A DNA stretch of 64,000 nucleotides from Rhizopus arrhizus (lineage: Eukaryota > Mucoromycota > Mucoromycetes > Mucorales > Rhizopodaceae). The notes under the pieces were generated by a model. The model ran no database searches. It worked only from the letters and a program-made list of their open reading frames with translations, and was not told where the DNA came from. Location: contig JAKZZE010000001.1 of assembly GCA_024220505.1 (NCBI GenBank), forward strand, positions 310,001 to 374,000. The letters run 5' to 3'. Positions within the stretch are counted from its first letter, which is position 1. Each line of letters begins with the position of its first letter. The position numbers and the translations under genes are program-made. Of this stretch, positions 1 to 64,000 are shown piece after piece.

Positions 1-302
1 ATCGGTTGGAAGGTGTTAGCTGTGATGATGCCAAGGGAGCAATGTACCTCTTTCCTCGGATTCGATTACCTCCAAGTGCCATAATAGAAGCTCGACGTGC
101 GAGCATGTCTCCTGACAACTTTTATGCACTCGCTCTGCTCAATGAAACTGGTATCTGCGTCGTACCTGGATCTGGCTTTGGCCAAGAGCCAGGTACATTT
201 CATATTCGATGTTCCTTTTTGCCGGAGGAGTCTTTATTTGATAAACTCTGTTTGGATATTGAACAATTTCATAAGGGATTTATGGAACAGTACAAAGGTT
301 GA
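1..302 (+). CDS. alanine aminotransferase, C-terminal end (partial)
   Basis: This is the 3' end of a gene that starts before the window. The open frame enters at the left edge and stops at 300-302. It encodes about 99 residues matching the C-terminus of cytosolic/mitochondrial alanine transaminases: GAMYLFPRI near the start, then PDNFYALALLNETGICVVPG, then the G-F-G-Q-x-x-G-T-F-H-x-R stretch containing the conserved arginine that binds the substrate carboxylate, and a final FHKGFM helix. The enzyme is PLP-dependent and interconverts alanine plus 2-oxoglutarate with pyruvate plus glutamate. The PLP lysine lies upstream, outside the window. A CAATAAAG polyadenylation-like signal lies about 20 bases after the stop. 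Confidence 0.93.
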   Translation, partial: RLEGVSCDDAKGAMYLFPRIRLPPSAIIEARRASMSPDNFYALALLNETGICVVPGSGFGQEPGTFHIRCSFLPEESLFDKLCLDIEQFHKGFMEQYKG

Positions 303-729
303 CAGACATTTTTTATAAAACAATAAAGTTTGATGACAATTGGAACTATAAAATTGTTTTCCCTACTGCAAATGGACTCTTTACAGGCACAAATTAAATT
401 GAAAACATATCCAATCATAGAACGGTTTTACCGTCTAATTTTTTTGTGAGGTTTGTCATGGATATCAATCTGATTTTCATATAAAAAAGTTAATTAAATA
501 ATGAAACCAATTTTGATCGAGAACCTTCCAGATCGTAAACTAAATAAATGAATTGTTGTAAATATCCTACCTTCTAGAGATAAAAGGTTTCAATTTCAGA
601 GAATTGAGATGAGTATTATAGCTTAAAAAAGCCAAAGAAATTTAGTAACCTTAAATCAATCTAATGTTGACTTGGATTGATTAAATCTATAATAAACGTG
701 CCTCAAATAATTATTGCCAGTTGCCAAGA

Positions 730-732
<3 letters not shown>

Positions 733-789
<57 letters not shown>
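733..789 (+). repeat. 57-base poly(A) tract
   Basis: An uninterrupted run of 57 adenines lies in non-coding sequence. It could be a retroelement tail or an expanded mononucleotide microsatellite. No retroelement body is recognisable immediately upstream. Confidence 0.95.
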
Positions 790-791
<2 letters not shown>

Positions 792-1893
792 GTTTCATAA
801 ATAACATCACGTCTCACTAACTCACCAAGCTTAAAGAAATATAACCCTAATTTTAAAATCTTTTAGCTGTGCTCCTTGGTTTTAAGCTATTTGAGTCATA
901 CAAGTTAAATTGTTAAGAATACAAAAAAAATGTGAATCCTGCCACTGTCTTAAAAATAGTAAACATAGCTATAATCCAATGATATCTAGTGCTACTATCG
1001 TGAGTTTCCAAGAAGAAGTATTATCCCAAATAATTGCTTGCAAGTGGTATTAATAGCCTTACTGAACAACATTACACCAAGTTATAGTATGTTTTTCAAG
1101 ACTGATCATAGTGATGTTAATTTATTGAATGGTGAGTTTGTAAACAACTCCCTGCCGCCAAAATATTTCAAGAACCATCACAATTTACAAAAAAGGGAAA
1201 AAATCTTAAAAGAAGAAATTCTGACGACATGAATCAAGGATACCTGCAACCAAGTTATCTTGAATGATCAAAAAAAGCTTTTCCAATAATCTATTTCAAA
1301 GTTTTGGGGTTGCTTAAGTCAAAAACTCACTTGATCTAACAACAATAAGTAGGCCTGTTTTGCAAACAAACAAAGCATCAACACATTTTATCTACGAACA
1401 AAGGAACAAAAACTAAATATAGGAATGACCCAATGGAAATACAATATGATAGACATTCCAAATATAGAATGCCCAATCAAATCTATAAATCATTGATCCC
1501 AAACCAAAAGAAGTCCCGATTATGCTGCATCTCAAAGCAAAGAAATTACGATGAAGCCACTTACAAAGGGTAATATTTAATAGAGGACATCTTTTTTCTA
1601 TCTAAAAAGTTCTATAGCTTCTTACTTATTTGGTTTTCACTACCTTGGAAAGATCACAATTTGACGCATGTTCTATGTGCCAAATTTTTAAATTTGATGT
1701 TACGCAATTGTTTTGTTTTTTTAAAAATACACCAATATTTTCTGAAAAAGGTATTAGTTTCTGACTGTATATTTACTTTGTATCGCTACAAAATGTCCAC
1801 TTACGACGTACCAGATGAGTGCATGTACCGTTTTAAAGCTTTGGACGAGATTCAAAAGTACAAACCAATGTAAATTGAGAATATAAACTACTA

Positions 1894-1946
1894 GGATAGA
1901 GTGGATAAGGTACTAGGGTAGGGTGGATAGGGTGGATAAGGTACTT
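1894..1946. repeat. short imperfect tandem repeat (GGATAAGGTACT / GGGTGGATA)
   Basis: The blocks GTGGATAAGGTACTAGGG, TAGGGTGGATAGG and GTGGATAAGGTACTT follow one another as degenerate repeats of a GT/GGATA-rich unit. No function is apparent. Confidence 0.6.
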
Positions 1947-2159
1947 ATACCAAAATGCAAAATTAGAATGACATCACTTGGAATGGCCAGGTACAAATGC
2001 GAGTCTGTCTAAACCAGTAGTGAAAAAAAAAATTTGGATTTGAAGAGCTATCAAGCATATTGTCTGACTCTAGAGAATAAAAATCAGCCAAAAGCAGGAG
2101 CTCAAATTATTATAGATTCAGAATGACCTGAAGCAATGCAAAAAGAAAGCCCCACAAAT

Positions 2160-2781
2160 AAAGGTTCGAAGAACGTGTAGATCCTACTCATCTGAACAAG
2201 TACAAGAGCTCTTTAATCTTGCTATCGAGGTTGGCCTTTCTGCAAGAAAAGTGGAGTAATTGTTGGAATTATCGAGCAAACAGTTCAAAATTATCTAAAG
2301 ACTTTCAGAGAAGATGATGAAAAACGCTTGTCAGGTGGTAGGAAGCAACGAGTAAGTTAGGATAGAGAACTTTAGCCTCATCATACTGAATTTCTCTGTG
2401 AACTTTATGATAAGATTCTACAAGCTATATTTTGGCAGGCAAGCGGTGCACTGCTTGAAGCTTTTGACAAAATTGAATCGGTTGCACTATCAGATCTTCA
2501 TAGACATCTCGTCTCGCGATCCTCGTTAAATCTTTAGAAGCTAGAAACACTTGTGTATTCAAAAATGACTCTTAGTGATCTCCAGATACGTAGAGATAAG
2601 ATTCTTGAATGGAAAAAATGATGAAAATATGAATTGGCATGAGAACAGTGTTTTTATTGATGGGGCAGATTTTAACATGTATATTTGTAGAAACTTTGGT
2701 AGGCGAAGAGAAGAATACCTGCTAAAGTAGTAAGCCCTGCAAACAATGGCATCACGCTATCGATAATTGGTGCCATTTGTG

Positions 2782-2855
<74 letters not shown>

Positions 2856-2985
2856 GTACGGTACAAAGAAAAGACAAAGAGAAAATAGCAAGGCTGAAGT
2901 AGTTGAAGTGAACACTAGAGAAGGTACTCGTAGTGAGCATTTCATAGAGTTTTTGGTCGGTGCCATGGATACCTTGGATGAAGAC
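2160..2985 (+). pseudogene. decayed Tc1/IS630-type DDE transposase relic
   Basis: Read across frames, this segment gives ordered pieces of a Tc1/IS630-like transposase. Near 2190-2260 there is a helix-turn-helix-like piece (YSSEQVQELFNLAIEVGLSA), followed by a stop. Near 2650-2780 comes the first catalytic block (FIDGADFN, then PAKVVSPANNGITLSIIGAI). After a 73-base A run, the piece between the first and second catalytic Asp follows (GTRSEHFIEFLVGAMDTLDE). Stops and frameshifts are numerous. The block with the second Asp and the final Glu is missing, because at about 2985 the sequence switches to the 3' end of a gene on the other strand. It parallels the better preserved transposase at 29.3-30.5 kb. 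This is a dead fragment. Confidence 0.8.
2782..2854 (+). repeat. 73-base poly(A) tract inside the transposase relic
   Basis: A pure run of 73 adenines replaces roughly a dozen codons of the transposase, between its IIGAI segment and the basic KKRQREN segment. It therefore looks like an expansion at a short lysine-coding or A-rich stretch rather than a tail at an element boundary. Confidence 0.92.
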
Positions 2986-4645
2986 ACCTTTGCTTCTAGC
3001 CCCATGACTTGAACAATAGGCATTTGTACATTGATTATATCTTCTTTTGATATATATTTTAATGATTTCAGAAATGCATTTAAGTGGCATTTCGTAGTAA
3101 GTACAGACTTAAGTCTGTCTGTGTACAGTTTTGCCTTTGTTGCCTTTCTGGCTATTTCTCCTGTCGCGCCATCTACTACCGTTTCATATTTCCTCAAAAT
3201 GAGAACCCGAAGGTCCAATTTGAAACGCAAACCTGCGTTTTTGCAGGTATTGCTCATTGTATCTCCCCTAAACAGTGAAACAAAAGATAAGGTAAGCTGA
3301 AGAATAGATGTTGACGCATCTGATTTTGCAACTCACCAATGTAGAATAATGTGTCTATGTTGGCCAAGATACAACTCAAAGATGTGTCCCCAAAATTTTA
3401 CTTGCAAGTCAAATTCTGAGTATCGCTTCAAGTTTTCACTTGAGAATACCCAAGGCCTTTCAACATGTGTTCGAATCCTACAAAAATTATGAGGCATTAG
3501 TAGTCATAAATGCAGATCAATAGTTTGCTGATTAGACTTACACAAACAAGTAAATTCTGTTGACAACATGTTCAACAGGTGTGGTTGGCTTATAATTTTC
3601 ACAAGAATTCAATGCAACTTTCAAACTTCCTGAATTAACGATCTACGAATAAGAAAGTTGCAATCATCAGCACGCTAATATACTGCAGGCATTCCTTGTT
3701 TACCTTTTTAAATCTGTTTGAAAGTGCATTGATATTATTATTCTGATAGGCAGGAGCATTCTTCTTTTTGCGCAATTTTTTGACCTGGAGATCGGTGAGG
3801 CCATCGATGTGAGAACCAGATATATCAATTTCAATATCCGTCACTTGATTCTTCGCTAAGCTATTGTATTTAAAGTCAGAAGATTCATGATATTAACAAT
3901 GTAATTGTTGGTCGTAGTATTTGTGAAGTTTTCGATTGTACCTGTTTGCAAACGTGTCCACTGTCAATGGACCCCGTCTCATATGTAGTTCCTTGACGAA
4001 CTCACTATCAAAGAGGTTCAGTTTTCTTCCATCCTCTTCTTGTTCCACATGTCTAAGACTTGCAGGGAGTCTAAGCGCTTTGGTACTGTAATCTTTTGCT
4101 TCATGATCCAACTCCTTTGCATGGGCAAAACCAAAGACTGCCGATTTTGAGGCTTGCGACATTGCATCAAGGAAGCTTTGACGGGCTCCTTCATCCTCAA
4201 ATCAACATTTCTCCTCAGTGGACTCCAAAAGTTCAAAGTTTTCGTGCTTGTTCTTGCTTGTATTCTCGCTTCTTCTACATGCTTGATAATTGACGTGACG
4301 ACTTGAAAAGTGACGACTTGGAAATTGACGACTTGGAAATTGACGACTTTCCACTTCTTGAGTACATTTGTAAACCCTTTGTTGATTTGGGGTGTTCTTG
4401 TCCACTTGTCATGGTTGTACTTTGGGACATGTTTCTTAAAACGTTTGATATCGTCTTTGAGATCAGAGGTTGGTGTTTCGTCCAAAATCACTCTGATCCT
4501 TTCTGGTAATTCTTTCCCTTTATAACTAATTTCTCTTTGTTCGTCTCTTTGTTTCTCGAATTCTCTGAGAATAATGGCAACGTTCTCTCTCGAGTATAGA
4601 GGCACTTGTTCTTGTTGATGTTGGTTATTTTCTTCATTGTAGATA
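2975..4645 (-). pseudogene. family X gene, copy 1 (truncated; unnamed family, PD-(D/E)XK-like C-domain)
   Basis: I do not recognise a named family. The minus strand gives a multi-exon gene with clean GT-AG introns: about 4645-3895, then 3860-3715, 3653-3544, 3479-3340 and 3271-2975. The N-terminal part is basic and helical (RENVAIILREFEKQRDEQ; LPERIRVILDE). The middle contains VDTFANRYNRKLHKYY, and the last exons give RYSEFDLQVKFWGHIFELYL, then RFKLDLRVLI, GEIARKATKAKL and VQMPIVQVMGLE. It is broken in several ways. The start codon position reads GTG where copy 2 has ATG. A 15-bp minisatellite causes a frame change near 4300, there is an in-frame TGA at about 4202, and the C-terminus is cut at about 2985 where it abuts the opposing transposase relic. 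It is related to 8112-10579 and 30851-32107. Confidence 0.65.
4296..4350. repeat. 15-bp minisatellite (TGACGACTTGGAAAT x ~3.7)
   Basis: Units lie at 4296-4310, 4311-4325, 4326-4340 and a partial unit at 4341-4350; the second and third are nearly identical. It lies within the family X copy 1 coding region, adding repeated FQVVx-type residues, and accompanies a change of reading frame. Confidence 0.9.
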
Positions 4646-4659
4646 TCAGATATAATTTT

Positions 4660-4795
4660 TACCCACGATACGCGACTTTGAAAGATATAGGGAAGAAAGG
4701 GATTTTATTGGATATTATTTATTTATTTAAAAATAAAGCGTGACTCTGAGAGCATTTATCACATTAGAAGCTGAAGCGGAGGAAACTGAGATTGT
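4660..4795. repeat. 5' flank shared with the second family X copy
   Basis: This stretch resembles 10575-10705: a TGAAAKATAKRGGGAAGAAAGG-like block, then an AT-rich spacer, then AAAGCGTGRCTCTGAG, GCAT, and TATCACATTAGAAG, ending near AACTGAG. Both copies lie just upstream of the 5' end of a minus-strand family X gene. They may therefore be a shared promoter or the end of a duplicated or mobile unit. Confidence 0.7.
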
Positions 4796-5363
4796 TGTAG
4801 GTACGACTAACAATCAAAAAGGTTTTTTAGCTCTTTAACCATCTCTTGAACTGACTCGGGCAATACAATAATTTCCATTATATGTGCTCAATTGGGTTAT
4901 TTCAATTCTCAGATAAATAAAATATTCTTTAATTGTATTCTTTAAGCTGACCAATTGACGGTGGGAAGCACTGTAAAAATAGCAAATGAATTACGGAAAA
5001 AAATTTAAACTAAGCTATAAATAGAAGATGGGTTACATCTGTATTATTTAGAATTCTGGAACTACAGTTTTTTTTGTTGTTTTTCTTGACAGGAATAAAA
5101 AACGTGGTTAAGGAATAGAAAACAAGTAATATGTGGAAAATAATAGTAAGAATACTAGTTTAACGAATAAAAAATAGAGTGTGTTGTGTATATATCCTGT
5201 AATATGGTTAATTGAATAAATGTAATTTAATGAGCACAACTTGAAATTAATAATTGTTTTGTGTATATTGGTTTCTATGTTACCCTTTTATCTATAATAA
5301 GGGCTATATTTTAATAATATGCAAAAAAGGAGGAAATAAGGGGACTGAAACGGGCTGATTTCT
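4796..5363. other. AT-rich intergenic region
   Basis: No coding or structured element is seen. It lies between the family X 5' flank and the 3' end of the surface-protein gene. Confidence 0.6.
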
Positions 5364-6107
5364 TTAATTGTTAATATAAGCAACCATGATACACGTTAAT
5401 AATGTAAACATAGTCTTTGCACTGATCTGACTTGATCCAGAAGTCGATGGTATGGCTGATGTAGTGACTACATTTGAAGGAGCATTAAGTGTTGAGACAC
5501 CTACAATAATGGCTGAAGTAGGTGTAGCAGAAAGGGCTGAAGAAGTGACAGCGATAGATGCATTTACTGAAACAATTGGAGATGAGGCGGCAATTGAAGA
5601 TGAGGCAGATATAGATGCATTCACTGGAACAATTGAAGATGAAGCGGCAGCTGATGAGATAGCAGCTGATGATGAAGAAGCAGCAACAGCAGCATTAGGA
5701 ATAGCTGTGATAGAAACAGTACCTGAACTGATCGCACCATAACAGTAATTATTGGCATTATCAACACAAAGCACATTGTTTGAGTTACAAAGACAACTTG
5801 AGCTTGATCCTGTTAATGATGATGAACAAGAGGTTGGAACAGTAGGGCATGAAGAGGAAGTTAATGTTGATGAACCCCAACAGTATTGATTTTTGTCATT
5901 CACACAAACAATGATCGCATCATTACAACGACAATTGACAGTGCCACTGATACTGCTACAAGCAGAGGGCGCAGTACAAGATGTTGAAGGTAATGTGCTA
6001 TAAGGAAGACCGTGATCTCTCTTGACAAGTCCAAAAGATCCATAACCGTATGCTGAAACAGCAGTAAACACGGCTGAAAATGATATCAATAACAAACTGA
6101 GTTTCAT
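5364..6107 (-). CDS. secreted/GPI-anchored surface protein with two 6-Cys modules
   Basis: A single-exon 247-residue protein. It has an N-terminal signal peptide (MKLSLLLISFSAVFTAVSA, cleavage after ~19). Two similar modules of about 45 residues follow, each with six cysteines in the pattern C-x6-C, C-x-C, V/L-C, Y-C (about residues 42-82 and 85-125). A long Ser/Ala/Val/Thr-rich stalk (about 135-225), suited to O-mannosylation, leads to a short hydrophobic tail (TMFTLLTCIMVAY) typical of a GPI signal. I infer a cell-wall or membrane-anchored protein. The specific function is unknown, and it could be a minor adhesin or wall-structure protein. The ATG is the only one before the signal peptide, and it follows an A-rich leader. 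Confidence 0.82.
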   Translation of the reverse strand: MKLSLLLISFSAVFTAVSAYGYGSFGLVKRDHGLPYSTLPSTSCTAPSACSSISGTVNCRCNDAIIVCVNDKNQYCWGSSTLTSSSCPTVPTSCSSSLTGSSSSCLCNSNNVLCVDNANNYCYGAISSGTVSITAIPNAAVAASSSSAAISSAAASSSIVPVNASISASSSIAASSPIVSVNASIAVTSSALSATPTSAIIVGVSTLNAPSNVVTTSAIPSTSGSSQISAKTMFTLLTCIMVAYINN

Positions 6108-7440
6108 TTTTTTTTAAAAAAAAAAAGAAAAAAAAAGAAAAAGCAACTGAAAAGAAGGGGAAGGAGAAGGGAATCAGGAAAAACTCTTTTACAGTCACTG
6201 CAAATAACACCGACTATTACTCGAATTTCAAGAGCGCTATTTTTCAGAAATTAACAAATCACTCAAAATCGTAAAATTTAAGCTGAAAACAAAGCAAAAA
6301 CATCCAAATTATATATATAATGTTTATAGCTTTAAATAAGCTACTATCTATAAAAACAAAAGCTTATCATTACATCAAGGGTAAACATATTAAAAAGGTA
6401 AAATAACTGAGATTTAAAACAAACACTCCGATATGGGCTTTAATTTTTTTTGGCACAAATTCAATTAGTCAAAAAAAAAAAGCGCAAGTTTTTAATTGAC
6501 TTCACAATAATCGTGTTTGAAAATACAATTTTTGGTCCAGACTGTTTTGTTTGGGTACTAGAAATTGTTACAGGCTTCCTCAAATATTAATAATTGTTTG
6601 AGAAGAAATAGCCCAAGAATAGTGATGGTCGTTCCTTTTGAAGTTGACATTGTTATTTTTGCAAGCTTCCATTTTTGATCTTCAAAGCACATTTATACTA
6701 CCTCTCGTCTTTTTATCAAAATTTCCTCTAAACTTCGTTTCTCTGGTAAATTATATAGTCTATTGAAGTCAATTAAAAATAAAATAAATGTAAGATATGT
6801 GTATTTTTTTTTATGAGTTGAAGTGAAAGTTGTAAAAGAAATTATTAGAGCTATACTTAGCTTCACAAAATACAAAACATACTAATATCTTGGTACTAAC
6901 GAGATTATATTTAGTCCCAAAAAACTGTACAGTCATTAAAAAAAGATCTGCAGGGAAATGAAAATGATCATAGCACAAGTGGAATGGGGACAGAGTACAT
7001 CCCACAAATGACTTTATTCTTCAAGAGGACCGAAAGGTCTATCAGAGTACTAATGTACAAAGGGGAATTTTTTTTTTTCTCAAGCAAACCTTTTTCATGT
7101 ACTATGAATGGCTTTCCTTTTCTCGATAAACAACTGGTCTCTAGTGCTAAGTCATAGTTTGTCACCTTCAAAAGGGGCAGGCTCGACCTTGACTAGCTTA
7201 CACTCTGTTTCTTTTGGTTCACGCCGCTCTCAGACATGTGACTCCTATTACAAAAAAATACGGTAAAGGGATGGGTCGGGTTGAGTTGGAACAATTTGTC
7301 TGCTTAAACTAGCACGAGTTGTAGGGAATAGCGAGGCTAATTGCCACCGCAAGTTTTTTGAAGTGGTTGTCCATTCCCTCGCTTTTTCGAGATCTACAAA
7401 GTGTAAAAATACTTGGCATTGATTAAAGATAAACGGGTTT
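6108..7440. other. intergenic region without a supported gene
   Basis: AT-rich, with a TATATATATAATG block near 6310 that could serve the divergent surface-protein gene. Short open stretches on the minus strand (6.7-7.2 kb) have low-complexity composition and no recognisable domain. Confidence 0.55.
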
Positions 7441-7990
7441 GATGAACATTTGCCGCCTTCAACAATCTTTAAAGAATACTACAAGAAACAACATGCCCTC
7501 AGGAATAATTGTAGGAAAGGGTGGTTCAAAAGCATTGAACTCTATGGACATAAAGACTTTATTATTACTTGTCTTCATTTTGAAAAAGAAAAGATTGTGA
7601 CTGGCGCAACAAATGTCATGATTAATACTCATAGTACTCGTGATCCTGCTGGATCAATGGATTAGTTACAAGGACATATTGGCGGTGTTTGGGCATTACA
7701 ATGCGTGAGAAATACTCTTGTGGGTGGATCCATTGATAAAATTGCGTGAGTTTGAGATATCAAGAAAAGAAAGTGCACACATATTTTCAGGGGATATACA
7801 TTAACAGTACGTTATCTTTAAATTGTGGAACTTGTCATGATTTATGGTAGACCAGAACCAAGACAACGTTGATTGTTGCTGGATCAAGAGACTTTTCGAT
7901 TCATATTTCTGGAAGAAGAAAATGTAAATATGGATGCATCACCACATGTAATGTTTGGAGACTCGTTGAATTTACATCAAATCATGTTAC
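7441..7990 (+). pseudogene. F-box/WD40 (Cdc4/Fbw7-like) gene fragment, decayed
   Basis: Consecutive frames give the linker and first WD40 blades of a Cdc4/Fbw7-type substrate receptor of SCF ubiquitin ligases. FKEYYKKQHALRNN is the linker after an F-box, and GHKDFIITCLHFEKEKIVTG is the first blade. LQGHIGGVWALQCVRNTLVG, with SIDK and DIKKRKCTHIFRG, forms the second, followed by GRPEPRQ. There are in-frame stops after about 7663 and in 7745-7760, and frameshifts near 7860. The F-box itself and the later blades are not recognisable. I read it as a dead partial copy, next to family X copy 2. Confidence 0.7.
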
Positions 7991-8111
7991 ATTGGACAGC
8001 AGACATTGATAGATGAAAGATAAGTTTATAATAGGTAAAAATTAAGCAATATTTTAAATATTGTCCAAATTGCTCAGAAAAATACTTCATCAACATCATC
8101 CATAATAGTGC

Positions 8112-10579
8112 TCAATAAAGGTCGATTTGAATTAGTGAATACAGAGATAGAGCAATCATTTCTTGGAGGGGTGAACCAAGTTTGAGAGAGAGAGATCTTT
8201 TTAAACGAGGTGGGGAACGGGTAGTAGAATTGCTGAGCTTCTTTGATGGTTTATTGACAAGACTTTTGGAAGCTACTAGATTGTTTCGGATTTTATGGGC
8301 ATATTTTTCCATGCTATCGCGCAACCTGAAGAGACCATAAAGAAAATTCTTTCCACTTGATAGTTCGCTGACAGAGCTAGGGAAATTAATTGTTTTTTGA
8401 AAGACACCAACATTGAGATGATGACCAACGTAGTGTACAGAAGACATATGATTCGTTAATCCAACAATTTGTAAAATCCAGCTATAAGGGGACTCTTTAT
8501 CTCCAAATGTTGCCTTATGTAGGCTATCAGTGTTATCTTTTCCCTCTCGCAATAGTTTAGCTAAGTCATCATTGATTTTTTGGTCTAGAGATCCAGGTAC
8601 ACAAACTTCAGCAGCACCAAGATCAAATTCATAGTCATCGTAGTCAAAAAGGAAACGAATATCAATTTTAAAACCAACAACTTTATTCATGTTATCATAT
8701 AGAGTTGCTTTTCCATTAGTTGAATCATCCGGGATAGTTTCACCAGTTTTTAATCTTATTAAATTGTCGTGGATTGAGAATAATGCTTTAAACACCGGAA
8801 CCCATACTTGATTTGAATAATCGTCTTCGCTATTCTTGTCTGCATTTTTTGTCATCATCAAAAATTGATTATTTTCAATCGTGTCCAATATAGTTGTGAA
8901 TAATTTGATAACCTTTCTCTTTTGGCGGGATATAGTCGAATCAGCAAGAATTTTAGATAAATATATTTGTCCACAAGTAAAGTCATTGTTTGCGATACTT
9001 AAATCTGCCATTGTATCCCATATCTTAATATATTCATCTGGTATAATCGCTTCGGGTATTTTATGGGTATTGTTGAAATGTGATTTGATAATTTTCCAGT
9101 TCTTTGCAGTAAACAAGTCTTTGTAAATACTGTCTTCATTGTCAATAGCATCCAGTATCAGTGAGGACCCGCAGCTCATTGCCTTTCTTTCTTCAGAAGT
9201 GATGCTTCCTTTCCTTTGATATCTGCGGTGAATCTCCTCAGCCTTGTCATAGATCTTTTGCTTGATATTTGTATAAGTTAAATCAGTCTTATCAACGCTT
9301 GCTTCAAGATTGTCCGTGTTATCAGTCTCATTACTATCATTATCAGATACGTCGTTGTGGTCTTTTGGGCTCTCTATATAAGCGTCATCTACTTCACTTT
9401 CGTTTTCCTCTTTATTATCTTTGTTGTGAGTTACTTTGTGATTTCTAATTTATGCGTCGAATGAATCAATCAACTGTAAAGTTGATATTGTCGTCAATTT
9501 TTTAGCGCTAATACAGGAAGCAGCTCCCATCTGTTTATCGGCTTGTTCATCTTTTAATTCAAGTTTTCTATTATCATATTCTTTGATAAATTTGTCCTTA
9601 ATACTCTTCTGCTGAAAACACGCATTTAATTAAGCAACATAGCGAAATAATTCTGGATCTTTAAGGTATTTTTTACATATCTTGTCAAAGGCAGATGTAT
9701 ACTTGCTTAGCACCCAATCAGCAGCGTGTTCTAAATCCTTGTTTTCATTCCAATTCCTACTATGCTCAATAAGTTTTGCATTTTTTCTCCAATTTGACGC
9801 TGAAAAATTGATAAGATGTTTTCCAAGTCTGTATGCGTTGGCTTGCATTTGCCTTGTTGTATGATTTGCATTGATTCGTTTGATGGAAGATAGTTTCATT
9901 TTTGGGGAAGAATCGTCTTTTTGACCATCACTCTATTTTGGAATGTTTTGATTCGTCGTCATTTTAAGGTAACATTATCAACTACTTGAGACTTGTAGAT
10001 AATTTAAGTGCTTTAAGGGCCAATTCTCCTGCTTCTTGTTGTTGTAGTTTTGTTGACCCAAATCTGAAGATTGCAAGTCAAAAGACTTGCATAATGGCAC
10101 TGAGTAAGATGTTTCTGTCTTCTGGGGAGTTGTTTTGATTTATTGAGATGCTATAAATTTTCATATAACTCAATATTTGTCCTTGCTTGTACTCTGATTG
10201 CTTCTGCATTCTTATATATAGTATTAATGAGCTGGTTTGAGTCCACTTTCCATAGCTAAAAGTTTTGGTACAAATTCTTTATTGATTTGTTCTGGCTTGA
10301 CCCACTTATCGATAGTGTATTTTTGTATTGATTTTCTGAAAAACTTGAAGCTCTCTTTATGCTAGAACATGTAATTTTCATTCAAGGTTTCGCGAATGGT
10401 TTTAGGGAGAGGGCAGCCGTTGCATAGCCCTTATTGCCTTTGCAATCTTGAGTTTTCGAGTTCGCGAACAATTTGTTCCACTTCTGCTCGAGTAAAGACT
10501 TATTGATTAGATTGCTGCTGCTATTATTGTCGTTGTTGTTCATTATCAGATTGGATGATATAATCCATAGTATTTCCAT
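8112..10579 (-). pseudogene. family X gene, copy 2 (unnamed family; N-terminal part decayed)
   Basis: One minus-strand frame is open from about 9449 to 8112 (446 codons). Upstream it continues in the same frame as far as 9899 with two stops (TAA at 9630-9632 and 9450-9452), and beyond that it has frameshifts and stops. The N-terminal remains (VEQIVRELE, LPKTIRETL, FFRKSIQKYTIDKWVKPEQI) match copy 1 in order. The C-terminal half has NQVWVPVFKALFSIHDNLIR, VVGFKIDIRFLFDY, LGAAEVC, LAKLLREGKDN and ILQIVGL, and ends in a basic Ser/Pro/Lys tail. The central 'D...E-x-K' region reads AEVC, so the lysine of a PD-(D/E)XK motif is missing. The long intact 3' half may still be expressed from the internal ATG at 9179. 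I do not assign a function. Confidence 0.6.
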
Positions 10580-10713
10580 GATATGCAGCTTTGAAATATA
10601 TGGGGAAGAAAGGGAAAAAAATTATTATACAAAAAAAAAGGAAAGTAAAGCGTGGCTCTGAGCGCATCTATCACATTAGAAGACAGAGTGAAGCCAACTG
10701 AGGTTGATTTATA
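10575..10713. repeat. 5' flank shared with family X copy 1
   Basis: This is the counterpart of 4660-4795 upstream of family X copy 2, including AAAGCGTGGCTCTGAG and TATCACATTAGAAG. A LINE is inserted immediately after it, using its last 15 bases as target site. Confidence 0.7.
10699..10713. repeat. target-site duplication, left copy
   Basis: TGAGGTTGATTTATA, identical to 11914-11928, immediately precedes the truncated LINE. Confidence 0.9.
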
Positions 10714-11631
10714 TATGCAACCTTTGTTCGCCCTTGCTTTGAGTATGGTCTATGTCTATGCCTTTTCACAGTCAAAGAACTGGAGTTACTGGAAAAAGGG
10801 CAAGATTTCTGTCTGCGTATTGCCTTTGGTGGCCATAAGACCACTTCCACCGCGGTATTCAAGCACATCACCAATTTGCCGTCAATGACTGAACGAGCTC
10901 ACATCCTCGGTTTCAAGTTCATTGTACGCGCTTACCATCTTGAAAGCGATTCTCCACTTGGCTCCCTGCTCTCTTTTCTAGAAACTGCTCCAAAGTCAAA
11001 GCGATTTCGCTGGCCCACCTTGACGCGACTTAATCCTATATGGACGAAACCCTCATTGTGTGGTGCCCTTTCCTCGAATTCTGAGCGACTGGACTACTTT
11101 GCAACATCCAAAAATGTGAAGTTATCTATACTCCTACTACGAGAGCAATTTTTCCATAAAAAGTTGAATGCTCCAAAACCACCTGTACTATTGTCAGCAT
11201 GTCGAATACAACTTGGAGTTGATCCTATCTTGACTCTTCCCATGTTGAACTCTGACCGAAGTAGACTTTTGCGCTGGCGTATGGGTTGGTTACCTGGTCG
11301 CCCTCCTCCTTGCTCCTGTGGCTCTGCGAACGCATCCAGATCTCATCTGATCGTCTGCCTTAATATTGCGTCCCGTCTGCAAGTCTCTCCTGGTTCAAGA
11401 CCTAATCCACTAGATTATGTTATTAATCAATTGCCAAAAGTCATTCCTGCCTACCCTTCACCTCAGCTTGCTGAACGATGGTCTGTCTGGTGGCCGGCAG
11501 TTTGCTCTATTCTTTTGGACATAGACCGTATCTGTCACCCTGACGGCGGTTTTTGCAATGAGGCAGCGGATACCTCTGGACGATTGTTGCTCGACAAGCT
11601 CCAATCTCCTTCTTCCAACAACTCATCCTAA
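10714..11631 (+). pseudogene. LINE reverse transcriptase, C-terminal fragment
   Basis: An open frame of 305 codons has no start of its own. It begins YATFVRPCFEYGLCLCL and then LELLEKGQDFCLRIAFGGH, the conserved post-catalytic 'thumb' region of LINE reverse transcriptases (RP-x-x-EYG; LE-x-x-Q-x-x-LR; GG). PSMTERAHILGFKFIVRAYHL follows, and near the end LLRWRMGWLPGRPPPCSCG with a downstream H-x4-C, the C-x-C...H...C cluster typical of these proteins. The catalytic YxDD domain and any endonuclease domain are absent because of the 5' truncation. It is nonfunctional, but its frame has no stop, so the insertion is fairly recent. Confidence 0.85.
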
Positions 11632-11913
11632 GGTGTAAATCTTATCTCTTCTCTTCTCTTCTGCTCTCCGGACTCATGGCCTCTATTGTGTGGTTTGGTT
11701 TCTTATTTCTTTTTTCTTTTTTATTTCATTTCTTTTTCGCTTTTTCTTTTGCAAAAGAAAAATGCTTCCTTTTTGCACTCCCGCCTTTTTTATTTTTACA
11801 ATTTTTTATTTCTCCACTTCAAATTTTATTTAAATTTATGTACTTCTGGCGAGACACCTTATGCTCCATAGAGTAAAGTCTCAGTAGCCACTCAATAAAC
11901 AAAATCTTTAACA
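10714..11913 (+). mobile_element. 5'-truncated LINE (non-LTR retrotransposon)
   Basis: A 1200-bp insert is bounded by perfect 15-bp direct repeats (10699-10713 and 11914-11928). It encodes only the C-terminal part of a LINE reverse-transcriptase protein, followed by a T/C-rich 3' untranslated region and an A-rich end with AATAAACAAAATC. The coding frame starts at the very first base, as expected for 5' truncation during target-primed reverse transcription. It inserted into the flank shared by the two family X copies. Confidence 0.88.
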
Positions 11914-11928
11914 TGAGGTTGATTTATA
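11914..11928. repeat. target-site duplication, right copy
   Basis: TGAGGTTGATTTATA, identical to 10699-10713, immediately follows the LINE 3' end. Confidence 0.9.
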
Positions 11929-12200
11929 CTGTATTTTTTCAGTTACAAAAACTATTTTGTACTCAGATCAGATAAAATCTATATTTGGAAATAAACATCG
12001 TGTGTTGGTGTGAAATGGGGAAAAGGAATCAAAAGAGGAAAAGTTTTGATAATTTATGCATGTGTAACTAAGATCTGTTTAAAGATATATCCACAGCAAA
12101 AACAATAGTGATACATTTGAAAATTAGATCGTTTCTCATCCATTTCTGTCTTTTTTCTTTTTCTTTTCTTTTTTTATCTTTATTTTTCACCTATAACCAA

Positions 12201-13883
12201 ATGACACATCTGAGGTATATGATAGATGGATTAATAAGACTATAAACTCATCCTTTATTTTTGCAGTGACATATCTTATCTTCGTAAATAGTTTAAATAA
12301 ATATTAATTAACAATTCTAATTATAATAGAGAGATGCTCTATTTGGATTTGTATCTCTTCATTTTTAGTTTATAGCATTTACAGAGGTGACAGATTTAAA
12401 TGCTTGAGATTGAAATCAATTCTTTCTGGTGAATTGAAGTCAATTATTACAATAATGCTAATGCTAGTCATAATACTACAGTTCATGTGGGGTAATAAAT
12501 GACACATTGACAGTCATTCTTATACTTACAAATTTGATAGATATTTTAATGACATATCTAAAATACAATGAAGGTTACTTTAATTATAATGGACATATTA
12601 TATCAAAACCTTTCATCTTATGGACTCCTACTCATCAACGAAAAGCAGAAGTACTGTAATTAGTTATTAATACATGTGTATTAATATATGTTTAGGCTTT
12701 TGATTATGTTCAATGTGTTACTTTCTCAATGGAAGCCGGCATGTTTTTATTATTACAATCATTCTGGAATTATCTATCAAATACAGTAGCTAAAAAGACA
12801 TTTATGAGCTCATTTGAATTTAGAATTTATATTTTAGGGTAAATGATAATTGTAATTTATATTCAAACTAAAATAAATTGTGAATAGTGCGCTTGCAAGT
12901 ATCGCCTTGTTTCCTATTCTTCAGTGGGTATTTAGAAATGATCCTACTAAAAGAGAGGCTATTCCGCAGTTGGTATTTTCAATTGAAGGTATTTATTTTT
13001 TCTGAACTGCACCGAGACTGTGTAACTCACATGTAGACAGTATTTATTGTTGCATGTCTTGGTATTCGTACTCATTTCAGATTCAAAAGATTGATTTCAT
13101 TAACACAAAGAGCAAATGCCAATAATCAAAAGGGCATCATTGTCAAACTATCTTATTTCAAAGACATGAACAAATTGACAATCATCATCTTGTATTGTTA
13201 CAGTATCGGCTTTATCATTCTTTGTGTTGATGGTTTAACAACTAATCAACTTATTAACCAAAACAAGTTTGCTATTGACGTGCTTATTGCTAATACAAAT
13301 GTTTGTACTGTTTACCTTTTAATCCTTCTTGTAAATTACTCTCAAATATGTCTACAAAAAAAAAGGATTTAACATTTTATAATAGATTTCTATTTTTCAT
13401 CCTCGTCCTCAGTATTCTAAACCTGCTGAAATATCGAGTCACAATAACACAAGTCAAAAGCAACCTCAGTCAAAAAAGACAACCGAGTTCTCAGAGGATA
13501 ATCTCTACAGTCGTCCAACTCCAGTCAATTATCATCAAACTTTTTCAAGTGAGACATTGAACAGCCCAGGAGCGTTTGCCCATAGCATGTCAATTGAGGA
13601 TCCTTATTCAAGCCAACCCGTCATGTTTTCTATGATCGACCTTCCTTCAAAGCCATCTCAAATACCATTGAATTCTTCTTCTGGTTACAGTTTTGGAGAT
13701 AATATGAGGATGAGTACAGGGTCACCTACAGCACAAGTAACAGGAAATTATATGGAAAAGAAAACATGGGAAGAGGGTGATGTTTACAGTCAGCCTATAA
13801 CGAATTCCTCTCAAACTCCTTTAAACAAAGATGATATCTCTCGTGATTGGCTCTGGCAGTCTCCCGATAGACGCAATATGTAA
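12201..13883 (+). CDS. seven-transmembrane receptor-like protein
   Basis: My eight-exon model is 12201-12214, 12267-12283, 12330-12491, 12541-12650, 12696-12838, 12888-12988, 13041-13330 and 13386-13883. All introns are GT-AG and the phases join into 444 residues. The product starts MTHLSDISYLQ and has seven hydrophobic segments: CSIWICISSFLVY, IITIMLMLVIILQFMW, FSMEAGMFLLLQSFW, FRIYILGALASIALFPIL, QLVFSIEVFIVACLG, LTIIILYCYSIGFIILCV and VCTVYLLILLISIF. A Ser/Thr/Gln-rich tail of about 150 residues, probably cytosolic, follows. This is GPCR-like topology with a basic third loop (RTHFRFKRL). I cannot place it in a named receptor class. The two tiny first exons (14 and 17 nt) rest on phase agreement only. 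Confidence 0.7.
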
Positions 13884-15101
13884 TTCATTTAATTTACCAA
13901 AAAGTACTTTTGTTTTTTTAGCTCTTACATTTCTTTAAAAACACATAATATTATCATTAAACTTTGATGTAAAAAGCACACGTGCATTTTCGCAAATCAA
14001 GATGTATCCTGGATGAAATGGTTGCTTAGGTTATGTTTCTTCAATCATTTTTTTTTAATGTGTGAAATAAGCATGATCCATTATATTTTATGATTAAATA
14101 ATTAATTTTTTATATTAATTTATAGAAAATTGACTGCGAATAGAATGGATGTACTGATACAAGACAAGACCGCTTTTGAATTTAAACTCATTAATATTAC
14201 TCTTTAATCTGAGGGTTCAAATAAACCTTTCATCTGTGACGAAGAAAGCGCAATGTTATGGACATTTGATGTACTTTCTTCAAAAGAATAACACAAAAAT
14301 CCGTGCGCATTTTCAAAGGCGGCGACTTAAAACCAATTGCATAATCACTGAATATGATTTTCTTTTGTAAACTTCAAAAGGAGATTTTAAAGTATTACAA
14401 ATAAGGTTATTTTAAAAGTATCTATGCCAACAGAAATCAATATCATTGCCTAGGATTAAGCAATCTTATGAATCATCTTTCATCACTTGTTCATGGTATT
14501 AAAAATGATCCCTGGACAAAAACACTCAATAGTCGATAGAGGCAGCTCAATTCTTAATAGTAGTTACGATTGGAGAATAAAGCTAGCGCTCGTCAACTTT
14601 ATGTATTCGATCACTTTGCTTGATTGCTTCAAGTCAGACCCAAACGCCATCAAAACTCAATAGATTTTATGTGGCGCTCATCATCTAACTACAACAACTG
14701 TATTTGCTTATAGCTAATAATTACTGGAAATTAGCAGACTACAATATTTCGACAGAAGAAAAACGAAAACTAACATCATTGGTGCTTTATAAGATACAAT
14801 GTCTTTTTGTGGAAAAATAGGAACGGTATAGTTATCCCTATTGAATTTGTCAAGAATACTCATAGTAACGTTGTTTAAATAGTAACATCAAAGTGCAATA
14901 ATTGGTGAAATCTCACAATAATTTAGCAATAATCAGAGCATATCTGTTATTGGCAACACAGGACTCAGTAAACATCTTGCCTGGAGGTTTGTCTAAATCA
15001 AGCAAATGGTAAAGTACTGGTAATGATCAGATAACATTTTGTATCGTATGAAACATAAATTGTGTTTAAAAAGTTTATAGTTCTTTCTTATTCCCTACTT
15101 A
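13884..15101. other. intergenic region left of the Fanzor element
   Basis: AT-rich, without a recognisable gene. The bases next to the element (about 15080-15101) are where the guide of the element's RNA would come from if it behaves like TnpB/Fanzor systems (see findings). Confidence 0.5.
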
Positions 15102-15178
15102 CAGTGCAAGAAACTAGGTTGGGCCAATGAAAAAAAATTTGGTCAATTTAAAATTGAATTAGGACACGGTTGCCAAAA
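15102..15178 (+). repeat. terminal inverted repeat, left
   Basis: It pairs with 18428-18504. The two arms differ at a few transitions and by about two A residues in the central A run. The outermost bases are CAGTGC next to a TA dinucleotide. Confidence 0.9.
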
Positions 15179-15259
15179 AAAAAACTTGTCCAACTTACAC
15201 TGTACAGAAGTATGAGAGAGTCATATCAATCACACGGAAAGCTGGCCACTGGGATCTAA
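15102..15259 (-). ncRNA. candidate guide (omega/f) RNA region of the Fanzor element
   Basis: The 158 bases between the Fanzor stop and the element end, on the Fanzor strand, are where TnpB and Fanzor systems encode their scaffold RNA, with the guide read from the flank just past the end. The stretch includes the inverted repeat with a self-complementary TCAATTTTAAATTGA core. I infer this from position only; no transcript or fold has been tested. Confidence 0.4.
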
Positions 15260-17931
15260 CTAACGCACAAAGGCATCAAGACGCTGATTTTTGTTTTTTG
15301 CAGCAAATAAAAATATATCCAGTATGTTATGAGCAGCCATGATATCACGATTCCATATGATATTGCAATTATTTTGCTTACACTGCAATACCGTATGTAC
15401 TCTTCGTTTTGATTTGGCTGTTACAACATTGTCTACATTTCTAGTCTTGCATTTGCTGCAGATTTGGCTTGTTAAATATTCATCCACCATGCAAATATCA
15501 AGCTGCTTTACACAATATTTTTTTAAAGCCTTCTTAATCATCCGTACAGGAGCAGATTTATTTCCACGGAGGCTGGAACCAAACATACCATCACCAAAAG
15601 CAATGATGGTTTTCTTGGTTCTTTTTTCGTGATCAGTGGGAGCAGAAGGATAGTATCTATTCTCTTTCTTGGTAGATGTTCTTACGCCTGTAGTTGCTTT
15701 TTCATCGTACTTGGCACTACCGTGAATGAAGCGCTTACAGATCTCATGAACACCTTTTTGTTTTCTCATGTAGCATTTGAACTTCAGCTTTGACGACCTA
15801 CACAGATTTTTGCATGTTGCTCAAGTAAACAAGTAAAAAAAAATATGTTTTTATTTACCAAGATTTTTCATTGTAGTAACTTGTAATGTCGTCATATAAA
15901 TTTAGTCTTTCTTTGCAAGCTTTTAAAAATTCTGCCATATTGGATGTCTTCAACGAGCTTAAATTAGAAATTTTCAAAAACTGAGCCTTGTGTTGTTCTT
16001 GATGCTTTTTTCGTATAGAATTCGCATCATTATAGCCACACAGATGATAGTACTCGTCCAAGCTTGTAGTCCTTTGCCTTCCGGATGTATCGACGGCAGT
16101 TACAAGTGTGGCAACACCAGGATCTACTCCCCAAATTTCACAGCCATTTTCAATATCTTCGAGGAAGTCCTCAGGCTGTTTTCCCAGTGGAGTATCTATT
16201 TGTTTTTTCTTCCTCACTCTAGAAAAAAAGGAAAGAAATCGAATACCCATCGGTATATATAACGTTTCTATGTATAACTTGATTAAATTAAGGCTCTTAT
16301 TTTTCAATTCAACTAAGCTAACTTACTGGAACTGTTTTTTCCCCTCTGAAAGGCTTTTTCGAGTTCGAAATCCCATTTTGGAAAAGTTAAAAAGCCTATA
16401 GTAGAAGTCCGAGAGAGCCGATTTATCTTTAACACCTTTTGGGATATTTTCAATACCAGATTGCTTCAACAGTCGCCAGAAAGCTTGGGCATCTATTTGT
16501 ATTGACTTCATCGCAAATGAGTATACAGGTAAGATGGAAAAAAAGCGATAGCCTCGCCGATCCGTGTATTTAGCAGGCGTGAATGTTCCATCTTCAATTC
16601 TAGACTGGATACTTGTAATAAATTTCAAAAGAGCAGGTAAATGGGGCTCAAGCTTCTCTAATTTTTTCCCAAGCACTAGTGGTATTTTTGAATTAATGTT
16701 TTGCAGTACTTGTTCCTGTAAAGACTTGAAGCTTCGTCTATTGAGTGTTGAAGTAAACGTGAGTTCTTTTAACTTCCTATAAATGTAGGACTTGGAGGCA
16801 AAGGTGGCTGGTTTTTCTTCCATAATATACACCTTCTCATTTATCTTTTGCTGAAGATAGAAAAGCCATTTGAAGAATTCATGAGGTTTGGAGTACAGGT
16901 CTTCCGTATCGCAGTTCATTGTCTGATATCGACTCCATAATGCATTCATTTTCTCTATGGTTTCTTCTAAACATTGATTTCTTTCTAAAGATGAGGGCCA
17001 TGTTGATTGCTGTTTCTGCTTTAATGTATAAACATAGTGAGAGAGTGCTTTTCTTTGGGCAACTGATAATCCTTTGCAATAGAAGGGAGAAGACATATCT
17101 GAAAAAGTTTCCAGAAAAAAGCGGGTTGTTCTCCTTTCATGGTTTTCACATACATGGTTGCGTATGAGTACATCGTATTGTTTACACATAATAGACAGAA
17201 TAGACGAATATCCAATACTCTTGAGGGATTGCAGTATTGTTTCATTGACTTGGCATTCGTTGCAAAATTCAACAAAGTAATCTTGACAGTATTTAGGGAC
17301 CTTTTTGCCATTGCCAGTTACAACAGTGAAAATATAATAGACAAGGGTATGATCAATAATTGGCACTTGTTCCCCCTTGTTTAAAAGCTTCAAAAAAATA
17401 TAGTTCATGAATAGTGAGCCTACGTGGATCGCTTTGGTTGTGTAGGCCACTACTGAAGCAATCTTTTCAGAAACCCTTGTGTCCGTACATATATTTTTTA
17501 AGGAGGATTTGATTGCAAAAGTTTCCTTTTTCTCATCAGGATTGTGAGATGGCTCCTTTTGCTTCTTTTTTGGGCAAAGGTTGGATGATGATCTTGAGTG
17601 AGTATTCAACCCGCAAGAAGGACATGTCTTTTCTGTATTGCTTTTTGTTTTCATTCTAAAGTCCTGCAAAGCAAGTTGTTTATCTATTTTCTTCTGTATC
17701 TTTTTGGAGGTAGGAGGAAGAGCACTAGGAGCCTGTGAAGTAGAAGCCTGTGAAGCAGAAGCAACTGAAGTGGTCAGAGCAGATGTAACTGATATATTAT
17801 CAGAATTGACTTCTTGAAAAAAAAGTAAGGAACATGATACCTCGCAATGTGTTATTTTGGTACTTACTCTTTAAAATCTTTCTTTTTGTTGACGAGCTCT
17901 TCGCGGGATCATCTTTATATCTTCGCTTCAT
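15260..17931 (-). CDS. Fanzor RNA-guided nuclease (TnpB-like)
   Basis: Minus-strand exons are 17931-17868, 17812-16327, 16218-15859 and 15797-15260, giving 815 codons in frame. The N-terminus is basic (MKRRYKDD...STKRKILK), a possible nuclear signal, followed by a Ser/Thr-rich linker and a zinc-knuckle-like CPSCGLNTHSRSSSNLCP. A long helical region follows. RuvC-I is IWGVDPGVATLVTAVD (catalytic Asp in VDPG). After IIAFGDGMFGSS comes VDEYLTSQICSKC, with a Glu just before the zinc-ribbon CxxC. The second cysteine pair is QCKQNNC, then RuvC-III NRDIMAAHNI (Asp). This order matches TnpB/Fanzor proteins, which use an RNA transcribed from the element end to cut DNA. An alternative acceptor at 16267 would add NVIYTDGYSISFLF but needs a one-base shift in a T7 run. 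All three catalytic acidic residues are present, so it may be active. Confidence 0.87.
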
Positions 17932-18221
17932 TATCTATTATAAATTTCAGAAAGAAAATAAATGTTTACAGATTTATTCAAGTTCTGTTGCTTTCTATTG
18001 AAATCCTTAATGACCAATGAAAATTTATTGATTAATTGCTTTGGAGCATCTCAAAACTATAGCTTGTGGCGATCCAGCGTAATTACTAGTCATATGCTTT
18101 TCTTGACTATTTAATTAATAGACTGGCAGATAATGTAATTGGCTATACGGCTTATGTAATGTTATAAGATAATAAGCCTTTTGCATAAAATTCATTCTAC
18201 CTCATATTTTGTAATATACAC

Positions 18222-18256
18222 AGTGGGGGCTAAGTAAATCTGTCCATTTTGAAGAT
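18222..18256 (+). repeat. possible second Tc1/mariner-like end inside the Fanzor element
   Basis: After TATACA comes CAGTGGGGGCTAAGTAAATC and TGTCC, which resembles ends of other Tc1/pogo-type elements. I find no matching inverted partner in the window, so it may be a relic end or a solo terminal fragment. Confidence 0.3.
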
Positions 18257-18427
18257 GAATATTCATAACTTAAGCAATGGTTTCAGAAATTACTGCTTTG
18301 TCCGATTTCCATTTTCGCTTTTTCCAAAAAAGGTGAGTTAAGCATTTTAAAATCAATTGTTATTTGTCCAAAAAAAAAACTAACATTCTGTCTCTCCTTT
18401 GTCCCATTTTCGCATTGGTGTCCCATT

Positions 18428-18504
18428 TTGGCAACCGTGTCCCAATTCAATTTTAAATTGACCAAATTTTTTTTTTCATTGGCCTAACCTAGTTTCCTGC
18501 ACTG
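18428..18504 (-). repeat. terminal inverted repeat, right
   Basis: Reverse complement of 15102-15178 with few mismatches. It ends ...GCACTG followed by TA at 18505-18506. Confidence 0.9.
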
Positions 18505-18582
18505 TAATTTTCTTACTGCTTTATAGGAACAGTCACTGTTACACGATCACACAAGGATATCCATACAAGGCAATCCAGTCCA

Positions 18583-20242
18583 ATGAAAGTAAATCGTTAC
18601 ACACAATTAGGTGAGATAATCAACTTTTTTTTTTTTTTTTTTTTTTCTTCTTCTTTTTTTTTTTCCCCTTTTTCTTTTTTCTTTTCTTTTTTTCTATTTT
18701 TTGTCAGTCATGTTTTTACCTAAAGAAAAAGTAAAAGCACCAAGAAGTTTAAGAACAGCACGACTATCTGTTGTAAAAAATCAGATATCCACACCTGTGA
18801 TTCAAAAGAATGTGTCGACACCCAACAAAGTGATCAAAGCTCTTTACGATTATAATGCACAGAATCCAAATGAACTATCGTTTAAGAGAGGTGATTTCTT
18901 TTTTATAGTCAAAGGAGATGATCAATATTATGAGGCATTTAATCCTATCACAAATTCACGTGGTGTTGTGCCTGTACACTATTTTCAAGCTTTAGAAAAG
19001 CATGAAAAAGCCACCAATGAATCAAAAAAGTCGCCTACTGCAGCAGATCACACCCATCAACCACAACCTAATGAAGGTAAGCATAGATAGACATTCTAGG
19101 GATATCATAAATAACAAAAGAGCAGCTCAATATAAATCTCAGCCTTTGTATGGAATTGTACTATATGATTTTCATGCAGAAAGATCAGATGAATTAGATG
19201 CTAAAGCAGGGGAAGCGATCATTGTGATTGCACAATCCAATGCTGAATGGTATGTGGCAAAACCTATTGGACGATTAGGTGGACCAGGATTGATTCCGGT
19301 TTCATTTGTTGATATTCGAGACGCCTCTACTGGATGCACAATACCTAACAATACAACATTTCAAAATGTGCAAGATTGGAAAAAGAAGTCGATGAGATAT
19401 GAAGCATCACTTGAAAAACAAATACAGGAAATGTCTATCACAGAGGAAGAAGACTTGTATGATGATTATTTTAGTAGCAATAATGACAGTCAAGAATCTG
19501 TTGTGATATCAGCTTATGTGGATTCTTATATATTAGAAGCGGATCAATACTGGTTTATTGTATTTGCTCAATTGAAAAATGGAAAACATCGTGTCTTGTA
19601 TCGTCTCTATGATGGTGAGTTGTATACGAGATAAAATGATTTTTATTCATTCTTCAATAGATTTTTATGATTTTCAAATCAATTTTTTACAAGAATTTCC
19701 AGAAGAAGCAGGAAAAAAGGAAAAAAAAAAGAATATTACCTTATATGCCAGGGCCATTAGATACAGTAAATGATGAGATCACTGGTAACAAGCAGATGCA
19801 TCACACCATATAAAAATCATACTCATAAATTACTATAGAAGAAAGAGCAAAAGACCTGTCAAGATATTGTGCAGATTTATTGAAATTACCAAAATATTTA
19901 TCAGAAAGTATGTGGGTTCAGGAACAATTATTTGGTATTCATGAAGGTGATGTTGAAACTGACACTGATCCAAGTCAAAAACCAAGACCTGTTCATACTG
20001 AAGTTGAATCACAAACATCAACAACAGTCATTAAAGTAAAGATTGTTTATAAAGACGAAATATTTGCCATCAAAGTCCCAGTACCCAGTACACTTCAGTT
20101 CTTACAAGATAAAGTCGTTGAGCGTTTAGGTTTCCCAGTTCAACTACTGTATAAAAAGGAAGGAAATCAACTTACGGATCTAACTTCACAAACATTTGAA
20201 GCTGCTGTCAAATTAGGTAAATTGACAGTCGTTGCTTCTTAA
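18583..20242 (+). CDS. BEM1: Bem1/Scd2-like polarity scaffold (SH3-SH3-PX-PB1)
   Basis: Exons are 18583-18610, 18708-19076, ~19126-19614, 19661-19784 and 19839-20242. The first SH3 domain is KVIKALYDYNAQNPNELSF...GDFFFI...RGVVPVHYF. The second is YGIVLYDFHAERSDELDAKAGEAI...GPGLIPVSF. A PX domain follows (SAYVDSYILEADQYWFIVFAQL; RLYDDFYDFQINFLQEFP; LPYMPGP; LSRYCADLLKLPKYLSES), then a C-terminal PB1 domain (VKIVYKDEIFAIKVPVPSTL...KKEGNQLTDL). Bem1 holds Cdc24 (via PB1), Cdc42 and PAK together at growth sites. In the PX domain the frame breaks by one base at an A10 run (19721-19730); removing one A restores LPYMPGPLDTVNDEITG. This may be a sequencing error or a real mutation. It sits next to a RhoGDI gene, also a Cdc42 regulator. 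Confidence 0.88.
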
Positions 20243-20382
20243 ATTAAACACGTTTTTTATTTGCTATTTTGTAAACATTATTTACCCCCTAAAATAAACT
20301 CCGTTTGTTATTATTATTTTTTTAAAGAAAGCTACTTTTTTATTTCTCTTTTCTTCTTTTTTATTATTATTATTTTTATACC

Positions 20383-21277
20383 ATGACTGACCATCACGAA
20401 GAAGATGAACTTGCACCTACACAAACTACCGGTTACAAGCCTGGTGAAAAGAAATCCCTTCAAGAATACCAAAACTTGGACGCTCAAGATGAGTCCTTGA
20501 AAAAGTGGAAGGAATCTCTTGGTTTAAATAACGCTGCTCATGCTAGTAAGTTTTATCTTTTTATATAGTATATTGTATCGGTATTAAATCATTATAAAGC
20601 TGGTCCTTCTGATGATACCCGCAGAGTGAGTTTTATATTATTCATAATTTGACATGTTAACACGTTATTTATAGGTTGTTGTTGAACACATTGCTCTCGA
20701 AATTGAAGGTCGTGAAGACGTCATTGTTGATTTATCCACTCCTGGTAAGTACATGAAAGTATTTTACAACAGCATATTAATAAGAATGATAGATGCTGTT
20801 GAAAAAGCTAATAGTACCCCTTTCACTATTAAGGAAGGCGCTGAATATCGCATGAAGGTTAAATTCAGGCAAGTTGTCTGTTTATAAAAGAGGATACATT
20901 TCATTTACACTTTTCAATAGAGTTCAACATGATGTTGTATCTGGTTTGAAATATTTGCAAGTTGTGAAAAGAAAGGGCATTAGAGGTAAGTAAGAATAAT
21001 AAGTATGCATATAAGTTACTTATTCTTTATAGTTGACAAGACTGAAGAAATGATTGGAAGCTACGGTCCTGCAGCTGATTCCTACGAAAAGAAGTTCCAA
21101 CTTGAAGAAGCTCCTTCTGGTATGCTTGCTAGAGGTCATTATGAAGCAAAGGTAAGCCTACTCCTTTTTAAATAAAATACTCACAATCCCTTTTTCTTAC
21201 AGAGTAAATTTATTGATGATGACAATGTTACACATATGGAGTGGTCTTGGTCTTTCGACATCAAGAAAGACTGGTAA
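20383..21277 (+). CDS. RDI1: Rho GDP-dissociation inhibitor
   Basis: Seven exons (20383-20545, 20600-20625, 20675-20744, 20793-20868, 20921-20985, 21033-21151, 21203-21277) give 197 residues, the usual RhoGDI length. The N-terminal arm contains YKPGEKKSLQEYQNLDAQDESLKKWKESLG, which in the family binds Rho switch regions. The C-terminal immunoglobulin-like fold that takes the prenyl group is seen as FTIKEGAEYRMKVKFRVQHDVVSGLKYLQVVKRKGI, DKTEEMIGSYGP, FQLEEAPSGMLARGHYEAKSKFIDDDN and the terminal W-S-W-x-F-x-I-K-K-D-W. It extracts GDP-bound Rho/Cdc42 from membranes. The fourth intron starts GCAAGT, a GC-AG intron required by the reading phase. Confidence 0.95.
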
Positions 21278-21423
21278 CTTTGTTTTTTCTTTATAAAAAA
21301 TTACCAAAAAAAGAATCTTGTTCTTCTTCTGTTTTATCTTGTTTTCTATATTCTCCTTGGTGTGTATAAATGAAGAAAAAGGGGAATGAGTGGTTTTTAT
21401 TTATGTTTCTGTTCTATACAATA

Positions 21424-22355
21424 TTAGACATCTCCTGGGTATAAGATATCTGGGAATGCGTTCATGTCTGTCAATTCACAAAAGTGATGTATGAATCGAA
21501 TTGGGTATGCAAAATCCACAAAGAGGTATATATTGGCCAGTATATAATCTTCCGATATAATGTTGTTCATAATAAAATAAAGTTCGAGTATAATATAGAT
21601 ACAGACTAGACTAGAGGCTGTAATAGGGAATATGATTTCTAATGGATCCATTTCATACACCAATCTTAGCCACAGTGAGCTTAAACAAATAGCACCTACA
21701 CTACAAATACTGCACACATGCACATATATATAATGTTAGTCTGTTATTCATACAGTCAAATTGTACTTTACAATGGAAGAGCACCAGAAAACGAAAACCT
21801 TTTTTGCAGTGTATACAGTAATAAACAGCATAGACCAAAAATAGACATTGTCATCACCAAAATACCATTTGTATATATCAATTTAGATACTTGATGATCA
21901 TTAGCACAAGCTGTATTACAAACAATCATACTTACTGATATTTGAAACTACAATAGACATTGAAATTGTATATAAAAACAACATAGTCGTTTTACTTGTT
22001 GTTGTTAATTGAAAATATTGTGTCCATAATTGCCATATCATTACTGAAGCAATCACTACAGCAGGTATTAATATAACATACCAAGAATATACACTATGCT
22101 CCTATTAGCATAAAGATTTATTTATTTTTACTGCTTATCTATTTACCTATCTTTAAGCCACTGAAATAAAGGTGAAAAACGTATAATGAAAAATGACATG
22201 AAGGATATTATTAAAAACTGACAGGCTGTTATCGTTATCACTCTCCTTACAAATACTAGTAAACCATAATTCAGTATTCCTCTTTTCTTTCTCTTTTATA
22301 TCTCAGCATTAGTTTTACCCATTTGTTGACTTTTAGGTGCTCGAGAAACTGTCAT
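21424..22355 (-). CDS. BI-1/TMBIM-like multipass membrane protein
   Basis: Exons 22355-22319, 22279-22147, 22093-21936, 21910-21772 and 21709-21424 join into 250 residues with no stop. The first intron (39 nt) removes an in-frame TAA. There are six to seven hydrophobic segments. Motifs follow the Bax-inhibitor-1 family order: RRVITITACQ at the first helix, TYxISMSIVVSNI, LYTLQKRFSFSGALPF (compare Q-x-K-x-D-F-T/S-G), ASSLVCIYIILELYF and EDYILANIYLFVDFAYPIRFI. BI-1 proteins are ER/Golgi calcium-leak and stress-protective proteins. The Asp normally found in the Y-x-x-x-D-T/Q segment is Glu or absent here (YIILELY), so calcium gating may differ. I am fairly sure of the family and not of the function. 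Confidence 0.7.
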
Positions 22356-22524
22356 TCCAAAAATATCTTGGTCGAGGTGAGCAGAACCATACCGTTCAAG
22401 CGAGTCGGGTAAGTCGACTGGTAAATAACGTTCTGTTTGAGTGGAATGTTGAAATGTGTTGTAGTTGCTCATTAAATTTAAGGGTTAACAAAGAGTTTCA
22501 AGTCATTCAAGGCACAGGCACATA

Positions 22525-23790
22525 CAGTCGGTACGGTAGATTTTGGCGGTTCATAAAAATTTAATTGGCGGTTATAAAAAAAGTAATTGTCGGTCATTAA
22601 ACGTTTTGTCAGTTAATGCAAAAAAACAATTCAAACTTTTGAGACTTGTACAATGACAAACATTTTATGAAGATGGACAGGACAATTTTTTCAATGAAAG
22701 AGCAGAAATTTTTTTTTGACTCGATGGAGGATATTTTAGCAGACATCACAAACCCTAATATGTGCTTGAAGCAATAACAAACCAACAGAATTACTTGGCT
22801 CATAAACCTGTTGAGAAGAGTGTTGTAGAAGAGAAAGCTAAGCAACCAAAGACCGAATACTCTAAGCCTGCAAATGCAGAATTTTACATTACTTACATGG
22901 ACAAATAAACATAGAAGTTCATAGATAAAATGAACGAAAGTCCTCAGGAAAAAGGAAATATAAAAGGCACAACTACCGCCCACTTCGTTAAGTTTATCGA
23001 TGAGCTTCTTAACATACTGAATCAGGATGAAAATTTGAGGGCAGTTGTTTAGTGATGGACAACGTTAGTATTCATAAATCGAAACCAATAATACGAAAAA
23101 TTGAAAGTAGTATTATAGAGTAATGTATCTGCCTTCTAATTCACCTGAGCTGAAGCCTATTGAGTAGCTCTGGCCTTTAGTGAAAAGGAAGATGAAACGC
23201 CACCGCTTGACGACAGAAGATATGTACACAAATAAAGGAGTTATACCATCATAACTATCCACAAAAAAAATATATTAAATACACTGCGATCCTGTTAATC
23301 GTAATAGGCTTCCCGACAGTTCTCAACGAATGATTCGCGCCTTTGATTTCTATTTTAGAAGTTTAGAATGTGCAATTATATGTAGCTATGGGTACAAATA
23401 AATACTTTCTACATTCAAAGCCAAGGCAGGATCGCTTTCTCTAGACATTTGATTTAAGGAACGCCTTTAAAAAATACGTTATTCAATCACCCCAGTCATC
23501 TGGCAACTGACGAAGTCGAAGTTTGGTCGGGAGTTGTCCTTAATTCCTCTTTGACTTTTGGAGCTTGTTTTGTATTAAAACGATGTTCATTTTCATGGCG
23601 ATTCTAGTGGTATGCTTTTCCGTGTGGTTGGATATTTCTAGCAGAAATTATTAAACGAAAACACACTATTTTCAGGAATAAATGCCGCCTTTACTTATAA
23701 AGTTTGTAAAAATAGTGTAAGAGGAAAGGAAATAATCAGCTTCACCACATCGGAAATTGAATAGACAGCGTCATAATTAAATAGCCAAAT
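22525..23790 (+). pseudogene. decayed Tc1/IS630-type transposon with transposase relic
   Basis: On the plus strand, the pieces KGTTTAHFVKFIDELLNILN, then MDNVSIHKSKP (second catalytic Asp block), then YLPSNSPELKPIE with WPLVKRKMKRHRL (final Glu block) appear in order between about 22940 and 23230, with stops between them. Downstream, 23500-23780 aligns with 32315-32530, the right end of the 29-32.6 kb element (shared: TTCATGGCGATTC, GTGTGGTTGGAT, ATAATCAGCTT, ACCACAT). The accessory cassette present in that element is missing here. A possible left end, TACAGTCGGTACGG, lies at 22524. The transposase is dead. Confidence 0.7.
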
Positions 23791-25658
23791 GTGCCTCGAG
23801 CATACAAGAAAACTATCCTTGGATGAAGAAGGATCCTTTGTGTTCCTATTTATTTATTTTATATATACTTTGTCATCTGCTGGCAAATATCAAGCAATCT
23901 TTGAGCTTAGCATCCTCTTAGTCATTATCCTTCTATTTTCCTTTTGCTATAAGGTATAGCAATTATGGCGTCGGATATTTGCGCTTTTTCTTGAATTCAG
24001 TAATACCCTTCTTTGTCTTTTGAAGAGATAGTCTAATGCAGTCATTGTATCCAGGATTAATTGGTTTAAATATATATTAAGTAGTCTGGACGACAATATC
24101 AGATCTTAATCGCTCTAAATGCCACAGAACATTTGCTTTAAGTAAAGAAACGCTTTGCTTTTTTCTAGTTTGAAATCATCTCTTGGCTGTTGTTTTTTTT
24201 TTTTTGGACGTAAATTACAAGCAAAATTGATATCATCTTGTATTTTTTTTTTCCACAGAGAGATAATAAAAGATTGCATATTCCATAATCTTGACGTTCA
24301 ACATTATGAGCTACGGTATCTGTATCAACTGTTAGTATACTAGAACAATAATAATCAAACAGGAAAAAAAAACTGGATTTTATTTACATAGAATCTCTGC
24401 TATGTGCAAATGAAAAAAACGCGACTTTATAGTGTGAAATTATCAAATGCGATAATGGACGATCATTGTGTCCAATCTCTTTTTAAAACTAATTACTTGA
24501 GAATAGGAATACTTGAGCACTACATCAGAAAAATACATACTTTGGTAAACATTCCTGCACACTTCAATCAACTACTGTGGCTTGACATTTCTTTTATTTG
24601 ATTGCTTATTTTGTTGAGAGTAGACAGGGCTTTTGATAATTACTTAATTTGATGGTTTATTACAAGCAATAGCAATAGTGCTAGCAGAAATAGTTTTTTC
24701 CATTACTCCCTTGCTTTTATAAATTGGAAGTAGAAACCATATAGAAAAATAAGTCAAAAGAACTTTGAGATATTTGCACAAAGTGAAGAAAATGAAATAC
24801 GATTGAATTCTTTTTGGGCTCTTTTTATATATAAAAAAGGTCGTTATGAAATTGTGTTCTATGCTTATAAACTTGTTTAATTCTTACTATTACGACATTG
24901 TAACCTGGTCTTTTATGGTATCAATAAATTTTAACGAAACTCTCCGAGTTACTTAATATCTTAGACTCTTGTGAACGTTCAAATTGTTTTTATTTGTTGC
25001 ACACGTTTAACCTCTTCTATTCCGGCTGATACAGTTTCAAATATTGCATTTCTTTTTGCGTTGATCCACTTCTAAAGCATAAACATAATTGTATCCTTAT
25101 TAAAGTTAATTTCTTTTTATCTAAGCATATATTAATCATTGCTAACTTTTGAGATAATCAAAGCATTCAAACTTATTTTTGACATAATTACATAAGTCAA
25201 ACAACATGTATTATTAAAGTTGCTTTCCAAAAGCCTAGGCTTGTCTATTTTTATTTACATCTGTCCCCTTTCGGTGTTCCTTATTTAAAGACTTCTTTTG
25301 TTCATTTTGAGCTCTCTTATCATTAGCACTTTCCATTTAAACGTGGTTTGATAAAAATTTTAATTTTTCATAAATCAAGCTGTACAAAATAAATATACAA
25401 AAAGGGATACTTCTTTAAAAACCCTGAAACGTAAAACACATTTGTTTTCAGCGAAGTTCTCACGCTGCTTTGTATAAGGATAAGCTGTCATGTGATTTAT
25501 GGAAACAGGATTTATTTATTTGCCCTTAAATGTGAACGAATACTGCAATTCATAACAATAAACTAATAAACTAATCGTACTTCTTCTTTTTTACTTTTAC
25601 TAAGGGACATATATTGAAGGTTCATACAATAATAAGAGTAAAAATGGTATATAAAGTA
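23791..25658. other. AT-rich intergenic region without a recognised gene
   Basis: About 1.9 kb with only short open stretches (for example 24155-24343 and 24404-24601) of biased composition and no family resemblance. Nothing else is seen. Confidence 0.55.
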
Positions 25659-28600
25659 TTAAATTTTTCCTTTTTCAAGATACTCTCTAAACTGAAATGA
25701 CTTGTCAACATCAAGAAATTCATGCATTAATAAATGTTCTGCTGTAGGTCGCTGTACAGGATCACTAATGCTGTAATGTTAAAGAACAAAAGGAAAAAAT
25801 AAGATAAAAACTTACATGGTAAAGCATTGTTTAAGAAAGTCTTTGGCGCAATCCGATAGATGATCGGGTATACTAGGTGTATTTAATCTACCAAGCTATC
25901 ATATAAATTAGAAAAAAAAAATACAAGCCAATTGAATTACGTTATATATGGCCGCTATTTGATTAAGAGATATCCACGGCCTTTGTCCAGTAAGCATCTC
26001 TAGAACAGTACAGCCCAAGCTCCAAATGTCCACTTTAGCACTGTACGGCTCATTCTTTACTACTTCTGGTGCCATCCAATAAATAGAACCTCTTAGTGAC
26101 ATTCTTGAATTTTGATCGTAGACTCCATCATAGTCATTCTTTTTAGATAATCCAAAATCAGATATTTTGCATATACCGTCTTCTTCGATCAAAATATTAG
26201 CTGCTTTTATATCCTATGTAGAATTTTAAATCACTGATTAATTTCTTTCTTATGTCTTACCCTATGTAAAATGTGCTTTGAGTGAAGATAGGCAAGTCCG
26301 GAACATATTTGCTTTGTGAAATAACAAGCTAGTTTTTCATCAAATGCGCCGTGAACAGCCAATCGACTTGCCAGACTACCTCCTGAAACATACTCCAAAA
26401 ATATATTGATCATTCCTTCCACTTCATCTCTTCCATACCCCAAGTATTGTACTATATTTTCATGATCAAGGTCCCGCAACATCATAATCTCTTGATATAA
26501 TGCCTCTACTCCATCATGCTGTCGTTCGTCAAACAAATCAGAAGCTGTTTTAGGAACTTCTACTTGTTTCACAGCAATGACTTCTCCTGTTCCCAAATTT
26601 AATGCCAAATAAACCCTGCCAAAGGAACCCTTGCCTATCAGCTTACCACGAATCCATTGAATTGGCTTATCAGAAGACTCAGTGTGTGATAAGTTCATTT
26701 GCTCGCTCACAGATGGTAATCGTGACATGGACAGAGAGCTCGCTGGTTTTACCTCAACCACACGCTGACCCCAAAGTTTTGTGCTCTTTCGGCGTATCAT
26801 GCGTTCATTTGTCTTTTTGTAATTTCGACTGGCTTCACGAGCCACAAGACGGATGGATTTGGTAAAAGTAGCGCGTCGGCTGAGAGCATTAACGGTCTCC
26901 ACCTCTATCTCTTTATCTAAATCTTGCTTATCAAAATAACATTCCATATTTTCAAATACAACCTCTGCTGGGGGTCGTTCACCCCAAAAGTTTGCCTTGG
27001 TTAACTGGTTTGCTGAAGAATTGGATGAAGAAAATGGTTTTTTCATAGGTTCATCTGAATCTGGAGTGGTTGGTTTTGATCGTTCAAAGTATATATTGTT
27101 GGTTGCGGGTGGAACAGCCCAGAGAATGCTTTGACGAGTTGCTTCATCTAATGAGTACCAATTTGAAGGAGAAGGTGGAGGGAGAGAGGTGGCGCTAGAT
27201 CTTTTTATTTCATCTGGTGGGGTAGGTGGATCGGAAAGTTGTATGCCAAGAGCAGATTTCACAGGCCTTATAGCCGCTTTTCGACACAGAGGCGAATGGC
27301 TTGATGAAGAAAAGCCGCTGTATAGAGAACATATAAGATAACAGAAAAAATTAGTACTAAATATGTTAAATATATATATTTAAGTTACCTCTGCTTCCTT
27401 GATGATTCAGACGTTGGTGACTGGCCCAAGTCAGGTGTACTAAATGAAAAAGAACCAGATTGTTTGTAAATTGGCTTAACTAGTATCCTGTGAGAAGCTG
27501 TACTATCAGCGATAGAGCAAATATATAATAGCTCCTGTGGATCTACTGGTGTATCTAAGTGGCGTAGAAAGATGTTTTTAGTAATAATATTTATATTTTG
27601 TAATGTATATCTTTTACTTGGATGCCATCCATTTTCATGATAAAATTGGTAACTCTCAGTGGTTCCAGCATAATTAATTCGGTTCAATATATGTTGTTTA
27701 ATCATTAATGGGTCTCTTATGTTTGTCACATTCAAACTGTACCAAGTTTCTTTATCTCCTGTTATTTGTATACGTTGTTCCTATTGAGACAAATTAAAAA
27801 AAAATCGATAAGCTGCATATTATTTACTTTTTGCTGATTAAATTTTATCAGAGACTTCTTTGATGAATGATGCCAATAGCTTGACCAAAATCTTGATGCC
27901 TTATCCACAATGAGTTTATGACCTTCATCGCCCGATTCATGCCGCACGGAACGCGGACTTGAGACCGGTCCATTCAGGGATGAAGCTGAGTTTTGTGATG
28001 TCGATCTGAACGTATTTTTAAATTTGTTAAATGCAGCCTTTGGTGAGTATGACGAGTAATTTTTCCGATTTGTAAATGGAATCGCTACTAAATGATCTGA
28101 GGATGGTGAGGGAGTAGGAGAAGGAGATGATGAAGAATATTCTCTGATATGATCTGAAGAATGATAGCGTGGTGATAGATTAGGACGATAATTATGCACG
28201 TTTGTATTAATAGAGATCTAATAGAATAATTCAGTGTAATGAAAGGCTTTCATCCAATTTGTTTTTTACTTACACTGATAGGGGCATTAGGAGTTGAATA
28301 GTTGTTGGGCTCAAGTGCACGGATTTCATATAAAAGTCTCCGTCTTTCATAATAGGTTGTCATGGATCTATTTAACTTGATGTTGTTATGGATATAAATC
28401 CGAGAATGCATTTAATTTTGCATACTGCTGTTGCTATTACCTTGGCAAATACTCTACCAACTCAGCTAAGGTTATGTTGAGAAACTTTTCATGGCAAATT
28501 CCATGTTCTGAATATAAAATAAAGTAATACAATAAAGATATATCATTTGTACGTTTTATTAATAGTTTTATTTATTTTTGTTTTTTTCTTTTTTTTACTT

Positions 28601-28686
28601 TCAAATACAAGTGCAAACTGTCCCCATTCTTTCTCTTCTAACCACTTTGTTACTTTTTCTTGATTCCAGCAATTAGCTTTTGTCAT
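25659..28686 (-). CDS. STE11: MAP kinase kinase kinase, Ste11/Byr2 type (SAM-RA-kinase)
   Basis: Nine exons (28686-28599, 28507-28441, 28367-28274, 28217-27828, 27780-27389, 27317-26261, 26213-25941, 25895-25816, 25770-25659) encode 850 residues. An N-terminal SAM domain is split over two exons (NCWNQEKVTKWLEEKEWGQF; HGICHEKFLNITLAELVEYLP). A Ser/Pro-rich region follows, then a Ras-association/ubiquitin-like domain at ~214-300 (YSLNVTNIRDPLMIKQHIL). The kinase domain spans ~565-845: GKGSFGRVY, VIAVKQ, HRDIKAANIL (interrupted by intron 6), SDFGLS, GSIYWMAPEVV, DIWSLGCTVLEMLTG. The product should phosphorylate a Ste7-type MAPKK in mating or filamentation signalling, with Ste50- or Ras-type inputs through SAM and RA. 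Length and layout fit Byr2/Ste11; a Bck1-type role is the alternative. Confidence 0.9.
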
Positions 28687-29054
28687 TACACATAAAAATA
28701 AAATAAAATAAAATATAAAAAGGGTGAAAATGGTAAGAAAAGGAACCAAAGGATTCAATCTACTGTGACTGTAAAATTATACTAGTTTTTCCAACTCAAC
28801 TTTGATTCACAATAGATTTTTCTTCAGACTTTCTTATGCAGATTTCAGTTCTCTCTGCACAATAAAGTAATTTCAAAACAAAACTTTGAAGCAAGTATCT
28901 CTTATATAACGAAAGATTATAGAGATAAGAAGTTAAACTACTAATATGTTTGTTATATCATTAGTGATTATTAGATCTTTAAGGATAGACTATCTTGCTT
29001 TAAAATAATGACTAACTTATTATGGAAGATGTTTTTTTTATTTTATTAAACGTA
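28687..29054. other. promoter region of the MAPKKK gene
   Basis: AT-rich stretch between the MAPKKK start and the Tc1/mariner-like element. No motif can be named with confidence. Confidence 0.4.
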
Positions 29055-29114
29055 CAGTCATTTCAGAAAGTAAAGTCGCTGATTTTGAGTTCAATATCGT
29101 GCAAAAAAATTGTG
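29055..29114 (+). repeat. terminal inverted repeat, left
   Basis: Sixty bases identical to the reverse complement of 32526-32585; it begins CAGT after a TA. Confidence 0.95.
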
Positions 29115-29311
29115 CGGTCAATAATGATGTTGATTGATCCCAAAAATAAAGTCCTGCTCACGTGCCACGAATTTCGTTTATTTTTAATTGTCGCTTAGTA
29201 ACTATCCAATAAAATTCTTGGCATTAATTGTTATAAAAAAGGAGTTACGATTCTCTGTGTCCATTCTGCTCTCTTCTTTCTATTTACAATTTATTTTACA
29301 GATATTGAAGT

Positions 29312-30532
29312 TGAGTATGCAATTTTTTTATGAAGATGGACAAGGGCATGTCGTTGATGAACATGGCGTTGAGCCGATGGATCTTGTTGTTGATGAGACC
29401 ATCTAATCCCGTTATACTTCCAGTTGCGGATGAAAGAAGCTATGATGTTGATATGGAGTTATGCAATAAGCGAGGCTACACGGTTTACTCTGATGAAGAC
29501 AAGACTAGATTTTTTCATTTATTTTTCAGCAAATGCTTGAATGCTTCTGCTGCTGCGAGACAATTAGGTATTCATACCCGGGTAGCGCAGAGATGAGTAA
29601 AACGTTATTACGAAGACCCCGAAAGCAATTTCGAAAAAAAGAAAAAATCAGGGCGACGTCGTATTCTTGGGAATGAGCATAAGCAATTTCTTTTAAATTA
29701 CATTGACGAGAATCCTTCTACCGTTGTCAATGAAGTGGTGGAAAGTTTGAAACAAAACTATGAGGATCTCAACGTTTCTCGTAGTACTGTTTATAACTTC
29801 ATGACAACTCAGTGTAATCTATCTATTAAGCAAGCACAGTTTCATCCTGTGGAAAGGAACAGTGAGGAAAAGATTCAGCAAAGATACGACTGGGTTCAAA
29901 AGTGGCAGCAAACTGACCTGGATTTCACAACAAATTGTGTCTTTCTTGATGAATCGGAATTTCACATTAATTTGAAACGGGGTATGGCTTGGTCAAAGAA
30001 AGGCACTCCTGCAGTAGTTACAGTGCCAATGACTAAAGCAAAAACAACTTCTATTTTAGGTGCAATCTCTGCCACAGGTCTAATTAATGTTAGTTTGCGA
30101 GTTCCGAAGCGTATCAAGAAGAGAAAGCTCGGGTGTGATACTGATGGTTATAGCATAGAAACAGTGACAGGACATTACTTGAGCTTCTTAAAAGCTACTC
30201 TTGATGAAATGGACAAGGATATAGAAATGAAGGGACATTATCTTGTCATAGGTAACGCTCCTATCCATAGCTCAACTGACATAGGAAAGTATATTCACAC
30301 TCGAGGATATCGATATGCATATCTTCCTCCATATTCCCCTGAACTGAATCCAATTGAGCAGTTTTGGTCAGTCGTCAAAAGTAAAGTTAAACGAAACAAG
30401 TTTTTGGAAAAAGAATCGCTCATGGCTAGGATCAGTGAGGCATGTGATAGCTTACACTTTAGTGATTTCAAAGACTTCTTTTCTCATTCTGCTAAATGCT
30501 TTGATAAGTGCCTTAACAAAGAAAAATTATAA
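29312..30532 (+). pseudogene. Tc1/IS630-type DDE transposase (inactivated)
   Basis: About 400 residues of a DDE transposase are readable. The N-terminal part (MQFFYEDGQGHVVDEHG) is joined to the rest by a one-base shift near 29395. Next comes a helix-turn-helix (DKTRFFHLFFSKCLNASAAARQLG), then an in-frame TGA at 29594-29596 where relatives have Trp, and a second HTH (GRRRILGNEHKQFLLNYIDENPS). The catalytic core has FLDESEFH (first Asp) and YLPPYSPELNPIEQFW (final Glu), but the second Asp block reads LVIGNAPIH, with Gly in place of the catalytic Asp of L-V-M-D-N. Three independent lesions imply it cannot catalyse transposition, although the element ends are perfect. Confidence 0.88.
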
Positions 30533-30582
30533 AAACGGGGACAGCAATCTGTAAGCCAATAAAAAACATGAGCCAATAGAAA

Positions 30583-30640
30583 ACATGAGCAAAAAAAAAC
30601 ATGAGCAAAAAAAAACATGAGCAAAAAAAAACATGAGCAA
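30583..30640. repeat. 16-bp tandem repeat (ACATGAGCAAAAAAAA)
   Basis: Four tandem copies with little variation form the left edge of the accessory cassette and repeat part of its inverted-repeat sequence. Confidence 0.9.
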
Positions 30641-30850
30641 GCCGATTTTTTTATGAGACTGTTGTGTATTCATATCAATAGCAGACAAATGCTGTATAAA
30701 GGGAAATTGTAGATAAGGGAAATAGGAAGGATGGGTAAATCCAACAAAGAGCGAGCAAGTAAAACACACGCAATAACAAAGGAAAATCACCAGTGGGAAT
30801 AGGGAAAATACAAAGATTGATAGGGTGGGTATATGGCCAACATTCAAGAG

Positions 30851-32107
30851 TCAAGAGTCAAGAGTCAAGTTAAAGGTTTGTTTCCTTGGTGCCAATTTGT
30901 TTTTGATCACGTCCAAATACGCGCTCGACAGTGTATCACAGCGCCAAGGCGACAGATCATTTTCGCTAACCACGCAATGGTCTCGGTACAATGACGCAAC
31001 AAAAAGCAAGTTGTCCATATGTCCCATCAAATCCAGGAGATCACGTTTCTTCGTTGGAATGCGCAATCGAACCAATTCTGTGATAGTGTACAAGAATGGA
31101 TATTCCAATTGCATCGTAAAAAACGTGACTGAATTGGCTGTAACTGGGAAGGACAAGACATTTCGCAAATTGTACCGATCAATTGCTTCTTTGCTGAAGA
31201 TGCACAACCGATAAAAATCTTTGGCAAGCAGTGTGACCGAAACATTGCTGCTCTTTTTGACCTCTCCATAGGCGTTGGTGTACGAGAACCGGTATCCAGA
31301 AGATGCATACACGTCAATTTTGTAATCTGGTCGATTGACAGCATCATCAAACTCTTCTGGGACTATGTTGGAGCAATGGGCAACTTTTGAGGGCTTCTTT
31401 GCTGACAAAAGGCCATGCATAAATGGATGGACGTAGCTGGCAGTCAGATGTGCTTCAGAGAGGGGCTTCATGTCACAGTCGTATAGATACGAGAGTAAGG
31501 CCACTATTGCCATGATAACTGCACATTCATATTCCGTTGGTTCAACGTAATCTTGTGGCAAGGGAGTAACAACTGGCTCGCAAAGTGAGAGAAGCTCGAT
31601 TTTGGCTCGTGTTTCCGTGATGTTTTCATCCACAAACCGCTGAATAATCGATTGAACTGCTGATCTAACGTACGGTTGGAATGTGTTGCGCTTGTACTTG
31701 GACAGTATTTCAGTGCGCGCTGCTGTCAATAAGGAGGGTGGAAAAATGTCGGTTGGCAAATCTTCATAATTGCCCCGTCGCTGCAAGACAAGGATACCAG
31801 ATATAGCCAAAAGCTCGTTGAAATGGTTCTCGACAGCAAATTCAGTTGTACGCGACGCAGCAATATAAGATCAGTGATATTCGATGAATTGGTTTGAGAC
31901 ATCGTGACCATCCAGGTCCCATCGTTTGTCTTTAGGAGATAGATTTTCAAGCGATAGCGCTCTTTTTACATGGTTATTGTCGACTTGATGCGCGAGTTCT
32001 GAATCAGTGTTAAATATGTCGCGACAACCAGGGCAAACGAATTTAATATTGATTGCTGTGCCTTCTTGTGTGTATTTCTTCACGTTGCTTGTGTTGTAGT
32101 CATGCAC
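30851..32107 (-). pseudogene. family X gene, copy 3 (zinc finger + PD-(D/E)XK-like domain; one stop)
   Basis: A single minus-strand frame runs from 32107 to 30851, interrupted only by a TGA at 31871-31873; the part after it is an intact 319-codon frame (31810-30851). The N-terminal part has a C2H2-type zinc finger (FVCPGCRDIFNTDSELAHQVDNNH). The C-terminal part has a helical segment, SEAHLTASYVHPFMHGLL, then NRPDYKIDVYASSG and, about 17 residues on, AYGEVKK. P-D-x(~20)-E-x-K is the signature of PD-(D/E)XK nucleases. LLAKDFYRLCIFSKEAID and LVRLRIP follow. Positions line up with copies 1 and 2 (KxD-I/L-R...GE/AEV). No named family is assigned. Upstream exons may lie in 32110-32270. Confidence 0.6.
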
Positions 32108-32525
32108 TGGAATTCCGTCTGTTGAGTTTCCATGGTCTTTCTTCGAACGTGATGTGAGATCCTTGCCGTGTTTAGTGAATGTGCCTTTTCATATCTTGAA
32201 ATCTGCTGAATGGCTCCTTTGTTATTGCACGAATGAGATGATTCCAGCCATGTTTGGACCGAATTATGAAAGTGATTTTTTTTTTGCTCATGTTTTCTAT
32301 TGGCTGACAAAGTCGGATTTTGGTCGATAGTCGCCTTTGATTCCTTTTTGATTTTCAAAGCTTATTTTGTATTCAAAAGTTTATCCTTTTCATGGCGATT
32401 CGAATGATATGCTTTTCGGTGTGGTTGGATAACTCTAACAGACGTTATTGAAGAAAATGTAAAAGAAAATAAAGGGAAAGGAAAATAATCAGCTTGACCA
32501 CATTGGAAACTGAATAGACACACGT

Positions 32526-32585
32526 CACAATTTTTTTGCACGATATTGAACTCAAAATCAGCGACTTTACTTTCTGAAATGACTG
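32526..32585 (-). repeat. terminal inverted repeat, right
   Basis: Exact inverted copy of 29055-29114, followed by TA at 32586-32587. Confidence 0.95.
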
Positions 32586-32587
32586 TA

Positions 32588-33864
32588 AGCATAAATTATT
32601 TAATCATAACAGAATAACATTAATATTTCAATCATATTATGATCAAGACTTGTATATTTCTTTTGCACACCGTCTTTGTTGCGTGGATCAATAATGATAA
32701 TTTTCATACCTTGACTACAACACTATATGGACTGAAACTGTTTCTACAGTTTGCTTGATCTTTTCATTATACCTTGTCAAAGAAAAAATTATTTAAATTT
32801 TGAACTGTTATGGTTTCAAAATCATAGAATTGTGAATCCTTTTTTTTTTTTTTTGTTGTTGTTTTGTTTAGTAATGCAGCCAATAGCATATCTCTTTCCT
32901 ATACAATCTGCATTTTGTTTTTTTAATACCGGCCTCACTATAGTTTTAAATGTGTTTGAACCTCAATTTAACTTCATTCGGGTTATCATCACTATTATTC
33001 ACCTCTGCTAAGTGAATATGGTTTACGGACGTAATAGTAGACTGTTTGTAAATTGTAGTAATGTACGACAGATGTAACGTTCATCATAAATCTACCCTCT
33101 AAAGTAAGGCTTCCCGCAGAATTTATAAGAATTTCCTATTAGAGTTAGATATTCTTAAATATCATACTTTTTGCTTTAATCTCGTTTATATGAGGAGCAT
33201 TCGCCTAACAAATGTGTTGTTTTCCCTTGGCACTAGCAGCAGAACATCAAAACTTCTTTTGGAAAAATTGATCGGATGCTGTATCTGCATGTTTCTACTT
33301 CAGGACACACTTAAGACGATTATGAAAGAGGGAAAAAGAAAGAAGGATTGTACATTACATAATAAGTAGTTACTTAGGTTGGTTGTCACTGTCCCCTTTA
33401 ACCTTGTATATTCTCCGGTGATGATCACACACCAACTTATAAGGAATATATACGTTTGTGATAAATTTGTAGATGTAAAGGATATAATAATTATGTGCGC
33501 GTCTGAATTAGTGGAAGTGATGTGTCGGTCGCACCTATTAAAATTCAGTTGGATCTGGAGCCAAAGGACTGAATTAGACGCTTGTTTGATAACAGAAGAC
33601 GCCAGAGATGAGGAAATTGATACTTGCTTGATCTACGTTACTGTCCATTAAACTTGGCATCATTTGTATAGTAACAGCTTTTACCAAGATGTCTTGTGAA
33701 AAATAAATTTGTATAGGGGGACATTTCGCTATTTAAAGTCATTGATGATGAGGGATCTCTTTTTACGTTCAACAATATGATAAGCATTACTTTTAATGTA
33801 CGCCAAATGAACGGATAAACTCTACAGCTATGGTATACTTTTAAAGACATCAATAAGAGCATGT

Positions 33865-33899
<35 letters not shown>

Positions 33900-34921
33900 G
33901 CTTTTAATCTATTTTCAGTCAGCAGTCTGATGAAGAGAGTTTCTTAAACTTGGTAGACATTTCGTTGACATTTAGACATACTTATGAGACAAGATAAAAA
34001 ACATGGAGTAAAGCATAAACTCTTTTTGAAAACACAAATTTTAGCCATAAGAATTATAACAGAAACTCTGCTTTAGTAATATTAAAAAGTGTTTTGACTG
34101 CCAGCTGTTTAGTGCACGAAATTACAGGCATGATAAATACAAAATGATGAGGCTAATATTAGCGATAGCTTTGTTTTTTTTTGTTGTTGTTCAAATATAA
34201 AGTAAATTATCAGTGACTGGTTGCTGCGTATAATTTCCGAAGTACATGTTATATCATCTTTTAAGAGCACATGTTAAAATGGTTTGACTGTAAACACACA
34301 TTTAAAACAGGGTTTTTGGTTGAACCCCCAGCCGAAAGCTTACGGAGGTAGATCATCTGAAAGATATTAATCTCATAAACAATTGATGTATTAAGAGTAA
34401 TGACTGAAAAATGTATTCATCCTAGCATTATAAACCAGCCTTAACCATTTTATAATTCACAGATTTAGATAGTGTTTCTAGGAGATCAGCATAGTCGTGT
34501 TCATTAAGCATATTCTCTAGCATAGTTCATATCATTGTAGCATGTTCAAGGATATATTATAGATAATTCCTTCAACAGTATTGGATAAAAATCTGGAATG
34601 GAATAAACATCCTCCTGTATTGTGACAGCAAGCAGATCATATATTGGTGTTTGAATAGCAATGTATTTTTAAATATAGATTTGTGAACAAAGACGCTGCT
34701 GTGTGGTATGCTCTCGTATCTTCATATCAATTATGTGAAATCGATTTATGGTAATGGGTTAACATTTGCATGACAATGAATTAATTGTATGCATTTAAGA
34801 TGAAACATAGTTAAAGAAATCGGCTTGTATAACCCTTGATTTGTTTGGAATAAGCTTAAATACCGTGCATTTTTACATTTAACAGTGAGTCAACTTTCTC
34901 TTTTCTCTCGATTGAACAAAA
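32588..34921. other. long intergenic region
   Basis: About 2.3 kb, AT-rich, with a 30-base T run at 33867-33896. A 90-codon open stretch at 33379-33651 has no recognised motif or splice support. A TTAAATACC TATA-like box lies about 60 bases before the next gene. Confidence 0.5.
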
Positions 34922-35182
34922 ATGAACATATTCAACATTAAATCATTAATTTTGACCCTTTGCTTCTTGGTTGCTTGTACATTGGCTGAATGGGTAAGAT
35001 GTGGATTAAAATTCTCTGCTACAGAGGATTGTTGTAAAGAAGCTACCGGTACAAAAGAAACTCACTACTGCTGGGGCGATATGCGTTACCATTGTGACGT
35101 TGGTAAATATCATGGCGCTAAATGGAAAAAATTTACAGACTGCTGTGAAGATAAGGACACCTCGCCACGAACATGCCCATAA
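34922..35182 (+). CDS. small secreted cysteine-rich protein
   Basis: A single-exon 86-residue protein. A signal peptide of about 22 residues (IKSLILTLCFLVACTLA) precedes a mature part of about 64 residues with eight cysteines. Their spacing is C-x9-CC-x11-C-x7-C-x14-CC-x9-C, close to that of small secreted fungal effectors or defence peptides. Four disulfides are possible. The ATG sits in an AAAATG context shortly after a TATA-like box and a CT-rich stretch, as in other genes here. Function is unknown. It could be an antimicrobial or host-interaction protein, but no family is assigned. Confidence 0.75.
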   Translation: MNIFNIKSLILTLCFLVACTLAEWVRCGLKFSATEDCCKEATGTKETHYCWGDMRYHCDVGKYHGAKWKKFTDCCEDKDTSPRTCP

Positions 35183-36499
35183 GTATCATATGTTTGTATA
35201 ATGAAGATGAAATATATGTCTATATGTTGGCTTAGGTAGCCTAAATCATTTTTTCATTCCTAAAAAAAAATAAATATGTCATTAAAAGCTTAAAATTGCA
35301 TAAAAAGTACGACCCGTTTGCAACATATAAAAACTGCATTAAATTGACATTGTTAATTCTTGATTTCATGCATTCCTATTCAAGGATATGAAAAAAATTA
35401 GAAGTTCTATTATTTGCAATTTTATAAGATCATATTCTCATAACACTTTTTTGTTTGTTGTATGAATAGAGAGCCATAAGCAAAGGCTATTTGCGTTTCT
35501 TGTAAAATAAAATAAAGAAGAAGACTTATTCCAATTGTGTTTATGTGCCTTTGATTATTTCTTGCAGCTAAATTTCTTTCTGAAAATATGGGCTTTGTTA
35601 GGTTGGACTCTAACTTATGGAGTGCAGATGCCATCCATGCTAATTAGGGCAACAATCTCAAGTGATGTAAAGAAAGTCTATCGCAGCAAAATTCACTATG
35701 TCAAATGAGCATTATAGACACAAGGTACTGGTATCTCTTATATTATATAGAAAGAAGCTTAAGTTTGCGGATTACTGTATTTTAAGCTTAAGTGTTACCA
35801 AAAATGACTAACAGTAAGTGTACTTGATCCTTCCACCCTAAAGTTTGGCAATTTATTATTCACAAGTCCCGAACGAATCATGTTATTCTTTAAAATACGC
35901 TTATAACCATCAAAATTGAGCACAAAGGAATATAACTGTTAGATTCAAACCCACATGAATCAAATTCAAGACATGTTATTTGATCCCATAGAATTTGAAA
36001 AATGATGATGGCTTAATCTTCCAATATACTCTCTATTCTCTTTGGTATAATATACATGTTTTTATTAGGTTCGGGACTTAGCTCTGTAAGCAAGAAATAA
36101 ACAGTTTCAAAGAATTAGTATTCAAAAAGGTAATGTGTATAGATGGCTAATAAAAGGTCAGTATAATTTTTACTTGCTGTTGAAATTAAAGGAGTATCAG
36201 GATTCCATGTACACCATTTAAAGTTGTGATAGCAAAATACATAAAAAGTAAAATAAGAACAATAATTAACGCAAAGCACAATCTATTGAATTGACAGTAA
36301 GAAATTCAAATAGCTTGATTGCTTGAATCTATAGGTAAGATTCATAAAGCCTTTTCAGGTCTTTATATATATACATATATATATATGTATATATATAAAT
36401 GCTTGCTTTTTTAACAATTTCCAATTTTTTATTTTATAATATTAATAGGAAATACACATTAGAAAAGTGTTTATGTACAAAACATGAAATAACAAAATT
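35183..36499. other. intergenic region
   Basis: No supported gene. A TA-rich palindromic microsatellite lies at about 36363-36400, and a short minus-strand open stretch at 35422-35634 has no recognised features. Confidence 0.5.
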
Positions 36500-37469
36500 T
36501 TACAAGACTTGGGCAGCATGAGCTACACCTTCACTGTACCATACGATAATGCCTTTTCTTAATTCCTTTTGCCATAAGACCCCTTTATATTGAAAGGTCC
36601 AAAAGCTCCAAAAGGCAATCATAATAAGACCACCTACAGTACTTATCCACAACAGCTTGATGATATGATGGAATTGTAATAAATATTTGAAGGCAAATCC
36701 ATCCATGTAAGCCAAGCTGATATAGACCAAACCCCAAAAGCTACCAGTACCCAGCAGGCACCAAATGCGAAAAGCTAATAGACGAACACTACCAAGCTCC
36801 CAAAGACGAAGAGATCGATTCGTTTCAAGATGTTGTGAAGAGTTTAAATTTTGATCCAATCGACTCACAAACTCCCAAACAATGATTCCCCAAGCATTTC
36901 TTCTTTCAATCATTAGCAACCAAAACAATAAAGTCGCTGGGTTTGAAAAATCGCTGGTTGCAAGTCTTTCAGAAAATAAAAATTTTCCTAGCAGCCAACC
37001 AGTGCAGTACAACCATGTGCCATACACAACACAATGTCGCTCAATATAAAGCCAATCAAAAACATGTGCTGTTAGATGAGATAAGTGAAATAATAGATGG
37101 AATATACTGAAAATAGGTGGGAATGTTTGTGCCCAAGGAAATGGTTGACGAAGAATTGTGTAAATGGATAAAACTATAATGGATAAGCTGAGGGTATATG
37201 TTAACTTGGAATAAGAAATTTGTCTAATAAAACGTGTCAACAAGTCTATTTTTTTTTGTTTCCCTTTTCTTTTCTTTTTTTTTTTACAATGTGCGATTGC
37301 TTTTTAATATAGGAATTTCAGATTCATGTGTTGAATGAGGAAACTCTTTATTGTTATTGTTCGGCCTATCGTCTGTGTGGTAACCTTCATCGGTTGAGCA
37401 AGAATCAAATGAACGTTTTTCTGGTTTCCAAGTAATTTTTGGAAAATTATCGCGACGATTATCTGTCAT
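36500..37469 (-). CDS. multipass membrane protein of unknown function
   Basis: Exon 37469-37288 joins 37223-36500 in phase, giving 301 residues. The first 60 residues are hydrophilic and Asn/Ser/Asp-rich (MTDNRRDNFPKITWKPEKRS), probably cytosolic. Five or six hydrophobic segments follow: TYTLSLSIIVLSIYTIL, FPPIFSIFHLLFHLSHL, VVYGTWLYCTGWLLGKFLF, LLFWLLMIERRNAWGIIVW, GSFWGLVYISLAYMDGF and LWISTVGGLIMIAFWSFW. The tail is short. I do not recognise the family. An ATG upstream of the intron decides the start; without exon 1 the longer exon has no ATG at its beginning. Confidence 0.72.
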
Positions 37470-38304
37470 TATTGTTGTTTACATGTAAAAAAAAAAAAAA
37501 GAAAAAGAAAAAAAAAATCAAGGAATACAAAAGCTTTTTTGACACGTGAATTTTAATGTTATATCTGAGCACATGAAATTCAACATCCTTCCATGGTAAC
37601 ACCATGGAAACCCATTTGGTTTTCTTTTTTTTCCTTATGCGCCTCAAATCCAATCTAAACTGATCTTTGATTTTCCATTTATTATTTTTGAAATGTGAAA
37701 AAGATAAAGAAAAAAGCAATTTTAAATTATTCTGACAGCATTTTCCTCAGCCATTTTCCATTGAAAGAAATCCATAAAGAGATTAGAAGCGGAATAAAAC
37801 TGGCATTTTATCAGAAAATACTAGTCTGTCGGTTGCCAGACGACGCAGTTGACATTACCAATCAATAAAAATAGTCAGTAATGTATCCTGTCTTTTCGAG
37901 CATGGGGATTATAAGCTGATGATTTGGAAGGAAGAAGATATCTTTCTGGATTAAATTGATGGCAATCTTACAAGCGGAATTCGATAGACTTACTAAGTGA
38001 AGCTTTGTAGTTGCAGCAAAGAAGTACTAAGTTGAGAACGTATCACGATAGTATATTATGTAGTACCTTGAATATGTAAGGACAACGACGCCCTGAATAA
38101 GATTAACAAATATAAGGTGATACTTTTGAGAATTCTATTGAAAATGACAAAAAAAAACTTTTTTTAGGGGATAAAACCATATGCGAATATATTTATAAGC
38201 TGCAAATGTTTATTCGATTTAATAAAAAATTATTAATTAAAGCGTGTTATTAATTTAACGCCCATATATTCGTAGGCGTTTATAAGCGATAATTTGAGAA
38301 ATCC
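37470..38304. other. intergenic region
   Basis: AT-rich, with A-rich runs near 37487-37517. No gene recognised. Confidence 0.5.
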
Positions 38305-41300
38305 TTACGAAGACAAAGGTTTCTTTTTAGGCTCCCTAACATTTGTTAGCACTGCGTTTGCTGATTGCGGAGCAAACTTTTTGATAGCTGCAATTAACTC
38401 GGGGAATCTCAAGGGTTTAGTCACATATTCATCCTATTGTGAATATAGAGTATATGAGTGTCATTGATCAAACATACTGTATTTATCATCATTTACCATT
38501 CCTGACTGTAAACATTTTTCACGATCACCAATCATTGCATGGGCAGTAAGGGCAATGATAGGAACACGAGTATGACAGCCTGATATATTCTCTATCTCTC
38601 GGATCTTTTGCGTTGCCTCAAATCCGCCCATGATAGGCATCTGAACGTCCATCAAGATCATGTCGTAATTTCTATTTTCAAATGCTTCAACAGCCATCTT
38701 ACCATTGGACACAATCTCTACTTTATGTCCAAACTTCTCCAAGATACGTACAGCCAGCTTTTGATTAACAATGTTGTCTTCTGCTAATAGGATGTCAAGA
38801 GGCATAGGTATGGAAGAATCATTAGGTGCAGCTGCGTGGCTTTCAAGAGCAGGAAGTAAGGTATATGCAAGATCAGATACAGTAATTGTTGAATTGATAT
38901 ATCCTGTAATACCCAAGTCAATACACAGTTTCATGTTAAGACGAAGGACCTCGGGTGCAATCAAAATTATGGGAGTGTATCTCAAACGAAGGGCTTCTCG
39001 AAGCTTTTCAGCACAATCTATGTCATCAACAATGACAGTATCGAAAATAAGTGGCTGGCCATTTTTTCCGACAAGTTTATCTGCTTCTAATATATCTGTG
39101 ATTCGATAAGGTAAAAGCCCAAGTTGTTGAAGTTTAGGAGCGACATCAATCCTATCGCCTTGACTATCAAGAAATAAAATATTTCTTCCTTTAAATTTCT
39201 TCATTTTTTCGAGTGCACCCTTTACTTCCATTGTATAGCGCTTAAAATTGAGAGTAAAGTAAAATTGCGATCCCTTTCCATAAGTTGACTTGACCCATAA
39301 ATCACCTCCCATTAGCTTGACAAGACTTTTAGAGATACTCAATCCGAGGCCTGTTCCTCCATATTCTCGACTGATGAAGAGAAGAAAGGTGTAAATAGAA
39401 TTGTATAATACAAACGATATTAAATGAGCTTACGTGGTGCTACCATCAGCTTGACAAAATGTTTCAAAAATTAAGTTTAGCTTTTCTTCCTGAATACCAA
39501 TTCCAGTGTCCTTGACACACACCTCCAAAACCACATTGTCGCCTTTGAATTCAACAATATGTACCTCTAATGATACTTCTCCTTTGGTAGTAAACTTGAT
39601 TGCATTACCAATCAAGTTAGTAATCACTTGTCTTAACCGAAGAGGATCGCCGACGAGCTGATCAGGGATAGCGCAATCAACATTATAGATTAAATCAAGC
39701 TTCTTTTGATTTGCCTTTACAGCAAGTGTCTTGAGCACACTAAAGATGGCAGAACGAAGTGAGAAGGGAATTGTCTCAAAGGTCATACGGCCAGCCTCAA
39801 TTTTAGAAATATCCAAGATATCATCAATAATACTAAGTAAGCTGTTGGCAAGACTAGATACTATCATCAGGTTTTCTCTCTGCTGACGATTAAGCTCTGT
39901 TTCCAAAGTTAATGAAGTCATACCAATAATACCATTCATAGGCGTCCTAATCTCGTGGCTCATATTTGCTAAAAACTCACTCTTTGAACGGTTTGCCAGT
40001 TCTGCAGCCTCTCTTGCTGACCTGTTCTTTTGAATAGCATCTCTTAAGGAATTAACCATTTGATTGATTTTAGTTTTAAGTGAATCCATTTCACCAGAGG
40101 CTTCAACTGTGATTAATCTTGAGAAATCGTTTTCGGTAGCAGCAGCGGAAATTTGAGCAAATGCACGGACTTGCGTAGTTAAATTGGAAGCCATCGTATT
40201 CACATTACTTGTAATATCACGCCAAAGACCTTGAATGTCTTCTACTTGGGCTTGTACACCAAGTTTTCCTTCTGTACCAACCTCCATACATACACGTGTT
40301 ACTTCAGATGCAAATGAGCTAAGTTGATCCACCATCGTATTAATCGTCGTCTTCAACTCAGCTATTTCCCCATGTACTTCAACCTCAATCTTTTTCGATA
40401 AGTCTCCCTGGGCTACGGCTTTACAGACCGCGGCAATGGATCTCAGTTGATCAGTTAAATTACTTGCCATCAAGTTCACATTGTCCGTCAAGTCCTTCCA
40501 GGTACCATCAACGCCAATGATCGTAGCCTGACCACCTAGCTTGCCCTCAGTACCTACCTCACGAGCCACACGGGTGACCTCAGACGCAAAAACACGAAGC
40601 TGATCGACCATACTATTAACAGTAATCTTGAGCTCAAGGATTTCACCACGAGTTTCTACATCAATCTTTTTGGAAAGGTCACCTCTTGCCACAGCCTTTG
40701 TCACCTCAGCAATTGAACGTACTTGAGTCGTCAGATTTGCAGCCATGATGTTTACGTTTTCTGTAAGCTCGTTCCATGTACCAGCTACATCTTTAACAAC
40801 CGCTTGACCGCCCAGTCGACCCTCAGTACCCACTTCTTTAGCCATACGAGTCACTTCAGATGCAAACACACGAAGCTGGTCCACCATGGCATTTACAACA
40901 TTTTTGAGCTCCAAGATTTCACCGTCAGATTCAACCTCGATCTTTTTGGACAAGTCGCCTAAGGCAACAGCTTTGGTTACTTCAGCTATCGAACGCACTT
41001 GACTGGTCAAGTTTGCAGCCATTTGATTTACGTTATCAGTTAGACCCTTCCATGTACCGTCCACGTTTGGTACAAGAGCTTGACCACCCAGTTTTCCTTC
41101 AGTACCCACCTCTTTGGCCACACGAGTCACTTCTGAGGCAAATACATTTAGCTGACCCACCATGCTATTTACGATATTTTTGAGCTCGAGGATTTCTCCC
41201 CCGGATTCTACCTCGATCTTTTTGGACAAGTCACCTAAAGCCACGGCCTTTGTGACTTCAGCAATAGATCGGACCTGACTAGTTAAGTTGGCAGCCATCT

Positions 41301-44300
41301 GGTTCACATTGACCGTCAAATCCTTCCATGTGCCAGCAACATCTTTAACAACGGCCTGGCCGCCCAATCGACCCTCGGTTCCTACTTCACGAGCCACACG
41401 GGTGACCTCAGATGCAAACACACGAAGCTGATCGACCATAGCATTCACAACATTCTTGAGCTCTAGGATCTCACCGTCAGACTCTACCTCGATCTTTTTA
41501 GAAAGATCACCTAAAGCAACAGCCTTTGTGACCTCAGCAATGGACCGCACCTGGCTAGTTAAATTAGCAGCCATCTGGTTCACGTTGTCCGTCAGCCCTT
41601 TCCAGGTGCCATCCACATTAGGAACTAAGGCTTGACCGCCCAGCTTGCCTTCTGTACCCACTTCTTTGGCCACACGGGTCACTTCAGACGCAAACACCCG
41701 AAGCTGATCCACCATGTTATTCACCGTGTCCTTCAATTCACGAATCTCACCTCCTGATTCGACATCAATCTTCTTGGACAAATCCCCCAAGGCCACAGCC
41801 TTGGTCACTTCAGCAATTGAACGCACTTGAGTTGTCAAGTTGGCAGCCATCATGTTGACATTGTCTGTGAGATCTTTCCATGTGCCTGCCACGTTAGGCA
41901 CATCAGCTTGTCCACCCAGTTTTCCTTCTGTACCCACTTCCTTGGAAACACGAGTCACTTCAGATGCAAACACGCGCAGCTGGTCCACCATGTTATTCAC
42001 AACATTCTTGAGCTCTAGGATCTCACCATCAGACTCTACCTCGATCTTTTTAGACAAGTCACCAAGGGCAACAGCTTTGGTCACTTCAGCAATCGAACGC
42101 ACTTGGTCAGTGAGATTAGCAGCCATCTGGTTCACGTTATCCGTCAGACCTTTCCAGGTGCCCCCAATGTTGGGCACTAGGGCTTGACCGCCCAGCTTGC
42201 CTTCTGTGCCTACTTCTTTGGCCACACGGGTCACTTCAGACGCAAACACGTTCAACTGATCCACCATGCTGTTCACTGTGTTCTTCAAGTCCAAGATTTC
42301 ACCACTGGTCTCGACGTGAATCTTTTTAGACAGGTCACCTGTTGCTACCGCCTTGGTGACTTCCGCAATCGATCTGACCTGAGTGGTTAGGTTTGCGGCC
42401 ATGGTGTTCACATTGTCCGTCAGTCCTTTCCAGGTGCCGCTCACATTGGGCACAAAGGCTTCACCGCCCAGCTTGCCTTCGGTGCCCACCTCACGAGCGA
42501 CACGAGTCACCTCAGATGCAAACACACGAAGTTGATCGACCATGCTATTTACGATATTTTTGAGCTCGAGGATTTCACCCCCGGATTCTACTTCGATCTT
42601 TTTGGACAAGTCACCTAAAGCCACAGCTTGGGTGACGACCTTGATAGAACGCACCTGGGTTGTGAGATTAGATGCCATCGTGTTCACATTATCCGTCAGG
42701 TCCTTCCATGTACCGTCCACGTTGGGTACTCTTGCCTGCCCACCCAGCTTGCCTTCTGTGCCCACTTCTTTGGCCACACGGGTGACTTCAGCAGCAAAAA
42801 CACGGAGTTGGCTGACCATGTCATTCACCGTGTTCTTCAAGTCCAAGATTTCGCCACGGGTCTCGACATCGATCTTTTTGGAAAGGTCACCGAGAGCCAC
42901 GGCCTTGGTGACTTCGGCAATCGAACGGACTTGCGTTGTCAAATTAGCAGCCATGATATTCACATTGTCCGTCAGATCCTTCCAGGCACCACCCACGTCT
43001 TTCACCACAGCCTGACCACCCAGTTTTCCTTCTACACCCACCTCCAAGGAAACTCTCCTTACTTCAGCCGAAAAGTTTGTCAGTTGATCTACCTAGAAAT
43101 AGAAAAAAAAGGGAGGGGATAGGCCGATGGGTTTGATGTTTTCTATTTTCAATTTACCATTTGATTCATTGTGTTTTTTAATTCCAAGATTTCTCCTTGA
43201 GCGTTTGCTGTTACTTTTCTAGACAAATCTCCTTCTGCCACCGCTTTAGCCACGGCAGCAATATCGCGTACTTGACTGGTAATCTTTAGGGCCATCATGT
43301 TCACATTGTCCGTCAAATCCTTCCATGTGCCACCCACGTCTTTCACCACAGCCTGACCGCCCAGCTTTCCTTCGGTACCGACTTCTAATGATACCCTTGT
43401 CACTTCAGTGGCAAAGATAGAAAGCTGATGATGCTATGAGTACAAGAAGAGAGAGCAAGGCTAGCGAGTGTTTACCTGATCTACCATCGTGTTGATCGTA
43501 TTCTTCAAATCGAGCATTTCACCTTTGACTTCCACCTTTACTTTCTTTGTCAGGTCACCGCGAACGACGGCCTTTGAGACATGAGCAATATCACGTACTT
43601 GATTTGTCAAGTTGTCTGCCATTGTATTCACATTGTCCGTCAGTTCTTTCCAGATACCACTGACACCAGCCACCTTGGCTTGAGCACCCAGCTTTCCTTC
43701 AGTACCCACCTCATGAGCCACACGAGTGACTTCAGAAGCAAAAAGATTTAAATGGTTTACTGCAGAAAATAAGCTTAGTTCAGAAGCAGACGGATGATGT
43801 TTTGTTTATTTTACCCATCGTGTTGAATGTGTTTTTCAACATCAGCGTCTCACCGCGTACGGGGACAGTCATGGCCTTGCTGAGATCACCTCTGGCAATC
43901 GCCGTCGAGACATCAGTGATATCTCGTACTTGTTCTAAATGATTTCTTGTCATGCTATTCAGATTTAAAATAAAATCGCGCCAGACGCCCTTGATGGACT
44001 CACAGCATTCTGCTTGAACGCCCAGTTTGCCTTCGATCGCTGTCTCATGAGCGACCTTGGAGACATTGGTTGTGACCAGCTGAAGTTGATCGGCCATGGT
44101 GTTGATAGCATATTTTAATGAATTGATATGTGAATCCTTGATGATGCCGCTGTTTGAATCCGAGTGATGGTCACATGTGATGCGTCGGTTCAATTCACCA
44201 CTGTTGATGGCCAAAGCAACATCGACCGCTTGACTAACACAATCATGGCAGATGAGCAAACACGCTGATTTTGATTCTTTATGAATAGGTGTTAATAAAG

Positions 44301-44625
44301 AATGATTTGTCTTCTTTTTTTGTTTACCGTTGATGATGGATAATGATTGTGTGCTTTCTGAATGGTTTCGAAAATGATGAAGGTCTTGCTGACTGTTTCT
44401 GGTAATAATGGTATCAGCCGTTGGTAGGTACTGTTTCTTATTTGATAGGTTGCATCTTTCTTTTTCAGGTATTAATTGACGCGATGCGATGCTCTTTATT
44501 GCATCCTGTATAATTACAAATGTATCACTGCTTCCTTCGGGTTGTTGAAAGGATAGACAATAATCATAGTTTCCTCGATCAAGGTTCAATATCAATGTCT
44601 TAACTTGTTCCAATATATTATCCAT
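38305..44625 (-). CDS. NIK1: group III hybrid histidine kinase (Nik1/Os-1-like) with extended HAMP array
   Basis: Six exons (44625-43815, 43759-43476, 43424-43158, 43092-39434, 39370-38497, 38433-38305) give 2007 residues. From about residue 150 to 1470 there are about 14-15 repeats of ~92 residues, each a HAMP plus linker (EGKLGGQA..., [45 protein letters not shown]). Related fungal kinases usually have five to nine. No transmembrane helix is seen, fitting a cytosolic osmo-/fungicide sensor. The kinase part has [14 protein letters not shown] (phospho-His at ~1504), then ATPase motifs [17 protein letters not shown] and [12 protein letters not shown] degenerate receiver-like stretch precedes a true receiver (LLAEDN, phospho-Asp in [22 protein letters not shown]). 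It feeds a phosphorelay to a HOG-type MAPK. Confidence 0.95.
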
Positions 44626-45643
44626 TTCTAATACTTGATCAGAATGAAAAAAAGAAGATATCTTTATTTCTTTTATAAATCCTTAAAGTCGCTCTCTTTC
44701 CCAAAAAAAGATTGAGGCTGCTTTAATCTATTGTATAATGAAAAAGAAAAAGGGGAAAGGGGAAGGAAGAATAAAAAAAAAAAAAAAAAAATGAACAATC
44801 TTTAGAAAAAAAAGAATAAAATAGAACCCCGAGGAAATGGTAAAAGGGAGAAAGAGTGAGAGTGAGTGAGAGTGAAAGAGAGAGGGGGGGGGGTGAAGAA
44901 AGAGTGGAGCAAGACCCAAGAAAAAAAAAAAAGGTCCAGATTTGTAGGTTTTGTGAAAGCAGTGCCTGTTGAGTGGGACACGAGTTGATTGGTTCAAAAG
45001 AAATGTTATGATTTACTTTTTTAATACTGTGGCGGAGCCAAACTAGTTTCCTCCTTTCTTTATGAACCATCGCTCTCTTCTTCTTTTCTCCTTTATTATT
45101 AAGTATTCATTAAGGACTACAGAAGATATGTAAATAATAAGAAATAAAAGAATAATTTTTCAGTTCTATCAATGATTTGTTTTTTATTTGTGTAACGTTA
45201 TTTTTTGTATCACAAATAAATCGATTTTTTTTTTTTTTTTTATATATTTTTTTATTATTTTATTTATTTTGCTGATCATTTTAATAGCCAATACTTCTTA
45301 AAGGTTTCATATAAATGAGACTTGATAAATAAATCTTGATCTATTCCTACTTTTATCATCTTTTTTACTCAAAGTTTTCTTCGTATTATTTATAATTCGT
45401 GCCAAGCAAGTGTAAATAAAAATTTCAATTTGATCTACATTCAGTGCTTAAAGATGTAAAAGTGGGTACGAAAATAAAAAAAGTCCTTTTATGCAAGCTT
45501 GTTCATTTCGGCAACTTTGTATAGTCTCCTTAATGGTTATTATGTTTATAATAAAACATATGTTTTATTAAAGGAATTTTTTAATAAGAGGAGCAAGAGG
45601 GGGAGGGATTATTAAAAGAATTCCTTGCATTCAAAAAGAGAGA
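44626..45643. other. promoter/intergenic region of the histidine kinase gene
   Basis: It contains A- and GA-rich runs (44770-44930, including G9 near 44885) and AT-rich sequence. No coding region is seen. Confidence 0.5.
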
Positions 45644-46254
45644 TTAGATGTTGTATGCAGCTTTGGCATTAGCAAAGGCAGCATCCACCTTTGAAACATA
45701 CTCATTAGCGACAGTAGCAAAGTCAGAGGGAGTGACAGCAACGATGCAGTTATCCAAAGCGGTCACTTGAGTTTGTAAATTCTTGATGTCACTCTTTACA
45801 ATGTTGGCAGCAAGAACAACAGCGTTAAAAGCATCCTTCTTGGAAACGATAGCACCCAAGGCAGATTCGATATCTGGTACAAGGGTCTTGACAACGTCAA
45901 TGACAGCATTGGCCTCTTCAGTACTGACAACGGTAGTGACTGCACAGCAGTCGGACTTGGCTGTCTTGACAAGTGCCTCCAATGCTTGTTCCTTATTGTG
46001 AACACCAAGTGCACCAGCATAACCAGAAGCAGCCGTGAATCCATTGACGGCAGTGGTCACAGCCTCAATCTGGGCTTGAGCAGCAGTCAAATCTTTGACA
46101 CATGTTTGAACAGCAGAAGAGATGGCACGCTTACTGAAAGAGGCAGCGTTGGCTATAAAAAAAATGTGAGCATGATGAAGGGATAACAAGAGAATCAAGA
46201 TAAATTACCAGAGGCAGCAAGGGCAAGAACAAGGGCGAAGAAAGTAGTACGCAT
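45644..46254 (-). CDS. HsbA-like hydrophobic-surface-binding/cell-wall protein
   Basis: Exons 46254-46209 and 46152-45644 encode 184 residues. A signal peptide (MRTTFFALVLALAASANA) is split by the intron. The mature part is Ala/Val-rich, all-helical and hydroxylated-residue-rich, with few cysteines (TCVKDL, SDCCAV, LDNCIVAV). The order fits the HsbA/cell-wall galactomannoprotein family: CVKDLTAAQAQIEAVTTAVNGF, then EQALEALVKTAKSDC, then LVPDIESALGAIVSKKDAF, and a C-terminal PSDFATVANEYVSKVDAAF. Such proteins are secreted, bind hydrophobic surfaces or lipids and can recruit hydrolases. The assignment rests on composition and pattern, not on catalytic residues. Confidence 0.8.
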
Positions 46255-47459
46255 ATTGATTTAAAAGAAGTAGTTGATGATGAAAAAAAAAAAAAAGAGA
46301 AAACTCTCTGGCCTATTTATAACAAGTGGATTCAACCCTTTTGTTTCTCAAAGTGATTCCTATTGTTACCAATATACAGATATACATCGTACTTTTGTAT
46401 ATAAGCTGAACACAGTAGGTTAATATCTGTACATGAGAAAAAAATATATATTTTACTTGTAGGCATCTGTGTGTCTTTCATATGGTGATTCCAGATGGGA
46501 AGTAATTGAAAGAAGTTGCTGTAAAGTTGCACACATTAAGCTTATATTATGCGTATTGGAACACGGGAAATGAAGAATGGTACAAGCAGCATGAATCGTT
46601 CATTTTATAAGATGATGAAAAAGCCACTACTTGTTCAAGCAAACAAAAGCCAATCAATCACACCCTCTCTTTCTCTCTCCTTCTACCTCCAAAACCAAAC
46701 GTGCTTTGATAAAGAGCGCGTCTTTATGAATCCTGTGATTGAATTGAGAGAAGATGAAAGGTCTGAATTTCTCACTGAGATCATTTGTTGCGATATAAAA
46801 CACAGAGCGGGGTGTTGGATGGGGAATAATTTAGTTTTGATTTGTTCATGCAATAGACACAAGTAAATGTTTGGTAAACCATACACTTGTGTATTCTAAT
46901 GTTTACCAAATTTATTGCTTAATTGTACACTTCATTGAGTTTTGGGAGAATAGTCTTTTTTTTTTTCCTGCTGTACTTGTGTACACCATTCAAGGTTTAA
47001 ATTGGAAAAAGGGAATAAAATAGAGCTCTCTCTTTCTTATTCTCTATTGAATTGAAAGATTGAATACTTCTTTTGCAGTCATCATTGTTCTGAATCAAGG
47101 AAATCTATTTACACATGTCCATATCAAGTGACAATCTTGCCTTTATTTAATCTAAAGTACATAATCCCATATTTAAGCAAAACGTTTGTACAGCCCTATT
47201 GGAGGAAAGGATAAATGTGGTCCGTGACAATAGGTTTGTGTAATATTCTCAGTTACAATCCTGCACACAATATTACACAAAACTAGGACCACCATCAATG
47301 GAGAACGTAATGCAAAAGAGGAGATACTTGTACACTCTTGTATCGAATCAATCATGAAACATTCTTTTATTGGTCTATTACATCTCAATCACTCGTAGCC
47401 TGACAAAAAATAAAGCAAAAACAACCAGATTGTTTTCAGACCATGGCTTTTTTCTTTCT

Positions 47460-47496
<37 letters not shown>

Positions 47497-48869
47497 CATT
47501 GCTTGTCTTACCCTCTTTGAAGAACCCTCTATTGCAGTATGACTTTATCCATTCCAGGAAATTGAAAAAAAAAGAGAAAAAGTAATAAGCAATTGACAAA
47601 TTTTAGGTATTGGACAGCAAAGGAATAGTCTTTCGATGCAAACAATAAGATTTGTTTTATTAAAAGTTCTAAAAAGGCTTTTCTACTCTTGTACATTTCA
47701 CTTGTAGTAAAGTATACATGCTGCTGAACACATTGTAAACTTGAAATGAATTTTAAAGAAAGAATTTTTTTTTCTGTTTAATACTTTTAATATAAAATGA
47801 TGGACTTGACTTTATTATAAACAAAAGAAGGAAATGTTTACGATTAGAATCACTGGACACAAATTCATTCTTTCTTAAAAACACTTGAGCAAAATCATTA
47901 AATGTTTAAGAGAAATGCTACAAGACACATGTTCTTGTTTAAAAACCCTTTATGGTCCTTGATTGATATTTATTTCCTTTTTGGCATGGACACATTTATC
48001 CACTGTTTTAATAAACTTTTCAAACCAATCAACAAGAAAAAAAAGAAGAGGAGAGAGCTCTTGATGATACTTTGAGTTTGTATTGATTGTGGATTAATAT
48101 AAAACGGATAAAAGTATCGAATGGGTTGTTGTCTTTGATGTAAGAATGTTGGATATCATTTTATAACAAGTTTAGATGAAAAAAAGAAATCCTAGTGAGC
48201 AACACAGGAATATGAATTCAATCTTTCTTTTAGTTGTTGTAAGATCATTGTTTCAAACCATTTTAAATCGTTCATCTCTGATTCCCTCTTTTATTATTTT
48301 TATAAAATTTGATTTATACAAGATTGTAACAAATAAAAGGAAAGCACAGTCCACTTCTTTCTGCTACATCAACGTCATCTCATAAAATGATGAACGGACT
48401 ATTTCCTTGGATACACAAACATAGTAGTCTTGTTCCGAGAATAATAAAATAGTTTAAAGAGAATGGATTATATAAACGATAAAAGAGTCTAGAAGAAAGC
48501 ATTGCAAAATGTTTTATTATTATTGTTGTAATACAAATCAAAATAAAAAATTTATCAAATCAGAAAAGAAGAAGAAAAAAAAAAATTTTTTTTTTAAAGT
48601 AGGTTTCTTTATCAATAAAGACATGTGAGAATGATGTTTTATTGTTTCATATAATTGTTTTTATACAACTTTTTTTTTTTTTTTTTTTTTCTTAATCTTT
48701 CGGAAACATCTATCCGACTTTTGAATTTTATTTTGACTCTCCCCCCCCCCTTTTTTTTTTTTTTTCTTCTCTCATTTTTTATTAATTTCATTTAATTTTA
48801 TATCATTTTTTTTTTATATCATTTTTTTTTTTTTTTCCTTTCTTTTTATTAAATTTTTTTTTTTAAGCT
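46255..48869. other. long intergenic region
   Basis: About 2.6 kb. It holds a T34 run (47463-47496) and several T- and C-rich tracts before the homeodomain gene (48670-48865). A 105-codon open stretch at 46549-46866 has no recognised motif; I do not call it. Confidence 0.5.
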
Positions 48870-49446
48870 ATGAATTATACAAATCAATCTAAACTTCGAA
48901 TCAAATCTCATGAAGGTAATAAGATTGAAATAGAAAAGAATCCTTCTTTATTCATCACTGCCTTTTTAGCTTCTATTAGACCTAAAAGAAAGAGAATTAC
49001 ACCAAATCAACTTGAAGTATTAACAAGCATATTTGAACGTACAAAGACACCCAATTATCAATTAAGAGAACATACAGCAAAAGAATTAAATATGACAAAT
49101 CGTGAAGTACAAGTAAGTGATGAGAAGGAATGAATAGAAAATGATATTAAAAATAAATAAGGTTTGGTTTCAAAATAGACGAGCTAAATTGAATCGTAAA
49201 AGAGCTCAAGAAAAGAACACTGGACAATTCTATCACTGGCCATCTTATAATAAAGAACATGAACATAGCAGTAGTGCCAGTAGCAGTAGTCAATCAAGTG
49301 TCACCTCTTCACCAACCACTTTATATTCTCAAATATCACCACAAATGAGACCCATTGATATATTAGCACTCGCAGCAGAATATGTTCAACGTTGCGATGA
49401 AGAAGAAAAAAGATCAGAAGGAAAGCTGTGGAGACCCTGGGACTAA
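48870..49446 (+). CDS. homeodomain transcription factor
   Basis: Exons 48870-49112 and 49162-49446 encode 175 residues. The homeodomain covers about residues 35-95: RPKRKRITPNQLEVLTSIFE (arm and helix 1), then PNYQLREHTAKELNMTNREVQ, with VWFQNRRAKLNRKRAQ as recognition helix 3. The intron falls exactly between Gln and Val of EVQ-VWFQNRR. A Ser-rich stretch (SSSASSSSQSS) and an acidic C-terminus (LALAAEYVQRCDEEEKRSEG) follow. It is a DNA-binding regulator, probably nuclear, of the typical (non-TALE) class with Trp-Phe-x-Asn-Arg. Targets cannot be told from the sequence. Confidence 0.93.
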
Positions 49447-49907
49447 TTCATTCTATAAAAACAAGTCCTTTTTTTTTTTTTGTAAATAATTTTATTATAA
49501 ATAATAATCATCGGTATTATTCCCCCTTCCCTTCCTCCTTCTCTCTTCCTTTCTCTTAAAGAAATGTTGTATAAAAAATGTTGTATTCACGGTTTAATAA
49601 ACAAAAAAAAAATATATAGTTTAGAACAAAACCTTTTTTTTTTTTTACGCGCCAACGCAAGAGCTTCTTTTTTCGTCACACAAACAAAGGGAAAGTGATA
49701 CAATAAAGTTTTTATTCTAAATCAAAAAGGATAATCCCTTTTTATTGACAATTTTGGACATCTTTTTTTTTTTCTAGTCTATTCACAATGACCTTCTTTT
49801 TTGTTCACTTTAGGGTAGGTATCATTACGTAATTAGTTCCATGAATGGAAGGAAAGAAAGGGAGATCGCTATTGTGTAGTACATTGGGTGTACGAGACTA
49901 TTTGTGT

Positions 49908-49938
<31 letters not shown>

Positions 49939-50552
49939 AGTTTGGCCATCTGGGAAAATAAGTAAAGATCTAATATGGACATAAACAAACAATGACTAAC
50001 TCTGTTCTTTATCGACTGTTATTGACATTCATAAAGATCGAAAACTATTTCTTCTTAAACATACGATACTAAACTGGTCTAGTCATCATTTCCTATTCAT
50101 TTCTCTTTTTTTTCCAATTCACTCTACACTTTTTGTACTCTTTACAAACATGAAATTTGGCTGAGGTTGATTCTTTTTTTAATTATAAAAAAAAAAAAAA
50201 GAAAAAAAAAAAAAAGAAAAAAAAAAAAAGCTGGATGATTGTATATTCATTCTATAACCAACATCAAGTTTTATTCAAGTTATATCAGTGGCTTTTTTTT
50301 TTATACATGATTTATATTAAAAACCAAGCCCTCTTTTTTCTTGTACTACAAAATACAACATAATTCATGTGGTCAAGCTTTCCTTTCTTTTCTTTTCTAT
50401 TAAAAATGAATAATATGAAGCCTGTCCTAAAGAAAACATTAGATCTTTCTGTAATTAACTAATAAAGACCATCCGCTTTTTATTCTCTAACAGATGAATA
50501 GCTAAAACGATTTTTAGAATCAAAATACACAATTGTTTATTGTAGTCTATTG
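49447..50552. other. intergenic region
   Basis: T- and A-rich tracts (49917-49939; 50188-50229, interrupted A runs). No gene is seen. Confidence 0.5.
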
Positions 50553-51925
50553 ATGATAACAACTTTAGTATGTATCATACTGGAAGCCCTTATTGTAGAC
50601 GCAGACATAAAGATCTACAGCGATTTACAACTGGTCGATCCAAACATCACAGCCTATACATCCACATCTATTCACGTATCCAAGACAGGTTCGGATGGTG
50701 TGGCTCTCGGCTTAAGAAGACTGAAAAATGAAAATGTCTTTTTCATCTTACTTTCTTTATTTCAACTTCTCTTGGGATTAGATGCAGTAAGTGAGCCTAG
50801 TGAAAAAGATGGATGATTATTTAGAATTCATTAGATGTTGAGACAAAGTGTTATTCAAATCATGGCCCATGTAACCAACCAGTACCTGTCAATTATATTT
50901 GTTGCTATGCAAATTGTAGAAACAAGAGAAAAGTAAATGAGTTTAATGATAGTAACCATGACTAATGGTATCTAGAGATGAAGATGTAAATCAAAGAATA
51001 CTAAATCTAATCCAGTCCACATCACCTGCAAAATCCACTATTCAAACTTACTTTTTGGTTGCACTACGGAACGGAATTGGATTGGTGATTGTCATGAGCC
51101 TGCTGTCACTCGTTTTTACTTATTTATGTTATCAACTCTATAAACAAGTAATATCCATCCTATCATCCACATTCTCACTCATCTCTTCTTCTTTTCTAGT
51201 TTGGTTGGAATATTTATAAAAGAATTGGCGCAGACATTCAGCAGCAATACCGATTCAAACTGACGCAAATCTTTTTCTTGTTATTAAAATTGGATGCATT
51301 CTTTCAGCTTGTGCTCTGTATATTCTATACAGTCGTCATGTCTCAAGAGGCTTATTATGCAATGTGGTCTGTGGATAAAAAGAAATTCGTTGGCTATGTT
51401 GTACACTTTGTGGTGACGGCATTATTAGTACCTGCTTTACTATTAGCAAGACACAGTGTCATCACTGAGAATAAAGCCATCATGGGCTTATTTCAAGCAA
51501 GTCAGATCATCATGATCGTGGACTTTATTGTTGTCTTGGTCGATAGTGCAGGTTCATGGATATTTTGGATACTTGCAGGTAAATCGAATAGAGTAAGATA
51601 TTTATGTTATTGAATAAATCATATAGTTTGTGTTGCTATCTTTCTATGTTTTGTAAGTTCAAATGTTTTTGTTGTTGCAATCTATTGATGATCATCTCTA
51701 GGTTACTGTTGTCGTTGGTGTCCTTGTATCTCAAAACTTTGATAAAGGATTAAAACCTTACAGTAAGAACAAAATAGATTAACATACACTCTATTAACAT
51801 CATAACAAGTGCAAAGATTATTTGAATCTTATGAAGATAAAGATCTATTAAACAGCAGAGATCATGTCAAGAATGAAGAGTGGTTAATTGATGAAGACTA
51901 TTCAATACCTCAAGAGCATAAATAA
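50553..51925 (+). CDS. multipass membrane protein, possibly UPF0658 Golgi type
   Basis: Exons 50553-50786, 50835-50932, 50976-51147, 51200-51578, 51627-51652, 51702-51762 and 51810-51925 join to 361 residues. There are about seven hydrophobic segments: ENVFFILLSLFQLLLG, YLSIIFVAMQIV, GIGLVIVMSLLSLVFTYLCYQLY, LDAFFQLVLCIFYTVVM, YVVHFVVTALLVPALLLA, IIMIVDFIVVLVDSAGSWIFWILA and VCVAIFLCFVTVVVGVLV. The C-terminus is acidic and cytosolic-like. The K-L-D-x-F-F helix and the R-x-S/Q...E-N-K order recall the UPF0658 Golgi-membrane family of fungi, but I hold this only loosely. Function is unknown. Confidence 0.68.
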
Positions 51926-52014
51926 ACGGACATTTAATAATCACACCCTAGTCTCACTCTTTTTTTTTTTTATTTTTATTTTTTATTTTTTCTTCACTTA
52001 CATTATTATACATT

Positions 52015-52260
52015 ATGGCCAATGAACTTAAAGTAATCGTTTACATGACAGCTATTCTTGGCACTGGTTATGGTCTTATGAAATACACTGTGCCTGACGA
52101 AGAACAAATTAAAAAACGCCTCGATCCTGCATTAAGAAAAGAATATGATCAAATCAAGGCAGCCAATCGTGAAAAAGGTCAAAAGATGATGGATTTAATT
52201 CGTGAAGCAGCAGAATCAGACAGACCTGCTTGGGAAGTTGCCAACCAAAAGAGACAATAA
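52015..52260 (+). CDS. CBP4: Cbp4-like mitochondrial complex III assembly factor
   Basis: A single-exon 81-residue protein. A single N-terminal membrane helix (VIVYMTAILGTGYGLMKYTVP) is followed by DEEQIKKRLDPALRKEYDQIK and a charged coiled-coil-like tail ending in W. The GYGL-x-KYTVP-x-E-E-Q-L/I-x-x-x-LxPxLRxEY signature is that of Cbp4 (UQCC3-related), an inner-membrane protein that helps insert newly made cytochrome b during bc1 complex assembly. The size matches the family. The gene converges on its neighbour, with stops only 19 bases apart (52260 and 52280). Confidence 0.85.
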   Translation: MANELKVIVYMTAILGTGYGLMKYTVPDEEQIKKRLDPALRKEYDQIKAANREKGQKMMDLIREAAESDRPAWEVANQKRQ

Positions 52261-52279
52261 ATACCCCCCCACTTTTTAT

Positions 52280-53725
52280 TTAAACCTTCTTTTTCTTTTG
52301 TTGTTTCTTTAATTGACGTAAACGTTCTTTTTCTTCATATTTACGTTGTTCGCTTGGACTCATCTTTTTGATTTTCTCTGCTTCTGCCTTCTTAGCCTCA
52401 GCCTTCTTCTTGGCTAATTCTTCTGCGCGTTCGGCAGCGATAATCTTTGCATATTCTTTACGCAATTGATCACGATTCTTGCTGACTTGATTTCTAATCT
52501 ATTCACAACCTCGTTTACCTTCCTTTTCTCTTTCTTGTTTTATACATCACTTACATCGGCCGTCAATTTTAATTCACTGATCACATCAGGAAGTTCACAA
52601 GCAAGTTCAACAAGAGGATCCAATGTCTTGTCACTTGACATCAAGAACGAGAGTGAAATGGTCAGTGGTCCATCATTTTCATATTTACTCGGTTCTTCTG
52701 AAGGTAAACTAGAGACCACCAAGGATTCGAGACGATCGGCCGCACTCGTAATGATTTCGCCAATACGAGTGGTTGATAAGATCAAATCGGCCAATTTTTG
52801 TGATTCGGTATAAACTGTCAGTGAATTAGGGATAGCCTTACTTGATCCTAATTTAGCAACTCGATTCTACATACCACAACAGAATTTTATTTAATCACTC
52901 CCTTTCTCTTTGTGTCGTTTTCCTTACCAAATCAAATCGTTTCTTTACCAACTCACTTGATTCACTCTTCTTCATGACCGCAAATACAAATTTCTCGGGT
53001 AAGGCTCTCTCAAGTACTAATTTCAAAGTCTACATGCGTACACATCGTAAGATAAACAGCATCACACACACAAACATCCCTTCTCCTTACCACTCTATCA
53101 GCAGCAGGCTTTACTTGACCTATCATAGCAAGCACTTGAGTTGTAAAATAAGTCAACAAGTCGTTTCTAGGTTTTAACTAAACACAGCATTAGCTTTCCC
53201 CGCTCTTGATTCCTGTCCTTTGACTACTACCTTGAGCCACCAGTGACCAAATTGAACATGTCTTCTTCCAGACACATATAAAAGATAATCAGCCGGACCG
53301 TCCTTGATCAACAGTGACTTTCCATCACCCACAAGCGTAAACTGGGAATGAAGGTACTCAACTTGCGTACCTAACCAGCTTTTGGCTTTTTTCATATTGT
53401 TGGACTTTCCTTGATACCAAACAAGTGTAAATAAAAGAAAGGTAATGGAAAGAACAATCTCCATTTGGAAATCCTGTAGAGTGAATGCTATACCATTCAA
53501 TTAGGTCATCAAGAAATTCGTTTTTATTTTTTGATTACTTACCTCTGACCATTATATTATCAGAAGATACTTTTTCATAAAGTAAGTCATCTTGTTGATA
53601 ATCGCAAGACTCTCCTTTTTTTTTTTCTTACCTTCAATTGGCTTTTTTTCCACCATTGTCTCTTCTTCTGCAGACACAAAAGACAAAACATGTGCCAAGG
53701 CTAGAGATGAAATAAACTTTGACAT
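52280..53725 (-). CDS. CCDC47-like ER membrane protein (DUF1682)
   Basis: Seven exons (53725-53632, 53590-53543, 53487-53231, 53177-53091, 53029-52928, 52866-52555, 52498-52280) give 372 residues. A signal peptide (MSKFISSLALAHVLSFVSA) is followed by an acidic lumenal stretch, then a membrane helix (EIVLSITFLLFTLVWYQGKS). The cytosolic domain follows: WLGTQVEYLHSQFTLVGD, YLLYVSGRRHV, LKPRNDLLTYFTTQVLAMI, PEKFVFAVMKK, and ADRLESLVVSSLPSEEP. The highly basic C-terminal coiled coil (RAEELAKKKAEAKKAEAEK...KKQQKKKKV) is typical of CCDC47, the PAT-complex subunit that binds ribosomes at the ER translocon and aids multipass protein insertion. The intron at 53230-53178 is supported by phase and by the LKPRNDLL join. 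Confidence 0.88.
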
Positions 53726-53920
53726 GGTTAATAAGAAAAAAAAAAGGTCGCGTGTAGTAGCGAATTTTCCCTTTTTACTTTCCCAATAATATCGGTAATT
53801 CAAAATATAAAAAAAAAATAAACCCTGTTCTTTTTTAATGTAGTAAAGTTTATATATGGTGCAAGGCAAAAAAACAAAAAACTATATAAATAGAGATGTG
53901 GGAGAGTAGATAGTGTTGAT

Positions 53921-55515
53921 TTAAGCAAAAGTGACATCAATGTTGGCTTCCTTGGCCATTGTGACAATCTTGGAAAACTTGACAGCCTTTTGAGCAGCAG
54001 TATCCAAATCTTCAATAGCAAAGATACGAAGACCAGATTCAGCAATCAACTTTTTGGCTTCATCCACCTTTGTACCACGCAAACGGACAATCAAGGGGAT
54101 ATTGAGGTCCAAGTCTTTAGCAGCAGCAATGATACCTTCAGCAATCACATCACAACGCATGATACCACCAAAGATGTTGACAAAGGCAGAAGTGACGTTA
54201 GGATCAGAGGTAATGATTTCAAAAGCAGCCTTGACAGCTTCAGGAGTAGCAGCACCACCAACATCCAAGAAGTTAGCAGGCTTACCACCGTGAAGTTGGA
54301 TGATATCCATAGTAGCCATGGCAAGACCAGCACCGTTGACTATCAACACGTGTCAAACCAACACTTCTTTTCCCTTACTTTAAATCTTACCTAAACAACC
54401 AATGCTACCATCCAAACCAATGTAGTTCAAGTGGTGCTTGGCAGCAGCAATTTCACGAGAATCTTCTTGAGTGAAATCACGGAGTTCAAAGACATCCTTT
54501 TGTCTGAAATCAGCATTGTCATCAAAGTTCAACTTGGCATCCATACAGAGAACTACAGATCATGCACATTAAAACCAGCTCCTTTTTCTTTTTCCGTATG
54601 ACTTACCTTGGTTGTCGCTGGATTCTGACAAGGGGTTGATTTCAACTTGAGTGGCATCCTTTTCATTAAAGAGCTTGTAAAGGTTGATGAAAGTTTCAGC
54701 AGCTTGTTCTTGACCCTTGGGGGTGAAACCCATCTTTTGAGCGAGTTCCAAAGCACCTTCCTTGGTAAGGCCGACCTTGTTGTCAACAGGCATGGTGATG
54801 ATAGCCTCAGGGTTTTGAGCAGCAACAGTTTCGATATCAACACCACCTTCAGAAGAGGCAACAATGACGGGACCAGCAGACTTACGATCCAAGAGGATAG
54901 CAAAATAGTACTCGTTACGAGCATATTTACGTTCACAAATGTAAACAGCATTACAGGGCTTTCCTTCAGCACCAGTTTGCTTAGTAACCAACTTGTGACC
55001 GAGCATCTTTTCAGCAAGTTCTCTGGCTTCTTCGGGTCTACAAATTGTAAATCAGTTCTTCCGCACACGTTTTGCGATAGATCAAAAAAAAATTTTCAAC
55101 TCACGTATTGAAAGTCTTCACACCACCCTTGTAACCGTTATCAAAGGTACCCTTACCACGACCACCAGCAAGCACTTGAGCCTTGATGACGAGGTCATCA
55201 GAACCTATATATAGAAAGATGAGCAAACCGTGTTACATACACCCTCTTTTATCTTACCAAGCTTCTTTGCAATATCAAAAGCTTCTTCGGGAGACTTGGC
55301 AACTTCACCCTTGGGAGCATTGATACCATATTCTCTCAAGAGCTTAACAGACAAGTATTCGTGAATGTTAAGGAAACGCTTTTGTTGTTGTTGAACGGGT
55401 TTACGAGCAACCTATTTGACCTTGTTATTATGTGACTCTCCAAGGAATATTCGATATACTTTACCAAAGAAGCACGTTGAGCGAGAGCACCAGCGGTACG
55501 TAAGGATTTGAACAT
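53921..55515 (-). CDS. LSC2: succinyl-CoA ligase (ADP-forming) subunit beta, mitochondrial
   Basis: Six exons (55515-55465, 55411-55258, 55204-55105, 55037-54607, 54552-54391, 54339-53921) give 438 residues, normal for the family. A basic, Ala/Ser-rich mitochondrial presequence ([21 protein letters not shown]) precedes the ATP-grasp domain: [78 protein letters not shown] and LDGSIGC. The C-terminal CoA-ligase fold follows ([39 protein letters not shown]). The mitochondrial TCA-cycle enzyme makes ATP (or GTP) from succinyl-CoA with its alpha partner. The Mg-binding E-I-N-P and D-x-K-x-x-x-D motifs are intact. Confidence 0.97.
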
Positions 55516-57000
55516 GTTGTAAAGATTAAACTGGGAAAAAAAGGGTTTTTTTGAAAAAAAAAATTATTTGCACACTACTCTCTCACTCTCACTCTCACAC
55601 ACCCCTCCCCTTTTTTGCCCCTAAAAGCACCACCTTTCCGATCAAGTGTGTCAATAAGCACTATAAAATCTATGACGTAAAATGAAGGTGGCTTAGTCGG
55701 ACTTTTTTTTTTAAACGCTTGTCTTCTTCCTTGGTAAGTGTGACAAGGATCATGACAAGCTAATAAATAAACTTATTTGTGTAATTCAATTACGTGATAG
55801 AACAAGGGTGTGATGGTTGTGTTTGTATCATGAATGCAAAGGAGAAAAGGATATGAACAATGTCGCTTTTTAAAATAATAAACTCCCTTCCTCGGTTGTT
55901 TTCTTATCTCGGAAAAGAACGCGTGGAAGATCAGACAAACGGGATCCACGTTTGATAATTAGCCTATGAGAGGAATTAAATATGATTCTTCAAAATCTAA
56001 AGTCTATTGCTTCATATCGCTTAAAAAAAAAAAAAGAGAAAAAAAAAAAAAAACTTTCAAGTGTGACCTCAAAGTGCCATTTTTGTAAAATAAAAGAATA
56101 CGTTGGATTGCTTTATCATTGAACCAGATCAATCAAGGAAGAGAAGAGGAAGTCTATTGACAACGAACTATGAATTATTCATATTATTTCCCAGAGCATT
56201 TTTTTTTTTGTGTATTTTAAATACTCACATGCTAATTCGGAACACTTTGATAATTATTGTGTTCCTGTGTTTATTTGACTGGAATGATGACAATAATAAA
56301 GAGGAAGCATAAAGCTACAATACATCATTTTTGTATGGAAAGCATAAAACTATTTTATGCTTTTCATTTGAAGCTTGCTCCTATTCCTATCTTGATCTCA
56401 CTCATATAAAACATAAATCTCTTAAAAATTAACTCTGTAGTCACATTCTATTTGTGTTCATTTTTAAACTAATAGAATCCAAACACAATATTCTGATTAA
56501 GATTGAATAAAAAGGGGTTATAGAATATATTGTTTTCTTTGATAAACCTTCCCTCGAGAATGTATTCAATAATATGAGAATAGAAAGATAACATTATAAG
56601 ACACTTTGTTGTATATTCACTATGCTCGCTTATATACTCCATCTTATTTTATTATTTTTTAAATCTGCAAGAGAGAACATCAGCAGTGAATGTATATAAA
56701 GAATATTCAAGTTGTGGCTCAAACAGATTATCCTTTCCCTCCACCTTTTTCTTTTTACAGCAAACAAATGAGTAAAATAAGTAAAAAAAAAAAAAAATGC
56801 AAATTGAACGCCTCGATCATTTCTCGGAAACTTTTTTTTCTGGAGTATTCACAATGAACTTGACTTACTTTCTCTTATTGATCCCCTCTTTCGTCTGGGT
56901 TTCAGTGTATTGTTTTTCTGAAGGTATAAAAGGCAGATAATGGATCAAATCAGATGATAAAATAATATGTGAACCATTTTATGTTTTTTAACTAGTCAAC
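55516..57000. other. upstream region of the succinyl-CoA ligase gene and intergenic sequence
   Basis: CT-rich sequence lies at 55570-55640 just before the gene. Further out it is AT-rich with A runs at 56020-56055. A short signal-peptide-like open stretch at 56854-56940 (MNLTYFLLLIPSFVWVSVYC) has no continuation I can join in phase. Confidence 0.45.
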
Positions 57001-58100
57001 TGCTGTCATGACACTTTTTTTTTTTTTTTTGATGTTCTATCCCCATTCTTCTTTTGTCATTAGATCTCACTCTAGCCTTACCATAGTTCCTCAAGAAACC
57101 GTTTTTCAAAAAGTTGCTGCAACCTCTGCTGTTGTTCCTCTTCATGGCTCTCAGCATGAGATGATGAAAAACAAGTTCAAATTCTGGACGATATTTGATG
57201 CTATTTGTATTATCGGCCTTGATGGTTTGGCGGCTGGTATTGTAACGATCTTGCGACCTCGCCATTCGAATTTGGCACAAGATGTGGAAAAGCAAGGATT
57301 TGAAGCAAAAGGAGCACCAAACTCTGCTGAGGCTTGCTTGCCTACAGCAGCGAATTCTGCTCTTGATCTCGAGTTGAAGCAGTTGATAACTGCCGTCTAT
57401 AAATTAAGTTGGTACGAAAGCAGAAATTTAGGTCAAGACAAAACAAAAACAAAAAAAAAACCAAGCGAGTCTGCTCATAATACCACTGAAGCTCATTTTT
57501 TTCTCTTTTGATGATTTCTCTGCTGTTATTTCCGTTCCTACATATTTGATAATTTGCTACCTTTCATGGATCTACCTCTCGATGGTTCTTTCTTTAGATC
57601 TTCCTCTACCTGTAAACCATCTATGAATTCACTTCTTGCCGTCACTTTCTCTTTGAATCCGAATTCTGATGGTCTGGTTTTTGAGGATTCACCGTCTGAT
57701 GAGCTGCCTTTTGTGAGTTTATCTTCCACTGATTCTCTCTTTTTACATTTTACTTTGGCTAGCCATTCATTATCATCCTTGCTGTCTTTATGTTCTTTGA
57801 CTGAACTTTTCATGGATCAGCTTCTTAGAGATCCAATCACTAAGACCCTTGTGAGCTCACTGTTTTTTACAGATTTGTCTTTTTCGGATTCATCGACACA
57901 ATTGTCTTCTTCAAGTAACATCTTTTTTAGATCAAAAAACCTCATTTGTAAACTTGCTTTTCAAACGTTTACCAAAAACTCCTCTGAACAGACCAGCCCC
58001 AATATTAAAACTAAGGAAGATAGTATCGGATTTGAAACAAACCAAAGTACGCAAACTTAATGATAAAAGCGATGTTGGAACTATCCCACTCTTTCTGGTT
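57001..58100. other. unresolved ORF-bearing stretch, probably decayed
   Basis: The plus strand is open for 167 codons at 57008-57511 (contains TIFDAICIIGLDGLAAGIV and a Lys-rich end). The minus strand has a charged 91-codon frame at 57813-57538 (DDNEWLAKVKCKKRESVEDK). Neither shows a domain I know, nor a start/splice context I trust. The charged minus-strand stretch with stops upstream suggests a decayed retroelement gag or a dead gene, but I cannot show it. Confidence 0.3.
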
Positions 58101-60647
58101 CAGATGCATAAAAAAAGAATGGGCATCTTCAACGTCTTAAATTTATTGTATTTCTATTAAATATTATTCTTTTTCAACTGTATACATTTTTAATTTAAAA
58201 AATAAATAACCTTCATATATTTAAAGGCAATATCGCTTTAAAAAAAAAACCTTTAAAGTTTCACAGATCATAACATTCAATAAAATAATATAAAAAATCT
58301 TTAATTTGAAAATACATATTCTTAAAAACGTTTCAAGGTAAATAGAATTATAACCATAAGCTAACCAGAATGTTTTGCATTTCTGGTAAGGAAACTCAGG
58401 CTTATGGAATTTAGAGAGTATCAACAATCAAATTTATAAGCTAGAAATACACCAACTAAATTTTTAATGCATTTAATCGCTTGTAATTTGTAGCTGCTAG
58501 TAACTAAATGAAACATACAAGAAACAAATTTTACTTGCTACTCACCGCTTTTGTTTATCCCTACTTGCTATTAAAAGATGAGTTATTATAAAGGTAAACA
58601 AAAAAGTGCTTATTTGATTTTTATAGACATGCAGAAGTGTTGTCTTGAGTTTATAAACAGCTCATTAAATCTGATAATTCGTTGTCTGTGACCGACTAAG
58701 ATTGAGCTCTGTTTATGCTCTTTCTGACATTCAAAACAAAGGTTGCCCTCTTTTCTTTTTCTTATTTCATTACCTTGTCCTTTTATTTTACACATCCACT
58801 CCAGGTTTGTTAATTCACTTTGATAAAATCTTTAGTAAAGGACTTTGATACAAAGAGAAGCTCTTCCGTTTTGGCATGCGATTTATTGGTCGTTTACGTG
58901 AAGAGTATAATAAGCTTCAGTGTGAACATACACCTTGCCAAAAGCATAAAGGCTTCGACCCATCTTCCTTGGATAAAAACTTCATGCATCGACTTCATCC
59001 TTGCTGTATATCGACGTGCACGCTTTTCAAAGCTGACAATACCAACTTCTTGAAATTTGACTTTTATTTTCCTTCTGCCACTGTTAATACTTTGTTATGT
59101 GTTTGAGCGCATGTTATATTCAAGCCTCTAACTCCTGTCAAGTTCCTTTGAAATGTGCACGATGAAGCATATCACGCTAAACTTACGATGCGTTATTCAT
59201 CGAGAGTTTGAAGCCACCAAAGACGTCGGGATATCTTCCATTCGTCACCCTTTCATGAAAAGCTACAGTCATACCTGCGACAACTTTCTCCTTTCTATTT
59301 CTCCATCATCATTATGTCTGTGCAACTTGTTCTTAGGAAGCATATCAGAAGCGTTTCATCAACGAAAAGTGGAAAACCACGTTCATATAGTTCCTTATTC
59401 GCCTGATCGTGCTTTTTATTTTAAAAAAGGGTTCCAAAAAAGCCAAAAAAAAAGAAAGTTATGGCTTGCTCCTTCAAAGCTTCCTTCATTTTGCAGGAGA
59501 AAGATTAATCATTAATAACGCCTAGTTTGTCTAACCTGCTTTAATGAAAGGAACTACCCAATTTTCTAGCTCTCTTGAAGAATTTGCAAATTCTAAAACT
59601 ATGAAAAATCTCTCAAAAGATATAAAGAAAAAAATTCACTTTTTTTGCAAGTTGTAAAATGAGACATGCCAGAATGAATACCCCTCATCCAAGAAAAAAG
59701 TCTTGCTTTGCTACGTATTAGAAAATCAACTGTATGGCCAAACTATACCACCCCTTAATTTTAAAGAAATCAAGGCAAAAGAATTCAGCAAAAGCCAACT
59801 GTGAAAATCAATTCGCTTAGAAACAACAGTCTGTGTCGGCTCGAACACTTTAACAAGAGGCATGGCAACAAAACTATCAACATGGTTGATTGTATAAGCA
59901 ACAAAGTGTACAATATGACTGTGGATGAGTCCTCTGAAATCTTTTCAGAATCAATCAGCTGAAGAAGCCGTGCTAAATAATTGAAACTAATTCTAAGCCT
60001 GAAGATAAAAGTAAGCCTATCAGTTCGTACCCTGATCAACCGTTCAATTGTATTTATTTCTTATTTTTTTTTCGAGGGACGTCAGTCTACAGAAAACACC
60101 GCCATGAGTTTTTTTTTTTTTTGTTTCAATTCACAGCCAATCGCTCTTTGTTGATGATAAACTGGTGTCAGGAGCCCCCCTTTCATAAACCGCGGTCGAT
60201 CAAAGTCCTGGTGAGATTGGCAATTTGCCATCTAAATGCTCCCTAACAAATGCATCATAAACTTTTTCAAATTCTAAACATAGATTGATTGAATATGCAC
60301 TTGTTGCTCTTTCAGTCTTTTAATTTGGCGGAAACCACCACCACCAAAATCTACTATTCATGTTTCTAAAGGAAACTTTTCGTTTACTAGTTAAGATTCA
60401 TCCAATTGTTATTTTAGTATTTTCATCTTGATCTTGTTAGAAAAAGTTGGTTATTGTTTAGGACATTTTATCTTTTCAAAGGTGATTGTGATTCGTATTT
60501 AGCTGTTGATCTCTTATTGACTAATCATCTTCAATTAAGATCATTCTTGTCATTCAACTGCTTAAAAATAATTCTTTATTTTCCATATAAAACATCCAAG
60601 CAGTAAGCCACTTTATTGACAACATTGTTCATACACAATATATATTA
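58101..60647. other. long region with short broken open stretches
   Basis: The plus strand has scattered open pieces (58820-59106, 59153-59515) with Cys/His-rich residues (CEHTPCQKHKGF; HRLHPCC), broken by stops. No family was recognised. Probably old decayed repeat. Confidence 0.35.
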
Positions 60648-60830
60648 ATGTTCTTCTTTTTTATCCTCTTGTCATTCATCATGGAAAACAAAATGTCAAG
60701 TAAAACCCAATTTTGTCCTGGACCTCCTGGACCTAGTAAAGCGTACAGTGACAAATGTAAACAACGAAATAGCTCTCACTCACAATATGTTTATAGAGTT
60801 CGTGGATTAATTTGTTGCGCTATTTCTTAA
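60648..60830 (+). CDS. possible small protein (60 residues)
   Basis: The ATG follows an ATATATATTA stretch. It encodes a hydrophobic start (MFFFFILLSFIM), then KTQFCPGPPGPSKAYSDKCK and a C-terminal LICCAIS, with four cysteines in total. An AATAAATAAAA polyadenylation-like signal lies about 45 bases after the stop. It could be a small secreted or membrane peptide, but a chance open frame is nearly as likely. Confidence 0.25.
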   Translation: MFFFFILLSFIMENKMSSKTQFCPGPPGPSKAYSDKCKQRNSSHSQYVYRVRGLICCAIS

Positions 60831-61782
60831 AGAAAATGGGCTTAATATCATCTACTTTGATGGGTATATCGAACAATAAATAAAAATATTTTACTACATC
60901 ATAAAAATGTCTGGGTTATTTCCCATCAAAACAACTGGTATTTGAGATATCAAGGCTTCTATGTGTGCCTAAAGTTGTTTTACAAGGATCAAGGCGCCCA
61001 TGATCATCAATAGGACTCAGCATTCATTTCACCAGATGTTTCTTTGTTCTTCACTCATTTTTTGTACTTTAAGAATGCATGCTACAAGATCAAACACTTT
61101 AAAAAGAAGCAACATTTCTTCCTTTTGTGCGTGTTATTGAATAGAAAATGACATGCTAGTAACCTAGCTGGAAAGAAACAGTTTAATCAATCTAGTCATT
61201 TGCATGATCCAACCAATCTTAATTCAAAGCCGATAACGCACTAAGAGCATGATAGATCCCCTTCAGCCTTGTCCTGTCAAAGACCGGATTGAGAACAGTG
61301 CTTTTTTTCGATCTGGTTCAATCAAGTGAAAGTCGGGAGATTAAAAATAAATCCCACGGACATTAAACACAGGTTTCCAAGATTGCAAGGTAACGTTACA
61401 CGATTCAAAAGAATTAAGTAATCATTTAAAACTTTTGTGAAAAAAGCAGGGTCCTTTTATTTATGAAAGGGTCACTAAAAATAAATGTTGGATGCTGAAA
61501 ACAGTAAAAGATAGATGTCGTCTGTGCGTCAAGATGTAGAAAAGTAAAGTAGTATTGTACCAGCGTGTAGTGAAGAGGATTACACAGACGTCATGAATGT
61601 CCATCTGTGTGCTTGTTCCTGAGCAATCACGTAGAAGCTTTAAATCAACATACGTAGTATTTACGTGTCTGCGTTTGAGCAGTGATAATAACAAAATGTC
61701 TCATATTGATTTCTAAATAGATGACATCATTGAAACAAGCTTTATTACACAAACAAGCAAAAAAAAAAAGGAAGGGGGGGGA
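60831..61782. other. intergenic region
   Basis: No supported gene. A minus-strand open stretch at 61461-61694 lacks recognisable features. Confidence 0.45.
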
Positions 61783-63741
61783 TTAAAATTCTTCAAATGA
61801 ATCAGTTTCCTCAACGTATTGCCACTTTTTTAATTCGGTGCCATAAGGTTTAGGTCTCAGTTCATAAACACTGCAAGAGGATGAATATCTTTTTGTTAAT
61901 AATATGTGACTTACGTATGAATAGGGACCATCATATGAGGCATCTCTTCTCTTGTCCAGTCCAATAGATAACCCAAAAGAATACGCATGACTACTCTGTG
62001 TGTGATGATAAGACAAGATTGAGTCATTCTTTCTAATTCGACAATCATCGGTTGAAGACGATGAATGACATCTAAAGAAAAGTAAGTAAGAGATGATTAT
62101 TTGTTGAATAGAAACCAACCGATATAGGATTCACCACCCATGCCAGGATATCTATAGAATAACTTGTTTGCTTGTCTTGCCTTGTATTCATCAGGATATT
62201 TCTCTTGTATTTCTTCATATGTCATTCCTTCACACATCTAACAAGAAATGGATGTTATTAAATCACCTATTGATCTTTATATCTTACTCCAGAGTTAATC
62301 TCATTTAAAAATCGAATGTGCTTTATATCATAATCTTCAGGATCAAACTTTTCTACTGTCTGCATTGATCTCTTCAACATACTTGTCCAAATCATGAACT
62401 GAGAATTACAAAATTCAGCTGTCTTTGCTAATGCTTTCGCACTGTCATATTTATCTTCTTCTGGTTCCAGCTCATTTGATTTTGCGGCTAATTCACATCC
62501 AAATTTAATACGTTGTGCTTGAACAAATTTAGCTAATGCTTTAGCAAACTTTTGACCCTTGGGTGATAGTGAAGCATCACCACCGATTCGACCTGTCACG
62601 TTATCTTCACTTTCACCATGACGAGTCAAGAAGATTTGCCGTTCTGTTTAAGGATTAGTACTTGTGTAGAATGATGAGTAAGTTTACCATTGAGATTAAA
62701 GTTCATGAGGTAAAATATACACTGACCAGAAAGATAACCCGAGATATGATGAGCAATCACCTTCTTGCCCACATTAATCAGCTTACAAAATTGAATATCG
62801 TGTTCTTCTTCCCATTCACCCACAGGTTCATATGCCTTTTCATAATTAGCTACTCTTGATCTAAAATCAGCTAATGCCTCTGTAGGATCCTTGTTTTTAT
62901 AATCAGGACCTGATAACTTTAAACGAAAATTACGTTCCAACATCTAATATACGGATTAATATTTGTATAAATAAAGATGAAATAGCTTACAGCTTGATCT
63001 GTGCAAACAGATTCAATGAGTAAAATTCTAATCTCTGGCTCCTTTTCAAGCCTATCGATCAACATTCTTCTTCTTGCTAAGGTTGAATTTGTAGCATCAT
63101 GAATAGCTACCCTTCCACCTTGCTTTAACCAATCAATCAATTGTTCCAGTACACCAAGAGCAATCTCATCGCGTACTCTTTTCATATCCTGATTGTGAGG
63201 ATCAAAGAAATTGGCAGTCTGATCCTTTGTTTCGCACACACGACGAAAATTGCCTACGTTGAATACCTTTGTCTCATATTGTAACCAATTTAAATAACGT
63301 CGAAGTTTCTTGACAAGATAACTCTTTCCACGGGCAGGTAAACCAACTGATAAACTTGTAAGTTTTGTTTCTTTTTTTAAAAAAAAAAAGGTTACCCATG
63401 ATGACAACCAGTTTACTATCTAATTGCTTTTCTGGTTTTAATTCTAATGCATAAAAAATCTTGTAAGTTTTTGCATAATTACGAAAAATAATTTTCTTAC
63501 TTGGTGTTCTAATTGTATGTACAGCGCCTGGTACATCTAAACCAATAGAGTGTCTAATTCTATTCGTCTCTAGCTTTAACCAACTGGGTACTGCAGAAGC
63601 ATTTTGCCCATTTTCTTGTTCTTGCCTTTTATCTTCTTTTTCTTCTTCACCCACAGATAACAAAGGTAGAACATGTCTTGTGATATTTTCTTCTTCTAAA
63701 TCTTGTTCTCTATTCACAACTGGTAAAGTTTTTCTGTGCAT
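61783..63741 (-). CDS. 6-phosphofructo-2-kinase/fructose-2,6-bisphosphatase
   Basis: Seven exons (63741-63396, 63346-62991, 62943-62688, 62643-62288, 62237-62120, 62071-61915, 61870-61783) give 558 residues. The N-terminal regulatory stretch is Glu/Gln-rich. The kinase domain has the P-loop [11 protein letters not shown], then [30 protein letters not shown] and [10 protein letters not shown]. The phosphatase (histidine phosphatase) domain has [10 protein letters not shown] with the phospho-acceptor His, [26 protein letters not shown] with the catalytic Glu, and [15 protein letters not shown] with the second His. Both activities look intact, so it can both make and remove fructose-2,6-bisphosphate, the switch of glycolysis versus gluconeogenesis. 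The start ATG (MHRKTLPVV) lies after a CT-rich leader. Confidence 0.96.
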
Positions 63742-64000
63742 TTTATTGCAATCAATAACACACGCTTTTAATATTACAGTCAAAAAAAAAAAAAAATTAA
63801 ATAAAAAAAAATAAAAAATTGCGTCTCTCTTTTTCTCTCTCTCGTCTGTCTCTCTCTCTTTCTTTTTCTCTCTCGCTCGCTCTCTCTGACTTCACAAAAA
63901 AAAAAATGAAAGAGCGATATGACATTTTTTTTTTTCTTAGGGTTTCTTTCTCTCTCTCTCCCTTCTTCTCTTTCTGTTTCTCTTTAAAAGATTATTTGGT
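63742..64000 (-). promoter_or_regulatory. CT-rich promoter/5' leader of the PFK-2/FBPase-2 gene
   Basis: Between the start codon and the window edge there is an A-rich run, then more than 150 bases of TCTCTC/CTTTTT pyrimidine repeat as written on the plus strand (GA-rich on the sense strand). GA/CT tracts precede several genes in this window, so it is likely promoter or leader sequence. No specific factor site can be named. Confidence 0.4.

Follow-up and report, generated by a model that had tools for sequence, protein, structure and literature searches.

The window, that is, the whole 64,000-nucleotide stretch of Rhizopus arrhizus DNA analyzed here (C1:310001-374000; the genome searched is an assembly of 50.3 Mb and 41 contigs), contains at positions 15102-18504 a TA-flanked element with terminal inverted repeats (TIRs) and a Fanzor gene on the minus strand. 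The near-identical repeats of about 77 bp described in the initial annotation lie at 15102..15178 on the gene-3' side and at 18426..18504 on the gene-5' side, and are detected as a pair of arms, 49 and 39 nt long, that abut each other and are 98% and 95% complementary. The TA reported on both sides is present at 15100..15101 (gene-3' side) and 18505..18506 (gene-5' side) as a target-site duplication. The CAGTGC ends of the annotation occur at both termini of this copy, although the gene-3' end of the family is normally CAGTTA, so that the window copy has a 5'-type end on its gene-3' side. Apart from the Fanzor exons there is no reading frame longer than 116 aa inside the element; the Fanzor is its sole long gene and, as had been noted, no DDE/D transposase of the kind that characterizes Tc1/mariner elements is encoded. 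Of the Tc1/mariner-like label, the TA duplication and the CAGT ends stand, and nothing beyond these two features supports it. The element is best explained as a TA-inserting, non-autonomous TIR transposon whose only long gene encodes a Fanzor1 nuclease. A search against Rfam gave no match in the window. Elsewhere in the window (39430-43047, minus strand) a 1205-aa frame shows many repeated blocks followed by a stretch that resembles a histidine kinase by eye.

The Fanzor gene is predicted to comprise four exons on the minus strand, in agreement with the initial gene model. Exon 1 (17868..17931) holds the start codon and a basic KRR...KRK stretch; exon 2 (16327..17812) includes an N-terminal CxxC motif and the REC/WED region, the span of which is taken from the fold comparison of a relative; exon 3 (15859..16218) carries the RuvC-I aspartate D549 in VDPGV; and exon 4 (15260..15797), which includes the stop codon, encodes E743 in VDEYLTS, the cysteines C750, C753, C776, and C781, and D788 in NRD. 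With splice sites GTAAGT/CAAG, GTAAGT/CTAG, and GTAAAT/GTAG the predicted product is 815 aa long; splice forms were filtered for products of more than 780 aa that retain the last motif, and the eight combinations that passed range from 805 to 816 aa. All the motifs listed beforehand are found in the order VDPGV, VDEYLTS followed by CxxC, and NRDIMAAHNI, and the set of catalytic acidic residues (D549, E743, D788) is complete.

Several lines of evidence place the protein in the Fanzor1 class. The pattern given for Fanzor1 in the available text of PMC3627910, D-X(125,275)-[TS][TS]-X-X-C4 zinc finger-X(5,50)-RD, is matched by D549, T-S at 746-747, C750/C753/C776/C781, and an RD ending at D788. According to PMC10711439, Fanzor1 proteins also have a DPG at RuvC-I and, six residues before the zinc finger, a catalytic glutamate; here DPG lies at 549, and E743 is followed by YLTSQI and then C750. 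The spacing between D549 and E743 is 194 residues, whereas the TnpB search pattern of the same work uses the shorter range of 120-160. The carrier, with its TIRs, TA duplication and many copies, is a eukaryotic transposon of non-IS607 type, as is characteristic of Fanzor1. In its fold a relative is more like solved Fanzor1 than like Fanzor2 or TnpB, and the best PDB match by sequence profile is SpuFz1, though a weak one (E 8.5e-5). Sequence profile, motif pattern, and the relative's fold thus uphold the Fanzor identity first proposed. NCBIfam yielded no match for the Fanzor. Thirteen relatives were found in databases, 11 of them named (from Thamnidium, Rhizopus microsporus, Cokeromyces, Phycomyces, and Rhizomucor), and none in viral contigs. 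For a kinase gene nearby, the closest hits that carry a name include Hesseltinella, Umbelopsis, Spinellus, and Absidia, ranking behind stronger hits without a name. Apart from the copies of this element, nine other loci in the genome carry a Fanzor/TnpB zinc ribbon (C38:1261610, C3:185043, C1:1563395, C38:1779032, C15:443510, C11:654382, C13:433190, C17:144381, and C9:412995); since all of them outscore the Fanzor of this element, further Fanzor families seem to be present.

The search for additional genomic copies suggested in the initial annotation found most of the element repeated at more than 20 places with 94-98% identity, which puts the observation far beyond chance. The copy set comprises 28 places (the window and L009-L035), and 23 copies were aligned, leaving out L029, in which both ends are missing, and the heavily truncated L032-L035. 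The aligned copies form a star-like tree with pairwise identities of 96.6-98.3% (mean 97.4%). On the gene-3' side two architectures occur, one with the 77-bp repeat (window and others) and another in which the outermost 213 bp of the opposite end are present in inverted orientation, together with about 44 bp; the two are intermingled on the tree. Linkage among 65 variable sites decays with distance (mean r2 0.126 below 50 bp vs. 0.047 above 1 kb; as strong in 2 of 2000 permutations), and all four gametes are seen in 36-56% of site pairs. The simplest reading of these sequence patterns is that the dispersed copies undergo gene conversion with one another. Within exon 2 a stretch at 17726..17771 (minus strand) shows length differences of as much as 165 bp among copies, mostly in multiples of 15 bp that keep the frame. 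As separate observations, DIRS-like frames (reverse transcriptase plus a tyrosine-recombinase-like stretch, named by eye) were encountered more than once in or beside repeats of the element or of its relatives (L025:898-5146 and in L038, L065, and L066), and two mini-elements, L036:1270-1454 (~186 bp) and L040:1455-1523 (~69 bp), retain both family ends, with AATTA or AATTG on the expected side; they may be ghost elements or internal deletions.

The gene is conserved across the copies. Of the 23 aligned copies, 14 keep an unbroken reading frame (two of these with an altered splice base) and nine have a broken one, while D549, E743, and D788 are retained in all 23 and the zinc cysteine C776 is altered in a single one. 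Taking the majority base as ancestral, the ratio of replacement to silent changes is 391:327, about half the expectation from the mutation spectrum, and five nonsense changes are observed where some 58 are expected, a roughly tenfold depletion; for changes restricted to one copy the figures are 198:134 and three nonsense changes against about 24 expected. These figures are rough because the copies recombine. A family of dead relics, in which old copies decay together, would account for the nine broken frames and for the loss of one or both ends in nine of the 28 copies, but it is very unlikely given 14 unbroken frames at ~2.6% pairwise divergence and the depletion of nonsense changes even among those seen in one copy.

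The sequence bordering the copies differs between their two sides. In a rule-based search in the direction of the gene, which covered the 19 copies with a recognizable 5' end, the bases before the gene-5' end read AATTA in 14, GATTA in three, CACTA in L017, and AATTG in L012. In the window and the fetched flanks AAT precedes about 3% of TA dinucleotides, and the excess of AATTA over this background is pronounced (P 5e-18). The mirror motif (ATT after TA) is absent from all 27 gene-3' sides (Fisher P 5e-8), a set in which L031, left out of the rule-based 19, was included post hoc. For L012 the rule had chosen a wrong place, and its 3' flank was assigned manually. TA itself is present at 27 of 27 gene-3' ends and at 18 of 19 gene-5' ends. 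The oriented motif expected of TnpB-type retention or homing is found, namely AATTA in 14 of 19 on the 5' side and its mirror in 0 of 27 on the 3' side.

Two copies indicate where this motif comes from. In L022 and L027 the target duplication of a LINE-like insert preserves the original site, and AATTA runs there directly into the first 8 (L022) and 11 (L027) bases of the 3' flank; it follows that AATTA belongs to the target and not to the element. The LINE-like repeat, so named by eye from its poly-T end, target duplication, and reading frame, adjoins the 5' side of L011, L022, and L027 at three different truncation points, and in L011 it forms a short filler between two ATTA sequences. If the repeat were discounted, the GATTA flanks of L011 and L027 would become the original AATTA; the raw counts were kept.

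A one-sided flank could also arise if the unlike ends of the element led the transposase itself to orient insertion to AATTA, with the Fanzor perhaps active anyway. The ends do differ, gene-3' ends being of CAGTTA type in 26 of the 27 readable copies (the window copy is the sole CAGTGC) and intact gene-5' ends mostly of CAGTGC type (seven of nine undamaged). Yet three copies have the same type at both ends, CAGTGC in the window and CAGTTA in L016 and L030, and all keep AATTA on the 5' side only; moreover, SpuFz1 shows the same geometry together with a proven target-adjacent motif (TAM). This explanation is considered improbable. In SpuFz1, according to the available text of PMC10432273, the bases CA are conserved immediately before the 5' repeat, and CATA has been proven to be the TAM; we read this TAM as the conserved CA plus TA. 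By analogy with this one-sided geometry AATTA is a predicted TAM, with (A/G)ATTA as the predicted family motif; in the window the candidate occupies 18505..18509 (minus strand), directly before the element.

A second feature concerns the junctions. In six of the 19 copies, 3-11 nt from the start of the 3' flank occur a second time at the 5' junction, next to an element end that is damaged. The L018 junction reads AATTA ATAATCAACA TAGGTTGG, and its 3' flank TA ATAATCAACA AACT; the matching flank bases number 11 in L027, six in L010, five in L015, four in L017, and three in L020. Each junction was compared with its own 3' flank and with swapped flanks in 100,000 permutations. The rule-based set gave no permutation as high as the observed score, and 53 when L018 and L027 were removed; with a set chosen earlier by hand, the counts were 0 and 9 of 100,000, respectively. 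The longest match among 702 swapped pairs is 8, and L018 and L027 are the only copies to surpass all swapped controls; the scars of 3-6 nt share bases with the element end, are individually weak, and may partly be point changes. L027 is complicated by the LINE-like insert with its own duplication, although this insert cannot supply bases from a flank 3.6 kb away. The 5' end is also altered in three further copies (L009, L019, and L021), where one flank base or none matches.

The damage is itself one-sided. Ten of 19 5' ends carry changes in their first six bases, and none of 27 3' ends does so in its last eight (P 2e-5). Eight of 28 copies lack the 5' end only and none lacks the 3' end only; this 8-to-0 asymmetry in end loss is weak evidence. 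Among the eight 5'-truncated copies AATTA stands at the junction only in L031, with two matching bases noticed post hoc. These truncations were considered as homing products and set aside, as the piece upstream is a common repeat in L033 and partly in L035 and L024 has a short self-repeat (40 of 396 candidates scored), and as L023 and L025 adjoin DIRS-like frames, identified by eye. A search for an empty paralogous site with 19 joined flanks gave no uninterrupted match among the 40 of 208 candidates scored.

The flank motif and the scars might instead reflect a Fanzor that is only a passenger, carried by a TA-specific transposase that prefers AATTA on one side and leaves scars through abortive gap repair after excision. 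The TA duplication and the CAGT ends suit such a transposase, gap repair after excision is known for elements of this type, and DDE_3 transposase matches number at least 199 in the genome, so that Tc1/mariner-type elements abound in it. Nevertheless, equivalent repeats should give both orientations, and the mirror motif is found in 0 of 27. Excision by TA-specific transposases cuts at TA, and this alone would not carry 3-11 nt from the far flank over to the opposite junction. A passenger would also fit poorly with the tenfold depletion of nonsense changes. On balance this account is judged rather unlikely.

The partner transposase was sought with a 21-base end at up to three mismatches across the genome. 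All but one of the 56 matches were fetched, and no DDE transposase was seen around them, eight being read by eye over 0.8-2.8 kb only. Mobilization in trans, as initially suggested, gained no support from the 56 end matches as far as they were read. A second end pattern gave 26 matches outside the known copies, of which two were read. One candidate pair of facing matches, C27:520667/524303 (L070 and L071; C27:520600-524400), was discarded: only about 13 end bases are common, the matches are arms (~3.6 kb apart) of another inverted repeat that continues outward past the match, and the first 2 kb hold no frame above 84 aa.

Beyond the stop codon a non-coding block (15178..15259, minus strand), modestly conserved, is a candidate omega-RNA scaffold. 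By analogy with SpuFz1 (PMC10432273, in its available text), the candidate omega-RNA region would span this block and the gene-3' repeat (15102..15259, minus strand), with its 3' end at the element end, and the candidate guide would be the first 20 nt of flank past the TA (15080..15099, minus strand), placed by analogy with the same text and PMC10711439. In the 23 copies the block has 12 changes in 1723 positions, compared with 71 in 5107 for introns (P 0.02) and 195 in 10852 for the upstream 5' region (P 0.0003); when the five truncated copies are added it has 24 in 2094, which no longer sets it below introns (P 0.49; 0.03 against the upstream region). The candidate RNA folds no better than shuffled sequences (z-scores 0.18 and -0.17). 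In the fold of a single copy (L014), UAGUUAGA, which lies at the stop codon, could pair with UUUAACUG from the element end; no weight is given to this possible pairing, the window copy being without a UUUAACUG-type end. The suggestion of a possibly active system is favored by the selection and flank evidence and received no support from RNA folding.

The reading that we moderately favor is that the Fanzor acts as an RNA-guided retention or homing device of its transposon, through a guide RNA, a cut, and a repair route proposed as follows. RNA from the element end, together with the adjoining host flank, would form the guide and lead the Fanzor to a matching empty site, either an empty allele or a chromatid from which the copy has been lost. 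Cutting would need AATTA beside the target and fall in the flank, a few bases into the part that matches the guide. The break would then be repaired by copying the element back from the chromosome that still carries it, beginning on the gene-3' side, whose end remains homologous. An early stop, followed by joining to the cut left side, would leave a few target bases between AATTA and a damaged 5' end, the expected product being 5' flank, AATTA, first target bases, damaged 5' end, element, intact 3' end, TA, and the complete 3' flank. The confinement of damage to 5' ends beside intact 3' ends is in keeping with such one-sided copying. Whether the copies amount to a natural genomic record of Fanzor function, made up of oriented TAMs and abortive copy-in scars, is an evenly balanced question, and the joint reading of each scar as TAM, 3-11 nt of target, and damaged 5' element end stands on the same even footing.

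The biological role of Fanzors is given as unknown in the available text of PMC10432273 and left to future studies in that of PMC11423790. If the proposal is true, Fanzors would be RNA-guided homing devices that keep a transposon in place, which would answer what they are for. The family offers a TAM prediction, (A/G)ATTA, and a multi-copy natural experiment, and the footprint test is usable on any multi-copy Fanzor family; should scars hold elsewhere, RNA-guided homing by a eukaryotic transposon would become testable from genome sequence.

Among the papers listed in searches of the literature, covering titles and the openings of abstracts, there was none in which multi-copy junctions of a natural genome were used to read both a Fanzor TAM and scars of abortive homing. 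Homing endonuclease genes are known to spread when the empty allele is cut and the gene is copied in by repair, the target being read by protein. Here, in contrast, RNA is the expected reader of the target, which differs from locus to locus. Parasitella parasitica is a member of the Mucorales. Its PpFz1 (PMC11423790, available text) showed no sequence match at E values up to 10. TnpB of IS200/605 (PMC11870625, available text) likewise takes its guide from the flank, cuts element-free sites, and biases recopying, as is proposed here; it is bacterial and experimentally shown to act in retention and as a gene drive, whereas the present case draws on footprints alone.

Fanzor1 genes in fungal transposons, including those of Mucor, Rhizopus, and Phycomyces, are already known, and mariner-type TA elements with Fanzor1 have been described in other hosts (PMC3627910, available text). 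The element is regarded as a further member of this known kind, and may be one of those already described. The Mucor, Rhizopus, and Phycomyces elements belong to the same fungal group, and Fanzor1 is the sole gene in some of them; the three from those fungi that are assigned to a superfamily in the available text of PMC3627910 are MuDR-like with 9-bp duplications, in contrast to TA here. SpuFz1 of Spizellomyces punctatus, carried by Spu-1, is likewise a Fanzor1 and a single gene between inverted repeats, with many copies; there, too, no transposase was found between the repeats and bases are conserved upstream of the 5' repeat, as far as the available text of PMC10432273 describes. The two differ in that the gene studied here has four exons, a product of 815 aa, and AATTA, compared with CATA for SpuFz1, and in that two mini-elements were seen here against 134 ghost loci of Spu-1 (PMC10432273, available text).
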